A stretch of 64,000 bases of DNA from Seongchinamella unica (GTDB lineage: Bacteria > Pseudomonadota > Gammaproteobacteria > Pseudomonadales > Halieaceae): NCBI RefSeq assembly GCF_004354085.1, contig NZ_SMSE01000003.1:372001-436000 (forward strand), in the 5' to 3' direction. Shown here piece by piece: positions 1 to 64,000 of the stretch. The position numbers and the translations under genes were made by a program. Numbering within the stretch: the stretch's first letter is position 1; every line of letters starts with the position of its first letter. Below the pieces are notes generated by a model. It searched no databases. It saw nothing but the letters and a program-made list of their open reading frames with translations, and was not told where the DNA came from.

Positions 1-580
1 CCACATGCCAGGGCAACTCGGATTCGGCTCTTTCACTGTGGCCAACGCCCTGTTGCCAGCTGCCTTCAGTCCAGCGGTAGGTCTCGGTGGTCGTCACTTC
101 CCTGGCCAGGTCCATGCCCTTGAGCCCCGCAAAGGCCCTGGCCTTGACCAGCGCCTCGGCCTCGTCGATGCCGGCGCCTGCCATCAGGCAGCCGCTCTGA
201 GCGCCCTTTTCGCGAAGAATACGGGTCAGCCGGCGGGTATCGATATCGGCGATGCCGACGATATTGCGGATTTTGAGATACTCGGACAAACCCTGTTCAT
301 TACGGTAATTGCTCGCCATCAGCGGCAGGTCACGTATCACCAGGCCCGCAGCCCAGATACTGGTGGATTCCTCGTCTTCGCTGTTGGTGCCGGTATTGCC
401 GATGTGGGGATAGGTGAGGGTAACGATCTGGCGGGCATAGGAGGGGTCGGTGAGAATCTCCTGATAACCGCTCATGGCGGTATTAAATACCACTTCCCCG
501 ACGGAGATACCGTCGGCTCCAATTGCTAAGCCCTTGAAAACACTACCATCTTCAAGGACCAATATGGCAGGACTGGACAA
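1..580 (-). CDS. carA: Carbamoyl-phosphate synthase small subunit, N-terminal part (runs off window)
   Basis: Glutaminase subunit of carbamoyl-phosphate synthase, which supplies ammonia for arginine and pyrimidine synthesis. About 193 codons are present; the 3' part lies outside the window. The N-terminal domain is clear: [11 protein letters not shown], then [29 protein letters not shown] and [19 protein letters not shown], all characteristic of CarA. The class I glutamine amidotransferase half is not reached. No ATG fits the conserved N-terminus. The only candidate after an in-frame upstream TGA is a TTG at 580-578, placed 6 nt after a GGAGG ribosome site, so I use TTG. The gene follows a leader with a small ORF and a terminator hairpin, suggesting attenuation. 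Confidence 0.93.
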
Positions 581-592
581 GCAAAACCTCCG

Positions 593-679
593 TCAGCAGG
601 GTGCAACCATCGCTTTGCGCCATTCATTCGCGCGCTCACAAAAAGGCGAGATGGGTAACCGCATCTCGCCATATGACAT
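593..679 (-). CDS. Possible carA leader peptide (28 codons)
   Basis: A small ORF starts with ATG at 679, spans the terminator hairpin (640-670) and stops with TGA at 593, directly before the carA ribosome site. It reads MSYGEMRLPISPFCERANEW and continues for 8 more residues. Translation would necessarily cover the hairpin, so ribosome position could decide whether the terminator forms. The upstream ribosome site is weak (AGAG at a long spacing). The ORF is short enough to occur by chance; its position is the main argument. Confidence 0.35.
   Translation of the reverse strand: MSYGEMRLPISPFCERANEWRKAMVAPC
640..670 (-). terminator. Intrinsic terminator in carA leader (attenuator-like)
   Basis: Read on the minus strand: a 9-bp stem GGCGAGATG / CATCTCGCC with an 8-nt loop, followed directly by five T. 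It lies between the ggt stop (783) and the carA start (580), so it could end ggt transcription or act as an attenuator for carA. A second smaller inverted repeat (GTCCGG / CCGGAC, about 715-734) sits upstream of it in the leader. Confidence 0.75.
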
Positions 680-782
680 TAATTAAGCTCTGGTTTTCAC
701 AGGAACACACAGTGTCCGGTGCGCGATCCGGACTTGTGAAATCTGGCGTGAGATTCTAGGTTAAGCTGTCCTTGCTGTCCAG

Positions 783-2447
783 TCAGTTTGGGGGTTTAGG
801 GGCCGCAATTTGGACCGTGCGGGCAACGCCCCGGCCCCGGGCGTCGGCGGCGGCGCTGACCTTGCCAGCATTGACGGCGATGGCCTGGACGTCACCCAGG
901 TTACCCCAGCTGTTCGCCTGCACGGTGTAGCCCAGTGCCTCAAGCCCCGCCACGGTGGTGGCGGGCACCTCCCGCTGATCATGGCGAATCAGGCGGGCAG
1001 CGGGTAGCTGATGGTGAAATCGCAGTACGTCAACCGCCTGTTCCAGCGGCATGCTGAAGTCATAGACATTGAGAATGACCTGGAATACGGACGTGAATAT
1101 GGTACTGCCACCGGGCGTGCCCAGCACCAGGGCGGGTTGGCCATCCCGCAACAGGATCGTGGGTGTCATGGACGACAACATGCGCTTGCCCGGCTCGATG
1201 GCGTTGCGGTCGTTGCCGATGACGCCAAACTTGTTGGGCACCCCCACCTTGGCGCTGAAATCGTCCATCTGGTTGTTGAGCAGGTAGCCCGCGCCGCTCA
1301 CCACGACACCGGAGCCGAATTCCCAGTTGAGGGTATAGGTCAGCGAGACCGCATTGCCCTCCCCGTCCAGTACCGAAAAGTGCGTCGTGTCCGCAGACTC
1401 CAGGCCCGCTGCCACTGTCTCTGCGGCCGATATTGCCTGCGGATTGACCGTTGCTGCGCGCCGCTTGAGATAGTCATCGCTCAACAGCTGTGGCAGCGGC
1501 ACATCGACAAAGTCAGGATCACCCAGGTACTCGGCACGATCAGCAAACACCCGCTTTTCCAGTTCCGCCAGCAGGTGTACGTACTGCGCCCCGTTGTGCC
1601 ACAGTTCCCGGAAATGCGGATCGGCAAACTCCCGCAACTTGAGCAGTTGGACCAGGGCAAAGCCACCGGAACTGGGCGGTGGTGCCGATACGACTTCCAG
1701 ATCGCGCCACCGTTCCCTGATGGGCTCGCGCCAGACAGCCCGGTAATTCGCCAGGTCCTGCATGGAAATCAGGCCGCCGCTGGCCTGCATTGTGGCCACC
1801 AACTGGCGAGCGGGTAGCCCACTGTAAAACGCCCTGGCGTCCTCGGCAATCAGGCCCAGGGTCGTGGCCAGTTCCGGCTGCTTGAACGGTTTGCCCGCGC
1901 GCATGCTGCCGAAGTACTGGTGAAAATTCGTTTCGCCGGCATCCTCCACAACTTTCTCGGCGGCCATCAGGGCCAGCGCGTCCGGCACGACGAAACCCTC
2001 CCAGGCCAGCGCTATCGCCGGCTGCAGCAGCCGCTTCCAGGGCAGGGTTCCGTAGCGCTGGTGGGCCGCCCACATGCCGGCCACGGTGCCCGGCACACCG
2101 GAGGCCTTGGCGCCCACAATCGACATGCGCTGCTGGAAGTCCCCCCCCTCATCCAGGTACATGTCCCGGTGCGCCAGGGCCGGAGCCCGCTCGCGAAAGT
2201 CGAGGAAGGCCGCCTCGCCGTCGACAACGCTGGTCATAAACCCACCACCACCGATATTACCGGCTTCGGGATAGGTCACTGCCAGCACAAAACTGGCGGC
2301 AATCGCGGCATCCACCGCGTTGCCACCGTCAAGTAACACCGCCTCGGCGGCCGCGGCAGACCACTTGTCGGGCATGGCGACCGCAGCCACATCCGCCCAA
2401 CTCCGGAATGCGACAACAAAAACAATGATAAATAGAACGGCGCGCAT
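783..2447 (-). CDS. ggt: Gamma-glutamyltransferase (exported)
   Basis: Ntn-hydrolase that cleaves gamma-glutamyl bonds of glutathione and related compounds and is normally periplasmic. From ATG 2447 the product is 554 aa. I chose this ATG because GGGGA lies 6 nt upstream and it gives a signal peptide (MRAVLFIIVFVVAFRSWA, then DVAAV). Family motifs: GGNAVDAAIAASF and GGGGFM near the N-terminus, and ESADTTHFSVLDGEGNAVS around the self-processing site. The predicted catalytic Thr, the first residue of the mature small subunit, is Thr354. MLSSMTPTILL and GTPGGS near residues 430-455 are further conserved parts of the active site. It is divergent from the SDR gene. Confidence 0.92.
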   Translation of the reverse strand: MRAVLFIIVFVVAFRSWADVAAVAMPDKWSAAAAEAVLLDGGNAVDAAIAASFVLAVTYPEAGNIGGGGFMTSVVDGEAAFLDFRERAPALAHRDMYLDEGGDFQQRMSIVGAKASGVPGTVAGMWAAHQRYGTLPWKRLLQPAIALAWEGFVVPDALALMAAEKVVEDAGETNFHQYFGSMRAGKPFKQPELATTLGLIAEDARAFYSGLPARQLVATMQASGGLISMQDLANYRAVWREPIRERWRDLEVVSAPPPSSGGFALVQLLKLREFADPHFRELWHNGAQYVHLLAELEKRVFADRAEYLGDPDFVDVPLPQLLSDDYLKRRAATVNPQAISAAETVAAGLESADTTHFSVLDGEGNAVSLTYTLNWEFGSGVVVSGAGYLLNNQMDDFSAKVGVPNKFGVIGNDRNAIEPGKRMLSSMTPTILLRDGQPALVLGTPGGSTIFTSVFQVILNVYDFSMPLEQAVDVLRFHHQLPAARLIRHDQREVPATTVAGLEALGYTVQANSWGNLGDVQAIAVNAGKVSAAADARGRGVARTVQIAAPKPPN

Positions 2448-2519
2448 TAACATTCCCCGACGAGACAACGATAAGAGCCAAATCATACTGCCCGCCAGGC
2501 CACAAAAAAAGGAAAGACC

Positions 2520-3338
2520 ATGGCTTACAGCTCAGGGAAATGCGCCGTTATCACCGGAGCCGGCAGTGGCATTGGCCGGGCGCTGGCACTGCAATTGAAC
2601 CGGGAGGGCTGCACCCTGTACCTCGCGGACATCAATCCCCGGACCCTGGACGAGACGGCGACGCTGCTGGAACGCAAGGACGTCAGTTGTGATTTGCAGG
2701 TCCTCGACGTGGCCGACCTGGCTGCCGTCGGGGCCTGGGCACAACGGGTGTCCGCTGAACGCGGGCAGGTAGAGATCGTTGTCAATAATGCCGGTGTTGC
2801 CATCGCGGGCACCGCGGAGGAGAACCGCTACGAGGATATCCAGTGGCTGATGGGCATTAACTTCTGGGGGGTGGTGCACGGCACGCGGGCATTCCTGCCA
2901 TTGCTCAGAAAGTCCGCCCAGGGCCACCTGGTCAATATCTCTTCGGTGTTTGGCATGATCAGCGTACCCACCCAGTCAGCCTACAATGCGTCGAAATTCG
3001 CCGTTCGCGGTTATACCGAGTCCCTGCGCATGGAACTGGCCGGCAGCAATGTCCACGTGTGCTGCGTACATCCCGGGGGAATCAGCACCAATATCGCCCG
3101 CGACTCCCGCGGCGGAGACGCAAGTCCGGAGGACCGGGATGCCGAGTTCCAGAAGATGGCCAAGACCTCCGCTGATTCCGCCGCCGCACAAATCATCAGG
3201 GCGATCGAGAAACGCAGGAAGCGACTGTTAATCGGCCCGGACTCGAAATATGTCGCCCTGTGCACCTGGCTGGCGCCGGTGAACTACATGCGACTGCTGG
3301 CGCCCTTCCTGAAAGACACCCTTGAGGTGGCAAAGTGA
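2520..3338 (+). CDS. Short-chain dehydrogenase/reductase (SDR)
   Basis: Classical SDR oxidoreductase, 272 aa, probably cytoplasmic; substrate unknown. The Rossmann cofactor motif TGAGSGIG is at residues 12-19, NNAG at 89-92, a Ser pair at 141-142 and the catalytic YNASK at 155-159, with the usual Ser-Tyr spacing of 13. An acidic residue at the end of the second strand (LYLADIN) suggests NAD(H) preference. A good ribosome site, AAAGGA, precedes the ATG. The stop is 7 nt before the next gene's ATG, so it is probably cotranscribed with the M1 aminopeptidase. The C-terminal half (KKRLLIGPDSKYVALCTWLAPVN) resembles SDRs annotated as acetoin- or lipid-related, but I would not assign a substrate. 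Confidence 0.88.
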   Translation: MAYSSGKCAVITGAGSGIGRALALQLNREGCTLYLADINPRTLDETATLLERKDVSCDLQVLDVADLAAVGAWAQRVSAERGQVEIVVNNAGVAIAGTAEENRYEDIQWLMGINFWGVVHGTRAFLPLLRKSAQGHLVNISSVFGMISVPTQSAYNASKFAVRGYTESLRMELAGSNVHVCCVHPGGISTNIARDSRGGDASPEDRDAEFQKMAKTSADSAAAQIIRAIEKRRKRLLIGPDSKYVALCTWLAPVNYMRLLAPFLKDTLEVAK

Positions 3339-3345
3339 TGGTTCC

Positions 3346-5889
3346 ATGAGTTTCAGCCACCTGTGCCGTGTTCTGACTCTCATCCTGTTGCTGCCGACAA
3401 CCGTCTGGAGCGCTACCGTGCCGATTGAACCCGGAGTTTCCCTGGCCCTGGCCGAGTCGAGGGCGGCACGGGTTACGGGAGTCAGTTATCAGCTGACACT
3501 GGATATTCCCGCCGATCAGGAGCAGCCGATCGACGGCCGCATCGTTATTGACTTTGAGCTCAGTGACAATAGCGAACCACTGCAGCTGGATTTCAATCAG
3601 GACGCGGGGCACCTGCGCCGGGTACGCAGCACCAGCAGTCGCGATAGCAATGGGAACGCCCTCGCCGGCGCCGCTTACCGGTTCGAGCAGGAACATCTGC
3701 TGATACTCCCCCAGGCGCTGCGTAAAGGCCGCAATCGGCTGGAGATCGAATTCGTCGCCGGCGACAGCTCACTGAATCGCAACCCGGACTTTCTCTACAC
3801 CCTGTTCGTCCCCGACCGGGCCCGAACCGCCTTTCCCCTGTTCGATCAGCCGGATATCAAGGCTCGCTACCAGCTCAACCTGACAGTGCCCGCCGACTGG
3901 GATGCCGTGGCCAATGCACCGCTGGAGCACAAACAATCCGCCGAGGGCCGAAGCACCTATCGCTTTGCCCTGTCCGAGCCGAACAGTTCCTACCTGTTCT
4001 CCTTCGTCGCCGGCCAGTTCCAGCGTGTTACCCGGAGCATCGATGGGCGCGAGATCAACCTCCTGCACCGGGAGACCGACCGTGAAAAGCTGGCGCGCAA
4101 CATGGACAGCATCTTCGAGCTGCACGCCGCTTCACTGCGCTGGCTGGAAGCATACACCGGCATACCCTATCCCTTTGCCAAGTTCGACATGGCATTGATT
4201 CCAAGCTTCCAGTATGGCGGCATGGAACACCCCGGAGCCATCCAGTACCGGGCCTCTGACCTGTTCCTGGACGCCTCACCCACTGACGTGCAGCTGCTGA
4301 ACCGCGCCACCCTGATCGCTCACGAGACTGCACACATGTGGTTCGGCAACCTGGTGACCATGAAGTGGTTTAACGATGTGTGGACCAAGGAGGTGTTCGC
4401 CAACTTTATGGCCGCGAAGATTGTCCAGCCCTCTTTCGAGGACATTGATCACCAGCTGAGCTTCCTGCTGGATCATTACCCCGGGGCCTACCGGGTTGAC
4501 CGCAGCGATGGCAGCAACCCGATTCGCCAGTCACTGGCCAACCTCAACCAGGCGGGACAAATGTACGGGCCCATCATCTACCTGAAGGCGCCCATTATGA
4601 TGCGGCAGCTGGAGTTGGTGGTGGGTGAGCGCAATTTTCGCCTGGGCATGCAGAAGTACCTGCAGGCGTTTGCCTTCGGCAACGCCACCTGGCCCGACCT
4701 GATCGCCATCCTCGATCCGCTCACCGGGCAGGACCTGCAACGCTGGAGCGAAGTCTGGGTGAATTCTCCCGGCCGCCCCCGGTTCCAGGTCGACAAAGAC
4801 ACCGGCGGTAAACTATCACTACAGCAACAGGATGTGGCCGGACTCGGCAGAACCTGGCCACAGCAATTCGACATAGACTTCGGCGACAGGAAGCAAACCG
4901 TCAGCAGTGCCGACCAGCCCGTCGCTTTGGCCGAGGAGCCTGTGCAACTCAACAGCGATGGCCTGGGCTACGGCCTGTTTCCGGTGGAGGCAGCACAACT
5001 CGCCGGCCTGCAAAACAAAGAAGCGCTGGCGCGTGGCGCATTACTGATCGACGCCTGGGAGAATTTTCTGGAAGGAAAACTGACCAGCCCGGATCGCTAC
5101 CTGACGTTCCTGCTGGAAAATATCGACGCCGAGCAGAATCAATTGATTCTCGGGGAGCTGCTGGCGCAGCTGTACCGGGTCCACAGCAGTTTCCTCGATT
5201 CGGCGGCGCAGCGGGCTGTACAGTTACAACTGGAAAACACACTGATATCCGGCCTTGAGGCAGCGGCAGACCCGGGGCGGGCCAGATTGTTCCTCGAAAG
5301 CTACTCCCAGCTAGCCAGAACCACCCGGGGTTTGGAGTACCTGCGCGACATCTGGGACGGCAGCGTCGAACTGGAGAGCCTGTCGTTGTCGGAGAACGAC
5401 CGCATCGCGCTCGCGGAAAACCTGGCCATCGGCCTGCCTGAGCAGGCGGCGGCGATACTCGCCAGCCAGCGCAAACAGATTGAGAACCCGGATAACCTGC
5501 GCCGCTTCGATTTTGTCGCCGCCGCGCTGTCCCCGGAGGCGGCGATCCGGGATGAGTTCTTTGCGAGTCTTGCCGAGGTGGAACAACGGGCCACTGAAAT
5601 ATGGGTGCTGGATGCGCTGGACTACCTGCATCACCCCACCCGGGTCAGCCACGCGGGCAAGTACATATTGCCCAGCCTGGAGTTGCTGGAGGAGATCCAG
5701 GTGACTGGCGATATTTTCTTCCCCGCAGGCTGGGTCAGTGCCAGCCTGCGCAACCACTACAGCCCGGCGGTGGTAGAAACAGTGGCAGCATTCCTGCGGG
5801 AGCGGCCCCACTACAACCCGCAACTGCGGCTGAAGATCCTGCAGTCGGTTGACATGCCGGAGCGCGCCAGCAAATACCACCAGCGCTAG
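3346..5889 (+). CDS. M1-family zinc aminopeptidase, exported
   Basis: Metallopeptidase that removes N-terminal residues from peptides, 847 aa from ATG 3346. This start gives a signal peptide (MSFSHLCRVLTLILLLPTTVWSA); a TTG at 3322 in the same frame overlaps the SDR stop region and is less likely. The exopeptidase motif is GGMEH at 291-295, in place of GAMEN. The zinc site HETAH is at 326-330 with the third ligand Glu349 after the usual 18 residues (WTKEVFANFMA). A long helical C-terminal ERAP1-like domain follows. Cotranscription with the SDR is likely. Its stop overlaps by 4 nt the stop of the convergent thioesterase gene. Confidence 0.9.
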   Translation: MSFSHLCRVLTLILLLPTTVWSATVPIEPGVSLALAESRAARVTGVSYQLTLDIPADQEQPIDGRIVIDFELSDNSEPLQLDFNQDAGHLRRVRSTSSRDSNGNALAGAAYRFEQEHLLILPQALRKGRNRLEIEFVAGDSSLNRNPDFLYTLFVPDRARTAFPLFDQPDIKARYQLNLTVPADWDAVANAPLEHKQSAEGRSTYRFALSEPNSSYLFSFVAGQFQRVTRSIDGREINLLHRETDREKLARNMDSIFELHAASLRWLEAYTGIPYPFAKFDMALIPSFQYGGMEHPGAIQYRASDLFLDASPTDVQLLNRATLIAHETAHMWFGNLVTMKWFNDVWTKEVFANFMAAKIVQPSFEDIDHQLSFLLDHYPGAYRVDRSDGSNPIRQSLANLNQAGQMYGPIIYLKAPIMMRQLELVVGERNFRLGMQKYLQAFAFGNATWPDLIAILDPLTGQDLQRWSEVWVNSPGRPRFQVDKDTGGKLSLQQQDVAGLGRTWPQQFDIDFGDRKQTVSSADQPVALAEEPVQLNSDGLGYGLFPVEAAQLAGLQNKEALARGALLIDAWENFLEGKLTSPDRYLTFLLENIDAEQNQLILGELLAQLYRVHSSFLDSAAQRAVQLQLENTLISGLEAAADPGRARLFLESYSQLARTTRGLEYLRDIWDGSVELESLSLSENDRIALAENLAIGLPEQAAAILASQRKQIENPDNLRRFDFVAAALSPEAAIRDEFFASLAEVEQRATEIWVLDALDYLHHPTRVSHAGKYILPSLELLEEIQVTGDIFFPAGWVSASLRNHYSPAVVETVAAFLRERPHYNPQLRLKILQSVDMPERASKYHQR

Positions 5890-6326
5890 CTGTCGACCAG
5901 GATTTTTTCCAGCGCCGTGCGGATGGACGCCGGTATGGACACGGCCTTGTCCCTCGCCCGTTCCACGAACACGTGGACAAAATGACCGTTGGCGACAGCC
6001 ACCTGCTCGCCCTTGCGGAAGATGGCCAGACCGTACTGTACCGAGCTGTTGCCGAGGCGGTCGACCCGCAGGCCGGCTTCCAGTTCATCCGGGTACGACA
6101 CCGGCGAGTGATAGGCGCAACCGGAGTTGACCACGTAACCGACAATCGAGCCGTCGCCGATATCCAGCCCACCCTCTTCGATCAGGTAGCGATTGGCTGC
6201 CGAGTCAAAGTAGGCGTAGTAGGTCACGTTATTCACATGGCCATAAATGTCATTGTCTGCCCAGCGGGTCAGTATCGGATAGAACACCCGGTAGTCATCG
6301 CGGACCGGCACTTGCTCTCGGCTCAT
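5886..6326 (-). CDS. Acyl-CoA thioesterase, 4HBT hot-dog family
   Basis: Small hot-dog fold thioesterase, 146 aa, cytoplasmic. The N-terminal WADNDIYGHVNNVTYYAYFDSA is the signature of the YbgC/FadM 4-hydroxybenzoyl-CoA thioesterase group, with the Asp near residue 25 in the expected active-site position. The ATG at 6326 is preferred over a TTG three bases upstream because GGGGAG lies 7 nt before it. It reads convergently with the M1 peptidase (4-nt overlap of stops) and lies just downstream of the alcohol dehydrogenase, with which it may form an operon. Substrate is not predictable. Confidence 0.87.
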   Translation of the reverse strand: MSREQVPVRDDYRVFYPILTRWADNDIYGHVNNVTYYAYFDSAANRYLIEEGGLDIGDGSIVGYVVNSGCAYHSPVSYPDELEAGLRVDRLGNSSVQYGLAIFRKGEQVAVANGHFVHVFVERARDKAVSIPASIRTALEKILVDS

Positions 6327-6349
6327 CAATCATCTCCCCTGCAAAGTCG

Positions 6350-7504
6350 TCAGTAGGCGGCGCGGTATATCGCCAGGGCATCGTCGTAAGCGACTTCCCG
6401 TGGATTGTTGACCAGCAGCCGCTGCTGCAGCATGGCGTCCTCGGCCAGCATTTCCAGGTCTGACTCGGCAACGCCTGCGCTGGCCAATGTTGCCGGCAGT
6501 GCCAGGTCGTCGATCAGTTGCCGTAACGCCTGTATCAGCGCGGCGGTCCGATCCTCTTCACTGGCGGCAGCCTCGCCCGGGACGATCAACTCACTCAACT
6601 GCGCATACTGGGCACTCGCCGCCTCGGCGTTGAATTCCAGCACGGCCGGTAACACCAGCGAGTTACTGAGCCCGTGGGGAATGTGGTAGTGCCCACCCAG
6701 CGGATAGGCCAGGGCATGCACTGCCGCAACCGGGGCATTGGCAAAGGCCTGCCCGGCCATACAGGCGCCGAGCAACATCGCTTCCCGGGCTTCGCGGTTA
6801 CTGCCCTCATGCACCGCTGTACGGATATTCGCCGCCAGCAGCACCAGGGCCTGGCGCGCCAGGTTGTCTGACACCGGATTCTTCTGGTGGCGGGATGTAT
6901 AGGCCTCTATGGCATGCACCATGGCGTCCACGCCGGTCATGGCGGTCACGGCAGGGGGCAATCCCAGGGTGAGTTCCGCATCCAGGACCGCCACATCCGG
7001 CAGCAGTACCGGCGAGGAGACTCCCGCCTTGGTGGTTTCCCCTGTGGTGATCACGGCCACCGGAGTCACCTCGGAACCAGTGCCGGCGGTGGTGGGTACC
7101 AGTATCAGAGGCAGGCGACAGCCACTGACCTGCCCCACCCCGTACAGTTCGGCGAGGGGCTGCTCGCCACCGAGCAACACCGCGACCACCTTGGCCACGT
7201 CCATGGAACTGCCACCACCGATGGCGATGACGCCATCAACTCCCCGCACCCGACCCAGTTCGGCTGCAGCAAGCACGGTCGCCTCCGGCGGGTCCTCGCG
7301 CACCTGGTCGAACAGCACCACGGATATCCCGCTGGCGCCCAGGGCTTCTATGGCTGGCTGCACCAGGCCGATACTCACCAGCCCGGGGTCGGTAACCAGC
7401 AGCGGCCGGGATACCCCCAGCCGCTGACACTGGTGCGCCAGTTGCAGCGCACTGCCGGCGCCGCAGACGATTTTCGCCACCGTGTTAAACTCAAACCCCT
7501 GCAT
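6350..7504 (-). CDS. Iron-containing alcohol dehydrogenase
   Basis: Group III metal-dependent alcohol dehydrogenase, 384 aa, oxidising an alcohol or reducing an aldehyde with NAD(P). Visible are the nucleotide-binding GGGSSMDVAKV and PTTAGTGSEVTPVAVI, and the four metal ligands in family spacing: Asp193 and His197 (GVDAMVHAIEAY), His263 (HALAYPLGG) and His277 (IPHG). I start at ATG 7504, which has GGAG 7 nt upstream, rather than 24 nt earlier. The gene is divergent from the Rieske oxygenase across 126 bp, and the thioesterase follows downstream, which suggests a shared catabolic role (inference). Confidence 0.9.
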   Translation of the reverse strand: MQGFEFNTVAKIVCGAGSALQLAHQCQRLGVSRPLLVTDPGLVSIGLVQPAIEALGASGISVVLFDQVREDPPEATVLAAAELGRVRGVDGVIAIGGGSSMDVAKVVAVLLGGEQPLAELYGVGQVSGCRLPLILVPTTAGTGSEVTPVAVITTGETTKAGVSSPVLLPDVAVLDAELTLGLPPAVTAMTGVDAMVHAIEAYTSRHQKNPVSDNLARQALVLLAANIRTAVHEGSNREAREAMLLGACMAGQAFANAPVAAVHALAYPLGGHYHIPHGLSNSLVLPAVLEFNAEAASAQYAQLSELIVPGEAAASEEDRTAALIQALRQLIDDLALPATLASAGVAESDLEMLAEDAMLQQRLLVNNPREVAYDDALAIYRAAY

Positions 7505-7630
7505 AGTCGCTCCATGGTCGTTGTACAACAGAGCACTGAAACTAATTCAAGCTTCCCGGCCATGCAACCGTTTTGCCCTTATCTCTGGCCTGCTATGCTC
7601 TTCCTGAAAAGCCACACAACAGGCACCGAG

Positions 7631-8776
7631 ATGGGACATCCACACCCCCGGGACATGGTCACACACCTGGCGCAACGCTATGCCGGTAACGAGCAGGGCC
7701 CGGCGGCGTGCTCAGAACGCATCCCCGTCAATCATTACACGGACCCGAAACACTTCGAGCGGGAACGGGAAAAGCTGTTCCTGCAACGCCCCCTGCTGCT
7801 TGCGCACGAGACCCGGATACCCGACGCTGGCGACGCCATTGTCCAGGACTTGCTGGGGCTGCCCGTGGTCACCGTGCGAGGCGCCGATGGCAACATCCAG
7901 AGTTTCCTCAATGTCTGCCGCCACCGGGGCATGCGCCTGGTCCAGGGGCAGGGTCAGGTCCGCCTGCGTTCGTTTGTCTGCCCCTATCACCAGTGGACTT
8001 ACGGGCTCGACGGTGGCCTGCGCAACATACCCAGGGCGGAAAGTTTCCTCGATGTCGATAAAGCGACCCTGGGGCTGGTCGAGCTGCCGACCGCAGTGCG
8101 CAATGGCCTCATCTGGATACAACTCACCCCCGGTGCCAGCATGGACATCGACGCCCACCTGGCCGGCTTGGGAGACGACCTGGATTACTTCAAACTGGGC
8201 GACTTCCAGTATTGCCAGCACAGCGTGCGCGAGGTTGCCGCCAACTGGAAACTCATCCAGGACGCCTTTCTGGATGGCTACCATGTCACCCGCCTGCACA
8301 GGAATACCGTGGGTCCATTCTTCCCCGATGCCCTGGCGGATTCCCAATTCATCGGCGATCACCTGCGCAACGCGGTGGCCCGCAACGAAATTGCCGAGGC
8401 CGTGGGACTGCCGCCGGGGGAGCTCGGCGACCTCCGACCCTACGCCACCTTTTCCTACACCACGTTTCCCAACGCGGTGCTGGTCATACAACCCGATTAC
8501 ACCAGCATTATCTGCCTGTTCCCGGTTGCGGTGGACAAGACGGTATTCGTCCACACCATGCTGGTGCCACATGCCCCGGCCAGTGACGAGGAGCGCGACC
8601 ACTTCCGCCGCTCCTTCGAGCTTATCGATGAAGGCGTCTTCGCCGCTGAGGACATTTTCGTGGCGGCTGGAACGCAGCGGGGCCTGGATTCCGGGGCCAA
8701 TGACTCCCTGCTGTTTGGCGGGCTGGAGGAAGCGGCGATCCGCTTCCACCAGGTGATTGCCCGGGAATTGCGCTAA
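7631..8776 (+). CDS. Rieske aromatic-ring-hydroxylating-type oxygenase, alpha subunit
   Basis: Rieske non-heme iron oxygenase, 381 aa. The [2Fe-2S] Rieske motif has Cys96-x-His98 and Cys117-x2-His120 with 18 residues between the pairs. The mononuclear iron site shows Asp211, His218 and His223 in DAFLDGYHVTRLH, as in ring-hydroxylating and choline/carnitine-type oxygenases. A long in-frame upstream extension exists, but homology begins only near here; ATG 7631 is the most plausible start, with ATG 7655 an alternative. No ferredoxin or reductase gene is adjacent, so electrons must come from elsewhere. Substrate unknown. Its stop abuts that of the convergent acyl-CoA dehydrogenase. Confidence 0.87.
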   Translation: MGHPHPRDMVTHLAQRYAGNEQGPAACSERIPVNHYTDPKHFEREREKLFLQRPLLLAHETRIPDAGDAIVQDLLGLPVVTVRGADGNIQSFLNVCRHRGMRLVQGQGQVRLRSFVCPYHQWTYGLDGGLRNIPRAESFLDVDKATLGLVELPTAVRNGLIWIQLTPGASMDIDAHLAGLGDDLDYFKLGDFQYCQHSVREVAANWKLIQDAFLDGYHVTRLHRNTVGPFFPDALADSQFIGDHLRNAVARNEIAEAVGLPPGELGDLRPYATFSYTTFPNAVLVIQPDYTSIICLFPVAVDKTVFVHTMLVPHAPASDEERDHFRRSFELIDEGVFAAEDIFVAAGTQRGLDSGANDSLLFGGLEEAAIRFHQVIARELR

Positions 8777-10033
8777 TCAGCCGTCACGGAAGGTGGCATT
8801 AACCGGCTGCGGTGACTCCGCCATATAGGCCTTGAGCTCATGGCGACCAACGACCATGCGGTGCACCTCGTCGGGGCCGTCCGCCAGTCGCAGGGTACGT
8901 TGCGCCATATACATGCCCGCCAGCGGCGTATCCTGGGACACACCCAGCGCACCAAACATCTGGATGGCCTGGTCAACAATACGAATGGACACATTGGGCA
9001 CCGCGGTCTTGATCATGGAAATCCACACACGGGCTTCCTTGGCTTCGACATTGTCCATCATCCAGGCGGTTTTGAGCGTCAGCAGGCGAGCCTGTTCGAT
9101 ATCCATGCGGGCATTGGCGATGATGTCGACATTGCCGCCCAGGCGTGCCAGCGGCTTGCCAAACGCCTGCCGCGACAGCGAGCGCCGGCAGAGCAGCTCA
9201 AGGGCTTTTTCTGCCGCACCGATAGCACGCATACAGTGATGAATGCGGCCGGGGCCGAGGCGCCCCTGGGAAATTTCGAAGCCGCGGCCCGGACCCAGGA
9301 TGATATTGTCCTTGGGAACCCGTACATTGTCGAACTTCTGGTGCATGTGGCCGTGGGGCGCATCGTCCAGAGAAAACACGTGCATCGGTCGCACATTGCT
9401 GAATCCCGAGGTATCCATGGGTACCAGGATTTGCGACTGCTGCAGGTGCTTGGGGGCCTCGGGGTCGGTCTTGACCATCACGATCATGATTTTGCAGCGG
9501 GGGTCACCGGCACCTGACACATAGTGCTTCTCGCCGTTAATTACCCACTCTTCGCCATCCAGCACCGCCTCGGTAGAGATATTGGTGGCATCCGAGGAGG
9601 CCACAGCGGGTTCCGTCATGGCGTAGGCTGAACGAATCTCTCCGTTGAGCAGAGGCTGGAGCCACTGTTTTTTCTGGGCCTCGGTGCCGTATTTATGCAG
9701 CACCTCCATGTTGCCGGTGTCCGGGGCGGAACAGTTGAAGGCCTCTGCCGCCAGGTGGGACTTCCCCATTTCCTCAGCGAGGTAGGCGTATTCAACGGTA
9801 TTGAGGCCTGAGCCGCCGTCGCCATCGGTGAGGAAAAAGTTCCACAGGCCACGAGCCCGGGACTTTTCCTTCAGACCATCGAGAATCTCCAGCTGTCGCT
9901 GGGTAAGTTCCCAACGATCGCCCACCGCGACCTCCTCGAAGAACTCGTGCTCCAAGGGCAACACTTCGTTTTCGATAAACTCTTTTACCTCCGCCAGCAG
10001 CGGGGCGACGCGGTCACTGATTCCCAGATCCAT
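8777..10033 (-). CDS. Acyl-CoA dehydrogenase family protein
   Basis: FAD-dependent acyl-CoA dehydrogenase, 418 aa, cytoplasmic; introduces a trans-2 double bond in acyl-CoA. It has the helical N-terminal domain, the beta-domain stretch YAMTEPAVASSDATNIST that packs on FAD and substrate, and the C-terminal helical domain with QAIQMFGALGVSQDTPLA near the flavin. The closest type appears to be the ACAD10/11-like group (N-terminus MDLGISDRVAPLLAEVKEFI). It is monocistronic as far as can be seen and converges on the Rieske gene with no gap. Confidence 0.92.
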   Translation of the reverse strand: MDLGISDRVAPLLAEVKEFIENEVLPLEHEFFEEVAVGDRWELTQRQLEILDGLKEKSRARGLWNFFLTDGDGGSGLNTVEYAYLAEEMGKSHLAAEAFNCSAPDTGNMEVLHKYGTEAQKKQWLQPLLNGEIRSAYAMTEPAVASSDATNISTEAVLDGEEWVINGEKHYVSGAGDPRCKIMIVMVKTDPEAPKHLQQSQILVPMDTSGFSNVRPMHVFSLDDAPHGHMHQKFDNVRVPKDNIILGPGRGFEISQGRLGPGRIHHCMRAIGAAEKALELLCRRSLSRQAFGKPLARLGGNVDIIANARMDIEQARLLTLKTAWMMDNVEAKEARVWISMIKTAVPNVSIRIVDQAIQMFGALGVSQDTPLAGMYMAQRTLRLADGPDEVHRMVVGRHELKAYMAESPQPVNATFRDG

Positions 10034-10120
10034 AATCCATTTCCCTGTTTATGAGTAATTGCTTGAATCGGGGAAGTGTAGCAGCGAATCGGCGCGGGAT
10101 ATGTCACATGGGAGACACCT

Positions 10121-10152
10121 TGTACAGGCCCCGCCGGGGCGAGGCCTGTACA
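10121..10152. other. 10-bp perfect inverted repeat between acyl-CoA dehydrogenase and receptor genes
   Basis: TGTACAGGCC at 10121-10130 is mirrored by GGCCTGTACA at 10143-10152 with a GC-rich loop. It sits 12 nt past the stop of the receptor gene on the minus strand. There is no T run, so it is a poor intrinsic terminator; it could protect the 3' end of the receptor mRNA or bind a protein upstream of the acyl-CoA dehydrogenase gene. Confidence 0.6.
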
Positions 10153-10163
10153 GCCCACCTCAC

Positions 10164-12449
10164 TCAGAACTCAAAGACCAGTTCCGCGCCATACATCCGC
10201 GGCGTAAGGAAGGTGTTGGCGGTAGTGCCGATGGCGTAATTGGCATTGTCGCGGTCCTGCAGGTTCTTGGCCCACAGGGCGAGCTGCCAGTCACCGCCCA
10301 TCATCTCCAGCCCGGAGAGGCTGAACCGTGCATTCAGCAGGCCGTAGGCCTCCACGGTGATCTCGCCAAAGTTGGTGTTAGCCAGGGCGAGCTGGTCGTC
10401 CTGCCAGGCGTAATCCGCGTGCAGGCGATAGGTACCGTAGCTCACCGGTATATCCCAGTCGGCATTGATCGAGTAGGCGTGCTCGGGTGCCCACACCAAC
10501 TCGGTCGTATCGGAACGATCGGAGCCATCGGGAAAGATCGCATCGTCAATATCCGTATCCATGTAGGCATAGCTGACACCCAACAGGAAATTCTCGGCCA
10601 GGGCCCAGGTCACATCCAGTTCCAGCCCGTCGACAGTGGCTTCGCCGGAATTGAAGACTTCCACAAACTGCGGGCTGTTTACCGGGTCGGGCAGGTAGTC
10701 GAGAATCACGTCATCGATAACCATGTGATAGATGGCACCATTGAGACGCAGGCGCTGGTCCAGCAGCTCCGTTTTCCACCCCAGTTCGTAGGACTCCAGG
10801 GTTTCCTTGTCGAAGGCCCGGCTGAAATCCGCCAGGCTGTTGCGGCTGGAACCGCCAGAGCGGAAACCGGTGGAGTACTTGATATAGGTGGAGATGTTCT
10901 CGGTCCACTGGTAATCGGCAATGGCCGTATAGTCCGGCTCATCCAGGTTGGAGTCGGAGGCGCCGGGGCCAAACGAGTTCCATAGCAGGCCGTCATTGGT
11001 ACGCACGGCGCTGCGCTCATCGTCCGTGTAGCGCAACCCCAGGGTCAGGTCCAGGCGCTCGGTGGCGCTCCATGTGGCCTGGCCGAACACCGCCCAGGAC
11101 TCGACGTCGGTATCCACCACATACTCGCCCAGGTAAAGCGGAAAGAACAGGGTGAAATCCGAGCAGAACGGGTCCGCCGTGGAGCCGTCACTGCAGGGCG
11201 TGGGCGGGAAACTGGTGAAGTCCAGGGCGATGATGCCGGTCCGGTCCACGGTTGCCCGGTCCAGGTACTGTCGTTCCGCCTGGTTTCCTTCCTCGTCGAA
11301 ATAGTAGGCGCCGGCCACCCAGTGCAGGCGATCGTAGCTACCGATCAGTTGCAGTTCCTGGGAGAACTGCTCGTGGTCTGTGACCGTGTTGATCTCCAGC
11401 GAACCGGCGTTGTCGAAGGACTGGCTGAAGTTCTGTGAGGCATCGTCCTCGAACTCCCGGTAGCCGGTAATCGATTTCAGGGTCAGGTGATCCCCCATGA
11501 CCCACTCGATCGTCAGGTTGTGTCCCTGCACCTCCGTTTCTGTTTCGGGCAGGTAGTAGGCAAACCTGCCGCCGCCCGTGGGTGTCCGGGTCTCCTCCAA
11601 CCGCGTGCGAAACCTGCTGGTCACCGGATTGAAGGCTGGATCAAGGCCGCCGGTTGGGCCGCTGTACTGGAAATACCCCGGCGCAGTGTTCATGTCGGAG
11701 TAGTCGTAGCTGTAATCGACCACCAGGTTTTGAAGGCCGTCGAAACGCAGTGCGACGCGATAGCCCTCGGTCTCGCGCAGGTAATAGTCAGTGTAATCCA
11801 GCCCCGCTACAGCGTTGGGGCCTTCATTATCGACCCAGCCGTCCCGCTCGGAAAAGCTGGCGGTAAACTTGGCCTTGAGGCCGCCCATATCGTTCAGGTT
11901 GAGGTGGCTGACGCTACGCCAGCTACCGTAGTTCCCCGCACCCAGCAGTTGCTTGAAACCCAACTCCCCGGTCGGTTTGGCATTGATAAAGTTAACGGCG
12001 CCGCCTGTGGTATTACGGCCGTACAGGGTGCCCTGGGGGCCGCGAAGAATTTCTATCCGCTCCAGGTCGGAGAGCTCCGCCAGCAACCCGGTGGAACGCG
12101 CGGCGTAAACGCCATCGTAATAAACCCCCACCGTCGGGTCCTTGGTGATAACGATGGAGTCGGCGTTACCAATACCACGAATAAACAGGGCCATGTTATT
12201 GCCCGCGGTCGGGTACAGCGGCATCTGCAGACTGGGTGACGCCGCCCCGACGTCCTGGGCATTGAAAAGCCCCATGCTCTCGATGTTGTCGGCGTCGTAG
12301 GCCGAAATCGCCACGGGGATGTCCTGCAGTGACTCGGTGCGTTTCTGTGCGGTGACAATGACCTCTTCCAGTTGCGCGTACGCGCTGCCGGTGGCCAATC
12401 CGGAAGCCAGCACAACAGCTGCTGACAGTCGCTTGCGGTTTGCTTTCAT
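10164..12449 (-). CDS. TonB-dependent outer-membrane receptor
   Basis: Outer-membrane active transporter, 761 aa, energised by TonB-ExbB-ExbD. A signal peptide (MKANRKRLSAAVVLASGLATGSAYA) is followed by LEEVIVTAQKRTESLQDIPVAIS, a TonB-box and plug start typical of the large marine gammaproteobacterial receptor group. The plug shows IRGIGNAD and EILRGPQGTLYGRNTTGGAVNFI. The C-terminus ends in aromatic-rich beta strands with terminal Phe (MYGAELVFEF). GGGAG lies 7-8 nt before the ATG. The ligand cannot be read from sequence; the neighbouring Rieske, dehydrogenase and acyl-CoA dehydrogenase genes make an aromatic, terpenoid or lipid-like substrate possible (inference). Confidence 0.93.
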   Translation of the reverse strand: MKANRKRLSAAVVLASGLATGSAYAQLEEVIVTAQKRTESLQDIPVAISAYDADNIESMGLFNAQDVGAASPSLQMPLYPTAGNNMALFIRGIGNADSIVITKDPTVGVYYDGVYAARSTGLLAELSDLERIEILRGPQGTLYGRNTTGGAVNFINAKPTGELGFKQLLGAGNYGSWRSVSHLNLNDMGGLKAKFTASFSERDGWVDNEGPNAVAGLDYTDYYLRETEGYRVALRFDGLQNLVVDYSYDYSDMNTAPGYFQYSGPTGGLDPAFNPVTSRFRTRLEETRTPTGGGRFAYYLPETETEVQGHNLTIEWVMGDHLTLKSITGYREFEDDASQNFSQSFDNAGSLEINTVTDHEQFSQELQLIGSYDRLHWVAGAYYFDEEGNQAERQYLDRATVDRTGIIALDFTSFPPTPCSDGSTADPFCSDFTLFFPLYLGEYVVDTDVESWAVFGQATWSATERLDLTLGLRYTDDERSAVRTNDGLLWNSFGPGASDSNLDEPDYTAIADYQWTENISTYIKYSTGFRSGGSSRNSLADFSRAFDKETLESYELGWKTELLDQRLRLNGAIYHMVIDDVILDYLPDPVNSPQFVEVFNSGEATVDGLELDVTWALAENFLLGVSYAYMDTDIDDAIFPDGSDRSDTTELVWAPEHAYSINADWDIPVSYGTYRLHADYAWQDDQLALANTNFGEITVEAYGLLNARFSLSGLEMMGGDWQLALWAKNLQDRDNANYAIGTTANTFLTPRMYGAELVFEF

Positions 12450-12690
12450 GGGTGATCTCCCAGGTTATTAAAATAATCATCCGGGCCTCGCGGCCCCTGC
12501 CTCCAATATACGAAATCACCCGGAGAAATGGTCGTAAAAATTCACAGCCAGCCCCCGGGTTAAAGATTTATTTATCCTTATAATCAATGTCTTAGGAAAT
12601 AGCGGCAAAAACGCCCTAGATGCATTGCCGGGTGGTAGAACTATTTATACTCCACGCCAGCACTCCGGCCACAGGTGCGACCCGGGCCGG

Positions 12691-13602
12691 CTATTGCGAG
12701 GTTACGACTGACAGGGGATCGGGGTGAATGAGTACTTCCGCACCGGGAAAGACCTCCACCACGGCACTCTCCACCTCGACAACAATCCGATGTGCCTCCC
12801 GCAGGCTGAGATGATCGTCCAGTTCGATGTGCATCTGCACAAAAGTGTCCTTACCCGAGCGCCGGGTTCGCAGGTCGTGCAGCCCCCTCACCTTCGCGTG
12901 CGAAAGCACGATCTGCTCGATTTCCAGCCGTTCTTCATCGGGCAGCTCCCGGTCCATAAGGTGGTCAAAGGCGTGGCTGATAATTTCCCAGGCGCTGTAC
13001 AGGATGTAGAAAGCAATGGCGATGGCAAACAGCGGGTCGAATCCTGGCCAGCCCCAGCGGGATAATGCCAGCGCCAGCAACACACTGGCGTTGACCAGCA
13101 GGTCGGTGCGGTAGTGAAGCGCATCCGCGCGAATGGCGGTGGAATCCGTGCGCAGGATGACGTGGCGCTGGAATGTCAGCAACAACAGGGTCATGGCAAT
13201 AGAGAACACCATCACCCACATCCCCAGCCCAAAGCCCCCCAGGGCAACCGGCTCCAGCATGCGCTGTATCGAGGCATACACCAGGAACAGCGAAGAACCG
13301 CAGATCAGGGCTGCCTGCCCCAGTCCGGCGAGGGCTTCCGCCTTGCCATGGCCAAAGCGATGTTCACGATCTGCGGGGGACAGGGCATGACGCACCGCCA
13401 ACAGGTTCAACAGCGAGGCAACCGCATCCAGGCCGGAATCAACCAGGGTGGCGAGCAGGCTCACCGAACCGGAAAGCTGCCATGCGAGCAGCTTGGCGCC
13501 TATCAACACTGTCGCCACGGACACTGAGGCGTAGGTTGCCAGGCGCATTAACCGCGCAGCCTGTTCCGGCGCGATGCGGCCTGGGTGAGTCGAACGAGTC
13601 AT
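12691..13602 (-). CDS. Cation diffusion facilitator (CDF) metal transporter, FieF-like
   Basis: Inner-membrane proton-coupled efflux of divalent metals such as Zn or Fe, 303 aa. The N-terminal half has about six membrane segments, with the metal-site pattern SLLATLVDSGLDAVASLLN (TM2) and YRTDLLVNASVLLAL (TM5), and HRFGHGKAEALAGL in the loop between. The C-terminal cytoplasmic domain carries EQIVLSHAKVRGLHDLRTRRSG and FVQMHIELDDHLSLREAH, as in FieF/YiiP. It starts 21 nt after the thioesterase gene stop, on the same strand. Confidence 0.9.
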   Translation of the reverse strand: MTRSTHPGRIAPEQAARLMRLATYASVSVATVLIGAKLLAWQLSGSVSLLATLVDSGLDAVASLLNLLAVRHALSPADREHRFGHGKAEALAGLGQAALICGSSLFLVYASIQRMLEPVALGGFGLGMWVMVFSIAMTLLLLTFQRHVILRTDSTAIRADALHYRTDLLVNASVLLALALSRWGWPGFDPLFAIAIAFYILYSAWEIISHAFDHLMDRELPDEERLEIEQIVLSHAKVRGLHDLRTRRSGKDTFVQMHIELDDHLSLREAHRIVVEVESAVVEVFPGAEVLIHPDPLSVVTSQ

Positions 13603-13623
13603 TGGGTGGAGCGCAGCTCCCGA

Positions 13624-14268
13624 TCAGGCATCCATTTGCGACGCGGGGCGGATGAACAGACCCTCGGCACTGGCGGTCACCTGACCGTCCACCCGCATTT
13701 CGCCCCGGCTGAATTGCTTGCGGCCGGAGTTTCGCTCGTTGACGGCCCACAATTCGATGGGCCGATCCAGGGGCGTGTGCCGCAGGTATTTTATCGTTAA
13801 CGTGCCGGTAAATCCCGCGCTACCGCTGATTACATTGGCCATGGACAGCAGTTCATCGAATACTGCGGCAATAATGCCCCCGTGCACGCTGTTCGGCGGG
13901 CCAGCATAGGTGGGTGAGAAGATCGCCTCGCCACGGACTTCGTTGCCATCGCGCCACATGCGAATGGGCGGAGCCACCGGGTTACGCGCGCCACTCACCG
14001 GGCTGTAGGGCATGCATCGGGTCAGGTCGTCCTCCAGCCAGCCCAGTCCGGGCGTATCGCTGGCGATCGAAACGGTGGACCAGCCTTCCCCCTGCCTGAG
14101 GTAGGGTGTCAGTGATTCCATGGCGGCGCGAATATGCTCGGTGGCCGTCGCCAGCACAGGATCGGGGGCATGGCTGCAGCGTAACAGCCTGATCAGTTCA
14201 CCCGCCTCGGTATTGACGGCCTCGACCAGTTCCCTGTCGCCCGCTGTCTCGTCCTGTTGAAAACTCAT
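13624..14268 (-). CDS. PaaI-type hot-dog thioesterase domain protein
   Basis: Product of 214 aa with a C-terminal PaaI-like hot-dog fold: YAGPPNSVHGGIIAAVFDELLSMAN is the signature helix region, with the active-site HGG and Asp-Glu. The N-terminal ~90 residues are mostly helical and not diagnostic. Acyl-CoA thioester hydrolysis is the expected activity. I start at ATG 14268 (MSFQQDETAG) because the 19 residues upstream look non-coding. It lies between the peroxiredoxin gene and the CDF transporter gene, all on the minus strand. Confidence 0.82.
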   Translation of the reverse strand: MSFQQDETAGDRELVEAVNTEAGELIRLLRCSHAPDPVLATATEHIRAAMESLTPYLRQGEGWSTVSIASDTPGLGWLEDDLTRCMPYSPVSGARNPVAPPIRMWRDGNEVRGEAIFSPTYAGPPNSVHGGIIAAVFDELLSMANVISGSAGFTGTLTIKYLRHTPLDRPIELWAVNERNSGRKQFSRGEMRVDGQVTASAEGLFIRPASQMDA

Positions 14269-14388
14269 ACGCCCATGCCCTCGCAACTGAGTTGCCAGAG
14301 TGACCCAGGCTGACGCGGGCTGCAATCCCGCTACTGAGAATTCCAGGGCTGGTCCAATATGGCAGCCGGAAACTGTGCCTGCAGGGCG

Positions 14389-14913
14389 CTAACGCCTGGC
14401 GACACCCAGTTGCCCCAGAATGGCTGCCATGTCTTCCGCCGAGGTAGCGGGGTTTACCTGGTCATCAATCTTGAGGATACGGCCATCCTTGCCGATGTAG
14501 ACAGTCTCACGCTTGGCGAACCCCATGGGGTGCAGAACCCCAAAGGCACTCGCTGTCGATTTTTCCGGGTCACTCAGGAGGGGAAAATCAGCCCCGGTTT
14601 CCTCGGCAAAGCCAATGTTGTCTTCCAGGGGGTCCACGCTGGCCATGAAGTAACTGACATCATATTCGCGAATCAGGTGCCCCTTCTCCGCCAGAGATTT
14701 GCATTCCACCGTGCAACCACTGGTGTAGGCCCGGGGAAACCAGGCGATAACCACGGCCTGTTTATCGCGGTAGTCCGACAGGGTATAGGTCTGGCCATCG
14801 GAACCTTGCAGGGTGAAGTCAGGTGCCATGGCACCGACTGCCAGTTCCCCGGCCTGCGCCAGGGTGGTGGCGACGAGCATCGCGGCAGCGACAAGGTGAT
14901 TAAATGGGCTCAT
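14389..14913 (-). CDS. Peroxiredoxin (AhpC/TSA, Bcp-like) with signal peptide
   Basis: Thiol peroxidase of 174 aa. ATG 14913 follows AGGAGA and gives a probable signal peptide (MSPFNHLVAAAMLVATTLAQA), so the enzyme may act in the periplasm. The thioredoxin-fold core reads GAMAPDFTLQGSDGQTYTLSDYR and AWFPRAYTSGCTVECKSL, with the likely peroxidatic Cys67 and a second Cys at 71, one residue closer than in cytoplasmic Bcp. It may be cotranscribed with the glycosyltransferase upstream (78-nt gap). Confidence 0.87.
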   Translation of the reverse strand: MSPFNHLVAAAMLVATTLAQAGELAVGAMAPDFTLQGSDGQTYTLSDYRDKQAVVIAWFPRAYTSGCTVECKSLAEKGHLIREYDVSYFMASVDPLEDNIGFAEETGADFPLLSDPEKSTASAFGVLHPMGFAKRETVYIGKDGRILKIDDQVNPATSAEDMAAILGQLGVARR

Positions 14914-14990
14914 TGATTCTCTCCTGCTGGAACTGGCGATTCTTGAAAGTGTACGCGGCAAGCGACGAAATGGCCTTCCCTTTGGTTCAC

Positions 14991-16028
14991 TCAACCGCTG
15001 GCAGATTCGGCCTTGAACAGCGCCACCGGGGCTGCCGGCGCGGTCTGTAGCGGTGCGGCCAGCAGAGGTTCAGCCGATGAATGCACAAATTTCAATACCT
15101 GGCGGGGTAACTCGCCAAGGAATACCGGCCTGGTTTGTGGACTCCGGTAGGGCTCCGCCCGGATGCGTTCATACTGGCGTTGCATGTCCTCGATCAGACG
15201 TGCCCGCACGTCCCTGGCCTCGCCACCGGTGGTCACGCCGCCGTGAAACTGGTGAAAGGTTCCCTCTCCCAGTAACACCACGTGCTCGACGCCCGGGAAC
15301 TCGCAGGCCCGTTTGTACAGGTCCAGGTTGACCAGGCCGCCACCACGGAGATTAAACCGGGTATCCATGCCACCGAGTCCGGCCCAGATGTCCCGGGGAA
15401 TGCTGATACAGTTGCTCTCGCTGTTGGGACGAAAAAATCCGGCCGCGCAGGAGCCACTGAAGCAGGCGATATCGAACAGGCCATAGCCATTGGCGGGCCA
15501 GCCGATAGAACTGATCAGCGCCTCGTCCTCCGCTACACCATAGCCGTCATCCACAGCTTCCTGTTGTAGCTGGTCACCAATGTGATAGCCAGGCACGGTA
15601 ACCACCGCCTTGTCACTCAATCGATGCCCGCGCAGGATATTGCGCACCACCCCCGGGGTCACCATGCGCGCACCATCGATCATCACGCAGACATAGCGGC
15701 CGCGACTGATGCCCACGCCATGATTGATCGCATGCACTGGCGTGGGTTCGCGCTCTGCGCGCAGATGATAACTGAAATTTTTTGGCAGGCTGGCAACCAG
15801 CTTGCGACTCAGGTGGTTGTCCGATTCGTTCTCGACCACGATCACTTCGTAATCCGATTCCGACACTCCCTGCTGGTATTCCGCCGACAGGGAGTACAGG
15901 GTTTTTTCTGCCTGCAACGGCATGTCGTAGAGGATAACGACAATACTGAGCGCCGGACCGCCGCTGGTTACGGTTACATCCTGAGAAGCATTCCCACCAC
16001 TCATTATTTTTCTTATATGGGTCAGCAT
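14991..16028 (-). CDS. Family 2 glycosyltransferase
   Basis: GT-A fold glycosyltransferase of 345 aa. The N-terminal domain has LSIVVILYDMPLQAEKTLYSL, EVIVVENESDNHLSRKL and the DXD-like region GRYVCVMIDGARMVTPGV. There is no obvious membrane segment. GAGG 7 nt before ATG 16028 supports that start. The 9-nt gap after the sulfotransferase gene indicates a two-gene operon, so the pair may build or modify a sulfated surface glycan (inference). Donor sugar and acceptor are unknown. Confidence 0.85.
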   Translation of the reverse strand: MLTHIRKIMSGGNASQDVTVTSGGPALSIVVILYDMPLQAEKTLYSLSAEYQQGVSESDYEVIVVENESDNHLSRKLVASLPKNFSYHLRAEREPTPVHAINHGVGISRGRYVCVMIDGARMVTPGVVRNILRGHRLSDKAVVTVPGYHIGDQLQQEAVDDGYGVAEDEALISSIGWPANGYGLFDIACFSGSCAAGFFRPNSESNCISIPRDIWAGLGGMDTRFNLRGGGLVNLDLYKRACEFPGVEHVVLLGEGTFHQFHGGVTTGGEARDVRARLIEDMQRQYERIRAEPYRSPQTRPVFLGELPRQVLKFVHSSAEPLLAAPLQTAPAAPVALFKAESASG

Positions 16029-16037
16029 TGCGGGACC

Positions 16038-16772
16038 TCAGGCAGCCAGTCGCTGCAATTTACGGTAGAGCCGACGAACCTTCCATGGGACAACGCCCTC
16101 ATTCTCCCTGTGAGCGGATCTCAGGTTTTCATCAAAAAACTCGCCCTGCCACCGGGTGGCATCAAACCCCATGGCACCGAGCACCTGCTGCAGCTTGTTC
16201 TGGAACAGCGACTGTTCATCATCGAAACTCAGCAGCGGAAAGGCGGCTTCGCGGTATTGGCGCAACAGGCGGCGATTGTACTCATACCAGAGTTCCAGAC
16301 CCTGATCGATGGGCATGCCGCTGCGGTTAGCCAGTGACTGCGCCACCGCCAGGGGATGGCGAAAGATACCGATGTATTGCAGGTGCGGGAACAGTTGCCT
16401 CCAGCCTGCGAGGGTTAACAGCGTTCTGGGGTCCTTGAAGCCAAAGGGACTGAGATCCGCATAGCTGGCAAAAAGCTCCCGGGCAGATTCCATCTCCCCC
16501 TGGGGCCAGTCAATGTCTGCGGCAGGAGGCTTGTCCCAGGCGGCGCCTGCGAAAGCCAGCACCCGATCATTGATGTCCACAATCTGCTGGTTTTCCCGGT
16601 TTCCCTTGAGGTTATGGGGATTCCAGGTGTGGATAACTCCCATGTGCAGGCCGGCTTCCTGCAGTGACCCGGTGAGGCAGCTGGTACCACTGCGGTGCAT
16701 GCCCAGCACGCAAAGAATTTGCTCAGGAGCGGTATGACATACCTTGGCTGTCTGCAGATTACTACTGTTCAC
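16038..16772 (-). CDS. Sulfotransferase family protein
   Basis: PAPS-dependent sulfotransferase-like protein, 244 aa. The 5'-phosphosulfate-binding loop is CVLGMHRSGTSCLTGSLQEAG near residues 21-41. A 3'-phosphate-binding segment is suggested by YIGIFRHPLAVAQSLANRS. Such proteins transfer sulfate to carbohydrates or lipids. It is the first gene of a pair with the GT2 glycosyltransferase. A distant nucleotide-kinase relative is less likely because the second motif fits sulfotransferases well. Confidence 0.84.
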   Translation of the reverse strand: MNSSNLQTAKVCHTAPEQILCVLGMHRSGTSCLTGSLQEAGLHMGVIHTWNPHNLKGNRENQQIVDINDRVLAFAGAAWDKPPAADIDWPQGEMESARELFASYADLSPFGFKDPRTLLTLAGWRQLFPHLQYIGIFRHPLAVAQSLANRSGMPIDQGLELWYEYNRRLLRQYREAAFPLLSFDDEQSLFQNKLQQVLGAMGFDATRWQGEFFDENLRSAHRENEGVVPWKVRRLYRKLQRLAA

Positions 16773-16915
16773 GCGGTTGGAAGTCCATCGCCAGCAAGCG
16801 GGCGAGATTCTTATAATTCACATACGTAGGGGCCAGAGTATATAGATTGATGGAATGGGTTGCCAGTTGACCAACCCGCCGCCGTGACGGCAATAACAGC
16901 GGCCCCCATTCTGCT

Positions 16916-17332
16916 TCACTCAGGGCAATCCTCTTCTCCCTCCGCGAACGACAACAAATGTTGTGCCATGCGTTCGTCGGGAACCATGACATTTTCCAAC
17001 TTCAGCTGTTCACAAACCGGTAACAGGTCATTGTCTTCGAGGCGCACTACCACGCGGTCAAAGCTCATCGACCTGGCCACGACCGCTGCCAGCACGTTGG
17101 AGGTATCATCGTCCGACAGGCAGAGCAACAGATCGGTGCTGGCAGGATCCATGTCATCCAGAACACCAGGTCTGGCCCCATCACCACAGTAGAAGCTGCA
17201 GTCGTATTGTTCGTCCAGCCTGTCGATGACGGCCTGATCTTTTTCGATGATCACCACCTCGTGACCATCTGCCAGAAAAGCTTTTGCGGAGGCCAGGGCC
17301 AGACCGCTGGCGCCGATAATTACGATTCTCAA
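16916..17332 (-). CDS. TrkA N-terminal (RCK) domain potassium-channel regulator, short form
   Basis: Cytoplasmic nucleotide-binding regulator of K+ uptake, 138 aa. A Rossmann motif VIIGASGLALASAKAF is at the N-terminus, followed by HEVVIIEKD with the NAD-binding acidic residue. Then comes DLLLCLSDDDTSNVLAAVVAR, typical of TrkA-N. Normal TrkA has two N/C repeats (about 450 aa); here only one N domain is present and no TrkA-C. The start is TTG at 17332, preceded by GGGAG with 6 nt spacing and overlapping the trkH stop in the string TTGA, indicating translational coupling. Confidence 0.83.
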   Translation of the reverse strand: MRIVIIGASGLALASAKAFLADGHEVVIIEKDQAVIDRLDEQYDCSFYCGDGARPGVLDDMDPASTDLLLCLSDDDTSNVLAAVVARSMSFDRVVVRLEDNDLLPVCEQLKLENVMVPDERMAQHLLSFAEGEEDCPE

Positions 17333-18777
17333 TGTTTTCTCCCGTGTAACGCCCGCCTGCGGCCAAACCAGCTCCGTGGCGCGAACAAAATAAGCATGGC
17401 GACTATTTCCAGTCGACCCAGCAACATGTTGAAGCACAGTAGAGCTTTCAGCGCCGCCGGTAAATCGGCACTGGTAAGCCCGGCCGAGAGTCCGACGGTG
17501 GCCGTGGCCGAAATAACCTCGAACAGCGAATGCATCGGCGAATAGCCACAGGCAAGAAAAACCAACCACGACAGAAGTACGACCAGCAGGAACCAGAAGA
17601 TGAGCGCAACGGCCTCCTCCACCCGAGACGCCTCAACGCCTTTCTCACCGCGCACATGGACCTGCTCCGTCACGCTGCTGCGCAGCAGCGTGCGATAGGC
17701 AACCTGCAGCATAAGCAAGGCCCGGTCCAGCTTGATCCCCCCGGCGGTAGAGCCCGCACCGCCCCCCACGGCCATGAATGTACACAACACCAGTATGACT
17801 GCCGGCGGCAGTGCCGCCAGATCCATGGTGCTGAACCCGGCGGTGGTCTGGGCTGAGATCGTCAGGGTAATGAGATCTTGCGGCGAGGCCTGCAGGCCAA
17901 CAAGCCGGCTCACCACCCACACCAGGGTCGTCGAAAGCACCAGCACAACCAGCAGCGCATAAAGCTGGTTATCCAGCAACTCTTCTCGCCGGGTATGCAG
18001 TATGGAGCGATAGTAGAGGTGAAAGGATACCGCCCCGGCGAGGCATAAGCCGTTGATAACCCAGAGCTGGGGCGCGCTGATGCCGGCGAGGCTGGACTGG
18101 TAGTTGGCAAAGCCACCGGTAGAAATAGCTGCCATGCAATGCACTATGGCATCTATCAGACTGGAACCGGCCACCAGCAGGGCTGTGATACCCACTGCCG
18201 TTATCACCAGGTAAATAATGATCACCCGGCGCGCATGGGCGCGGGTTCCGCCCACCACATCGTCCATCTCCCGATCACTGAATCCCAGCCTGCTGGCGGA
18301 GACCCCGGGGCGGACAAAAAGCGCCAGCGCCAGCACCACTACCCCAATGCCGCCAACCCATTGCATCCAGGCACGGCCAAAAAGAAAGGCGACCGGCCGG
18401 TCCGTAATCTGCAGTGTCGATAGCCCCGTCGTGGTTACACCCGACACCGCCTCAAACCAGGCGTCGATAAAGGGAATGCCGTAGGACATCAGCGGCAGGG
18501 CGAGCAGCAGCGAACTGGAGGTAAAGAGCAGAGCCACCACCACGAGCGCTTCGTTTTTCTGCACCCGTTCGGGGTCGGGAAGGCTGCGCGCGAGAAGCCA
18601 GAGCAGGCCCAGGATAAGCACCACAACACCATACGCCGGTGCCGCGACAGACCCGGTCAGGGCCGCGAGCAGTCCGGGAACAATAGTGAGTAGCGCCAGA
18701 ATGCCGTACATGTTCGCCAACAGGCGACCGACCACCGCTGGCCGGACAGCAAACTGCATGGCACTGTATTTCCCCAT
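17329..18777 (-). CDS. trkH: Trk-type potassium uptake protein, membrane subunit
   Basis: Inner-membrane K+ transporter of the TrkH/KtrB superfamily, 482 aa, with four pore repeats. Filter-like loops visible are SGVTTTGLSTLQ, AISTGGFANYQ, SAQTTAGFSTMDL and SATATVGLSAGL, each with the conserved Gly. The region between holds GRAWMQWVGGIGVVVLALA and AVGGGAGSTAGGIKLDRALL, also family signatures. ATG 18777 follows GGGAG at about 9 nt. It is coupled to the short TrkA-like gene downstream. Confidence 0.93.
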   Translation of the reverse strand: MGKYSAMQFAVRPAVVGRLLANMYGILALLTIVPGLLAALTGSVAAPAYGVVVLILGLLWLLARSLPDPERVQKNEALVVVALLFTSSSLLLALPLMSYGIPFIDAWFEAVSGVTTTGLSTLQITDRPVAFLFGRAWMQWVGGIGVVVLALALFVRPGVSASRLGFSDREMDDVVGGTRAHARRVIIIYLVITAVGITALLVAGSSLIDAIVHCMAAISTGGFANYQSSLAGISAPQLWVINGLCLAGAVSFHLYYRSILHTRREELLDNQLYALLVVLVLSTTLVWVVSRLVGLQASPQDLITLTISAQTTAGFSTMDLAALPPAVILVLCTFMAVGGGAGSTAGGIKLDRALLMLQVAYRTLLRSSVTEQVHVRGEKGVEASRVEEAVALIFWFLLVVLLSWLVFLACGYSPMHSLFEVISATATVGLSAGLTSADLPAALKALLCFNMLLGRLEIVAMLILFAPRSWFGRRRALHGRKH

Positions 18778-18984
18778 TTGCCGCTACTCCCTGTTAAAAA
18801 GTGGTCCGACCCGGTCATCTGCCCGCGTATCTCGGCGCGCAGTTCATGGAGAGCGGGCCAGACCTGCCGATCAGGGGGCGCCAGCGCGCCCTTACCGGCA
18901 GCGGTTTAAGGCTTATTTGGCGATTTCGTCCGCCCTCTCTTCCACTGTGGGCTTGAGCTCGCCACGCCAATCTCGAAATCGCTT

Positions 18985-19176
18985 TCAGGCTGCTCGGCTA
19001 CGCGGTCCGAGGAAGAACCAGATGATCACACCGATGACCGGCAACAGCAGGATCACCAGGGTCCATACCAGCTTCGAACCAGCGCTGCTCGCCGAGCCGA
19101 GAATATTAATAATGGCCCAGATATCCAATACCAGAACCAGCAGACCGACCACACCCGACACTTCTATTCCCATCAT
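18985..19176 (-). CDS. Small membrane protein, PLDc_N (cardiolipin-synthase N-terminal-like)
   Basis: A 63-aa protein with two hydrophobic segments (VVGLLVLVLDIWAIINIL and LVWTLVILLLPVIGVIIWFFLG) ending GPRSRAA. The pattern LDIWAIINI ... LPVIGVIIWFFLGPR is that of the PLDc_N family found at the N-terminus of cardiolipin synthases and as stand-alone small proteins; no phospholipase domain follows. AGGAG lies 5 nt before the ATG. After its TGA stop the same frame stays open for another 23 sense codons to TAA at 18913. Confidence 0.8.
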   Translation of the reverse strand: MMGIEVSGVVGLLVLVLDIWAIINILGSASSAGSKLVWTLVILLLPVIGVIIWFFLGPRSRAA

Positions 19177-19233
19177 ACTTTCTCCTTGGTTTTACTGAGT
19201 TTTGACACGGCCGGTAATCACCCCTCGACTGTC

Positions 19234-19605
19234 TCAGCGGTTTTCGCCGCTGGCGGCTTCCGCGGCGATGTCCTCAAGCAATGGCCGCAGGCTCTCGCTG
19301 TCACCGGGCTTGCGGAAATAGTAACTCGCCCCCATCCAAATGGCCCAATCTGCCGCTTCCGGCGTATCGGTCTCGCTCATGACAAACACTTCGGTGGACT
19401 CGAAAACCCCGGGCGCGAAGACGGGATGGTTTCCATCCAGTGACTCGGCGCTCAACTCAAAGAAGATCAGGTCAAATTCTGCGACCCGCTCAACCGCGAT
19501 ATCGGCCACGTCTGCGCCACACTCGACGCTGAACCCGCAAGCCCGAGCCAGCTGTTCGAGCCTGCTGCGGTGGGCCGATTCACTGTCGACAACAGTATAG
19601 ATCAA
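19234..19605 (-). CDS. Degenerate response-regulator receiver-like protein
   Basis: A 123-aa protein with the outline of a single receiver domain. It has the acidic pair Asp7/Glu9 (VVDSES), strand 3 as FDLIFFEL with Glu50 where the phosphorylated Asp would be, a Ser in VFVMSETDT, and Lys in YYFRKP near the C-terminus. With Glu in place of Asp it probably cannot be phosphorylated. No output domain is attached and no kinase is adjacent. Function unknown; the receiver assignment is from pattern only. Confidence 0.62.
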   Translation of the reverse strand: MIYTVVDSESAHRSRLEQLARACGFSVECGADVADIAVERVAEFDLIFFELSAESLDGNHPVFAPGVFESTEVFVMSETDTPEAADWAIWMGASYYFRKPGDSESLRPLLEDIAAEAASGENR

Positions 19606-19765
19606 AAGCGGGCGTATCCCCTGCCCCGATTGGCCCCGGATTTGTCGCTACGGCCCTTGCCGGGCCTGTATCAGCAAACCGCTGCTATACTCCACACGAC
19701 CCTGCTGATACGCAGGGCCGGCCATAACACGGCTCACCCACAAGCGTTAAGGAGAAAGAGAGACA

Positions 19766-20053
19766 ATGGCGAACGAAGGTTACCATGAACCCGTGGACGA
19801 ACTCAGCGATGAAACCCGTGACATGCATCGGGCGATCACCTCATTGATGGAAGAACTGGAAGCCGTCGACTGGTACAACCAACGGATGGATGCCTGCAAG
19901 GACGATGAGCTTCGCGCCATCCTCGCTCACAACCGCGACGAGGAAAAGGAACACGCCGCCATGGTGCTGGAGTGGATCCGTCGTCGAGACCCCACCTTCG
20001 ACAAGGAACTGCGCGACTACCTGTTTACCGAAGAGCCCATCGCCCACGACTGA
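19766..20053 (+). CDS. Encapsulated-ferritin-like protein (EncFtn family), no targeting tail
   Basis: Helical two-helix ferroxidase of the EncFtn family, 95 aa. The core MEELEAVDWYNQR (residues 28-40) and HNRDEEKEHAAM (55-66) closely resembles Rhodospirillum rubrum EncFtn as I recall it; Glu30, Trp36, Tyr37, Glu60 and His63 correspond to its iron-site and gating residues. Known cargo versions end in a glycine-rich linker with an encapsulin-docking peptide; this one stops at EEPIAHD. No encapsulin shell gene is in the window. GGAGA precedes the ATG and a TATACT hexamer (19686-19691) may be the -10. The expected role is Fe(II) oxidation in a ring-shaped decamer. Confidence 0.87.
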   Translation: MANEGYHEPVDELSDETRDMHRAITSLMEELEAVDWYNQRMDACKDDELRAILAHNRDEEKEHAAMVLEWIRRRDPTFDKELRDYLFTEEPIAHD

Positions 20054-20126
20054 TTTCATACTGGGTACGGCCTCCGGGCTGCCTGCCAGGCAGTCGCAAG
20101 CTGACCGACGAAACTTCCTCTGAAAC

Positions 20127-20159
20127 AAAAATGGCCCACCCTGCGGGTGAGCCATTTTT
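20127..20159. terminator. Bidirectional intrinsic terminator
   Basis: AAAAATGGC..CACCC / GGGTG..GCCATTTTT forms a near-perfect stem with a 3-nt loop, with an A run on one side and a T run on the other. It can end both the ferritin-like gene (plus) and the tRNA-Lys transcript (minus, ending at 20167). Confidence 0.85.
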
Positions 20160-20166
20160 GTTTGTA

Positions 20167-20242
20167 TGGTGGGTCGTACTGGATTCGAACCAGTGACCAA
20201 TTGGTTAAAAGCCAACTGCTCTACCAACTGAGCTAACGACCC
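20167..20242 (-). tRNA. tRNA-Lys (anticodon UUU)
   Basis: The 76-nt minus-strand sequence folds as a full cloverleaf. It has acceptor stem GGGTCGT / ACGACCC, D-arm AGCTCAGTTGGTAGAGC, anticodon arm GTTGG-CTTTTAA-CCAAT with TTT as anticodon, T-arm with GGTTCGAATCC, discriminator A and an encoded CCA. Confidence 0.97.
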
Positions 20243-20257
20243 TCAGAAGGAGTGCGT

Positions 20258-20285
20258 ATCTTACGGATTTAAACTCAAAACTCAA
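20258..20285 (-). promoter_or_regulatory. Probable sigma-70 promoter of tRNA-Lys
   Basis: On the minus strand TTGAGT (20285-20280) and TAAGAT (20263-20258) are separated by 16 nt. Each hexamer matches consensus at 4 of 6 positions, and the -10 lies 15 nt before the tRNA 5' end. Confidence 0.55.
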
Positions 20286-20371
20286 GCCTTGGGGCCTATT
20301 TTTTTGCCGGCGATAACCCGTGATTAATCAGTGCCTTAGAGACCGACAAAGCCGGCAGACGGCAGTTCTGT

Positions 20372-20947
20372 TTATCCGTGCGACCCGCGTCCGGCCCGTC
20401 GCTGGCCGGCCCCTGCTACCGTTGCCGACAGCACCTCGACAGCGGCTTTGACCCGCCTGACTGGTTCCCCGTCCACGGCCTGCCCGCTGGCGAGGTCGAA
20501 ATGATCGTGAAAGCGGGGCACCGATACCGTGCCTGTCACCTCGGCGCCCATGGAGGGGGCGGATCGCTCCGCCAGCGCCAGCACACTGGCGGCGCCGCCC
20601 GCTCCGGGACTGGCGGCCAACATCAGGGTCGGTTTTTGCTGAAAGACCTTACGGGAGATACGCGAGGCCCAGTCCACCACATTTTTGTAGGCCACGCTGA
20701 ACGACCCATTGTGCTCCGCGTAAGAGATCACCAGCGCATCGGCGGCGGCGATCCGCGCCAGAAATGCCCCGGCCGCCGGCGGCTGGCCACTCTCACGCTC
20801 CCGGTCCTCACTGAAGATAGGCATCTCGAAGTCATTCAGGTCCAGCAGGTCCACCTCCGCTTCAGGCACCAGGTGGGCTGCGTAGGATGCCAGCGCGCGA
20901 TTGATGGACTGGCTACTGTTACTGGCGGCGAAGGCCACTATTTTCAT
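20372..20947 (-). CDS. NAD(P)H-dependent FMN reductase (ChrR/YieF-like)
   Basis: Flavodoxin-fold quinone/chromate-type reductase, 191 aa. Flavin-binding features: AFAASNSSQSINRALASYA at the N-terminus, ISYAEHNGSFSVAYKNVVDWAS around residues 74-95, and LAASPGAGGAASVL. It probably makes two-electron reductions of quinones, limiting redox cycling. It lies 24 nt downstream of the VOC gene and behind the SoxR operator, so it is very likely part of the SoxR-controlled response. Confidence 0.88.
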   Translation of the reverse strand: MKIVAFAASNSSQSINRALASYAAHLVPEAEVDLLDLNDFEMPIFSEDRERESGQPPAAGAFLARIAAADALVISYAEHNGSFSVAYKNVVDWASRISRKVFQQKPTLMLAASPGAGGAASVLALAERSAPSMGAEVTGTVSVPRFHDHFDLASGQAVDGEPVRRVKAAVEVLSATVAGAGQRRAGRGSHG

Positions 20948-20971
20948 TGTCTTTCACTCCCTGGTGTTGGC

Positions 20972-21391
20972 TTAACTGGACAGGTTGCGTTCGGCGGGCA
21001 GATCGCTCAGATACTCTACGAACTCCACCTCAAAACCCGCGGGATCGAGGTAATAGATATTGCGGCGGTGAGGCTCCTCGGCACCGTCCTTGTCCGGCTC
21101 AAAACCGGCCGCCCGCAACCGCGCTATCATCGCATCGAGATTGTGGGTAACAAAGGCAAAGTGCGCCAGACCGACACTGTGGCCGGCTAGATCCCGGTTT
21201 TCGCCCTCGCCGTTATCCGCAAACACCAGATACTGGTAATCATCGCCGAAGTGAACCCAGGTCCGGGGCTTGCCGGACCAACTACCCTGTTGCCGTTCGC
21301 GCACGCGCCAGTGGGGAAAAGCCGCCTGGTAGAACGCCAGTTCCGCGTCGATATCGGTAACCACAAGGTTTACATGCTCTAAGTGAATCAT
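20972..21391 (-). CDS. VOC/glyoxalase-family protein
   Basis: Vicinal-oxygen-chelate fold protein, 139 aa, with two beta-alpha-beta-beta-beta modules: MIHLEHVNLVVTDIDAELAFYQ and GLAHFAFVTHNLDAMIARL. Possible metal ligands are His5, a His near 76-78 and Glu in FEVEFVEYL. Such proteins include glyoxalase I, dioxygenases and resistance proteins; the substrate is not evident. It is the first gene after the SoxR-type promoter, with GGGAGG before its ATG, and is followed by the FMN reductase. Confidence 0.85.
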   Translation of the reverse strand: MIHLEHVNLVVTDIDAELAFYQAAFPHWRVRERQQGSWSGKPRTWVHFGDDYQYLVFADNGEGENRDLAGHSVGLAHFAFVTHNLDAMIARLRAAGFEPDKDGAEEPHRRNIYYLDPAGFEVEFVEYLSDLPAERNLSS

Positions 21392-21422
21392 TTTGACCTC
21401 CCGCCTTGAATTGACGAAGGCA

Positions 21423-21453
21423 ATGCTAATACCTCAAGTTAACTTGAGGTAAA
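21423..21453 (-). promoter_or_regulatory. SoxR-activated promoter and operator
   Basis: The perfect palindrome CCTCAAGTTAACTTGAGG is at 21432-21449. To my knowledge it is identical to the SoxR site in the E. coli soxS promoter. On the minus strand it sits between TTTACC (-35, 21453-21448) and TAGCAT (-10, 21428-21423) with a 19-bp spacer, the over-long spacing used by MerR-family activators. It should drive the VOC-FMN reductase operon and may also repress soxR, which starts 43 bp away on the other strand. Confidence 0.93.
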
Positions 21454-21495
21454 GTCCTTGTTAACAACCATGTGAACTATTTACCGGAGTATACA

Positions 21496-21948
21496 ATGGG
21501 CGAACCAAGCTGGACTCCCGGCAGAGTGGCCAAGCGCTGCGGTGTTAAGGTCAGCACCCTGCATTTCTACGAACAGAAAGGGTTGATCCGCAGCTGGCGC
21601 AACACCGGTAACCAGCGGCGATACAAGCCAGACGTGTTGCGGCGCATCTCGGTCATCAAGGCAGCGCAGAAAATGGGAATCAGCCTCAAAGAAATCAGGG
21701 AGGCACTGGCGACACTGCCCGACAACCGGACGCCGAATACGCAGGACTGGGAGAGACTCTCCACCCTCTGGCGAGAGAGTCTCAACGCGCGTATCAGCGC
21801 GCTGGAACGGCTCCGCGACCGGCTGACCGGCTGTATCGGCTGCGGTTGCCTGTCCATGAAAAACTGCCCCATCTACAACGAGGATGACAAACTGGGCGCC
21901 AGGGGCGTCGGGGCGGTCTATCTGGAGGGAGAATCGACTCAGGCGTAG
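21496..21948 (+). CDS. soxR: Redox-sensitive transcriptional activator SoxR
   Basis: MerR-family dimeric regulator with a [2Fe-2S] sensor, 150 aa. The winged-helix N-terminus reads [23 protein letters not shown] and [20 protein letters not shown]. The C-terminal cluster has Cys113, 116, 118 and 124 ([12 protein letters not shown]), spaced exactly as in E. coli SoxR. ATG 21496 is preferred: CGGAG lies 6 nt upstream, and a GTG 24 nt earlier has no ribosome site. It is divergent from its likely target operon across the SoxR operator, as expected outside enterics where SoxR acts directly without SoxS. Its 3' end overlaps queC by 10 nt. Confidence 0.96.
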
Positions 21949-22613
21949 CGGGTGGGGTCGTCCACGCCCGCATCGACAAAGCCCCGGGCGCGCAGGCGGC
22001 AGGCGTCGCACCTGCCGCAGGCCAGGCCCTCGTCCGTGGCCTGGTAGCAGGACACGGTCAGGCCGTAGTCCACTCCCAGTGCCAGGCCGGCGGCGATGAT
22101 ATCGCCCTTGCCCATGGCCATCAGCGGCGTGTGTATGCGCAGTTTGTTGCCTTCAACGCCGGCACGGGTCGCAAGATTGGCCATGGTCTCAAAGGCCGCA
22201 ATGTAGTCCGGACGACAATCAGGGTAACCGGAGTAGTCCACCGCATTCACACCGATAAAAATATCCTCGGCGCCGAGCACTTCCGCCCAGCCAAGGGCGA
22301 TGGACAGGAACACGGTGTTGCGAGCGGGCACGTAAGTCACCGGAATTCCTGCGGTTTCCTCCTCCGGTACAGCGATGTCGGCATCGGTCAGCGCCGAGCC
22401 GCCGATACTGTCCAGATTGAGCGTGACCACCTTGTGCTCCACATCGCCGAGGACCCGGGATACCCGCTCAGCGGCAAAGAGCTCTGCCCGGTGACGCTGT
22501 CCGTAGTCGAAACTGAGGGTATAACAGGCATAGCCCTGTGACTGGGCCATGGCCAGTACAGTGGTGGAGTCCAGGCCCCCGGAGACGAGGATTACCGCGC
22601 GCTTCTTGCTCAT
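21939..22613 (-). CDS. queC: 7-cyano-7-deazaguanine synthase
   Basis: ATP-dependent enzyme converting 7-carboxy-7-deazaguanine to preQ0 in queuosine synthesis, 224 aa. The PP-loop [12 protein letters not shown] is near the N-terminus and [14 protein letters not shown] follows. The C-terminal zinc site is [20 protein letters not shown], with the four cysteines of the family. ATG 22613 follows the queE stop almost directly (a GTG at 22616 is an alternative). It is the last gene of the long minus-strand run and its end overlaps soxR. Confidence 0.96.
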
Positions 22614-22616
22614 CAC

Positions 22617-23285
22617 CTAATGTCCCGGCTCGTCATTCCACAGAATTTTATGCAGTTGCAGCTGCATTCTTACCGGCAGGTTATCGGCCAGCACCCACTC
22701 GGCCAGTTCCCGACCCGACAATTGGCCGTGACTGGGGGAAAACAGGATGTCGGAAACCCGGGACGCGAGCTGGTATTCGTCCAGTTTGAAGCGCGCCCAT
22801 TCGTAGTCTTCCCGGTCACAGATCACAAACTTCACCTGGTCATGAGCCTGCAGCAGCGCCATGTTGGCGTAGTCATTGCGGGCCATCTCCCCCGAGGCGG
22901 GGGTTTTCAGGTCAACCACCTTGACCACCCTGGGATCCACATCCGCCAGCGGCATGGCACCACCGGTTTCCAGAGAGACCTCATAGCCGGCATCGCACAG
23001 CGCAGTGAGCAGGGGCAGGCAGTTGGGCTGGGCCAGTGGCTCACCGCCGGTCACCGTGACATAGCGCGGCTGGTAGGAGGCGACTTTTGCCATCACGTCG
23101 TCCCGGTGCTGCAATTCACCGCCGCTGAAGGCGTACTCCGTATCGCAGTAAACGCAGCGCAGCGGGCACCCGGTGAGGCGCACGAAAACAGTGGGCAGGC
23201 CCACTGTGCGCGCTTCTCCCTGCAGGGAGTAAAAGATTTCGGTGATGCGCAGGGCATCATCACTGTGGACCAGACTGGTCGACAT
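22617..23285 (-). CDS. queE: 7-carboxy-7-deazaguanine synthase (radical SAM)
   Basis: Radical SAM enzyme for the ring contraction that forms 7-carboxy-7-deazaguanine, 222 aa. The cluster is CPLRCVYCDTEYAF: the CxxxCxxC ligands include the Cys of TGC just before PLR. ITEIFYSLQGEARTVGLPTVFVRL at the N-terminus and TVTGGEPLAQPN are also characteristic. It lies 9 nt after cpoB and 3 nt before queC, a common arrangement behind tol-pal in gammaproteobacteria. Confidence 0.95.
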   Translation of the reverse strand: MSTSLVHSDDALRITEIFYSLQGEARTVGLPTVFVRLTGCPLRCVYCDTEYAFSGGELQHRDDVMAKVASYQPRYVTVTGGEPLAQPNCLPLLTALCDAGYEVSLETGGAMPLADVDPRVVKVVDLKTPASGEMARNDYANMALLQAHDQVKFVICDREDYEWARFKLDEYQLASRVSDILFSPSHGQLSGRELAEWVLADNLPVRMQLQLHKILWNDEPGH

Positions 23286-23294
23286 GGCTGGCGC

Positions 23295-24233
23295 CTAAAA
23301 ATTCTCGGCGAGGAAGTCCCGTGACAACTTCACGGCGGAGTTGTTGGTGTTGCCGTACTCGCGGATCACCCGATCCAGATACTCTTTGGACCTCTCCCGG
23401 TTACCCTTGAGGAACTGCACCTTGCCAAGCTTGTACATGGCATCCGGCGCCTTGGCGTTATCCGGGTACCGATCCAGCAACAGGGAGAATGACTGCCGCG
23501 AGGCCTCCAGGTCCGGCGGGTCGATCACCAGGTACAGCTCCCCCAGCCAGTAGTGCGCATTGGCCGCGTACCTGCCGTCGGGGTATCGGCGTAAAAACTG
23601 GTTGAAAGACTCAACCGCCTGGTCAAACTGCTGACCGCGCACCAGGGCGTAGGCACTGCGGTAGGCATCGCCCTCGCCCGGAAGCTCTGTGCCACCTGAG
23701 CCACCGGCCGGAGACGGGGCCGGCACCGGGGCAGCACTGGCACCCCCGGTCGACGAGCCGCCACCCATTGAACTGAGCCGCCGGTCGAGATCAACGTAGC
23801 GCTCCAGGCTTTGTGACTTGAGCTTGCGCAATTCATTGGCCTGCTCCTCCACGATACCGTTGAGGCGCATGACTTCCTGCTGTAACTGCTGCATCTGGAT
23901 ATACAGAGTGCCCATATTCTGCCCGCCAGCGGGAGCCGCCACCGGCGCAGCCGAGGCAGGCGCACCGATGGCCGAGCCGGCGGGGGCGCTGTCCATACCG
24001 TAACTGGTTGCCGGATAGGACTGTGTCGGCTGGACGCTGTAGGGGTCTGTTCCGGAGGGCGTAGCGTAGGGGTCTGCGCTCGCCGGCGCAGCCGTTGCCG
24101 GCGCCGCGGGCGTGGTGCGGCCACTGCGCTCGGCCTCGACATCCACATAGTCCTGGGCCCTGAGCTGGAACGACAACGGGCCAGTCACAAGGACCAGCCC
24201 GCTCGCCACAAGCAGTTTGCTCATGTTTGCCAT
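23295..24233 (-). CDS. cpoB: Cell division coordinator CpoB (YbgF), Tol-Pal-associated TPR protein
   Basis: Periplasmic protein that links Tol-Pal constriction to septal peptidoglycan synthesis. At 312 aa it has a signal peptide (MANMSKLLVASGLVLVTGPLSFQLRA). An Ala/Pro/Ser/Gly/Tyr-rich low-complexity stretch follows at about residues 35-105. A coiled coil comes next (MGTLYIQMQQLQQEVMRLNGIVEEQANELRKLK), then a second Pro/Gly/Ser linker, and tetratricopeptide repeats from about residue 190 (AYALVRGQQFDQAVESFNQFL; DAMYKLGKVQFLKGNRERS). The low-complexity segments make it longer than the E. coli protein. Confidence 0.93.
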   Translation of the reverse strand: MANMSKLLVASGLVLVTGPLSFQLRAQDYVDVEAERSGRTTPAAPATAAPASADPYATPSGTDPYSVQPTQSYPATSYGMDSAPAGSAIGAPASAAPVAAPAGGQNMGTLYIQMQQLQQEVMRLNGIVEEQANELRKLKSQSLERYVDLDRRLSSMGGGSSTGGASAAPVPAPSPAGGSGGTELPGEGDAYRSAYALVRGQQFDQAVESFNQFLRRYPDGRYAANAHYWLGELYLVIDPPDLEASRQSFSLLLDRYPDNAKAPDAMYKLGKVQFLKGNRERSKEYLDRVIREYGNTNNSAVKLSRDFLAENF

Positions 24234-24240
24234 AGGCGTT

Positions 24241-24762
24241 TTACTTCAGTTCGACGCGACGGTTCTGGGACCAGTTGGACTCGCCGGAACCATAGGCTAT
24301 CGGACGCTCTTCGCCGTAGCTCACGGTTTCGATGCGATAGCTGGGTACACCGTTCACTACCATGTAGTCACGCACCGCGTTGGCGCGACGCTCGCCCAGG
24401 GCCATGTTGTACTCGCGAGTACCACGCTCATCGGTGTGGCCTTCCAGGCGAACCGTGGCGTCGTTACCCTGCAGGGCAGCGATGTGGGCGTCGAGTGCTT
24501 CGATCGCCTCGGGCTTCAGGTTGTAGCTGTCGAAGTCAAAATAGAAGACATTACCGTAGGCAGCTGCGGCGTCACGCAGGCGTTGCTGCTCTGCGGCGGC
24601 CGCGGCGGCTGCGGCCTGCTGTTCAGCCTGGGCTGCGGCTGCAGCAGCGGCTGCAGCAGCGGCCTCTTCTTCTTGCTTCTTGGAGCTGCCGGAACAAGCT
24701 GCCAGGAGCGTTGCTGCGAACAGCACAGATATAGCCTTACCGGCAACAGGTAGATGTTTCAT
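24241..24762 (-). CDS. pal: Peptidoglycan-associated lipoprotein Pal
   Basis: Outer-membrane lipoprotein binding peptidoglycan and TolB, 173 aa. The lipobox LLAAC has the acylated Cys23. The OmpA-like domain at about residues 70-173 includes [33 protein letters not shown] and [18 protein letters not shown]. Between them is an unusual linker, residues about 33-60, that is mostly alanine with a few Gln/Glu, encoded by GCN-rich codons. Confidence 0.96.
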
Positions 24763-24814
24763 AATACCTTTCCTTAAAAGTACGTGGTTGTAAAAACTGT
24801 TTTTGTCTATCAGG

Positions 24815-26113
24815 TCATCGGTTCATAAAGGGTGACCAGGCTGGCTCACGCACGTCGCCTTCCCGCGATGGCAACCGGAACTTCACTCCCCCGTCCACCG
24901 AAACCGCCGCAAGTATGCCGCGACCCGCGTGTTTCGTAGCGTACAATACCATAGAGCCATTGGGTGCGATACTGGGACTTTCATCCAATTCAGTGGAAGT
25001 CAGTACTTGCAGACGGTTGGTCACCAGGTCCAGCAGGGCAATGTGGAACTGGCCATTCTGCTGGTGCACCATCACCACGTTGCGACCGTCCTGGGCCACC
25101 CGGGCCCGGGCGTTGTAGCTACCCTCGAAGGTCAGGCGTTCGGTGGTGCCGGTACGCAGGTCATAGCGATAGATCTGCGGCCGCCCCCCCCTGTCGGAGG
25201 TGAACAGCAGCGAGCGACCGTCGGGCATCCAGGTCGGCTCGGTGTCGATGGCATAATGACGGGTAATTCGGGTCAGCTTTTTGCTGGCCAGGTTCATCAG
25301 GTAGATGTCGGGGCTGCCGTCCTTGGACAGCACCATGGCCATATTCTTGCCATCTGGCGACCAGGCCGGTGCGCCATTGAGCCCCCGGAAAGCGGTGAGC
25401 TGCTCGCGGGCACCGGTACTCAGGTTCTGGCGGTAAATAGCGGGCCTTCCCGACTCAAACGAAACATAGGATATCTGGCTGCCATCCGGGGACCAGCCAG
25501 GGGCCAGTACTGGCTCGCGGGACTCCAGCAGCACGATGGGCCGGGCACCATCGGAATCGGCCAGGGTCAGGCGAAAGTAGTCCTTGCCTCCTGGGACCCG
25601 GGTGACTGACACATAGAGCAATCGGGTAGCGAAGGCACCGCGAATGCCGGTCAGCTTCTCGTACACCGCGTCGGACACCCGGTGGGCAAGCATCCGGGCC
25701 TCGTTGATGGGACCGGTTTCCACCCCCCGATGGGCCTGACGCTGGCGCACCACATCGTAGAGTTCATACTCGATGCGCATCTGGGTACCCTGGGCGGACA
25801 CCCTGCCAATCAGCAGGTATTCGGAGTCGATGGCCCGCCAGTCCCGGTAAAAAATTTCCTGCTGGGTACTGGGGCGGCCGAGCATATCCGAGCGCGAAAC
25901 CGGGGCGAACTGGCCGCTGCGCGCCAGGTCGGAGTCCACCACCCAGGCCACATCTTCAGGAGCTGCCCCCGGTTCCAGCCAATTGAAGGGCACCACCGCA
26001 ATGGAAGTGGGGTTATCCCTGCCCTGGGTAATCTCGATTGTCAGTTCCGCCCTGGCAGTCAGGGCCGACAGAACCAGTATCAGCGGGGTAATGACCAAAA
26101 ACAGCCGTTTCAT
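24815..26113 (-). CDS. tolB: Tol-Pal system beta-propeller protein TolB
   Basis: Periplasmic protein of the Tol-Pal envelope machine, 432 aa, with signal peptide ([22 protein letters not shown]). The N-terminal domain starts [21 protein letters not shown] six-bladed beta-propeller follows with repeats such as [43 protein letters not shown] and [18 protein letters not shown]. Its start overlaps the tolA stop by 1 nt, indicating translational coupling. Confidence 0.97.
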
Positions 26114-26877
26114 CAGTAACGTAAATCCTCTGGTTTGAATAACAGGCGGAAACGCCTGAAGTTGTTCTCGAATTCTGCGCTGGGCAGGTTTTGCAGCTCA
26201 GGGAAACTTCCGGCTTTCTTGACCGCATTGATCGCTGAATTGTCGAACGCGGCGTTGCCACTGCCGCGTATCAGGGTCACGCTGACCACCTCGCCGGTGG
26301 GCACCAGTTGCAGCCGCAGTTCCGCCTCCATGCCATTGCGGGCACTGGGAGGCCGGCTCCAGTAGTTAATCACCGTCTGGGCAATGAGTGCAGTGTAGCT
26401 GGCGACCATCTCCCGGGCCGTGGCGGTCGCTTCCAGCGCCTCGTCTTCCTGCGCCATCGCCCGGGCCATATCGGCACGGGCGAGTGCGGCAAGTTCTTCC
26501 TCGGTGATGCGGGGCTCCGGTTTGGGTTCGGGTTTGGGTTTAGGCTTGGCAGTGGTCGCTTTCGGCTTCGTCTCTACCTTGGGCTGGGGCTTCGGCTTGG
26601 GTTTCGCAGGTACCGGCTTGGCGGGGGTCACTTTTGGCTTCGACTGGACTTTTGGTTTGGGCTTCGGCTTCGGCTTCGGCTGAAATTCGCTGACATCGAC
26701 CAAGCGGGCATTGATCACCTTGGGCACCGGCTTGACCTTGACCACCTCGGGTTCAAAATTCGCCCAGTTCACCGTCAGCGCCACCAGGATCAGGGCGTGC
26801 AGAGCCAGCGACGCCAGCGCCGGGCGCACGATAATGCGCGGCAGTACCGGCTTGCCATATACCGATTCCGTGGCCAC
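26113..26877 (-). CDS. tolA: TolA envelope-spanning protein
   Basis: Inner-membrane anchored protein that reaches across the periplasm to TolB/Pal, 254 aa. One N-terminal membrane helix ([21 protein letters not shown]) is followed by a Lys/Pro-rich extended domain of repeated KPKP units (about residues 65-125) in place of the long Ala/Lys helix of E. coli TolA. The C-terminal TolA/TonB-like domain reads [20 protein letters not shown] and [24 protein letters not shown]. One-nucleotide overlaps occur with tolR upstream and tolB downstream. Confidence 0.93.
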
Positions 26878-27293
26878 TAGGGGTTCTCTGTCACCAGCCC
26901 GACACTGGGCGCACCGGCCTGCTGCAGGGCCACCATCACGGTGACCACCTGGCCATAGGGTACCGCCTCATCGCCCCAGATGAGCACCGGCTTGTCGGGA
27001 TTGGTCCTCATGACTTTCGACACCCGGTCGCGGATGGTAGCCAGGGCCAGTACCTGCTCTTCGTTACCGAGGTTGAGAAACAGTTCCCCGCTGGCGTTGA
27101 CCGATACGATTAACGGTTCGCTATCCTGGTTTTCAACCGGGGCCGCGCTGGCCTCGGGAAGGTCAACCTTCACCCCCTGCATCAGCATGGGGGCAGTGAC
27201 CATAAAAATGATCAATAGCACCAGCATCACATCGATGTAAGGCACCACATTGATCTCGGCCATCGGCCTGCGCTTGTTGCGAGTCCTGTTCAC
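26877..27293 (-). CDS. tolR: TolR inner-membrane protein (ExbD family)
   Basis: Part of the TolQ-TolR proton-driven motor, 138 aa. A single N-terminal membrane helix contains the proton-pathway Asp (AEINVVPYIDVMLVLLIIFMVTAP). The periplasmic domain carries VDLPEASAAP and PDKPVLIWGDEAVPYGQVV. It begins 6 nt after the tolQ stop and overlaps tolA by 1 nt. Confidence 0.96.
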   Translation of the reverse strand: MNRTRNKRRPMAEINVVPYIDVMLVLLIIFMVTAPMLMQGVKVDLPEASAAPVENQDSEPLIVSVNASGELFLNLGNEEQVLALATIRDRVSKVMRTNPDKPVLIWGDEAVPYGQVVTVMVALQQAGAPSVGLVTENP

Positions 27294-27299
27294 CCCTGC

Positions 27300-28010
27300 T
27301 TACCCTGCCCGCTTGTTCTTGGCCCGCAGGGCGTAGGCCTGGCGGTAGAGAATACTGGAAAACTCGTCGACGAAGGTGTCGTAACGATTACTGAACACCT
27401 CGACCTTGGAGGAGAAGCGGTTATAGGCAAGCACGGCGGGGATGGCGGCAAACAGTCCCATGGCGGTTGCGACCAGTGCCTCGGAAATACCCGGTGCCAC
27501 GGTGGCCAGGGTCGCCTGGGTGGCGTTGGCCAGCCCGCGGAAGGAATGCATGATACCCCAGACCGTGCCGAACAGGCCGATATAGGGACTGGTTGAACCC
27601 ACCGAGGCGAGAAACGCCAGGTGCCGTTCCAAGCGTTCTTCCTCGCGCATCATTGCCACTCGCATTGCCCGCCGCGAGCCCTCCAGAATGGCCTCGGAAT
27701 CCATCTCTGACTGCTGGGCGAGGCGGGAAAATTCCTTGAAGCCGGCCCGGAAAATACTTTCCATGCCAAGGATTGGGCTACCGTGGGAGGCTTTTTCGTT
27801 GCCCTCCCGGTACAGTTGTGACAGGTCTATGCCGGACCAGAAGCGCTCCTCGAAGCTGTACATCTCCTCCCTGGCACTACGCAGGTAGAGAAAACGCTGG
27901 ACGATCATGTACCAGGACAACATCGACGCCGCAACCAGCAGGGCCATCACCAGCTGCACGGTGAAACTGGCATGTATTACCAGGTCTATCAGGCTTAACT
28001 GCTCTTCCAA
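27300..28010 (-). CDS. tolQ: TolQ inner-membrane motor protein (MotA/TolQ/ExbB family)
   Basis: Proton-channel partner of TolR, 236 aa, with three membrane segments: one near the N-terminus (VQLVMALLVAASMLSWYMIVQ) and two in the C-terminal half. The hallmark VGSTSPYIGLFGTVWGIMHSFRGL ... APGISEALVATAMGLFAAIPAVLAYN is intact. It follows ybgC by 23 nt. Confidence 0.97.
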   Translation of the reverse strand: MEEQLSLIDLVIHASFTVQLVMALLVAASMLSWYMIVQRFLYLRSAREEMYSFEERFWSGIDLSQLYREGNEKASHGSPILGMESIFRAGFKEFSRLAQQSEMDSEAILEGSRRAMRVAMMREEERLERHLAFLASVGSTSPYIGLFGTVWGIMHSFRGLANATQATLATVAPGISEALVATAMGLFAAIPAVLAYNRFSSKVEVFSNRYDTFVDEFSSILYRQAYALRAKNKRAG

Positions 28011-28033
28011 TTCAGGTCCCCTTGGTGGTTCTG

Positions 28034-28441
28034 TTATTGTGCCGGCAGCAGCCGGTCCCTCATGTCTCTGGGTATGCGCCGGGGCTTGACTCCGCTGCGA
28101 TCTACACAGGCGATAGTCAGTTCCCCCGCGGCCAGATCCTGCCCCGCCCTGCGCACGGTCTGGGCGAACCTGATGGAGGCCCCGCCCAGCGCCAAGATCC
28201 GGGCGGTGGCCTGCAACTGGTCATCCAGGTACGCCGGTGCCAGGTACCTGATCGCCGCATCCCTCACCACAAACATCAGGTCGTGGTTGAAAATATAATC
28301 CTTGCCGTAGCCGAGATTGCGCATGTACTCCGTGCGCGCCCGCTCCATAAACTTGAGGTAGTTGACGTAATAGACAATCCCCCCGGCATCGGTGTCCTCG
28401 ATATAGACCCGCAGGGGCAGGGAAAATTCCTCCGCCGCCAT
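28034..28441 (-). CDS. ybgC: Tol-Pal-associated acyl-CoA thioesterase YbgC
   Basis: Hot-dog fold thioesterase of 135 aa, the usual first gene of tol-pal clusters. The signature is YIEDTDAGGIVYYVNYLKFMERARTEYM, with the catalytic Asp in EDTDAGG. Its ATG shares one base with the ruvB stop (TGATG), so it is coupled to ruvB. Confidence 0.95.
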   Translation of the reverse strand: MAAEEFSLPLRVYIEDTDAGGIVYYVNYLKFMERARTEYMRNLGYGKDYIFNHDLMFVVRDAAIRYLAPAYLDDQLQATARILALGGASIRFAQTVRRAGQDLAAGELTIACVDRSGVKPRRIPRDMRDRLLPAQ

Positions 28442-29496
28442 CAGTTATCGCCCCCTCCCAGATCAAGAGAGAGGTTACCACTATCCGGGCTGTTCGGCTG
28501 CGGTAAACCGAAGTGCAAATAGGCATTCCGGGTGACCATTCTGCCTCTCGGCGTGCGCAGCATGTAGCCCTGCTGGATCAGGTAGGGCTCAAGCACATCC
28601 TCGATGGTGCCGCGCTCCTCGGAAATGGCCGCCGCCAGGCTGTCCACCCCCACCGGGCCGCCGTCGAACTTCTCGATCATGGCCAGCAACAGACGCCGGT
28701 CCTGGTGATCAAAACCCTGCTGGTCGACGCTGAGCATGTCCAGCGCCCGATCCGCCACAGAATCCGTGATATGGCCATCGGCCTTGACCTCGGCGAAGTC
28801 ACGCACCCGCCGCAGCAGCCGGTTGGCGATACGCGGGGTGCCCCGGGAGCGCCGGGCAATCTCGGTGGCCCCCTTGCTGTCTATACCTATCTCGAGAATA
28901 TTGGCAGAGCGCTCAACGATGTGGGCAAGGTCACCCACCTCATAAAATTCCAGCCGCTGGACAATCCCGAAGCGGTCCCGCAGCGGCGAGGTCAGCAGGC
29001 CGGCGCGGGTGGTGGCGCCCACCAGGGTGAACGGCGGCAGGTCCAGCTTGATGGAGCGGGCCGCGGGCCCTTCGCCGATCATGATGTCCAGCTGGTAGTC
29101 TTCCATCGCCGGGTACAGCACCTCTTCCACGAAGGGGCTGAGTCGGTGAATCTCGTCGATAAACAGCACATCACCCGGTTCCAGGTTGGTCATCAGCGCG
29201 GCTATGTCACCGGCCTTCTCCAGAACGGGGCCGGAGGTTGTCTTCAGGGAGACACCCATCTCGTTGGCGATAATGCTGGCCAGGGTCGTCTTGCCCAGCC
29301 CCGGCGGGCCAAAAATCAGGGTGTGGTCCAGGGGCTCTTGCCGCTGTTTCGCCGCCTGCAGGAAGATGGACATTTGCTGCCGCACCACCTGCTGGCCAAC
29401 GTACTCGTCCAGGGTCTTGGGCCGGATGGCCCTGTCCATGGCATCTTCCCGTGGGCTGACCGGCTCCGGGGCGATCAGGCGGTCGGTTTCGATCAT
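28441..29496 (-). CDS. ruvB: Holliday junction branch-migration ATPase RuvB
   Basis: AAA+ hexameric motor of the RuvABC resolvasome, 351 aa. Walker [12 protein letters not shown] and Walker [12 protein letters not shown] are present, along with sensor 1 [19 protein letters not shown] and the C-terminal winged helix ([20 protein letters not shown]). The start overlaps the ruvA stop by 4 nt. Confidence 0.97.
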
Positions 29497-30104
29497 CCGC
29501 TCACCATGGATTTCAGCGCCCGGCGAATCAGTTCCTCGCTATCGGCGATGGATTCATCATTGACGGCCGCGACCACCTTGGCCGCCTCTGTCGGCTTGTA
29601 ACCCAGGGCAATCAACGCGCTCTCGGCATCCGCCACCATGTCGGCGACTGGCGCTATGGCCGCTCCTCCTGCGGGGAGTTCGGCGTTGGTTTGTTCCAGC
29701 CAGTCCCTGAGTTTGTCGCGCATTTCCACCAACAGGCGTTCCGCGGTTTTCTTGCCGACGCCGGGCAGCGCCACCAGTGAAGAAACGTCGTCGCGCTGCA
29801 CACAGCGGGCAAAGCTGCTGGCATCCATGCCAGACAAAATAGTCAGGGCGAGTTTGGGACCAACGCCGCTGACCTTGATCAACCGGCGGAACAGGGAGCG
29901 GTCACGCTCATCGATAAAGCCGTACAGTAACTGGGCGTCCTCCCGCACCACGAAGTGGGTGACCAGGGCAACTTCAGCACCCAGTGCGGGCAACTGGAAA
30001 AGTGTGGTCATCGGGACCTGCAGTTCGTAGCCAACACCACCGACTTCCACCAGGATGTCAGGCGGCTGCTTGTAAACCAGGGTGCCCCGAATTCTGCCTA
30101 TCAT
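29493..30104 (-). CDS. ruvA: Holliday junction branch-migration protein RuvA
   Basis: Tetrameric junction-binding protein, 203 aa. The OB domain starts [28 protein letters not shown]. Two helix-hairpin-helix motifs follow ([18 protein letters not shown] and [19 protein letters not shown]). The C-terminal domain III that contacts RuvB is at about residues 155-203. It starts on the base after the ruvC stop. Confidence 0.96.
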
Positions 30105-30623
30105 TTATCGAATCCGCCGCCGGCGCACAGATTTGGCGCCAGCCATATTTATCATGCTTTGTCGTGTGTGGGCGTGGCACAGGGCTGCCGCCAGGGCATC
30201 CGCCGCATCCTCCTGGGGTTCGGCAGGAAGTTTCAGCAGTACTTTTACCATATGCTGCACCTGGGTTTTCTCCGCGCCGCCCGTTCCCACGACTGATTGC
30301 TTGATCTGGCGGGCGGAGTATTCAGCCACCTCCATGTCCCGGATGGCGCAGGCCACAATGGCAGCGCCCCGCGCCTGGCCCAGTTTCAATGCCGAGCCGG
30401 CACTTTTGGCCATAAACACCTGTTCAACGGCCAGCTCCCCGGGACAGTACTGTTCCACCAGCTCCGAAACACTGTCGAATATTATCTTCAGACGTGGCGC
30501 CAGATCCCCCTCCGGCAGGCGGATGACCCCACTAGTGACATACTCGCTGCGGCCAGACACATGATTAATGATGCCAAAGCCGGTTTTGCGGGAACCCGGA
30601 TCGATTCCCAAAATAAGCGACAT
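30105..30623 (-). CDS. ruvC: Holliday junction resolvase RuvC
   Basis: RNase H-fold endonuclease cutting Holliday junctions, 172 aa. The first catalytic Asp is in [16 protein letters not shown]. The others are Glu in [24 protein letters not shown] and the acidic pair in [15 protein letters not shown]. It is followed directly by ruvA and ruvB. Confidence 0.97.
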
Positions 30624-30732
30624 GGAGTTTTCCGCGCCCAGTTCCAGTATGTACGAATATACAGCGCCGGGTCAGCAACGTCACTAACTGGTGAAAAGTT
30701 TGGCGTGCAAACCTGTTCGCAGGGGTTGGGGG

Positions 30733-30783
30733 TCAGGCCATCGGCCAGGTCCCGTCATTCCAGGCAGCGCCGGGATGGCCTGA
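30733..30783. repeat. 10-bp inverted repeat between yebC and ruvC
   Basis: TCAGGCCATC (30733-30742) and GATGGCCTGA (30774-30783) are perfect inverted arms around a 31-nt GC-rich centre, in the 221-bp gap between yebC and ruvC. No T run follows on either strand, so it is not an obvious terminator. The rest of the gap shows nothing I can name. Confidence 0.55.
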
Positions 30784-30844
30784 TGAGGGGGTGGGCAGAT
30801 GGACGGATTGACAGATGGGCACACAACCACAGGAGGAGCCCCAA

Positions 30845-31591
30845 TCACTCCAGCCCGGCCAGCACCTCGTCGGGGATGTCGGCATTGGTGTACACGTTCT
30901 GCACGTCGTCCAGCTCCTCCAGGGCATCCACCAGGCCCATCACCTGTTCCGCACCGGCGGCGTCGACCGCCACGGTGGTGGAGGCGACCATGGTCACCTC
31001 GCCGCCGACGGGCTCAAGGCCTGCAGCCTGCAGGGCAGATTTCACCGCGCCGAATTCCTCCCAGGGGGTCGTGACATCGATGGAACCGTCGTCATTGGCC
31101 TCGATGTCTTCGGCGCCGGCCTCGAGGGCCACTTCCATCACCTGCTCCTCGTCGACCCCCGGGGCAAAAGCGATCTGCCCGACCCGGCTGAACAGGTAGG
31201 CCACAGACCCATCAGTGCCCAGATTGCCGCCGCGTTTGGTGAATGCATGACGCACCTCTGCCACGGTGCGATTGCGATTATCGGTCATCACCTCGACGAG
31301 CACCGCGATACCGCCGGCGGCATAGCCCTCGTAGGTGAGCTCTTCCATATCGTCGGCGTCGTTGGTGCCGGCGCCGCGGGCAATTGCCCGATCGATCGTG
31401 TCGCGGGTCATGTTGGCGCCCAGCGCCTTGTCCACCGCCGCCCTCAAGCGGGGATTATCTTCCGGGGCGGGGCCGCCCTGTTTGGCGGCCACTACCAGTT
31501 CACGAATCAACTTGGTGAAAATCTTGCCCCGTTTGGCATCCTGGGCAGCCTTGCGGTGCTTTATGTTGGCCCATTTACTGTGCCCGGCCAT
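30845..31591 (-). CDS. yebC: YebC/TACO1-family translation or transcription factor
   Basis: Conserved protein of 248 aa. It opens [28 protein letters not shown] and contains [25 protein letters not shown] and [29 protein letters not shown], all diagnostic. YebC-type proteins were long called regulators; some are now linked to relief of ribosome stalling at proline stretches. It precedes ruvC, as in many gammaproteobacteria, and follows aspS. Confidence 0.96.
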
Positions 31592-31627
31592 GCCCTGCTT
31601 TCCTCTTTATCTACTCAAACCGACGAA

Positions 31628-33409
31628 TTACCCGGCTTTCGGCTCTTCCTTGCTCTGGCGCAGGCGTATATTCAATTCGCGCAACTGCTGCGCGTTGACG
31701 TCGCCCGGGGCATCGGTCATCACACAGTGCGCCGTTTGCGTTTTGGGGAAGGCGATCACATCACGGATGGATGCCGAGTCGGTCATCAACATGACGATCC
31801 GGTCCAGGCCGAAGGCGAGACCACCATGGGGCGGCGCACCATATTGCAGGGCCTGGAGCAGGAAGCCGAACTTTTCATTGGCCTCCTCCTCGGAAATACC
31901 GAGGATGCGGAACACCGCTTCCTGCATATCGCGCTGATGGATACGCACGCTGCCGCCACCCAGTTCGCAACCATTGAGCACCATGTCATAGGCACGGGAC
32001 AGGGCCTGGGAGGGGTTGGCCTCCAGCGCCTCGACCGAACAGGACGGTGCGGTGAAGGGATGGTGCAACGGGGTCAGGCCGCCGTTACCGTCGTCCTCGA
32101 ACATGGGGAAATCCACCACCCAGAGGGGCGCCCATCCGTCGCCGACCATACCCTGGTCTTCCGCGACCTTGATACGCAAGGCCCCCAGGGATTCGTTGAC
32201 TACCCTGGCCTTGTCGGCGCCGAAGAAAATGATATCGCCATCGGCAGCATCCAGGCGCTGCATCATCTCGCTAACCACGGCCTCGGGCATAAACTTGAGA
32301 ATCGGTGACTGCAGTCCCTCGACACCGGCTGCCAGGTCGTTGACCTTGATCCAGGCCAGGCCGCGGGCCCCGAAAATGGACACATACTTGGTGTAATCAT
32401 CGATCTCCTTGCGACTGATCGTGGCGCCGCCCGGAACCCTCAGCGCGGCCACACGGCCATCTTCATCATCGGCCGGGCCGCGGAACACCTTGAAATCCAC
32501 CTGCTGCATCAGATCGTCGACGCTAATCAGTTCCATGTCGATACGCAGGTCCGGCTTGTCAGAACCGTAACGCTCCATGGCCTCTGCGTAGGGCATGTGG
32601 GGGAACTCGGGTAGCTCCACATCGAGCGTGGTCTTGAACAGCTCCCGCACCATACGCTCGGTAATCGACATGATTTCCGCTTCATCAAGGAACGCGGTCT
32701 CGATATCTATCTGGGTGAATTCCGGCTGTCGGTCGGCCCGCAAGTCCTCGTCGCGGAAACACTTGGCCACCTGATAGTAGCGGTCGAAGCCGGACACCAT
32801 CAGCAATTGCTTGAACAGCTGGGGGGACTGGGGCAAGGCAAAGAACTGCCCCGGGTGGGTGCGACTGGGTACCAGGTAGTCGCGGGCGCCTTCCGGGGTG
32901 GCGCGGGTCAGGATCGGGGTTTCAATATCCAGGAACCCTTCATTATCAAGAAAATTGCGAATGGCAGAGGTGATTTTCGAGCGGGTAATCAGCCGCTGCT
33001 GCATTTCCTGCCGGCGCAGGTCCATGTAGCGGTACTTGAGGCGCACCTCTTCACCGACAGCGGTGTGCTCATCCAGCTGAAAGGGCGGTGTGGCGGCGGT
33101 ATTGAGTATTTCCAGTTCCTTGCCCAGCACCTCGATTTCGCCGGTGGCCATGGCGGGATTCACGGTACCCTCACCACGGGCGCGCACCCGCCCGGTAATT
33201 TTCAGCACGTACTCGCTGCGAACCTTATCGGCTCGCTCGAAGTGCTCCTCTGTATCGGGGTCGAACACCACCTGGACGATGCCCTCCCGGTCCCGCATGT
33301 CCAGGAAGATGACTCCACCGTGATCCCGGCGGCGATCAACCCATCCGCAGAGGGTGACCGTCTCGTCGATGTTGGCGGTAGTCAGGACGCCACAATAGTG
33401 AGTGCGCAT
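31628..33409 (-). CDS. aspS: Aspartyl-tRNA synthetase
   Basis: Class II aminoacyl-tRNA synthetase, 593 aa from ATG 33409 ([18 protein letters not shown]). The N-terminal OB anticodon-binding domain includes [26 protein letters not shown]. The catalytic core has motif 2 [22 protein letters not shown], the bacterial insertion domain and motif 3 [14 protein letters not shown]. It lies between the FmdB-type gene (45 nt upstream) and yebC (36 nt downstream) on the same strand. Confidence 0.97.
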
Positions 33410-33454
33410 AGCATGTTTCCGTATCAATGACTGGATGGCCGCCGGGGCCAGGGC

Positions 33455-33742
33455 TCAGGCGGACTTGGTACTCTCGGTGCCGCCAGCGGGAGCAGACTTG
33501 TCGCTGGAGGGGGCTGAGCCAGAGGCAGAGTCGGAAGCACCGTGCAGGTTCTTCTTGTTGCCGGTCTTGAAATCCGTCTCATACCAGCCGCCGCCCTTGA
33601 GGCGAAAAGCAGCAGCTGAGACCTTCTTCCGCAGCTCAGGCGCGCCACATTCGGGACAATCGGTGAGAGGGGCGTCGCTGATCTTCTGCAGGGCCTCCAT
33701 CTCTTTGCCACATTTCTGGCACTGGTATTCGTAGATCGGCAT
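33455..33742 (-). CDS. FmdB-family zinc-ribbon protein
   Basis: A 95-aa protein beginning MPIYEYQCQKCGKEMEALQKISDAPLTDCPECG, the CxxC...CxxC zinc-ribbon of the FmdB regulatory-protein family. The C-terminal third is Ser/Ala/Gly/Lys-rich and disordered. It commonly sits next to aspS in proteobacteria, as here. Its cellular role is not established. Confidence 0.92.
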   Translation of the reverse strand: MPIYEYQCQKCGKEMEALQKISDAPLTDCPECGAPELRKKVSAAAFRLKGGGWYETDFKTGNKKNLHGASDSASGSAPSSDKSAPAGGTESTKSA

Positions 33743-33848
33743 GACTTAACCCACCTGAAATCAGTTGTAGAGAGAAAAAATCGAGGCGCGGATTTTAACC
33801 CAAGCGAGGGGAGAGTCCAAGCTCGGCGGAGGGTGATATTTAGAGGGC

Positions 33849-33880
33849 AAAAAGCCCCGGCACCTTGCGGTGCTTAAAAA
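33849..33880 (-). terminator. Probable intrinsic terminator downstream of the HU-like gene
   Basis: Minus strand: AAGCACC-GCAA-GGTGC hairpin followed by CGGGGCTTTTT, about 60 nt after the HU-like stop. The upper stem is perfect; the lower part is imperfect and the T run is five long. Confidence 0.6.
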
Positions 33881-33939
33881 GAAAGCTGGCGATCAGCCGC
33901 CCCGATAGCGCGACGGGACGACTGATCAGGTCACGGCGC

Positions 33940-34380
33940 TCAGGAAGCGGCGTATTCCTTCAGCTTCTTCAGTGGACGAATCTTGACAGCAATGCTGGCA
34001 GGCTTCGCCTTGAACACGGTTTCTTCACCGGTGAAGGGGTTGATACCCTTGCGCGCCTTGCGGGCGGGCTTCTTCACAGTGGTGATTTTCATCACACCAG
34101 GGATAGTGAACTCGCCAACAGCGCGCTTCTTGATGCTGCGCTCGATCAGTGTGTTCAGCTCATCAAGAACCGCATTGACCTGTTTCTTGCTCAGATCGGT
34201 GCTTTCAGCGAGGCTGGCAACAATCTGGCTCTTGGTCATCTTGTCCCGAATAGCGGCTGCCTTCTTGGCGGGAGCTGCCTTTTTCGCTGCTACCTTCTTC
34301 TTGGCGGGTGCTTTTTTCTTGGCTGGAGCCTTCTTCTTGGCTGGAGCCTTTTTCTTCGCTGCTGCTTTTTTAGTCGCCAT
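33940..34380 (-). CDS. HU/IHF-family DNA-binding protein with lysine-rich histone-H1-like tail
   Basis: Nucleoid-associated protein of 146 aa, longer than standard HU (about 90 aa). Residues 1-47 form a tail of Lys/Ala/Pro units (repeated KKKAPA), like eukaryotic H1 tails or AlgP. The HU fold follows: MTKSQIVASLAESTDLSKKQVNAVLDEL, GEFTIPGVMKITTVKKPARKARKGINPFTGEE and a basic C-terminus. The DNA-binding arm and the NP motif that intercalates are present. It is divergent from proS, with a likely promoter at 34476-34504, and has its own terminator. Expected role: chromosome compaction with extra electrostatic DNA contacts. Confidence 0.9.
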   Translation of the reverse strand: MATKKAAAKKKAPAKKKAPAKKKAPAKKKVAAKKAAPAKKAAAIRDKMTKSQIVASLAESTDLSKKQVNAVLDELNTLIERSIKKRAVGEFTIPGVMKITTVKKPARKARKGINPFTGEETVFKAKPASIAVKIRPLKKLKEYAAS

Positions 34381-34475
34381 GTTATTTTCGACCTTCCCTA
34401 ATAGTGAAAATGAATCGGATGTGTCCCAGCGCTCCGCGTCCCCACTCGTTCGGCGGCTCGCACGCCACGTGCATA

Positions 34476-34504
34476 GTATTAATCCATGAAACCCTGTAAT
34501 ACAA
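34476..34504 (-). promoter_or_regulatory. Probable promoter of the HU-like gene
   Basis: Minus strand TTGTAT (34504-34499) and TAATAC (34481-34476), spacer 17 nt, about 95 nt before the start codon. Both hexamers match consensus only moderately. Confidence 0.45.
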
Positions 34505-34601
34505 GCGTTTTTCGGGGCCCATAGTCGAAAAACCCCTATTTTTTAAGTCTCGCGGCGCATTTGGTCTGTTCAAAGTGCCAAAATGAGGCAGATAAGTGGC
34601 G

Positions 34602-34630
34602 TTTACCCCCGGGAGTATCGGCTCTAGAAT
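34602..34630 (+). promoter_or_regulatory. Probable sigma-70 promoter of proS
   Basis: TTTACC (34602-34607) and TAGAAT (34625-34630) with an exact 17-nt spacer, 38 nt before the proS ATG, followed by a GC-rich discriminator (AGGCGCCC). Confidence 0.7.
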
Positions 34631-34667
34631 AGGCGCCCTGAATCAATTCCCGGATATAGTTGCCATC

Positions 34668-36377
34668 ATGCGCACCAGTAATTTCCTCATCGCCACCCAG
34701 AAAGAGACCCCCGCTGACGCCGAGGTCATCAGTCACCAGTTAATGTTACGGGCCGGCTTGATTCGCAAACTGGCGGCAGGACTATATACCTGGCTACCAC
34801 TGGGACTGCGGGTACTGCGCAAGGTCGAAAACGTGGTCCGCGAAGAAATGGACGCGGCCGGGGCACAGGAAGTGAGCATGCCGGTGGTGCAGCCTGCGGA
34901 GCTGTGGCAGGAGTCCGGACGCTGGGAACAATACGGCCCCGAACTGCTGCGTATCCAGGACCGACACCAGCGGGATTTCTGTCTCGGCCCCACCCACGAA
35001 GAGGTGGTCACCGAGCTGGTTCGCAATGAAATCAAGAGCTATAAACAGCTGCCACTCAACCTGTACCAGATACAGACCAAGGTGCGCGACGAAATCAGGC
35101 CTCGTTTCGGCATCATGCGCTCCCGCGAGTTCCTCATGAAAGACGCCTACTCCTTTCATGTGGACCAGGCCTCGCTGGAGGCCACCTACCAGGACATGCA
35201 CCAGGCCTATACCCATATTTTCACCCGCCTGGGGCTGGACTTCCGCCCGGTGATTGCCGACACCGGCAGCATCGGCGGCAGCGCCTCCCACGAGTTTCAC
35301 GTACTGGCAAACTCCGGTGAAGACGATATCGCCTTTTCTGACAGCAGCGACTACGCCGCCAACGTCGAGATGGCAGAGGCCATCGCCCCGGCGGGCGAGC
35401 GCCCAGCCCCGGGAGCAGATATGGCCGAGCTGGCCACCCCCGGGGTCAGGACTATCGACGACCTGGCCAAATTCCTGTCGATAGACCCGGCCACCACGGT
35501 CAAGACACTGATCGCCCATGGTGAGGAAGGCCAGCTGGTCGCCCTGGTGCTGCGCGGCGACCATCAGCTCAACACCATCAAGGCCGAGAAACTGGCGGCA
35601 ATTGCCTCACCACTGCAACTGGCCGAGGAAGCCGAGGTGCGCAAGGCACTGGGGGCCGGATTCGGTTCACTGGGCCCTGTCGGCCTTGATATCGAGGTTA
35701 TTGTCGATCGCAGCGCCGCCGCCCTGGCTGATTTTACCTGTGGCGCCAACCGGGACGAGTACCACCTCACTGGTGTCAACTGGGAACGGGACTGCACACC
35801 GGGCAGCATCGAGGACATTCGCGACGTGGTCGAGGGTGACCCCAGCCCCGACGGTCACGGCAAACTGCTGATCAAGCGCGGTATCGAGGTGGGCCACATT
35901 TTCCAGCTTGGCTGCAAGTACAGCGAAGCCATGAAGGCCAGCGTCCTGGACGAGAACGGCAAGAGCGTCACCATGACCATGGGCTGTTACGGGATCGGCG
36001 TCAGCCGTGTGGTGGCCGCCGCCATCGAACAGAATCACGACGACAAGGGCATTATCTGGCCGCCGGCCATGGCCCCCTTCCAACTCGCCATGGTGCCCTT
36101 GAACATGCAGAAGTCCGAAGCGGTGGCCAGCTGCGCCGAGGAACTTTACCAGCAGCTGAAATCCGCTGGCATCGATGTGTTGCTGGACGACCGCAATGAA
36201 CGCCCCGGGGTCAAGTTTGCCGATATGGAACTGACCGGCATCCCCCACCGCATTGTTATCGGTGACCGGGCGCTGGCTGAGGGCAACATCGAATACAAGG
36301 GTCGCCGGGACGCGGACTCCAGGCTTGTTCCCAGGGAAGAGATCGTCACCTTCCTGCGGGAGCAGTTGCAGGACTGA
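34668..36377 (+). CDS. proS: Prolyl-tRNA synthetase (bacterial type)
   Basis: Class II synthetase, 569 aa from ATG 34668 ([30 protein letters not shown]); 24 extra in-frame codons upstream overlap the promoter and are excluded. Features: TYT-like active site ([14 protein letters not shown]), [21 protein letters not shown], the YbaK-like editing insertion (about residues 225-385) that clears Ala-tRNA(Pro), and [26 protein letters not shown] before the anticodon-binding domain. The lytic transglycosylase gene starts 5 nt after its stop. Confidence 0.97.
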
Positions 36378-36382
36378 CCGCA

Positions 36383-36970
36383 GTGCAGGCGCTGATTACC
36401 GCCCTCATTTACCTGTCACTGGCCCTGCCGGTGCTGGCCCAACCGGCGGACGAGGCCGAACGGGAGGAACTGCGCAGCTTCCTCGAAGCCACCATCTCCG
36501 ACGCCGACAGCTTCGAGGACCGCTACGATGCCGAGGTCTGGCTGGTGGACATGTCCGCTCGCCTGGAGCGCTTTATTGAGGACCCAAAACACCGGCTGGA
36601 ACTGCTGCAGGACATCCACTCGGCGGCGTCCCGGGCCGACCTGCCCCCGGAGCTGGTACTGTCAGTTATCGAGGTGGAAAGTCACTTCGACCGCTTCGCC
36701 ATCTCCCGGGTGGGCGCCCAGGGGATGATGCAGGTCATGCCGTTCTGGAAAGATGAGATCGGCCGGCCCGATGACAACCTGACAGTCAACAAAACCAATT
36801 TCGCCTACGGCTGCCGTATCCTGCAGTTTTACCTGCAGCGGGAGAACGGCCACCTGCACCGCGCCCTGGCCCGGTACAATGGCTCTGTCGGGCGCCGGGT
36901 TTATTCGGACAAGGTCTATCGGGCCTGGCGCGATCGCTGGCGTACGAAGCCCCTGAACTGGAAGGACTAG
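36383..36970 (+). CDS. Lytic transglycosylase, SLT domain, exported
   Basis: Murein-cleaving enzyme of 195 aa. The start is GTG at 36383, giving the signal peptide MQALITALIYLSLALPVLAQ. The SLT domain occupies the second half: VLSVIEVESHFDRFAISRVGAQGMMQVMPFW, with catalytic Glu99 in EVES, and GCRILQFYLQRENGHLHRALARYNGS. It probably acts in the periplasm. It is cotranscribed with proS (5-nt gap) and its 3' end lies 8 bp from the convergent AraC-type gene. Confidence 0.89.
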   Translation: MQALITALIYLSLALPVLAQPADEAEREELRSFLEATISDADSFEDRYDAEVWLVDMSARLERFIEDPKHRLELLQDIHSAASRADLPPELVLSVIEVESHFDRFAISRVGAQGMMQVMPFWKDEIGRPDDNLTVNKTNFAYGCRILQFYLQRENGHLHRALARYNGSVGRRVYSDKVYRAWRDRWRTKPLNWKD

Positions 36971-36978
36971 GCCCGCTG

Positions 36979-38025
36979 TTAGCGGTATGAGCCGGGCGAC
37001 AGCCCCGTCCACTTCTTGAAGGAGCGATGAAAGGCCGACGGGTCAGAAAAGCCTACCCGCTCGGCCACTTCACTCACCGTTAAACCGTCACGGCTGAGCA
37101 GGCTGATAGCCGCGTCCCGGCGGGCATTATCCTTGATTCGCTGGTAGGAGGTGCCTTCTTTCTCCAGCCGCCGGCGCAGGGTCCGGGCCGACATATTGAG
37201 CAGCCCGGTCAGCTCCTCGAAACTGGGCATTTCGGTGCGAAAATCGCTGCCGAGGATATTGCGGATCCGCTGGGTGACGCTCAGGGTGCTGGCCTTGGGC
37301 TCGATAATCACGTGGTAAGGCGCCAGCTTCAGGAATTCGCTTAGCTCCGCCTCGTCGCGCACCAGCTCTGCCTCCAGCAGACGGGCGCTGAATGTCACCG
37401 AATTAACCGCCTGCCCATACTTCACCGGACAGGGGAAAAAATGGCGGATACCGGCAGTGAATGCAGGCTCCGGTCCCGCACAACGGGCCTCGCTGATATC
37501 GATGTGCTGGCCGATAAGCCAGCCGGCGAAGCGCATCCACATGGCCAGGTTACACAATACGCTGTGCTGCACTTCGGGGAGATCATCGCTGCACAGGTAG
37601 CTCAGGGTCGCGAGCTTGCCACTGGCATCAATCTCCAGCTGATTGGAAATCTCCACCCCCTGGCGCACCCGGCAGGCGGCATTGAACTCTATCGACCTGC
37701 GCATGGCCGCCGCCAGGTTGGAACTGTTGAGCATAGTGAGCAGGATGAGCCGGGTCGTGCCCACCGGTGTCTGGACATCGGGCATCACACCGGCCGACTC
37801 GTCATTCAGGGTGCGCACCAGTTCAACACACAGGCGACTGTACTGCTCAGGGGAAACACAGGTGGTCTGGGCGCGCTGGCGCAGGGGATCAAAAGGGAAC
37901 CGTGCCGCGCGCAACATCGCATCCACATCTTTCCCGTGGGCCTGCGCCTGTGCCAGCAGTGCCCGGGTAAACTCCACGGGAACACTCTCGTTGTACCATT
38001 TGGCGGTCGCGTGGCTGCCGGACAA
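36979..38025 (-). CDS. AraC-family transcriptional regulator
   Basis: Regulator of 348 aa. The N-terminal part (about residues 25-210) has the pattern of the Arabinose_bd-type domain found in OruR/ArgR-like and lipid-responsive AraC proteins. The C-terminal HTH_18 domain reads MSARTLRRRLEKEGTSYQRIKDNARRDAAISLL and GLTVSEVAERVGFSDPSAFHRSFKKWTGLSPGSYR. Targets are unknown; it is divergent from the LuxR-type gene across 176 bp. A start at Met1 or slightly downstream is possible. Confidence 0.88.
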   Translation of the reverse strand: MSGSHATAKWYNESVPVEFTRALLAQAQAHGKDVDAMLRAARFPFDPLRQRAQTTCVSPEQYSRLCVELVRTLNDESAGVMPDVQTPVGTTRLILLTMLNSSNLAAAMRRSIEFNAACRVRQGVEISNQLEIDASGKLATLSYLCSDDLPEVQHSVLCNLAMWMRFAGWLIGQHIDISEARCAGPEPAFTAGIRHFFPCPVKYGQAVNSVTFSARLLEAELVRDEAELSEFLKLAPYHVIIEPKASTLSVTQRIRNILGSDFRTEMPSFEELTGLLNMSARTLRRRLEKEGTSYQRIKDNARRDAAISLLSRDGLTVSEVAERVGFSDPSAFHRSFKKWTGLSPGSYR

Positions 38026-38201
38026 AATGACTCCTCCCTCTGCTGGCTGGCCATTATATAGAAAGAACGATCGTCTGCAGTATCGGGCGCCCTCAAAGGC
38101 CCGGCTGGTTTAACAGCTCGGCTCGTCCATGTGGATTGACATCCCCGGGCACTCTGCCCAATATGGGGCAAGGGGATGGGGCGGCAACATCATAAGACAA
38201 T

Positions 38202-39047
38202 ATGAACAGCATTAACCAACTCAGCATGTGGAATCGCGACATCTCGCGTGCCATCGGCGCTCTGGGTCGGGATGACTTCTTCCCCGCAATCATTGAGGCG
38301 ATCAATGGCCAGGTACGCATCGACTTTCCCCAGGTGTGGCTGTACCACAAAGACCTGCCGCCGCGTGTGCTCTACCACCAGATCCCTCCCTCGGCCTTTG
38401 AGGCCCAGGTCGACCAGTACCTGGAGGGCCCGTACCGGGAAGACCCTTTTTACCAGACATCCATGAACCAGCCCAGGTCGAAGCTGTACCGGCTGGAGCG
38501 CGTTACCATGGGCAAGCTGGAACAAACCGACTACTACCGCGAGTATTACTCCGATACGGGCACCGTGGATGAGGCGGTCTACCTGGCCCGGTTACACGGC
38601 GGTAACGTCATCAACCTGAGCATGATGCGCCTGCCTCAACACGGCTCCTTCAGCGAGGAAGAGTACGAAACCCTCTATCTGCTCGCTGAACCGGTCTCCG
38701 AGCTGCTCAAGTCCCACACCGAACACGATGACTTCGCCATTACCAACCTCATCCAGCCGGGCATTGACCATCAGATCGACCTGGCGTTCCGCACCTTCGG
38801 TGAGTCCCTGTTGTCACCCCGGGAAAAAGACGTGCTGGAACTGATGCTGCGCGGCTATGGCACCGACACGTCCGCTTCCCGGCTGAAAATCGCGGTTGAA
38901 ACCGTGCGCCGTCACCGCAAGAGTATTTACCGCAAGCTGGATGTGTCCTCCCAGACCGACCTGTTTTCACTGTTTCTCAACTCCATGTCCTGTCTTGGGC
39001 AGGCCGCGGGAGCAGACCCTCTCTCGGTTTACATGTCGCCACGCTAG
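38202..39047 (+). CDS. LuxR-type HTH transcriptional regulator
   Basis: Regulator of 281 aa. The C-terminal winged HTH is LLSPREKDVLELMLRGYGTDTSASRLKIAVETVRRHRKSIYRKL. The N-terminal ~190 residues contain no receiver Asp pattern and no clear autoinducer-domain motifs; they are rich in aromatic residues (VWLYHKDLPPRVLYH, DYYREYYSDTG) and resemble an uncharacterised sensor domain. It lies 106 nt before the glutamine-synthetase-like gene on the same strand, so it may control it. LuxR-HTH regulators next to polyamine or amino-acid catabolic ligases are a known pattern. Confidence 0.84.
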   Translation: MNSINQLSMWNRDISRAIGALGRDDFFPAIIEAINGQVRIDFPQVWLYHKDLPPRVLYHQIPPSAFEAQVDQYLEGPYREDPFYQTSMNQPRSKLYRLERVTMGKLEQTDYYREYYSDTGTVDEAVYLARLHGGNVINLSMMRLPQHGSFSEEEYETLYLLAEPVSELLKSHTEHDDFAITNLIQPGIDHQIDLAFRTFGESLLSPREKDVLELMLRGYGTDTSASRLKIAVETVRRHRKSIYRKLDVSSQTDLFSLFLNSMSCLGQAAGADPLSVYMSPR

Positions 39048-39153
39048 TGCTGAATTTGCCATTGATATCAACTGTTTGCTGCCCCATCGGGGGCATTGCC
39101 AAGCGGACCCCAAAAACTGATAGTAGCCACTTACAAAGTCATGGATAGGCAGC

Positions 39154-40497
39154 ATGTCGGTAGAAGCCGATTGGTTCCTGCGAGCGCATCCGGAAATCAC
39201 CACCATTGAAGCACTGCTCCCCGATTGCAACGGGGTCATGCGCGGCAAGTGGGTGCCCCGGCACAAGCTGGGAAAGATTTTTGACGGTGAGCTGAAGCTC
39301 CCCAAAACTGCGCTCAGCCTCGACATCTGGGGCCGGGACGTGGAGGAACTGGTATTTGCCACCGGCGACGCCGATGGTATCTGCCTGCCCGTGGAAGGCT
39401 CTTTACTCCCCACCCCCTGGTCCGCTGACGGCCAACACGGCCAGATCATGCTCTCCATGTACGACGGCGACGGTGCAGCCTACCTCGGCGACCCACAACA
39501 CGTGTTGAAGCAGGTGGTAAAACGCTTCGAGGAAGCCGGCTGGCGCCCGGTGGTAGCGGCGGAGCTGGAGTTCAGCCTGGTCACCTGGGACCGGGACATT
39601 CCCGCCCATACCTGCCCGTCCCCGGCAGGCAGCGGCCCCGTCGGGGGCAACACCTACGGCCTCGATGTCCTCAACCACCACCGGCAGATGATGGAAGACC
39701 TGCGGGTCGCCTGCGAAATCCAGGACCTCCCCTTCGACGGCGTAGTCAAGGAGTCCGCACCCTCCCAGTACGAGATCAACATGCAGCACGTGGACGACCC
39801 GGTCAGGGCCGCACGCCAGATCATCATGATGAAACGCCTGATCAAGGGCGTCGCAGCGAAACATGGACTGATCGCCAGCTTCATGGCCAAGCCCTTCGAA
39901 ACGGAGGCCGGCAATGGCATGCACGTACACTGCAGCGTACTGGACGACAAGGGAATCAATATTTTCGACGACGGCAGCGACAAGGGCACACCGCTGCTGC
40001 AACAGGCCATAGGTGGCTGTCTCACCTATATGGCAGAGTCGGTGGCTGTCTTCGCCCCCACTTACAACGCCTACCGTCGATTCCAGAAGGGCTGCCATGC
40101 ACCCACTTTCCCCAGTTGGGGGTATGAGAATCGCACGGTGGCCATCCGGGTGCCCGCCAGCAATCCGGTATCGCGGCGCCTGGAACACCGGGTCGCGGGG
40201 GCAGACGCCAATCCCTACCTGCTGTTCGCGGTCATCCTGTCCTGCATAATCGAGGGCATCAATGAGAACCTGTCACCCGGTGAGCCGATCAGCGGCGACG
40301 GCTACGAACAGGAAGAGGCCACACTGCCGGTGTACATGCCCGACGCGGTTCGACTGTTCAAGGAGTCCGATTTCATTCGCAACGCCCTGGGCAGCGAAAT
40401 GCAGCGTATCTTCACTCTCAGCAAGGAGCAGGAGATCGAGGAGTTTCGGCGCCGCATCACCACGCTGGAATACCAGACCTTCCTGGAGAAGCTCTGA
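39154..40497 (+). CDS. Glutamine synthetase family protein (gamma-glutamylpolyamine synthetase-like)
   Basis: ATP-dependent ligase of 447 aa in the GlnA fold. Landmarks: N-terminal beta-grasp with LLPDCNGVMRGKWVP, the metal-binding AAELEFSLV, the loop ESAPSQYEINMQH, the nucleotide site HGLIASFMAKPFETEAGNGMHVHCSV and FPSWGYENRTVAIRVP near the adenine/glutamate site. The canonical adenylylation Tyr loop of GlnA is absent. The sequence is closest to PuuA-type enzymes that glutamylate putrescine or related amines, rather than housekeeping GlnA. Substrate is inferred from family only. Confidence 0.88.
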   Translation: MSVEADWFLRAHPEITTIEALLPDCNGVMRGKWVPRHKLGKIFDGELKLPKTALSLDIWGRDVEELVFATGDADGICLPVEGSLLPTPWSADGQHGQIMLSMYDGDGAAYLGDPQHVLKQVVKRFEEAGWRPVVAAELEFSLVTWDRDIPAHTCPSPAGSGPVGGNTYGLDVLNHHRQMMEDLRVACEIQDLPFDGVVKESAPSQYEINMQHVDDPVRAARQIIMMKRLIKGVAAKHGLIASFMAKPFETEAGNGMHVHCSVLDDKGINIFDDGSDKGTPLLQQAIGGCLTYMAESVAVFAPTYNAYRRFQKGCHAPTFPSWGYENRTVAIRVPASNPVSRRLEHRVAGADANPYLLFAVILSCIIEGINENLSPGEPISGDGYEQEEATLPVYMPDAVRLFKESDFIRNALGSEMQRIFTLSKEQEIEEFRRRITTLEYQTFLEKL

Positions 40498-40617
40498 CCC
40501 GATCCGGCGGTTATTGCCATCTCACCCGGCCGGGCCTTGGCCCTGGGCGCCAAAAAAGGGTGATAGTGGCGTTATCGGCCATGTCATCAGGCTGCAGCTC
40601 CTGCCAGAATAGGTGTC

Positions 40618-41463
40618 GTGAACAAGTCCATCCAGAAACGATCCCTGTGCCGCCTGGCTGTCATCAGCCTGGTCGCGAGCATGACCTTTGTGGCTTCCGG
40701 CAAGGCCAGCACACCGCTGCTCGCCGAGCAGGCCAGGGACTGTGCCGCCTATCTCGGCACCCTGCCCGTAGCCAAGGGGCAGGTATTGTCAGATTCGGTG
40801 AATATTCTCAGCTGGAATATCCAGAAGGCCAGCAACGACGGATGGATGGCGGACCTGATGGAACTCGGCAGCGATACCCACCTGGCCTTTATCCAGGAGG
40901 CTGCGCTGCAGGCCCAGCTGGGCGAGTTCGACCCCCGGGGCCCGCTGTTCCAGTCATTTTCCCAGGGTTACACCACCGCCAGCGTGAACAGCGGGGTGAT
41001 GACCCTGAGCCGACATGCCCCCACCATGCAGTGCAATTTCAACAGCACCGAGCCCTGGCTGGGCACCCCCAAGGCCGCCGCGGTCACCGAACATCCGCTA
41101 CAGGGTCGCGATGACCGGCTGCTGGCCATCAACCTGCACGCGGTCAACTTCACCTTCGGGGTCGAAGACCTGCAGGCGCAACTGCGGCCGCTGGTCGAGT
41201 TGCTGCTCAACCATCGCGGCCCGGCAATCCTCGCCGGTGATTTCAATACCTGGAGTGATGCGCGGCAACAGCTGGTAGACCAGGTCCTGTCACAGCACGG
41301 ACTGGAGCCACTGGCGTTTGACCCGGACCTGCGCACCACGGTCTTCGGCCGACCGCTGGACCACATCTATGTGCGGGGCCTGGCCCCGGAACACACTGAG
41401 GTGATACCGGTGACCAGTTCCGATCACAATGCGCTGAGGGCGCGACTGAAACTGCTTATGTGA
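40618..41463 (+). CDS. Endonuclease/exonuclease/phosphatase (EEP) family protein, exported
   Basis: Metal-dependent phosphoesterase fold, 281 aa. The GTG start (40618) yields an N-terminal signal-like segment (SLCRLAVISLVASMTFVASGKAS). The core motifs are NILSWNIQKASNDGW, FIQEAAL, INLHAVNF, LAGDFNTWS, DHIYVRG and the closing SSDHNALRARL, with Asn, Glu, Asp, Asn, Asp and His in DNase I-like positions. Substrate unknown; nucleic acid or phospholipid are both possible. It is followed by the DUF5329-like gene with only 8 nt between. Confidence 0.87.
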   Translation: MNKSIQKRSLCRLAVISLVASMTFVASGKASTPLLAEQARDCAAYLGTLPVAKGQVLSDSVNILSWNIQKASNDGWMADLMELGSDTHLAFIQEAALQAQLGEFDPRGPLFQSFSQGYTTASVNSGVMTLSRHAPTMQCNFNSTEPWLGTPKAAAVTEHPLQGRDDRLLAINLHAVNFTFGVEDLQAQLRPLVELLLNHRGPAILAGDFNTWSDARQQLVDQVLSQHGLEPLAFDPDLRTTVFGRPLDHIYVRGLAPEHTEVIPVTSSDHNALRARLKLLM

Positions 41464-41471
41464 GCAATGCC

Positions 41472-41822
41472 ATGACTCGAATAGCACTCTTCGCCCTTTC
41501 CCTGCTGCTGTCCGCCGGCGCAACAGCCGACGACAGGACCGACCGCGAAGTGCAGTATCTGCTCGCTTATGTCGAGAGTAGTGGCTGTACCTTTCATCGC
41601 AACGGCAGTGACCACGACTCCGCCGACGCCGCAGACCACCTGCGCCTGAAATACCGCCGTGGCGGCAAGTATGTGGACACGACAGAGCACTTTATTGACC
41701 GTCTGGCGACTGAGAGTTCCTGGACCGGACGCAAGTACACCGTGACCTGCGATGGACAGACCCTGGCTTCTGGCGAATGGCTGCACAGGGCGCTGGACGA
41801 CTACCGCAAGTCAGCACCCTAA
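41472..41822 (+). CDS. DUF5329-like small exported protein
   Basis: A protein of 116 aa with a signal peptide (MTRIALFALSLLLSAGATA). The mature part reads REVQYLLAYVESSGCTFHRNGSDHDS, then ADHLRLKYRRGGKYVDTTEHFIDRLATESSWTGRKYTVTC, the pattern of the DUF5329 family as I remember it, with two conserved Cys. A GTG at 41460 in the same frame, overlapping the upstream gene, is an alternative start. Function unknown. Its stop overlaps the convergent MATE gene by 4 nt. Confidence 0.72.
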   Translation: MTRIALFALSLLLSAGATADDRTDREVQYLLAYVESSGCTFHRNGSDHDSADAADHLRLKYRRGGKYVDTTEHFIDRLATESSWTGRKYTVTCDGQTLASGEWLHRALDDYRKSAP

Positions 41823-43246
41823 AGCGGGGCCTGACGCTCGGTCTCCAGCCCCTCGGGAGAGGATGGCACCGGCAAAGCCACGTGTTCCGCTTCCAGGCGG
41901 CGAGTCAGGTAAAAGGCAGCTACCACTGCCAGCGTACCGAAGACCAATGCTCCCAGGGCCTCCCCGGCCAATACGCCCTTGGCCCCGTACCAGTGGGCAC
42001 CGAAATAGACGAAGGGAATGGTACCCAGCAGCGCCCGGCCGAAATTGAATCCGGTAGCCCAGTGGGGGTGGTGCAGGTTGTTAAAGCTGGCGTTGGCCAC
42101 AAACAGGGCGCCATTGAAAATGAATGCGGCAACCAGGAAATGACAGTAGAAAAGAATCAGCTCGGCGGCCTGATCCGAGGCCGAGAATGCGCTGACGATG
42201 GTATCGCCCAGGTGCCACAGTAACAGCCAGACCAGCATCACATAAGCGACATTGAATATCATGGCGTCGCGCAGGGTAGAGCGAACCCTGCCGTAAAGAC
42301 CGGCGCCCGCATTCTGGCCGACAATGGGACCTACCGCGCTCGAAAGGGCAAAAATGGCACAGAAGGCAACCGGTGTAATACGGCCCATAATCGCCGCGCC
42401 AGCCACGGCGCTGTCACCAAACTGGGACATGATACGCAACACAAAGCTGCCACCAATGGGCGTCGCCAGGTTAGTGAGCACTGCCGGCGTGGCTATTTTC
42501 AGCAACGGCCGTAAATCGGCGAAAAATTGCTGGCGGGTGATACGGCAGGGCAGGCGGTGAACCACGTAAATGGCATGCCAGGCGACCGCCAGCACCACCA
42601 TGCGGGCAACGACCGAGGCCCAGGCAGCCCCTTCCAACCCCCAGTCCAGGACGAAGATAAAGATGGGGTCCAGTACGCCATTGACCACCGACCCGGTGAC
42701 CGTAGCCCACATGGAACGGCGTGCATCACCCAGGGCGCGGACTCCGGCCGCGGCGCTCATCCCCAACACCAGCACCGGCATGTTGGGCAACAGTATGCCC
42801 GCGTAACTGGTGGCGTACTGCAGGGTGATACCACGGGCGCCCAATAGCTGGAGCAATTCCTCGAGGTAGAGCCAGCCCAGCAGGGAGATACCGATGGCTG
42901 CAACCAGGCTGAACAACAATCCGCTGGTGCAATAACGGCTGGCCAGATCGCGTCGATCGGCGCCCTCGGACCGGGCAACCAGGGCGCCCAGGGAAATTTG
43001 CAGGCCGATACTGACCGCGACGAGGAAGAAAATCAGGGTACCGGCGAAGCCCACCGCAGCGGCGAGCTCCTGCTCACCCAGCAGGGTGAGGAAATACATG
43101 TCCACCATGTCCACGCCGAACATGGTCAACAGGCCGGTTGCGGAGGCCCCGGTCATCACCAGCACATGGCGCATGGTGGGTCCGCGGGTGAATACGGCCT
43201 GTTTCGACATTAAGCGGTTCAGACTGGTTTCAGGGACGGGCATCAT
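41819..43246 (-). CDS. MATE-family multidrug/metabolite efflux protein
   Basis: Inner-membrane cation-coupled antiporter of 475 aa with about twelve hydrophobic segments. Two related halves are visible: MTGASATGLLTMFGVDMVDMYFLTLLGEQELAAAVGFAGT and IATPAVLTNLATPIGGSFVLRIMSQFGDSAVAGAAIMGRI are equivalent TM1/TM7 regions. The typical ARSEGADRRDLASRYC and GQNAGAGLYGRVRSTL loops follow each. Start is uncertain (Met1, Met2 or Met13). Substrate is not predictable. Confidence 0.88.
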   Translation of the reverse strand: MMPVPETSLNRLMSKQAVFTRGPTMRHVLVMTGASATGLLTMFGVDMVDMYFLTLLGEQELAAAVGFAGTLIFFLVAVSIGLQISLGALVARSEGADRRDLASRYCTSGLLFSLVAAIGISLLGWLYLEELLQLLGARGITLQYATSYAGILLPNMPVLVLGMSAAAGVRALGDARRSMWATVTGSVVNGVLDPIFIFVLDWGLEGAAWASVVARMVVLAVAWHAIYVVHRLPCRITRQQFFADLRPLLKIATPAVLTNLATPIGGSFVLRIMSQFGDSAVAGAAIMGRITPVAFCAIFALSSAVGPIVGQNAGAGLYGRVRSTLRDAMIFNVAYVMLVWLLLWHLGDTIVSAFSASDQAAELILFYCHFLVAAFIFNGALFVANASFNNLHHPHWATGFNFGRALLGTIPFVYFGAHWYGAKGVLAGEALGALVFGTLAVVAAFYLTRRLEAEHVALPVPSSPEGLETERQAPL

Positions 43247-43388
43247 ACTGCAGATTGGTGCCCTGTGTGCAGGGCAGCACTGAAACGGACACCGACTATT
43301 GCACCGCTATCCCAAAGGGGACTTTTAGCCGCAATAAAGTTACCATAAACAACCTTTTTGACATCATGCAGGAGACCCGGCCAACGCC

Positions 43389-44567
43389 ATGATCACTACC
43401 GAGCAAAAGCCGCCACTGAACCCGGTCAATGTGGCTATTTTCGTGGGCCTGCCCCTTGCGGCGCTTTTTCTGGTGCCCGCCTGGGGTGTTTACAGCGGGT
43501 ATGACGCCTCCCAGTGGCTGTGGGCCCTGGCTTTTCTGTACCTCAATGGCCTGTCCATCACCGGCGGTTACCACCGCTTGTGGTCACACAGGGCCTATGA
43601 GGCCCATCCAGCCCTGAAATGGTTTTACGCCCTGTGGGGCGCCGGCGCACTGCAGAACAGCATCCTGATCTGGTCATCGGATCACCGCCGCCACCACCGT
43701 CACGTGGACGACAACGAGCAAGACCCCTACTCGGCTGGCCGCGGCCTGTGGTTCAGCCACATGGGCTGGATGCTGCGCGAGTACAATACCAACGAGCCGG
43801 ACTTCAGCAATGCCCGTGACCTGCAACGTGACCCCATCGTGATGTTCCAGGACAGGCACTACGTGGCCCTCACTGTGCTGATGAACGTCGGCCTGCCCCT
43901 GCTGCTGGGCATCTGGCACGGCGATATTATCGGCACCCTGCTGCTGGTGGGCCTGCTGCGCCTGGTGGTTAATCATCACGTGACCTTCTTCATCAACTCC
44001 CTGGCCCACTTCTGGGGATCTCGTCCCTATACCGAATCGAACAGCGCCCGGGACAACGGTTTCCTCGCTTTCCTCACCTATGGCGAGGGCTACCACAACT
44101 ACCATCATATTTTCCAAACCGACTACCGTAACGGCATCCGCTGGTGGCAATGGGATCCCACCAAGTGGCTGATCAACGCCTGTTCCCGGGTGGGCCTGGC
44201 GCGCAACCTGGTCAGGGTGCCTGACTTCAAGATCCAGCGCGCCATTCTGGACACCCAGTTTCAACGGGCCCGGGATCAACTGGAGTGTTCACAGGACGCT
44301 GAGTCCCTGCGCGCTACCCTGGAACGTGAATACCAGCTGTTCACCGAGTCGATCAACGCCTGGACCACTTTGCAGGCCCAGCGCTATGAAGCCAAGAAAG
44401 CGGAAATCGGCGGCGCCCTGAACGAGAAGAAACTCAAGCTGCAACAAAAATGGGATTCCGTTGCCCTGCGGACCAAGTTCAAGGAGCTGGAATACTCGCT
44501 GAAAATGCAGCACAAGCGCCTCAATCTGCTGATGGAACAAATGCGTTTGCAGGCACAAGCTGCCTGA
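43389..44567 (+). CDS. Fatty acid desaturase (acyl-CoA delta-9 type) with coiled-coil tail
   Basis: Membrane di-iron desaturase, 392 aa. The three histidine boxes are HRLWSH (62-67), HRRHH (99-103) and HNYHH (236-240), with hydrophobic pairs between. These match SCD1-like delta-9 acyl-CoA desaturases that introduce a cis double bond in saturated acyl chains. After about residue 285 comes a C-terminal ~100-residue charged helical extension rich in Glu, Lys and Gln that looks like a coiled coil; typical bacterial members lack or shorten it. A strong terminator follows at 44589. Confidence 0.92.
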   Translation: MITTEQKPPLNPVNVAIFVGLPLAALFLVPAWGVYSGYDASQWLWALAFLYLNGLSITGGYHRLWSHRAYEAHPALKWFYALWGAGALQNSILIWSSDHRRHHRHVDDNEQDPYSAGRGLWFSHMGWMLREYNTNEPDFSNARDLQRDPIVMFQDRHYVALTVLMNVGLPLLLGIWHGDIIGTLLLVGLLRLVVNHHVTFFINSLAHFWGSRPYTESNSARDNGFLAFLTYGEGYHNYHHIFQTDYRNGIRWWQWDPTKWLINACSRVGLARNLVRVPDFKIQRAILDTQFQRARDQLECSQDAESLRATLEREYQLFTESINAWTTLQAQRYEAKKAEIGGALNEKKLKLQQKWDSVALRTKFKELEYSLKMQHKRLNLLMEQMRLQAQAA

Positions 44568-44588
44568 CCGCCAACGCTTCACATACCG

Positions 44589-44620
44589 GGCCCCGCTCTT
44601 CGTCGACCGGGGCCTTTTTT
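44589..44620 (+). terminator. Intrinsic terminator of the desaturase gene
   Basis: GGCCCCG / CGGGGCC stem of 7 bp with a 12-nt loop, followed by six T, 21 nt after the desaturase stop. Confidence 0.88.
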
Positions 44621-44780
44621 CTGGCCTGGCAAATATCCCTGGGCCGGTGATCTCCCGGACGGCCGCGGACGTACCACCTGCGCAGCCCGGTTTACTTCCA
44701 TCACCAAATGGGCCAGCATTCAATCAAACGCCGGGAGCGGTATGGCCTGGCTCCGGATTACCCGAAAAGAGATCGGCACT

Positions 44781-45266
44781 ATGAGCAACTCCGTATTCGA
44801 CTTCTCCTGCCCTACCCCCGCGGGGAAAGAGCGCCCGCTGAAGGATTTCAAGGGCAAGGTCCTGCTTATCGTCAACACCGCGTCCAAGTGTGGCTTTACT
44901 CCCCAGTTTGAAGGACTCGAGAAACTTTATGAGAAGTACCATGACCAGGGCCTGGAAGTGCTCGGCTTTCCCTGCAACCAGTTCGGCAAGCAGGACCCGG
45001 GCAGCAATGACGAAATTCAGGAGTTCTGCCAGCTCAATTACGGGGTCTCCTTCCCCATGTTCGGCAAGATCGAAGTCAATGGCTCCGGTGCCGACCCCCT
45101 GTTCAAGCACCTGAAAAAGGAAGCGCCGGGCACGCTGGGTACCCAGCGCATCAAGTGGAACTTCACCAAGTTCCTGGTGGACGCCGATGGCAATGTGGTC
45201 AAGCGCTACGCGCCCACGGTCAAGCCGAAGGATATCGAGAAAGACATCGAAAAACTGCTGGCCTGA
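44781..45266 (+). CDS. Glutathione peroxidase (Cys type)
   Basis: Thiol peroxidase of 161 aa from ATG 44781 ([15 protein letters not shown]). The peroxidatic Cys37 is in [12 protein letters not shown]; Gln and Trp of the catalytic tetrad are in [13 protein letters not shown] and [11 protein letters not shown]. It is cytoplasmic and probably thioredoxin-dependent, as in most bacterial Cys-GPx. An upstream ATG at 44742 would add 13 residues not seen in the family. Confidence 0.94.
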
Positions 45267-45342
45267 GCCGCAAGGCGGGTTCGCCTGCATTGCCGATATG
45301 TACTAATATTTTCGGCACTCACCTGCTTTCGGAGAACGGCCC

Positions 45343-45774
45343 ATGCGCCTGGCTGCCTGTATTATCGCTCTCACCCTCACCCAGGCAGTCCTGGCCGGTG
45401 AGCACGCAGGGACTATCAAAACCAGCCAGGGCGCTGCTCACATCGTCAGGGAGGGCGCCCGGTTGCCCGCCGATCCAGGGCAGACGGTCATGGTCAGTGA
45501 CAGCATCCAGACCGGCCACGACGGCACGGTCGGCATCACCCTGATGGACGATACCCGGCTGACAGCGGGTCCGGACAGCACCCTGGAACTGAACCGCTTC
45601 GTGTTTGATACAACCACCCACGGGGGCAGCCTGGATGCGAAGGTAACACGTGGCTCCCTGGCGGTCATCTCCGGAAAGCTCGCCAAGTCCAGCCCCGACA
45701 ATGTCAGTTTCAGCACCTCGGCGGTGACCCTGGGGGTCAGGGGTACCCGGTTCATCATCAAGACCGGCCACTAG
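45343..45774 (+). CDS. FecR-domain exported protein
   Basis: A 143-aa protein with signal peptide (MRLAACIIALTLTQAVLAG) and a single FecR domain: AHIVREGARLPADPGQTVMVSDSIQTGHDGTVGITLMDDTRLTAGPDSTLELNRF and VSFSTSAVTLGVRGTRFIIKTG. It lacks the N-terminal anti-sigma part and membrane helix of classical FecR, so it is a free or surface-attached periplasmic domain. It starts a three-gene operon with an OmpA-domain protein (13-nt gap) and a CHASE2 protein. FecR domains in such contexts probably bind ligands or partners (inference). Confidence 0.87.
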   Translation: MRLAACIIALTLTQAVLAGEHAGTIKTSQGAAHIVREGARLPADPGQTVMVSDSIQTGHDGTVGITLMDDTRLTAGPDSTLELNRFVFDTTTHGGSLDAKVTRGSLAVISGKLAKSSPDNVSFSTSAVTLGVRGTRFIIKTGH

Positions 45775-45787
45775 CCAGGGGACAGCC

Positions 45788-46402
45788 ATGTTGATTTATC
45801 TGCTGCCACCGGCGCTGGTTATCGCCGCCGCCCTCCTGACCCAGCCGCAACCGGAACCGCCCGCGATCACCGATACGATTATCCTGTTACCCGATGAGGA
45901 CGGCAGCGTGGGGTCGCTGGTGGTCAGCAGTGACGCCGGTGAGCAAGCGCTGGACACCGCCTATGCGACTGCCGAGGCTGACGAATCCGGAGCGCTGGCA
46001 ACCGGCAGCACCAGCGCAGCGGAAGTGGAGGCCGAATTCGGCTCCCTGCTGGCGGCCACCCCGGCCGCGCCCCGCTCCTTCACCGTGACCTTCGAATCCG
46101 GCTCTGCCGATACCCTGACCCGCAGTTCGCTCGCGGAAGTCGCTGAAATCCGCAAATACCTGACCACCGTGCCTGCGGCGGAAATCACCGTCATCGGCCA
46201 CACCGATCGCGTTGGCAGCCTGGAGAACAACGATGCACTTTCCCGCCAGCGGGCCGAGTCGGTCAAGCGAATGATCCAGTCCGCGGGAATCGATGCAGCG
46301 AGTATTGCAGCCACCGGCCGCGGTGAACGCGAACCGCGGGTGGACACCGCCGATGGTGTCGCTGAACCGCGCAATCGCCGGGTAGAAATTCGCGTCCGCT
46401 GA
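45788..46402 (+). CDS. OmpA-C-domain envelope protein
   Basis: A 204-aa protein with an N-terminal hydrophobic segment (MLIYLLPPALVIAAALLT), acting as an anchor or uncleaved signal. An acidic/Ala-rich linker spans about residues 35-95. The peptidoglycan-binding OmpA-like domain at about 97-204 has FESGSADTLTRSSLAEVAEIRKYL, VIGHTDRVGSLENNDALSRQRAESVKRMI and GRGEREPRV...EPRNRRVEIRVR. GGGGAC lies 6 nt before the ATG. It probably ties the operon's signalling module to the cell wall. Confidence 0.88.
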   Translation: MLIYLLPPALVIAAALLTQPQPEPPAITDTIILLPDEDGSVGSLVVSSDAGEQALDTAYATAEADESGALATGSTSAAEVEAEFGSLLAATPAAPRSFTVTFESGSADTLTRSSLAEVAEIRKYLTTVPAAEITVIGHTDRVGSLENNDALSRQRAESVKRMIQSAGIDAASIAATGRGEREPRVDTADGVAEPRNRRVEIRVR

Positions 46403-46428
46403 TCGCCGCGACAGGCTGAATATAACTC

Positions 46429-48501
46429 ATGCGCCCCGTACTGGACCTGGTCCGCTATCTTTTCCAGTTCGGTCAGGGGCGCCCGGCGGCGCTGGCGATC
46501 CTGCTGTGGACCTCATCTGTCAGCGTTATCTCGGAATTCCCCCTGGACGGCGCCGCCGAGCTGACCAGCAATGTTACCGGTGCTTTCACCAAAGCCCGCC
46601 AGTTTCTGTTTGACGGTTACCAGAAGTACCATCCGCGTACGCCCCTGTCACAGCCGGTGACCATCGTAGCCATCGACGAAAAAAGCCTCGCCAATCTCGG
46701 CCAGTGGCCCTGGCCGCGCTCGCAACTGGCAGCGCTGCTCGACGCTATCGCGGCGTACCAACCCGCCGCTGTTGGACTCGATATGTACATGCCGGAAGCG
46801 GACCAGACCTCACCGGCGATTATCGCCGGTAATCTGCCCCCCGATACCCCGCAAGCGGTTCGATCCGCGCTGGGCGAAATGCCTGACAATGACAGCATCC
46901 TCGCCCGCTCCCTGCACAATATGCCGTCCGTGTTGGGAGCGGCAGGCTTTGATCATGCCAGCTACACCACCAGTGCCGGCATGCGCAGTCATCCGCTGCA
47001 GGTGGCCGGTGGCGACGCCCTGCCCCATGTGCGGCAGTTTCCTGCCGTTCTCGCCAGTCTGCCGGAGTTACAGGCCGCTGCCCGGGGTCAGGCCATACTC
47101 AGCGTAGACCTGGACTTTGGCGTGGTCCGTCGGGTGCCGCTGGTCTCGGCCATCGGTGACACCCTGGTTTCCGGGCTCGCCATGGAAATGCTGCGTGTTG
47201 CCAGCGGTGACCGGGCCGTTCGGGTGCAGGTCGATGGACACGGTATCGACAGCGTCGGCATCGCGGACCTCGATGTGCCTACCCAGCCGGGCGGTGATAT
47301 CTGGCTGCACTTTGCCCATATCGATGACACTCGTCATCGCTATGTCTCCGCCACGTCGGTGCTCGATGGGAGCATCGACCCGGATATGCTGGGCGGAAAG
47401 CTGGTTCTGCTGGGCCTTACCGGTTCCGGTCTACACGATATGCGCACCACCGCCCTGGGCGAGCTGGTACCGGGCATAGAAATCCAGGCCCAGGTACTGG
47501 AGACACTGTTCGACCGCCGCTTTATTGTCCGTCCCTGGTGGATGAAATGGCTGGAAACCAGCGTCATCGTCGCCCTGGGGCTGTTATTGGTCTGGTACAT
47601 ACCACGGCGCGATTCCAGGCTGTCACAGTTCATCCGAGCGGTGCCCCGTGCTTCTGCCTGGATCACCCTGGGAATCAACCTGCTGTTGATCGGACTCGGC
47701 TATCTGCTGTTCCTGAGCCAGGGCCTGCTGTTCGATGCCTCTTCTTTCTTTCTGGTGATCTCGGCCGTCATCGGCAGCCTGATAGCCAGTACGGCTATCG
47801 AACTCAACCGGGAAGAGAAGGCAAAGATCGTCGAAGCACAGCGGTTGCGGGAAGCCGCACAATTGATTGCCGGCGAGTTCGCCGCCTTTCTGGAACGGCC
47901 TATACACGGCAATTTTGGCGATACGTCTCCCCGGGCCGCGGAGCTGACCCGCAAACTGGCCGGGCGGGCTGCCGCCTTGCCGGCGTACGGCGATCAGCTG
48001 GGGTCGGAGGCCATTGAGATAATTGCCAGGGCAGCCCGGCACAGGGATATCGGCCTGGTGCAGGTTGAGCGGGAAATACTGGCAAGCTCGCGGGAACTGG
48101 ACCCTGAGTCCCGGCTGCGGATCAGGGAGCATGCCGAGCTGGGCGCTCTCGCCGTCGCTGCGACACGCTCGGCGCTGGGGGAGGAACTGGAGCGCAGTGA
48201 CCCCGACACCGCCAGTTTTCTGGCGGTGCTCGAAGAGGTCGCCAGGTCCCACCACGAGCACTGGGACGGCAGTGGCTATCCGGACGGAAAAAGCGGTGCC
48301 GATATTCCGCTCAGCGCAAGACTGGTCGCCATCATCGACACCTGGAACAGCGTCACCTGCGACCGCCCCTGGCGCCCGGCAATGTCACGCGATGAGGCGC
48401 TGGCACTTATCCGTTCGGGAGCGGGGACCCAGTTTGATCCGCAGCTGGCGGAGCTGTTCGTGGCAATGATGGCAACAGAAAAAGCGCCCCCCACTGCCTG
48501 A
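46429..48501 (+). CDS. CHASE2-domain membrane protein with degenerate HD-GYP-like output
   Basis: A 690-aa predicted sensor. After an N-terminal hydrophobic segment, an extracytoplasmic CHASE2 domain runs from about residue 55 to 355 (IVAIDEKSLANLGQWPWPRSQLAALLDAI; VGLDMYM; GKLVLLGLTGSGLHDMRTTALGELVPGIEIQAQVL). Three membrane helices follow at about 370-465 and then a cytoplasmic domain. That domain has the GYP half intact: HHEHWDGSGYPDGKSG at 608-623. The HD half reads ARHRDIGLVQVEREIL; Arg539-Asp540 stands where His-Asp is expected, and the Lys of DIGK is Leu. c-di-GMP hydrolysis is therefore doubtful; it may bind nucleotide or protein instead. It is third in the FecR-OmpA-CHASE2 operon. 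Confidence 0.86.
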   Translation: MRPVLDLVRYLFQFGQGRPAALAILLWTSSVSVISEFPLDGAAELTSNVTGAFTKARQFLFDGYQKYHPRTPLSQPVTIVAIDEKSLANLGQWPWPRSQLAALLDAIAAYQPAAVGLDMYMPEADQTSPAIIAGNLPPDTPQAVRSALGEMPDNDSILARSLHNMPSVLGAAGFDHASYTTSAGMRSHPLQVAGGDALPHVRQFPAVLASLPELQAAARGQAILSVDLDFGVVRRVPLVSAIGDTLVSGLAMEMLRVASGDRAVRVQVDGHGIDSVGIADLDVPTQPGGDIWLHFAHIDDTRHRYVSATSVLDGSIDPDMLGGKLVLLGLTGSGLHDMRTTALGELVPGIEIQAQVLETLFDRRFIVRPWWMKWLETSVIVALGLLLVWYIPRRDSRLSQFIRAVPRASAWITLGINLLLIGLGYLLFLSQGLLFDASSFFLVISAVIGSLIASTAIELNREEKAKIVEAQRLREAAQLIAGEFAAFLERPIHGNFGDTSPRAAELTRKLAGRAAALPAYGDQLGSEAIEIIARAARHRDIGLVQVEREILASSRELDPESRLRIREHAELGALAVAATRSALGEELERSDPDTASFLAVLEEVARSHHEHWDGSGYPDGKSGADIPLSARLVAIIDTWNSVTCDRPWRPAMSRDEALALIRSGAGTQFDPQLAELFVAMMATEKAPPTA

Positions 48502-48518
48502 GCAGCGCGCTTCACACC

Positions 48519-48711
48519 CGGGGTCAGACCCCGTTTCCTCGCGAGGCGGGTCGAATCCCGTTTCCGCGTCCGGGGTCAGACCCCGTTTCCGCACTTTTCG
48601 CGCCCGGGGTCAGACCCCGTTTCCGCGCTTTTCGGAAACGGGCTCTGACCCCAAATCTCCGGAAACGGGCTCTGACCCCAAATCTCTGCCCCAAATCTCC
48701 GCCCCCAAATC
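48519..48711. repeat. Array of REP-like GGGGTCAGA palindromes with a 20-bp-arm hairpin
   Basis: Three copies of cCGGGGTCAGACCCCGTTTCC (about 48519, 48570 and 48604), one variant (GCGGGTCGAATCCCGTTTCC at 48546), and two inverted copies GGAAACGGGCTCTGACCCC (48634 and 48661), then partial CCCCAAATC units. Copies at 48606-48625 and 48633-48652 form a hairpin with 20-bp arms and one mismatch around a 7-nt loop, like paired REP elements. The array fills the gap between the CHASE2 gene and the tuf terminator; nothing coding is seen. Confidence 0.85.
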
Positions 48712-48719
48712 CCACCCAC

Positions 48720-48750
48720 AAAAAAGCCCGGCACTCGGGCCGGGCTTTTT
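48720..48750. terminator. Bidirectional intrinsic terminator (tuf / CHASE2 operon)
   Basis: A-run, GCCCGGC (48726-48732), 6-nt loop, GCCGGGC (48739-48745), T-run. It works on both strands and lies between the convergent tuf and CHASE2 genes. Confidence 0.88.
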
Positions 48751-48818
48751 AATGGTTCTGGCTGGAGCCAGGGCTCTGGAGCCGAACTGCACTTCACAGC
48801 TCGGCTTGGTCGAGATTT

Positions 48819-48849
48819 GGGGTCAGAGTCGCTTTGCGGGCCTGACCCC
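48819..48849. repeat. REP-like inverted repeat next to the tuf 3' end
   Basis: GGGGTCAG (48819-48826) and CTGACCCC (48842-48849) with a 15-nt centre share the core of the 48519-48711 array. A separate small hairpin GGTCGC-GCA-GCGACC (48851-48865) lies directly after the tuf stop. Confidence 0.75.
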
Positions 48850-48866
48850 CGGTCGCGCAGCGACCC

Positions 48867-50090
48867 TTACTCGAGGATCTTGGCTACAACACCAGCACCC
48901 ACGGTACGGCCACCTTCGCGAATAGCGAAACGCAGGCCTTCTTCCATGGCGATCGGGGCAATCAGCGTGGCAACCATCTGTACGTTGTCGCCAGGCATGA
49001 CCATCTCAACACCCTCAGGCAGCTCACAGGCACCGGTCACGTCAGTGGTCCGGAAGTAGAACTGCGGACGGTAGCCCTTGAAGAACGGCGTGTGACGACC
49101 ACCCTCTTCCTTCGACAGAATGTAAACCTCTGCCTCGAACTTGGTGTGCGGGTTTACCGTACCCGGCTTCGCCAGTACCTGACCACGCTCAACATCGTCA
49201 CGCTTGGTACCACGCAGCAGTACGCCCACGTTCTCGCCCGCACGACCTTCGTCCAGCAGCTTGCGGAACATCTCCACACCAGTACAGGTGGTAGTCTGGG
49301 TGTCACGGATACCCACAATCTCGATCTCTTCACCCACCTTGATGATGCCACGCTCTACACGACCGGTGACCACAGTACCGCGACCGGAGATGGAGAATAC
49401 GTCTTCAACCGGCATCAGGAAGGTCTGGTCAATCGCACGCTCGGGCTCAGGGATGTAGGAGTCCAGGGTCTCAACCAGGGTCTTGACCGCAGTCGTACCC
49501 AGCTCGTTGTCGTCTTCACCGTTCAGCGCCATCAGCGCGGAACCGCAGATGATCGGCGTGTCGTCGCCGGGGAACTCGTACTGGTCCAGCAGCTCACGCA
49601 GCTCCATTTCAACCAGCTCTTTCATCTCTTCGTATTCTTCTGAATCGGCGCCGCCGCAATCTTCTGCCAGCAGGTCTGCCTTGTTCAGGAATACCACAAT
49701 GTAGGGCACACCTACCTGGCGAGACAGCAGAATGTGCTCGCGAGTCTGGGGCATGGGGCCGTCGGTGGCGCCACAAACCAGGATCGCGCCGTCCATCTGC
49801 GCCGCACCGGTGATCATGTTCTTCACGTAGTCCGCGTGTCCGGGGCAGTCAACGTGCGCGTAGTGACGGTTCGGAGAATCGTACTCAACGTGGGAGGTCG
49901 CGATGGTGATACCGCGCTCACGCTCTTCCGGTGCGTTGTCGATGCCGTCGAAGGCTACCGCTTCACCGCCCCATACTTCAGCACACACCCGCGTCAGGGC
50001 CGCTGTCAGGGTAGTTTTACCGTGGTCAACGTGACCAATGGTACCCACGTTGACGTGGGGCTTAGTACGTTCGAATGTTTCTTTTGCCAT
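48867..50090 (-). CDS. tuf: Elongation factor Tu
   Basis: GTPase delivering aminoacyl-tRNA to the ribosome, 407 aa. G1 is [15 protein letters not shown]2 ERERGITI with the conserved Thr, G3 [13 protein letters not shown]4 NKAD and G5 GSAL. Domain 2 contains [12 protein letters not shown] and domain 3 ends [11 protein letters not shown]. It has the extra loop of the 407-aa gammaproteobacterial form. It is last in the rpsL-rpsG-fusA-tuf operon, separated from fusA by 87 nt that contain a REP-like hairpin. Only this tuf copy is in the window. Confidence 0.98.
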
Positions 50091-50115
50091 TTTCAGGCTC
50101 CTCTATCGTTAGCTC

Positions 50116-50169
50116 GGGGTCAGAGCCCAGCTCGCTCTTTGCAAACAAAAGGGCTCTGACCCCTTTTTT
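50116..50169. repeat. REP-like 13-bp inverted repeat between fusA and tuf
   Basis: GGGGTCAGAGCCC (50116-50128) and GGGCTCTGACCCC (50151-50163) are perfect arms with a 22-nt loop. Six T follow on the plus strand. On the minus (transcribed) strand the run precedes the stem as A, so it should not terminate fusA-tuf mRNA but could form a stable intercistronic hairpin. The arms are the same element as at 48519-48711. Confidence 0.85.
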
Positions 50170-50177
50170 AAAAACTG

Positions 50178-52283
50178 TTACCGGTTCCTTGAGATAATGC
50201 CCTCGGCGACCGCAGACGGTGCCTCGGCATACTTGCAGAACTCCATGGTGTAGGTGGCTCGACCCTGGGTGGCGCTGCGCAGGTCGGTGGCATAGCCAAA
50301 CATCTCAGCCAGCGGAACCTCGGCAGTGACCACCTTGCCGGAAGGATTTTCAGCCATCCCGCCAATCAGGCCGCGGCGGCGGTTGAGGTCGCCAACCACG
50401 TCACCCATGTTTTCTTCCGGGGTGACCACTTCCACCGACATGATGGGCTCGAGCAGCACGGCACCGCCCTGTTCGGCGAGCTTCTTGGTGGCCATGCTGG
50501 CGGCAATTTTAAACGCCATTTCGTTGGAATCAACATCGTGGAACGAGCCATCGTACAGGGTGGCCTTCAATCCCAACAGCGGGTAACCGGCGAGCACACC
50601 GTTCTGCATCTGTTCCTCGATACCCTTTTGCACCGCGGGGATGTATTCCCGGGGTACGGCACCGCCAACGATCTCATTGACGAATTCCAGACCCTCGGCG
50701 GAAGCGTCTTCACCCGGCTCGAACTTGATCCAGACATGGCCGTACTGTCCACGGCCGCCGGACTGGCGCACAAACTTGCCCTCAATCTCTGCCGTGTTGC
50801 GGATTGCCTCACGATAGGCCACCTGGGGCTTGCCGATATTGGCCTCCACGCTGAACTCGCGCTTCATCCGGTCCACCAGGATATCCAGGTGCAGTTCACC
50901 CATGCCGGAAATAATCGTCTGCCCGGTTTCCTCATCAGTCTTGACCCGGAAGGACGGGTCTTCCTGGGCCAGCTTGCTGAGGGCAACACCCATTTTTTCC
51001 TGGTCCGGCTTGGAACGCGGCTCCACGGCCACGGAGATCACCGGTTCGGGGAACTCCATGCGCTCCAGCACAATGGGGTTGTCGGGGTCGCACAGGGTGT
51101 CACCGGTGGTGACATCCTTGAGGCCCACCGCCGCAGCGATATCACCTGCGAGGACCTCCTTGATCTCTTCCCGGCTGTTGGAGTGCATCTGTACCATACG
51201 GCCGACGCGCTCCTTCTTCTCCTTGACGGAATTGAAGACTGCGGTGCCGGACTCCAGCCTGCCCGAGTACACCCGGAAAAAGGTCAGGGTGCCAACGAAC
51301 GGATCAGTTGCGATCTTGAAGGCGAGCGCGGCAAAGGGAGCATCGTCGTCTGCTTCCCGGGTGGCGTGGGTCTCGTCCTTGTCCAGCAGGTGGCCATCAA
51401 TGGCCTTCACCTCGGTGGGCGACGGCATGTATTCGATAACCGCATCCAGCATGGCCTGCACGCCCTTGTTCTTGAAAGCGGAGCCGCCGAGCACCGGGAC
51501 GATCTCATTGGCCAGGGTGCGCTTGCGGATGCCGGCCTTGATTTCTTCCTCGCTGAGCTCGATACCCTCGAGGTACTTTTCCATGGTTTCGTCGCTGGCT
51601 TCAGCGGCGTTTTCGACCAGAAACTCGCGCATTTCACTGACTTCGTCGACCATGTCCTCTGGCACTTCAGCGTAGTCGAACGTCATGCCCTGGTCGGCTT
51701 CATTCCACAGAATGGCCTTGTTCTTGATCAGGTCGACCACGCCCCTGAACTCGTCCTCGGAGCCTATGGTCATCTGCAGGGGCACGGGGGCGGCTCCCAG
51801 GCGCTCTTTCAGCTGGTCGACAACCATGCGGAAATCAGCGCCGGCGCGATCCATCTTGTTGACGAATACCATGCGCGGCACTTCGTACTTGTTGGCCTGG
51901 CGCCAGACAGTTTCAGTCTGGGGCTGCACGCCGGACGAACCGCACAGCACCACCACAGCGCCATCGAGCACCCGCAGGGAGCGCTCTACTTCAATGGTGA
52001 AGTCCACGTGCCCGGGAGTGTCGATGATATTGATTCGGTGATCGGGGAACTGGGCATCCATACCCTTCCAGAAACAGGTTGTCGCAGCCGAGGTGATGGT
52101 AATACCACGCTCCTGCTCCTGTTCCATCCAGTCCATGGTTGCGGCGCCATCGTGTACTTCACCTATCTTGTGAGACAGGCCGGTGTAGAACAGAACACGT
52201 TCCGTGGTTGTGGTTTTACCCGCGTCCACGTGGGCGCAGATACCGATATTGCGATACCTGCTGATTGGCGTTTTACGTGCCAC
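50178..52283 (-). CDS. fusA: Elongation factor G (main copy)
   Basis: Translocase GTPase, 701 aa, in the str operon. G1 is [16 protein letters not shown]2 [15 protein letters not shown]3 DTPGHVDF, G4 [10 protein letters not shown]. Domain IV and V features include [40 protein letters not shown] and [10 protein letters not shown]. It lies 36 nt after rpsG. A second, divergent EF-G gene (53572-55656) sits upstream of rpsL on the other strand. Confidence 0.98.
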
Positions 52284-52319
52284 GTTGAATTCCCCGTATC
52301 AGGGTTCCCAGGCGATTGC

Positions 52320-52790
52320 CTAGAAACGGTAGTGAGAGAACGCCTTGTTCGCTTCTGCCATGCGGTGAACATCTTCACGCTTCTTCACGGCATTACCTTT
52401 ACCCTGGGAGGCGTCGATGATCTCGCCAGCCAGACGCTGACGCATGGACTTCTCACCACGATTACGGGCGTATTCCACCAGCCAGCGCATGGACAGCGCT
52501 ACACGGCGGGCAGGACGCACTTCAACCGGCACCTGGTAGGTCGCACCACCCACACGGCGGGACTTTACTTCCACCATGGGAGCGATATTTTCCAGCGCCT
52601 CGTCAAAGGCTTCCAGGGGGTCCTTGTTCAGCTTTTCCTGAACAATGTCCAGGGCACCATAAACAATGGTCTCTGCAACGGATTTTTTACCACTGATCAT
52701 TACGTGGTTCATGAACTTTGCCAAAGTCACGTTGCCGAATTTGGGATCCGGCAGAACTTCGCGCTTGGCGACTACTCGTCTTCTGGGCAT
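52320..52790 (-). CDS. rpsG: 30S ribosomal protein S7
   Basis: Primary 16S-binding head protein and, in E. coli, the autogenous repressor of the str operon; 156 aa from ATG 52790 ([20 protein letters not shown]). Conserved stretches are [41 protein letters not shown] and [30 protein letters not shown]. An in-frame ATG 48 nt upstream would add a non-conserved 16-residue extension and is rejected. Confidence 0.97.
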
Positions 52791-52900
52791 TTTAAGCCTT
52801 CCTATCTCTTCAGGTTGACCCGAACACCGACCTGCCACAAATGCGGGGGAGGCAGGGGTTCGGCCTTACTTACATCTTCAGCCAGCTATCGCTTGCGAAC

Positions 52901-53272
52901 TTACTTGGGTCGCTTGGCACCGTACTTGGAGCGACCGTTACGACGGTCAGAGACTCCAGAGGTGTCCAGGCTGCCACGTACGGTGTGATAACGCACACCG
53001 GGCAAGTCCTTCACACGTCCACCGCGAATCAGAACTACACTGTGCTCCTGCAGGTTGTGACCCTCACCACCGATGTACGAGGAAACCTCGTAACCGTTGG
53101 TCAGGCGAACACGACATACCTTACGCAGTGCAGAGTTCGGTTTCTTCGGCGTAGTGGTGTAGACGCGAGTACACACACCGCGGCGCTGCGGACAGCTTTG
53201 CAGGGCAGGTACGTCGCTCTTTTCTACTTTGCGCTTCCTGGGCTTACGAACCAATTGGTTGATCGTTGCCAT
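52901..53272 (-). CDS. rpsL: 30S ribosomal protein S12
   Basis: Decoding-centre protein, 123 aa, first gene of the str operon. [24 protein letters not shown] opens the protein. [24 protein letters not shown] holds the Lys residues where streptomycin-resistance mutations arise; the wild-type Lys pair is present. [27 protein letters not shown] contains the second such site. It is driven by the promoter at 53401-53429 with a ~120-nt leader. Confidence 0.98.
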
Positions 53273-53352
53273 TCAGTTAGAACTCCAAAAATATGTTGTA
53301 TTTCATGGCGTTGCAGCCATGCCCCCCCGCTGTGGTCGCCGCCGTTGCAATT

Positions 53353-53368
53353 GTCTGTATATACAGAC
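53353..53368. promoter_or_regulatory. Perfect 16-bp palindrome in the rpsL leader
   Basis: GTCTGTATATACAGAC is a perfect palindrome about 25-40 nt downstream of the predicted rpsL transcription start. It could be a regulator-binding site or a leader hairpin. The CTG-N6-CAG spacing does not fit LexA. Confidence 0.5.
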
Positions 53369-53400
53369 GCACGAAGGCACCCCCAAAAAGAGGAGGCGGC

Positions 53401-53429
53401 ATTCTATAGATGCCCGCTGGGGGAGTCAA
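53401..53429 (-). promoter_or_regulatory. Strong sigma-70 promoter of the str operon
   Basis: Minus strand TTGACT (53429-53424) and TAGAAT (53406-53401) with an exact 17-nt spacer; each hexamer matches consensus at 5 of 6 positions. The discriminator is GC-rich (GCCGCC), as in stringently controlled translation genes. Confidence 0.87.
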
Positions 53430-53571
53430 GCCGGCACCGATATCAATTTCAGTAGCAGAATGGGACTAAATACCGTTGAAATACCCACCGATAGTGCTCC
53501 CAATAGAAGGCTTTTTGCTGTACTCTAGCGCCCAATTTTTTTGGCCAAACATTAATCAATCGAGAGCAACA

Positions 53572-55656
53572 ATGTCTGATTTATCCCTCTATCGAAATAT
53601 TGGTATTTTCGCCCACGTTGACGCGGGTAAAACCACCACAACCGAGCGTATCCTCAAGCTCACCGGCAAGATCCACAAGACCGGTGAAGTACACGACGGC
53701 CAGGCCACCACGGACTTCATGGAGCAGGAGCAGGAGCGCGGTATTACCATTCAGTCAGCTGCCACCACCTGCTTCTGGAAAGACCACCGCCTCAACATCA
53801 TCGACACCCCTGGACACGTGGACTTCACCGTGGAAGTTTACCGCTCGCTGAAAGTGCTCGACGGCGGCGTGGGCGTATTCTGCGGTTCTGGCGGCGTTGA
53901 GCCCCAGTCCGAGACCAACTGGCGCTATGCCAACGAATCTGAAGTCTCCCGCATCATCTTCGTCAACAAGCTCGACCGCGTGGGTGCCGACTTCTACCGC
54001 GTGGTAAAGCAGGTGGAAGACGTGCTGGGCGCCAACCCGCTGGTCATGGTGCTGCCCATCGGCCGCGAGGACGAGTTCACCGGCGTGGTAGACCTGCTGA
54101 CCCGCAAGGCGCATATCTGGCCTGATCCCAACGACCCGGATAACTACCAGATTGAGGACGCGCCCGAAGATATGGCCGACCTCATTGAAGAGTGGCGCGA
54201 GAAGCTGATTGAAACCGCCGTCGAGCAGGACGACGACCTGATGGAAGCCTATCTGGACGGTAACGAGCCGGCCATTGACGACATCAAGCGCTGCATCCGT
54301 GAAGGCACCCGCAAGCTGGACTTCTTCCCCACCTACTGTGGCTCCGCGTTCAAGGACAAGGGCGTACAACTGGTGCTGGACGCCGTGGTCGACTACCTGC
54401 CCAGCCCCACCGAGGTTGACCCCCAGCCGCTGACCGACGAAGAAGGCGAGCCCACTGGTGAAGTTGCCACTGTATCGGCAGACGAGCCCCTGCGCGCCCT
54501 GGCCTTCAAGATCATGGACGACCGTTTTGGCGCCCTGACCTTCGTGCGTCTCTACTCCGGCAGGCTGAACAAGGGTGACACCATCCTCAACTCCTTCACC
54601 GGCAAAACCGAGCGTATCGGCCGCATGGTGGAAATGCACGCCAACGACCGCAACGAGCTCGACAAGGCCCAGGCCGGCGACATCATCGCCATCGTCGGTA
54701 TGAAAAATGTGCAGACCGGCCACACCCTGTGCGACCCCAAGCACCCCTGCACCCTGGAAGCCATGGTCTTCCCCGACCCGGTTATCTCCATTGCCGTTGC
54801 CCCCAAGGACAAGGGCGGCGCCGAGAAAATGGGCATCGCCATCGGCAAGATGGTGGCCGAGGATCCCTCCTTCCGCGTCGAGACCGACGAGGACTCCGGC
54901 GAGACCATCCTCAAGGGCATGGGCGAACTGCACCTGGATGTGAAGGTGGACATTCTCAAGCGTACCTACGGTGTTGAGCTGGACGTGGGCAAGCCGCAGG
55001 TCGCCTACCGCGAAACCATCACCCAGGAAGTGGACGACTCCTACACCCACAAGAAGCAGTCCGGTGGTTCCGGCCAGTTTGGTAAGATCGACTACCGGAT
55101 CAAGCCCGGCGAGCCCGGCTCCGGCTTCCAGTTCACTTCCACTGTCGTGGGCGGCAACGTGCCCAAGGAGTTCTTCCCGGCTATCGAGAAGGGCTTTGCG
55201 GGAATGATGGCCGAAGGTCCCGTGGCCGGCTTCCCGGTGCTGGATGTCGAGGTCGAGCTGTACGACGGTGGCTTCCACGCCGTTGACTCCTCAGCCATCG
55301 CCTTCGAGCTGGCCGCGAAAGGCGCCTTCCGCCAGTCCATGCCCAAGGCCGGCGCACAGCTGATCGAACCCATCATGAAAGTAGACGTGTTTACCCCAGA
55401 CGACCACGTGGGTGACGTGATCGGTGACCTCAACCGCCGCCGCGGCATGATCAAGGACCAGGACGCCGGCGCCACCGGCGTGCGCATCAAGGCGGACGTA
55501 CCCCTGTCAGAAATGTTCGGCTATATCGGCCACCTGCGCACCATGACCTCTGGTCGCGGCCAGTTCTCCATGGAGTTCTCTCACTACCTGCCCTGCCCGC
55601 AGGCGGTGGCGGAAGAAGTGATCGCTGAAGTGAAAGCGCGCAAGGCCAACGGCTGA
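53572..55656 (+). CDS. fusA2: Second elongation factor G-like GTPase (EF-G2)
   Basis: Product of 694 aa from ATG 53572 ([28 protein letters not shown]). All G motifs are intact: [44 protein letters not shown]. The domain IV loop is [24 protein letters not shown]. It differs from the main copy by a distinct domain II-III region and an Asp/Asn-rich insertion ([19 protein letters not shown]). It runs opposite to the str operon. EF-G2 proteins in other bacteria have been linked to ribosome recycling or to translocation with altered GTPase; which applies here is not known. A bidirectional terminator follows. Confidence 0.93.
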
Positions 55657-55670
55657 GCGCGGCTAACCAC

Positions 55671-55700
55671 AAAAAAGCCGGCCATAAGGCCGGCTTTTTT
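55671..55700. terminator. Bidirectional terminator between fusA2 and the secreted paralogue
   Basis: Six A, GCCGGCC (55677-55683), loop ATAA, GGCCGGC (55688-55694), six T. It serves fusA2 (plus) and the convergent gene at 55724 (minus). Confidence 0.92.
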
Positions 55701-55723
55701 GTGTCCGTTAATCCGTGAGCAGA

Positions 55724-56476
55724 TCAGCGAGTGGTACCCGCCCGGACCAACCGCGCGTCCCAGACGCTGGTTCCACCACAGGAAACGACGGGACCGAGAA
55801 TCTCAGCAGCCTTCTTCCAACCACCACCATTGGTGTACATCTCGGTGGTCAGACCAAGATCCGAATAGTTCTTGAAGGCAATCACCTGCCAGTAGTCGAA
55901 GTCGACGTTGCTACCAAGCCCCGGATAGAAAAGCCAGGACGCCCCCTTGCTGCCCATGCCTTGCATGGCTTCGGACATGGCTTTGTGGGCGCCAAAGGAA
56001 TCATCAAAGCTTTTGCCTTCCTTGTGGGTGCAGGAGGAAAAAATGACGACGCCATTATCCGGCGGCCCATCCGGAGCATTGATCACCGCGGAGCTGGCCA
56101 TTCCATGGCCGATACTGCAGTCGACCACCTCGTTGAAGGCATCCATCAGCTCCGGCGACTGCATGAAGGCATCCATACCCTTGCCGAAATCCGCGCCACT
56201 GGGCCAGGATCCCAGCCAGCCCAGGTCAAACTCCACGCCACTGTGCAGGTTGGGGAACATCAACCAGGCGGAGTAGCCGGAATCGTTCTTGTCCGCCCAT
56301 TTATTGAACCTGGCGTTAACCTTGTCCAGGTCTTCCAGGTCCTTACCGTCCCTGAAGTTACAGGAAAACCACTCCACCGGAACCACCGCGCCGTCGTCCT
56401 GGGCGGTCGCTGCCTGCCCCAAAAGCAGGCTGCAAGCCCCCAGTACTGGTACCACTATCTTCCATAGAAATTTCAT
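55724..56476 (-). CDS. Secreted protein of unknown family, paralogue A
   Basis: A 250-aa protein with signal peptide (MKFLWKIVVPVLGACSLLLGQAATAQ). I do not recognise the family. It is a clear paralogue of the next gene upstream. The two share C-x-F-R-x-GK-x3-DLD near residue 39, a YxAW segment, D-x-GWLG-x-WPS, FNEV-x-DC, S-x-C, SWLFYP, DFDY, AF-x2-YSD-x-G and NGGG. Four cysteines are conserved, suggesting two disulfides in the periplasm or outside the cell. The regular spacing suggests two repeats of an alpha+beta barrel-like or ABM/dabb-like unit, but that is speculation. Expression is downstream of paralogue B with a small hairpin between. Confidence 0.82.
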   Translation of the reverse strand: MKFLWKIVVPVLGACSLLLGQAATAQDDGAVVPVEWFSCNFRDGKDLEDLDKVNARFNKWADKNDSGYSAWLMFPNLHSGVEFDLGWLGSWPSGADFGKGMDAFMQSPELMDAFNEVVDCSIGHGMASSAVINAPDGPPDNGVVIFSSCTHKEGKSFDDSFGAHKAMSEAMQGMGSKGASWLFYPGLGSNVDFDYWQVIAFKNYSDLGLTTEMYTNGGGWKKAAEILGPVVSCGGTSVWDARLVRAGTTR

Positions 56477-56509
56477 ATCCGTTTCCTCTTATCGTTACGG
56501 GTACAGCAG

Positions 56510-56528
56510 GCCCGCCACCATGGCGGGC
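56510..56528 (-). other. Small hairpin between the two secreted paralogues
   Basis: GCCCGCC (56510-56516) and GGCGGGC (56522-56528) with a 5-nt loop, 8 nt past the stop of paralogue B. No T run follows, so it is more likely an mRNA-stability or partial-termination element than a full terminator. Confidence 0.45.
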
Positions 56529-56536
56529 AATTCGGG

Positions 56537-57298
56537 TCAACGCTCGTCGAAGGCGCGTACATTGAGCGCATCGAAGAGGATGGGTGTGGTGCAATCTGAG
56601 ACGGTTTCCAGGGTTTCCTGCGCCACCTGGTAGCCGCCCCCGTTGGAGTACAACTCCAGGGCCGCACCAAAATCAGAATAGCGGTAGAACGCAACCGCAT
56701 GGTAATAGTCGAAGTCGGCGCTTACCGTGCCCATCGTCGGGTAGAACAGCCAGGAGGAGGCCATGGACCCCAGACCGCGCATGTGATTGCCAAACGCGAT
56801 ATGGGCCTGGTAGGCGTCGTCATTGGTTTTACCGTCAAGGAGGGCGCAGCGAGAGATCATCAAAACCCCTTCCTCGGGCGTAGACTCAGCCGCGGTAACC
56901 GGCACCCACAACGCCAGTTCATGGCGGCTGCCGCAGTCCATCACCTCATTGAATTCCCCGGCCAGTTCCTTGCCGGTCGTCATCCACTTTTCCATGCTGA
57001 TACCGAAGGCCTCATTGCTGGGCCATGCGCCCAACCAGCCTATATCGTAGGGAACCGCACTCTGGAACTGGGGAATCAGCGTCCAGGCGGCGTAATTGAA
57101 GTCGTGTTCACTGGCATAATCGCGGAATTTCTCCGAAATCCGATCCAGATCCTTCATGCCCTTTCCCTCGCGGAAAGAGCAGGCCCTGAAATCCACCGGA
57201 GCGGCTTTAACCGGCCCTCCCTGGGCACTGACAGCTTGTCCGTAGCTGAGCATGGCGGCAAATGCAAACGCCACCGAGGCGGCTGGTACCTTGTTCAT
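56537..57298 (-). CDS. Secreted protein of unknown family, paralogue B
   Basis: A 253-aa protein from ATG 57298 with signal peptide (MNKVPAASVAFAFAAMLSYGQAVSAQ). An in-frame extension of 73 codons upstream lacks a secretion signal and is rejected; GGAGG lies upstream of the chosen ATG at a slightly long spacing. It shares with paralogue A the motifs CSFREGK..DLD, DIGWLGAWPS, FNEVMDC, SRC, SSWLFYP, DFDYYHAVAFYRYSDFG and SNGGG, and the same four Cys. Family and function are unknown to me. Together they occupy the gap between rpoC and the second EF-G gene, where most gammaproteobacteria go directly from rpoC to rpsL. Confidence 0.82.
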   Translation of the reverse strand: MNKVPAASVAFAFAAMLSYGQAVSAQGGPVKAAPVDFRACSFREGKGMKDLDRISEKFRDYASEHDFNYAAWTLIPQFQSAVPYDIGWLGAWPSNEAFGISMEKWMTTGKELAGEFNEVMDCGSRHELALWVPVTAAESTPEEGVLMISRCALLDGKTNDDAYQAHIAFGNHMRGLGSMASSWLFYPTMGTVSADFDYYHAVAFYRYSDFGAALELYSNGGGYQVAQETLETVSDCTTPILFDALNVRAFDER

Positions 57299-57644
57299 GG
57301 CAAATCTCTCCCTCCAGGAATATTTCCCCGAGTGGACGTCTCTGCCCCGACACGCTTTTAACCCTAGCCCAGTTTCCCGTTTTTTCAAGCTGCGGGTAAC
57401 CACAGCTGTCAGCGATGTCGGCCTGAGCAACCACTGGTCAAAGCGGTTTGAGCACCGCAGCAAAACCGTGGTAGCCATTTCCGATGAGGAAATGCTGGCC
57501 TGGATTAACGATGACAACTATACCGACCTGGCACCACGACTGGCGGCGCTCGGCTTTGAGGGCTGGATTCCCGACCCGGCCAACCTGCAAGGCCACATGG
57601 CCTTCGCTGCGGGGCCTTGTTTATTGCAGCTGTGGATTCATTAA
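57297..57644 (+). CDS. Possible small protein, hypothetical
   Basis: An open frame of about 115 codons on the plus strand, ending just before the rpoC terminator. The second half (VVAISDEEMLAWINDDNY, then LAPRLAALGFEGWIPDPANLQG) has amino-acid composition and GC3 like a real protein. The start is unclear: ATG 57297 overlaps the start of paralogue B on the other strand and lacks a ribosome site, so a later start is possible. It may also be the remnant of a longer gene. No family recognised. Confidence 0.4.
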   Translation: MANLSLQEYFPEWTSLPRHAFNPSPVSRFFKLRVTTAVSDVGLSNHWSKRFEHRSKTVVAISDEEMLAWINDDNYTDLAPRLAALGFEGWIPDPANLQGHMAFAAGPCLLQLWIH

Positions 57645-57646
57645 AC

Positions 57647-57678
57647 AAAAAAAGGGCGATGGGTTTTACCCATCGCCC
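57647..57678 (-). terminator. Intrinsic terminator of rpoBC
   Basis: Minus strand: GGGCGATGGGT, loop of three, ACCCATCGCCC, then seven T. This 11-bp perfect stem lies 27 nt after the rpoC stop. Confidence 0.95.
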
Positions 57679-57704
57679 CTGGTATCGGGAGGTCAGCGAA
57701 TTGC

Positions 57705-60700
57705 CTAGCTGTCCGCCTGCAATGCCTCGGTCAGTGCCGCTTCGATTTCCTGGGCAGAAACTGCCATCTCGGAATCGGCATCGCGGCTGCGCTTGCGCTC
57801 CTCGTGGTAGGCAAGGCCGGTACCGGCGGGGATCAGGCGGCCGACAACCACGTTCTCCTTGAGACCGCGCAGGTAATCGCGCTTGCCGGTTACCGCAGCT
57901 TCGGTCAGTACGCGGGTGGTCTCCTGGAAGGAGGCCGCGGAGATGAAGCTCTCGGTAGCCAGCGAGGCCTTGGTGATACCCAGTAGTTCACGCTCACCGG
58001 TGGCGGGAATCAACCCCTCCGCCTGCAGGCGCTCGTTCTCTTCCAGCAGGGTGGTGTACTCCACCTGCTCGCCCTTGATCAGGCTGGAATCGCCACTGGA
58101 AGAAATGATCACCTTGCGCAACATCTGGCGAACAATCACCTCGATGTGCTTGTCGTTGATCTTCACACCCTGCAGGCGGTAAACCTCCTGGATCTCGTTG
58201 ACGATGTACTTGGCCAGTTCCTCGATGCCCTTCAGGCGCAGGATATCGTGGGGATTGGGTGGTCCTTCAGAGACCACTTCACCTTTCTCCACAGATTCAC
58301 CCTCGAACACGCTCATGTTGCGCCACTTGGGAATCAGAGCCTCGTAGTGATCCGAGCCATCCGGCAGCGGCTTGCCGTCGGTTGGGGTAATCACCAGGCG
58401 ACGCTTGCCCTTGGTTTCCTTGCCGAAGGAAACGGTACCGGAGATTTCCGCCAGGATGGCGGGTTCTTTCGGCTTACGCGCTTCGAACAGGTCGGCAACA
58501 CGGGGCAGACCACCGGTAATGTCGCGGGTCTTGGAACCTTCCTGCGGAATCCGGGCAATGACGTCACCGGCACCGATCTGGGCACCGTTTTCCATGCTCA
58601 CCATGGCGTGCGGCGGCAGGAAGTAGTGGGCGGGCACGTTGGTACCTGCCAGGCACAGTTCCTCGCCCTTGTCGTCCACCAGGCTTACCGCAGGACGAAT
58701 GTCCTTGCCGGCCGCGGGGCGTTCCGCTGCATCCATGACCGAGATCGAGGACAGGCCAGTCAGTTCATCGGTCTGGCGCTTGATGGTAATACCCTCTTCC
58801 ATACCGCTGAACTTCACGGTACCGGCCACCTCGGTGATGATGGGGTGGGTGTGGGGATCCCAGTTGGCAACAATGGCGCCAGCGGTGATTTTCTCGTTGT
58901 CCTTGACTTTCAATACGGCACCGTAGGGCAGCTTGTAGCGCTCGCGCTCGCGCCCGCGGGTATCCAGTACCGACAGTTCACCGGAGCGACTTACCGCCAC
59001 CAGGTTGCCGTCGGTGTTTTCGACGGTCTTCAGGTTGTGGATACGAACCGTACCGTCGTTCAGCACCTGGATGTTGTCCTGGGCTGTCGCCCGGGAGGCC
59101 GCACCACCAATGTGGAAGGTACGCATGGTCAGCTGGGTACCCGGCTCACCGATAGACTGTGCTGCCACAACACCGATAGCCTCACCCATGTTGACGCGGT
59201 GGCCTCGAGCCAGGTCGCGACCATAACAGGCGCTACAGATACCGTGACGCGTCTCACAGGTGATCGGGGAGCGCACCTCGATCTCGTCGATACCCATCTC
59301 CTCCAGGCGCTTGATCCACAGCTCGTCCAGCATGGTGCCGGCGGTAATGGCGATCTCGTCCTCGGATCCGGGCTTCATGACATCGCGGGCAACGATTCGG
59401 CCCAGCACCCGGTCACCCAGTGATTCGATGATGTCGCCACCGTCGATGACCGGGGTCATCAGGACACCGGCGTCGGCGCCACAGTCTTCCTCGGTCACCA
59501 CCAGATCCTGAGCCACATCAACCAGGCGACGGGTCAGGTAACCGGAGTTCGCGGTCTTGAGGGCGGTATCCGCCAGACCCTTACGAGCACCGTGGGTGGA
59601 GATAAAGTACTGCAGTACGTTCAGGCCCTCACGGAAGTTGGCCACGATGGGCGTTTCGATGATGGAGCCGTCGGGCTTGGCCATCAGGCCACGCATACCG
59701 GCCAGCTGGCGAATCTGCGCGGGGGAACCCCGGGCACCGGAGTCGGCGTATATGTACACCGAGTTGAAGGATGCCTGCTCCTCTTCCTCGCCATCCCGGT
59801 TGATCACGGTTTCCTTGGACAGGCCTTCCATCATCGACTTGGAGACCAGGTCGTTGGCGCGTGACCAGATGTCGATCACCTTGTTGTATTTCTCACCCTG
59901 GGTGACCAGACCGGCGGCGTACTGCTCCTCGATCTCCAGGACCTCGGCTTCGGCACTTTCGATCAGGCCGGCTTTCTCGGCGGGAATTTCGAAGTCATTC
60001 ACACCGATGGAAGAGCCGGAACGGGTGGAGTACTCGTAACCGGTATACATCAGGCGGTCGGCGAAGATAACCGTGGCCTTGAGTCCAACCGCGCGATAGC
60101 ACTGGTTGATGATCTGGGAAATGGCTTTCTTGGCCATGTCCCTGTTGACCATGTCAAAGGCCAGTCCTTCGGGGACAATTTCCCACAGCAGGGCGCGGCC
60201 GACAGTCGTATCGGCGATAAAGGTCCGCTCCACGGGCTCGCCCTCGTCCTGGACCACCACCTCGGTGACACGCACCTTGACCCGCGCCTGCAGGTGCACG
60301 TGGCCGGCAACATAGGCGCGGTGCACTTCGGAGACGTTGGCGAACAGGGTGCCCTCGCCCTTGGCGTTGATGCGCTCTCGGGTCATGTAGTACAGACCCA
60401 GTACAACGTCCTGGGACGGTACGATAATGGGCTCACCGTTGGCGGGCGACAGGATGTTGTTGGTCGACATCATCAGTGCGCGCGCTTCCAGCTGCGCTTC
60501 CAGGGTCAGCGGCACGTGCACCGCCATCTGGTCGCCGTCGAAGTCCGCGTTATAGGCCGCACACACCAGCGGGTGCAGCTGGATCGCCTTACCTTCAATC
60601 AGTACCGGCTCAAACGCCTGGATACCGAGTCGGTGCAGCGTGGGGGCGCGGTTCAACAGGACCGGGTGCTCACGGATGACCTCGGCGAGAATATCCCACA

Positions 60701-61922
60701 CTTCCGGCGGCTCGCGCTCGACCATCTTCTTGGCGGCCTTGATGGTGGTCGCCAGGCCGCGAGCTTCCAGCTTGCCGAAGATAAACGGCTTGAACAGCTC
60801 CAGGGCCATCTTCTTGGGCAGGCCACACTGGTGCAAACGCAGGGTGGGACCTACCACGATCACCGAACGACCGGAGTAGTCCACACGCTTACCCAGCAGG
60901 TTCTGGCGGAAACGTCCCTGCTTGCCCTTGATCATGTCGGCCAGCGACTTCAGCGGGCGCTTGTTGGAGCCGGTAATGGCACGACCGCGCCGACCGTTAT
61001 CCAGCAGTGCATCCACAGACTCCTGCAGCATGCGCTTCTCGTTGCGCACGATGATGTCCGGCGCGTTCAGGTCCAGCAGCCGCTTGAGGCGGTTGTTACG
61101 GTTGATCACCCGACGATACAGGTCGTTCAGGTCAGAGGTCGCAAAACGGCCACCGTCCAGCGGTACCAGCGGACGCAGGTCCGGCGGCAGCACGGGCAGC
61201 GCGTTGAGCACCATCCACTCCGGCTTGTTGCCGGAATTGGCGAAGGCTTCCATCAGCTTGAGGCGCTTGGACAGCTTCTTGATCTTGGTCTCGGAGTTGG
61301 TCGCGGGAATCTCTTCACGCAACTGGGCAACTTCCTGCTCCAGGTCCAACTGCATCATCAGGTCCTGGACAGCCTCGGCGCCCATCTTGGCGGTAAATTC
61401 ATCGCCAAACTCTTCCATCGCCTCGTAATACTGTTCATCGGACAGCAGCTGGCCCTGTTCCAGGGTAGTCATACCCGGGTCGGTGACCACGTAGCTTTCG
61501 AAGTACAGAACGCGCTCGATGTCGCGCAGGGTCATGTCCAGCAGCAGGCCGATACGGGAAGGCAGCGACTTGAGGAACCAGATGTGGGCCACCGGGCTCG
61601 CCAGTTCGATGTGGCCCATGCGCTCACGACGCACCTTGGCCAGCGCAACTTCTACACCGCACTTTTCACAGATCACACCGCGGTGCTTGAGGCGCTTGTA
61701 CTTGCCGCACAGACACTCATAGTCCTTTACCGGGCCAAAGATCTTGGCGCAGAACAGGCCATCCCGCTCCGGCTTGAAGGTACGGTAGTTGATGGTCTCG
61801 GGCTTTTTCACTTCGCCGAAAGACCAGGAACGGATCATCTCCGGGGACGCCAGACCAATGCGAATGGCGTCAAATTCCTCTGTCTGTCCCTGGGATTTCA
61901 GCAGGTTAAGTAAGTCTTTCAA
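57705..61922 (-). CDS. rpoC: DNA-directed RNA polymerase subunit beta'
   Basis: Catalytic subunit of RNA polymerase, 1405 aa. The N-terminal zinc site is [20 protein letters not shown]. The absolutely conserved catalytic loop [14 protein letters not shown] carries the three Asp that hold Mg. The second zinc site is [49 protein letters not shown]. It lies 29 nt after rpoB and is followed by a strong terminator, so unlike some relatives it does not run on into rpsL. Confidence 0.98.
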
Positions 61923-61951
61923 GGTATTTCCTCCGCAAATTCGCTGGTTAA

Positions 61952-64000
61952 TTACTCGCTCTCAAGCTCGATATCGATACCGAGGGAACGGATTTCCTTA
62001 ACCAGCACATTGAAGGATTCGGGCATGCCCGGCTCCATGCGATGATCACCATCAACGATGTTCTTGTACATCTTGGTCCGGCCGGCCACGTCGTCGGATT
62101 TCACCGTCAGCATTTCCTGCAGGGTGTATGCCGCACCGTAAGCCTCCAGAGCCCACACTTCCATCTCACCGAAGCGCTGGCCACCGAACTGCGCCTTACC
62201 ACCCAGCGGCTGCTGGGTAACCAGGCTGTAGGAACCGGTGGAACGGGCGTGCATCTTGTCGTCCACCAGGTGGTTCAGCTTCAGCATGTACATGTAACCC
62301 ACAGTTACCTGGCGATCAAAGGCTTCGCCGGTACGACCGTCGTACAGGGTGAACTGACCGGACTCCGGCAGGTCTGCCAGCTTCAGCAGGTCCTTGATCG
62401 AGTCTTCAGCGGCGCCGTCGAAGACGGGGGTCGCCATGGGGACGCCATCACCGAGGTTGGCGGCCAGTTCCATGACTTCCTCGTCGGACAGGGAATTGAT
62501 GTCCTCTTCCCGACCGGCGCCATTGTTGTAGATCTTTTCGAGGAACTTGCGTACCTCGGCGACCTTCTTCTGCTCCTCGAGCATGGCGTTGATCTTGTTG
62601 CCAAGCCCCTTCGCTGCCATACCCAGGTGGGTTTCCAGAATCTGGCCCACGTTCATCCGCGAGGGTACACCCAGCGGGTTGAGCACGATGTCTACCGGCT
62701 CGCCGTGTTCATCGTGGGGCATGTCCTCAATCGGCATGATCACCGAGATAACACCCTTGTTGCCGTGACGGCCTGCCATTTTGTCGCCGGGCTGGATGCG
62801 ACGCTTGATCGCCAGGTAAACCTTGACGATTTTGAGCACGCCGGGAGCCAGGTCGTCGCCGGACTGCAGTTTGCCCTTCTTGATTTCGAAGCGCTCCTCC
62901 AGCAGCCTGGTCTGCTCTTCCAGCTGGCGCTGGGCAGAGGCCAGGGCTTCATTGAGCTCGGCGTCGGACAGTTTCAGCTTGAACCACTGTTCGCGATCCA
63001 GTTCAGCCAGCACTTTCTCGGTCAGCTTGGTGCCCTTGGTCAGGCCGCCGCCGGACACGGTGGCTTTGTTCTTGATCAGGTTAGCCAGGCGCGCAAAGGT
63101 GGCCTCTTCGAAGATACGGTACTCTTCCTTGAGGTCCTTGCGGTACTCGTCCAGCTGGTGCTTTTCGATCTGCTGGGCGCGCTGGTCTTTCTCCAGGCCA
63201 TCCCGGGTGAAGACCTGCACGTCGATAACCGTGCCCTTGGTGCTGGAGGGAACCCGCAGGGAGGTGTCCTTCACATCGGACGCCTTCTCGCCAAAGATGG
63301 CGCGCAGCAGCTTCTCTTCCGGGGTCAGCTGGGTCTCACCCTTGGGGGTTACTTTACCCACCAGGATATCGCCGGCATCAACCTCGGCTCCGATATAAAC
63401 GATACCGGATTCATCCAGCTTGCTCAGTGCGCTCTCACCGACGTTGGGAATATCCGCGGAAATTTCCTCGGGCCCCAGCTTGGTATCGCGGGCAATACAG
63501 GTCAGCTCCTGGATGTGGATAGTGGTGAAGCGATCTTCTTTCACCACGCGCTCTGACACCAGGATGGAGTCCTCGAAGTTGTAGCCGTTCCAGGGCATGA
63601 ACGCGATGCGCATGTTCTGGCCCAGGGCCAGTTCACCCATGTCGATGGAAGGTCCGTCAGCGAGAATATCGCCGCGGGCTACCGCATCGCCCTGTTTGAC
63701 GATAGGACGCTGGTTGATACAGGTGTTCTGGTTGGAACGGGTGTACTTGGTCAGGTTGTAGATATCGACCGGAGCCTCGTCCACACCCACGTCATTGTCG
63801 TTGACCCGCACCACGATGCGACTGGCGTCAACGGAATCGATCACGCCGGGACGGTTGGCAACCACACACACACCTGAATCGGCGGCCACGTAGCGCTCCA
63901 TGCCGGTACCGACCAGGGGCTTGTCGCTGGACAGGGTCGGTACCGCCTGGCGCTGCATGTTGGAGCCCATCAGGGCGCGGTTGGCGTCATCGTGCTCGAG
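61952..64000 (-). CDS. rpoB: DNA-directed RNA polymerase subunit beta, C-terminal part (5' end outside window)
   Basis: The frame is open from the window edge ([21 protein letters not shown]) to the stop: 682 residues, about half of a normal RpoB. Conserved parts are [59 protein letters not shown], the [36 protein letters not shown] clamp region and the terminal [18 protein letters not shown]. The rifampicin-pocket region lies mostly just upstream, outside the window. Confidence 0.98.

Follow-up and report, generated by a model that had tools for sequence, protein, structure and literature searches.

Two adjacent exported proteins of Seongchinamella unica belong to a new sequence family with a predicted fused dimeric alpha+beta barrel

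The paralogous proteins P0001 and P0002 of Seongchinamella unica belong to a genuine exported family that is undescribed in the libraries and papers we searched, and that constitutes a new sequence family inside a known fold. Their structure models are almost certainly fused dimeric alpha+beta barrels, made of two ferredoxin-like domains that arose from one by internal duplication. As for what the proteins do, we lean towards an exported two-domain fused barrel with a disulphide in each domain and a small-molecule pocket that works without a family-wide metal or haem. The genes lie in the window, that is, the whole stretch of 64,000 nucleotides that was analysed, together with the following features:

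55724..56476, minus strand: P0001, exported two-domain protein of 250 residues (coding sequence including the stop codon)
56537..57298, minus strand: P0002, exported two-domain protein of 253 residues (coding sequence including the stop codon)
56402..56476, minus strand: Sec-type signal peptide of P0001, residues 1-25, ending in ATA before Q (by eye; model pLDDT 53-55 there)
57224..57298, minus strand: Sec-type signal peptide of P0002, residues 1-25, ending in VSA before Q (by eye; low model pLDDT there)
57652..57680, minus strand: intrinsic terminator-like hairpin 3' of rpoC, 13 pairs and a T tail, from the hairpin scan; it separates rpoC from P0002
About 55671..55702, both strands: bidirectional terminator-like repeat (A-run, GCCGGCC-ATAA-GGCCGGC, T-run), seen by eye and absent from the hairpin-scan list

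In a single pairwise comparison the two proteins are 41% identical (98 of 237 positions, E 6e-68). They share, as the first-pass annotation had read from the sequence, the motif pairs CNFRDGK/CSFREGK, DLGWLGSWPS/DIGWLGAWPS and FNEVVDC/FNEVMDC (P0001/P0002), the common motifs SWLFYP, DFDY and NGGG, and four corresponding cysteines, with Cys39, Cys120, Cys149 and Cys233 of P0001 matching Cys40, Cys122, Cys151 and Cys236 of P0002. Export had been claimed as well, and is borne out by the Sec-type signal peptides of both proteins, which were assigned by eye; the residue at the presumed site of cleavage, Ala25, is kept in at least 90% of a 24-sequence family alignment. An in-frame TTG farther upstream of P0002 would give an open frame of 326 codons. 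Between P0002 and its Seongchinamella orthologue we obtained a dN of 0.151 and a dS of 1.47, the latter near saturation, and their ratio of about 0.10 indicates that the gene is under purifying selection, so that the pair looks like real genes. No third copy of the family was detected in the S. unica genome at E up to 1.

The pair does sit, as had been observed, beside core information genes (rpoC, rpsL and EF-G). Two EF-G genes are present in the locus, at 53476-55656 on the plus strand and at 50178-52283 on the minus strand, what we call the second EF-G gene being inverted between rpsL and the P0001/P0002 pair. The bidirectional repeat separates P0001 from the EF-G gene that converges with it, and is common to both. 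Scanning the region for hairpins returned seven terminator-like sites against 4.6 expected by shuffling, and the one after rpoC has the longest stem of them. Since the pair is flanked by this hairpin on one side and by the bidirectional repeat on the other, P0001 and P0002 probably form a two-gene unit of their own. A plus-strand open frame at about 57440-57644, between rpoC and P0002, is protein-like and ends FEGWIPDPANLQGHMAFAAGPCLLQLWIH; when the loci of relatives were compared, it had no match outside its own genome.

Profile searches of Pfam-A and NCBIfam assigned no characterised family to either protein, with no match at E up to 10, and the description of the family as unrecognised stands at this level. 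Pfam scans of 25, 22 and 9 family members gave only rows for single members, at E 0.01 or worse; a scan of six distant members gave no match at E up to 0.1, and 24 members gave none in NCBIfam at E up to 0.01. Searches of PDB sequences by phmmer and hmmsearch at E up to 10, using as queries P0001 alone, family sets and the member at locus L116, found no relative. Rows for ubiquitin (E 0.7-2.6) and APOBEC-2 (47 positions, E 0.011) were discarded as chance, as were a few more that were short and scored low. In viral contigs, pattern scans that detect close relatives only gave no match with one family set and one 19-residue match with a second. No description of the family was found in the literature searched.

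The ABM (PF03992) and NIPSNAP (PF07978) families consist of single ferredoxin-like domains of the type of fold predicted here, and their members are as a rule cytoplasmic. We compared our family with 27 ABM sequences (from 30 ABM loci, three of which were cut by contig ends) and obtained hhalign probabilities of 0.1-0.6%, inside the span of shuffled controls (0.1-1.5%); the ABM profile matches four places in the S. unica genome, none of them at P0001 or P0002. The comparison with NIPSNAP, which involved only four sequences, gave 0.1% twice, 5.2% for domain 2 (E 0.007) and 1.7% for both domains. The last two values exceed those of the shuffled controls, which stay within 1.5% and do not go below E 0.03, yet they are far from significance. 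The chlorite dismutase family PF06778 matched none of 94 genomes of the class, S. unica included, and no chlorite dismutase, HemQ or DyP model is among the Pfam families listed for the 25, 22 and 9 members.

Residues 30-135 and 138-250 of P0001 are one domain present twice, as revealed by hhalign at E 2.2e-13 with 24 sequences. In a wider set, domain 1 and domain 2 align profile to profile at E 1.5e-22, against E 0.03-0.5 for five column-shuffled controls. The domains are located as follows:

56072..56389, minus strand: P0001 domain 1, residues 30-135, ferredoxin-like, with Cys39 and Cys120 (from the profile split and the model)
55727..56065, minus strand: P0001 domain 2, residues 138-250, same fold, with Cys149 and Cys233 and with His164 on helix 157-173 (from the profile split and the model)
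56888..57208, minus strand: P0002 domain 1, residues 31-137, with Cys40 and Cys122 (limits by analogy with P0001)
56540..56881, minus strand: P0002 domain 2, residues 140-253, with Cys151 and Cys236 (limits by analogy with P0001)

The alignment of the two repeats pairs Cys39 with Cys149 and Cys120 with Cys233. The four cysteines picked out by the first-pass annotation match between the paralogues, but they fall two to each repeated domain, an internal duplication that it had overlooked. We also found nine single-domain relatives of about 130-135 residues, each with two Cys and, by eye, a signal peptide, which can be aligned with either domain (E 4e-37 for domain 1, E 5e-23 for domain 2), and which could assemble the barrel as homodimers. 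Several members from small genomes show, by eye, lipobox-like signals. According to PMC4835899, dimeric alpha+beta barrels arise either when two chains dimerise or when a domain is duplicated and fused. One exported family with both single-domain and fused forms provides a case for the origin of fused barrels.

We counted the cysteines in 100 representatives, obtained by reducing 120 sequences at 90% identity; 14 sequences shorter than 170 residues were left out, and a Cys was scored as present if it lay no more than four residues away from the column. All four cysteines occur in 94 representatives, four others are incomplete because of a contig end or a stop, and the remaining two, both from one 1.3-Mb genome, are without Cys39 and Cys120. 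None of the 96 complete representatives has lost just one Cys. The paired loss of Cys39 and Cys120, seen in two cases, fits one disulphide per domain, and we consider it likely that intradomain disulphides join Cys39 to Cys120 and Cys149 to Cys233.

AlphaFold2, with alignments of 24 sequences as input, produced models of P0001 and P0002 with pLDDT of 87.9 and 87.2 and pTM of 0.80 and 0.79, respectively. Both models run twice through the predicted order strand-helix-strand-strand-helix-helix-strand, with a break in the final strand of P0002. Barrel closure is deduced from the fold matches, which cover residues about 27-250, and both models would thereby have the two ferredoxin-like domains and the barrel that define the dimeric alpha+beta barrel superfamily. 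What had been called unrecognised is so in sequence, but the fold is a known one; neither protein is shown to belong to any named family within the superfamily.

The top structural match by Z is 2PGC (Z 18.2/18.0 for P0001/P0002, over 199/203 and 201/206 residues, rmsd 2.8/3.0). This marine-metagenome protein, JCVI_PEP_1096685590403, is a fused two-domain alpha+beta barrel like the models of P0001 and P0002 and is likewise of marine origin, but shares just 6-8% identity with them in the structural alignment, and it was not returned by the sequence searches of the PDB with P0001 and family sets at E up to 10. Another match, the Chlorobium tepidum protein CT0912 (3GN6, Z 14.7/14.5), bears a title that calls it an ORFan and mentions a repeat of ferredoxin-like domains, as in our proteins; its identity to them is 5-7% and its chain has 294-296 residues. 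Sulfur oxygenase reductases (2CB2 and 6QPA, Z 14.9-16.3 against both models) likewise have two ferredoxin-like domains per chain, but their chains measure 307-310 residues against about 225 in mature P0001 and P0002. Further matches are the putative monooxygenases 3F44 and 3MCS (Z 14-15), the anthrone-oxidase-like 5F9P (Z 12.8/12.6), the monooxygenase PenE (Z 11.5/12.1) and, for the P0001 model, ABM-type rows. Six matches at E up to 0.001 came from a viral fold library, headed by an 'antibiotic biosynthesis monooxygenase' of a giant virus (TM 0.55, rmsd 9.8); judged on the models, these have the same fold and are nothing closer.

The family, as judged by profile matches, is concentrated in Halieaceae and rare beyond. 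Although invisible to Pfam-A and NCBIfam, it is matched by its own profile in 96 of 140 Halieaceae genomes (E up to 0.001), and Halieaceae are reported to be abundant in coastal seawaters in PMC10100682. In the order, 21 of 341 genomes match, 10 of them outside Halieaceae, and a single-domain profile matches 20 of 341. In the class the count is 5 of 369 with S. unica included, three of the other four being genomes of 0.9-1.3 Mb, and in the phylum it is 2 of 398, again including S. unica. Those loci that have a named source come from Halieaceae, Woeseiaceae and gammaproteobacterial MAGs. At two loci from genomes of 1.3 and 0.9 Mb (L116 and L117), further small exported proteins with no Pfam match adjoin family members, and some of them look by eye as if they had the same fold.

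The first-pass annotation had pictured a family under duplication. Expansion does occur, mostly in another Halieaceae genus, of small genomes, where two genomes reach up to 11 matches each with fragments counted, but the tree speaks against a recent tandem pair in S. unica. P0002 falls among sequences of Seongchinamella and Pseudohalioglobus (support 98/95 and 100/99); the branch of P0001 is a different one and weakly placed (85/72). Since P0002 has orthologues of its own and P0001 branches separately, the duplication is older than these species. Our 25-sequence alignment was made from 25 of 31 matches, leaving out two with internal stops, three that were partial and one without a locus, and in a few of its rows the chosen starts cut off the signal peptides; for the 24-sequence alignment, one truncated sequence of 23 was dropped. 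The expansion in the small-genome genus includes single-domain genes and tandem pairs (loci L085 and L095). In a relative of Seongchinamella (locus L010), a copy with two internal stops, apparently decayed, lies beside the second EF-G gene.

Of 19 genomes with a match, compared over flanks of up to 1.5 kb, 10 have a family gene next to rpoC, to rpsL/rpsG or to the second EF-G gene; in another set of 20 loci, 7 show such a neighbour. The rpoC-rpsL position is clustered on the tree, only 4 of 500 shuffles being as low, and still requires six changes. In some relatives (L033, L038 and L014) the family gene is found between rpoC and rpsL with no second EF-G gene. High expression, as the neighbourhood might suggest, was considered and rejected: the codon adaptation values of the pair, 0.51 and 0.49, are ordinary. 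The six reference genes on which the scale is based range over 0.58-0.74, and the second EF-G gene, not itself a reference gene, reaches 0.75. We also rejected a function drawn from genomic context. The 80 neighbours in 28 loci gave 84 Pfam families, and among the 25 of these listed there is no recurrent partner, none occurring in more than three members, even with the near-identical loci L082 and L083 inflating the counts. These neighbours are 80 of 120 non-family frames, 40 having been left out by eye as mostly spurious or end-cut, and the gene calls come from a greedy longest-frame choice that sometimes takes an antisense frame.

Twenty-three columns are conserved in at least 70% of the 100 representatives; 13 of them are Cys, Gly or Pro, and the other ten are E35, K45, D49, Y68, A70, W87, H124, F146, A163 and D194. 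For a finer comparison we divided the representatives into a near set (42 members at least 35% identical to P0001) and a far set (58 members). H124 is present in 40 of 42 near and 33 of 58 far members, and a His lies near that place in 80 of the 100 representatives; as a universal catalytic or metal residue it was rejected, the remaining 20 being without such a His. Trp181 is found in all 42 near and 6 of 58 far members, Asp194 in 38 and 44, and Tyr195 in 36 and 5, position 195 of the far set being mostly Phe (44). With regard to the distal Arg of chlorite dismutase-like haem enzymes, residue 245 is Arg in 27 near and 19 far members, and column 237 is Arg in 38 of the far set.

We propose that P0001 and P0002 are exported, probably to the periplasm, and that their two tandem ferredoxin-like domains pack as a barrel on one chain. 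In the oxidising envelope, one disulphide would staple each domain by linking strand 1 with the beginning of strand 4. The cleft that lies between the sheet and the helices would hold a small molecule, probably apolar or aromatic. In the Halieaceae subfamily, the residues lining this cleft would be Trp181, Asp194, Tyr195 and, on helix 3, His164 and Met171, and in the model the face F161-H164-M171 may be directed to the sheet. The protein would bind or convert this molecule with no family-wide metal or haem. The proposal starts from what was computed, namely the internal duplication, the predicted fold, the single-domain relatives and the purifying selection, and the disulphides, the pocket and the role are deduced. 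Given the models, the proteins most likely act in the envelope on a small molecule, which they would bind or convert; we give the pocket itself an even chance, and that the proteins are enzymes rather than binders is a tentative suggestion that we would not favour. Function is here read solely from the fold, and the alpha+beta barrel carries unrelated functions. Moreover, the proposed pocket residues are mostly those of the near set, which makes a chemistry common to the whole family doubtful.

His164 also invites a different reading, in which it would be the axial ligand of a haem or porphyrin protein of the chlorite dismutase, DyP or coproheme decarboxylase kind. It lies on helix 3, the barrel element that bears the proximal haem-ligand His in Cld, DyP, EfeB and HemQ according to Table 2 of PMC4835899. 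These enzymes have the same fused barrel and are among the best Foldseek matches, the putative chlorite dismutase 3DTZ ranking first by E-value for both models (about 2e-8), but by Z they (3DTZ, 5LOQ and 5GT2) reach only about 9-11 against 18 for 2PGC, which to our knowledge is not known as a haem protein. Conservation points both ways, since 37 of 42 near relatives have His164, a residue that just 5 of the 58 far members share and that is not family-wide, and neither P0001 nor P0002 matches Chlor_dismutase or any other Pfam model. Taken together, we regard a haem protein as unlikely. Sulfur oxygenase reductases, for their part, hold a mononuclear iron site in the N-terminal domain, with two His and one Glu as ligands and a catalytic Cys. 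In domain 1 of our family, H124 is the only conserved His at the 60% threshold in the near set, with no second one to make up such a pair.

The stapled barrel might instead be the scaffold of a non-catalytic envelope protein, with a binding or structural task. The origin of the top match 2PGC, which PMC2557142 counts among five structures solved for novel families of the Global Ocean Sampling (marine metagenome), is compatible with this, as are the prevalence of Cys, Gly and Pro among the conserved columns and the ordinary codon adaptation. However, the other ten columns include E35, K45, D49, Y68, W87, H124 and D194, and the strong retention of H164 and W181 in the near set suggests more than a scaffold there, so that we hold this possible but on the improbable side. 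Very unlikely is the Trp/Tyr-rich surface binding glycans or aromatics that the first-pass annotation had put forward, and which our results did not uphold. Trp and Tyr are indeed conserved in the near set (W71 in 36, W87 in 39, W91 in 31 and Y68 in 37 of 42 members, besides W181), and one neighbour, at locus L043, matches Glucosaminidase. Against this, the Trp and Tyr of the motifs are predicted in or beside strands, W181 is mostly lost in the far set, and no glycan-active gene recurs among the 80 neighbours in the 25 of 84 families listed; we know of no use of the alpha+beta barrel fold for glycan recognition. Finally, the place of the genes between rpoC and the str operon, with the adjacency counted above, could suggest envelope proteins tied to translation or transcription. 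This is highly improbable: the proteins carry signal peptides (by eye), a terminator-like hairpin parts their genes from rpoC, codon usage is ordinary, other family members are found in unrelated places, and amino-acid sites change about 25 times faster in P0002 than in rpoC (dN 0.151 against 0.006 in the same species pair). Nothing links P0001 and P0002 to translation.

With its fold and its repeat identified, what was an orphan pair becomes a family open to testing, with disulphides, ligand and haem binding as the points to address. In a broader and unlikely view, the barrel superfamily would have a branch in the envelope, formed by this family, and marine gammaproteobacteria would have diversified it in place of cytoplasmic barrel enzymes. 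Such a branch would be disulphide-stapled, would occur with a single domain, as fused duplicates and as lipoproteins, would have multiplied in the small-genome genus to as many as 11 matches in one genome, and might perform an extracytoplasmic chemistry new for the fold, such as a cofactor-free oxygenation or a lyase reaction on dissolved aromatics or terpenoids. In Woeseiaceae-like loci, a class-V aminotransferase gene is followed by the family gene (L046 by Pfam; L044, L048, L049 and L050 by eye), and a DUF418 membrane protein is encoded downstream at L046 (Pfam) and at L044 and L047 (by eye).
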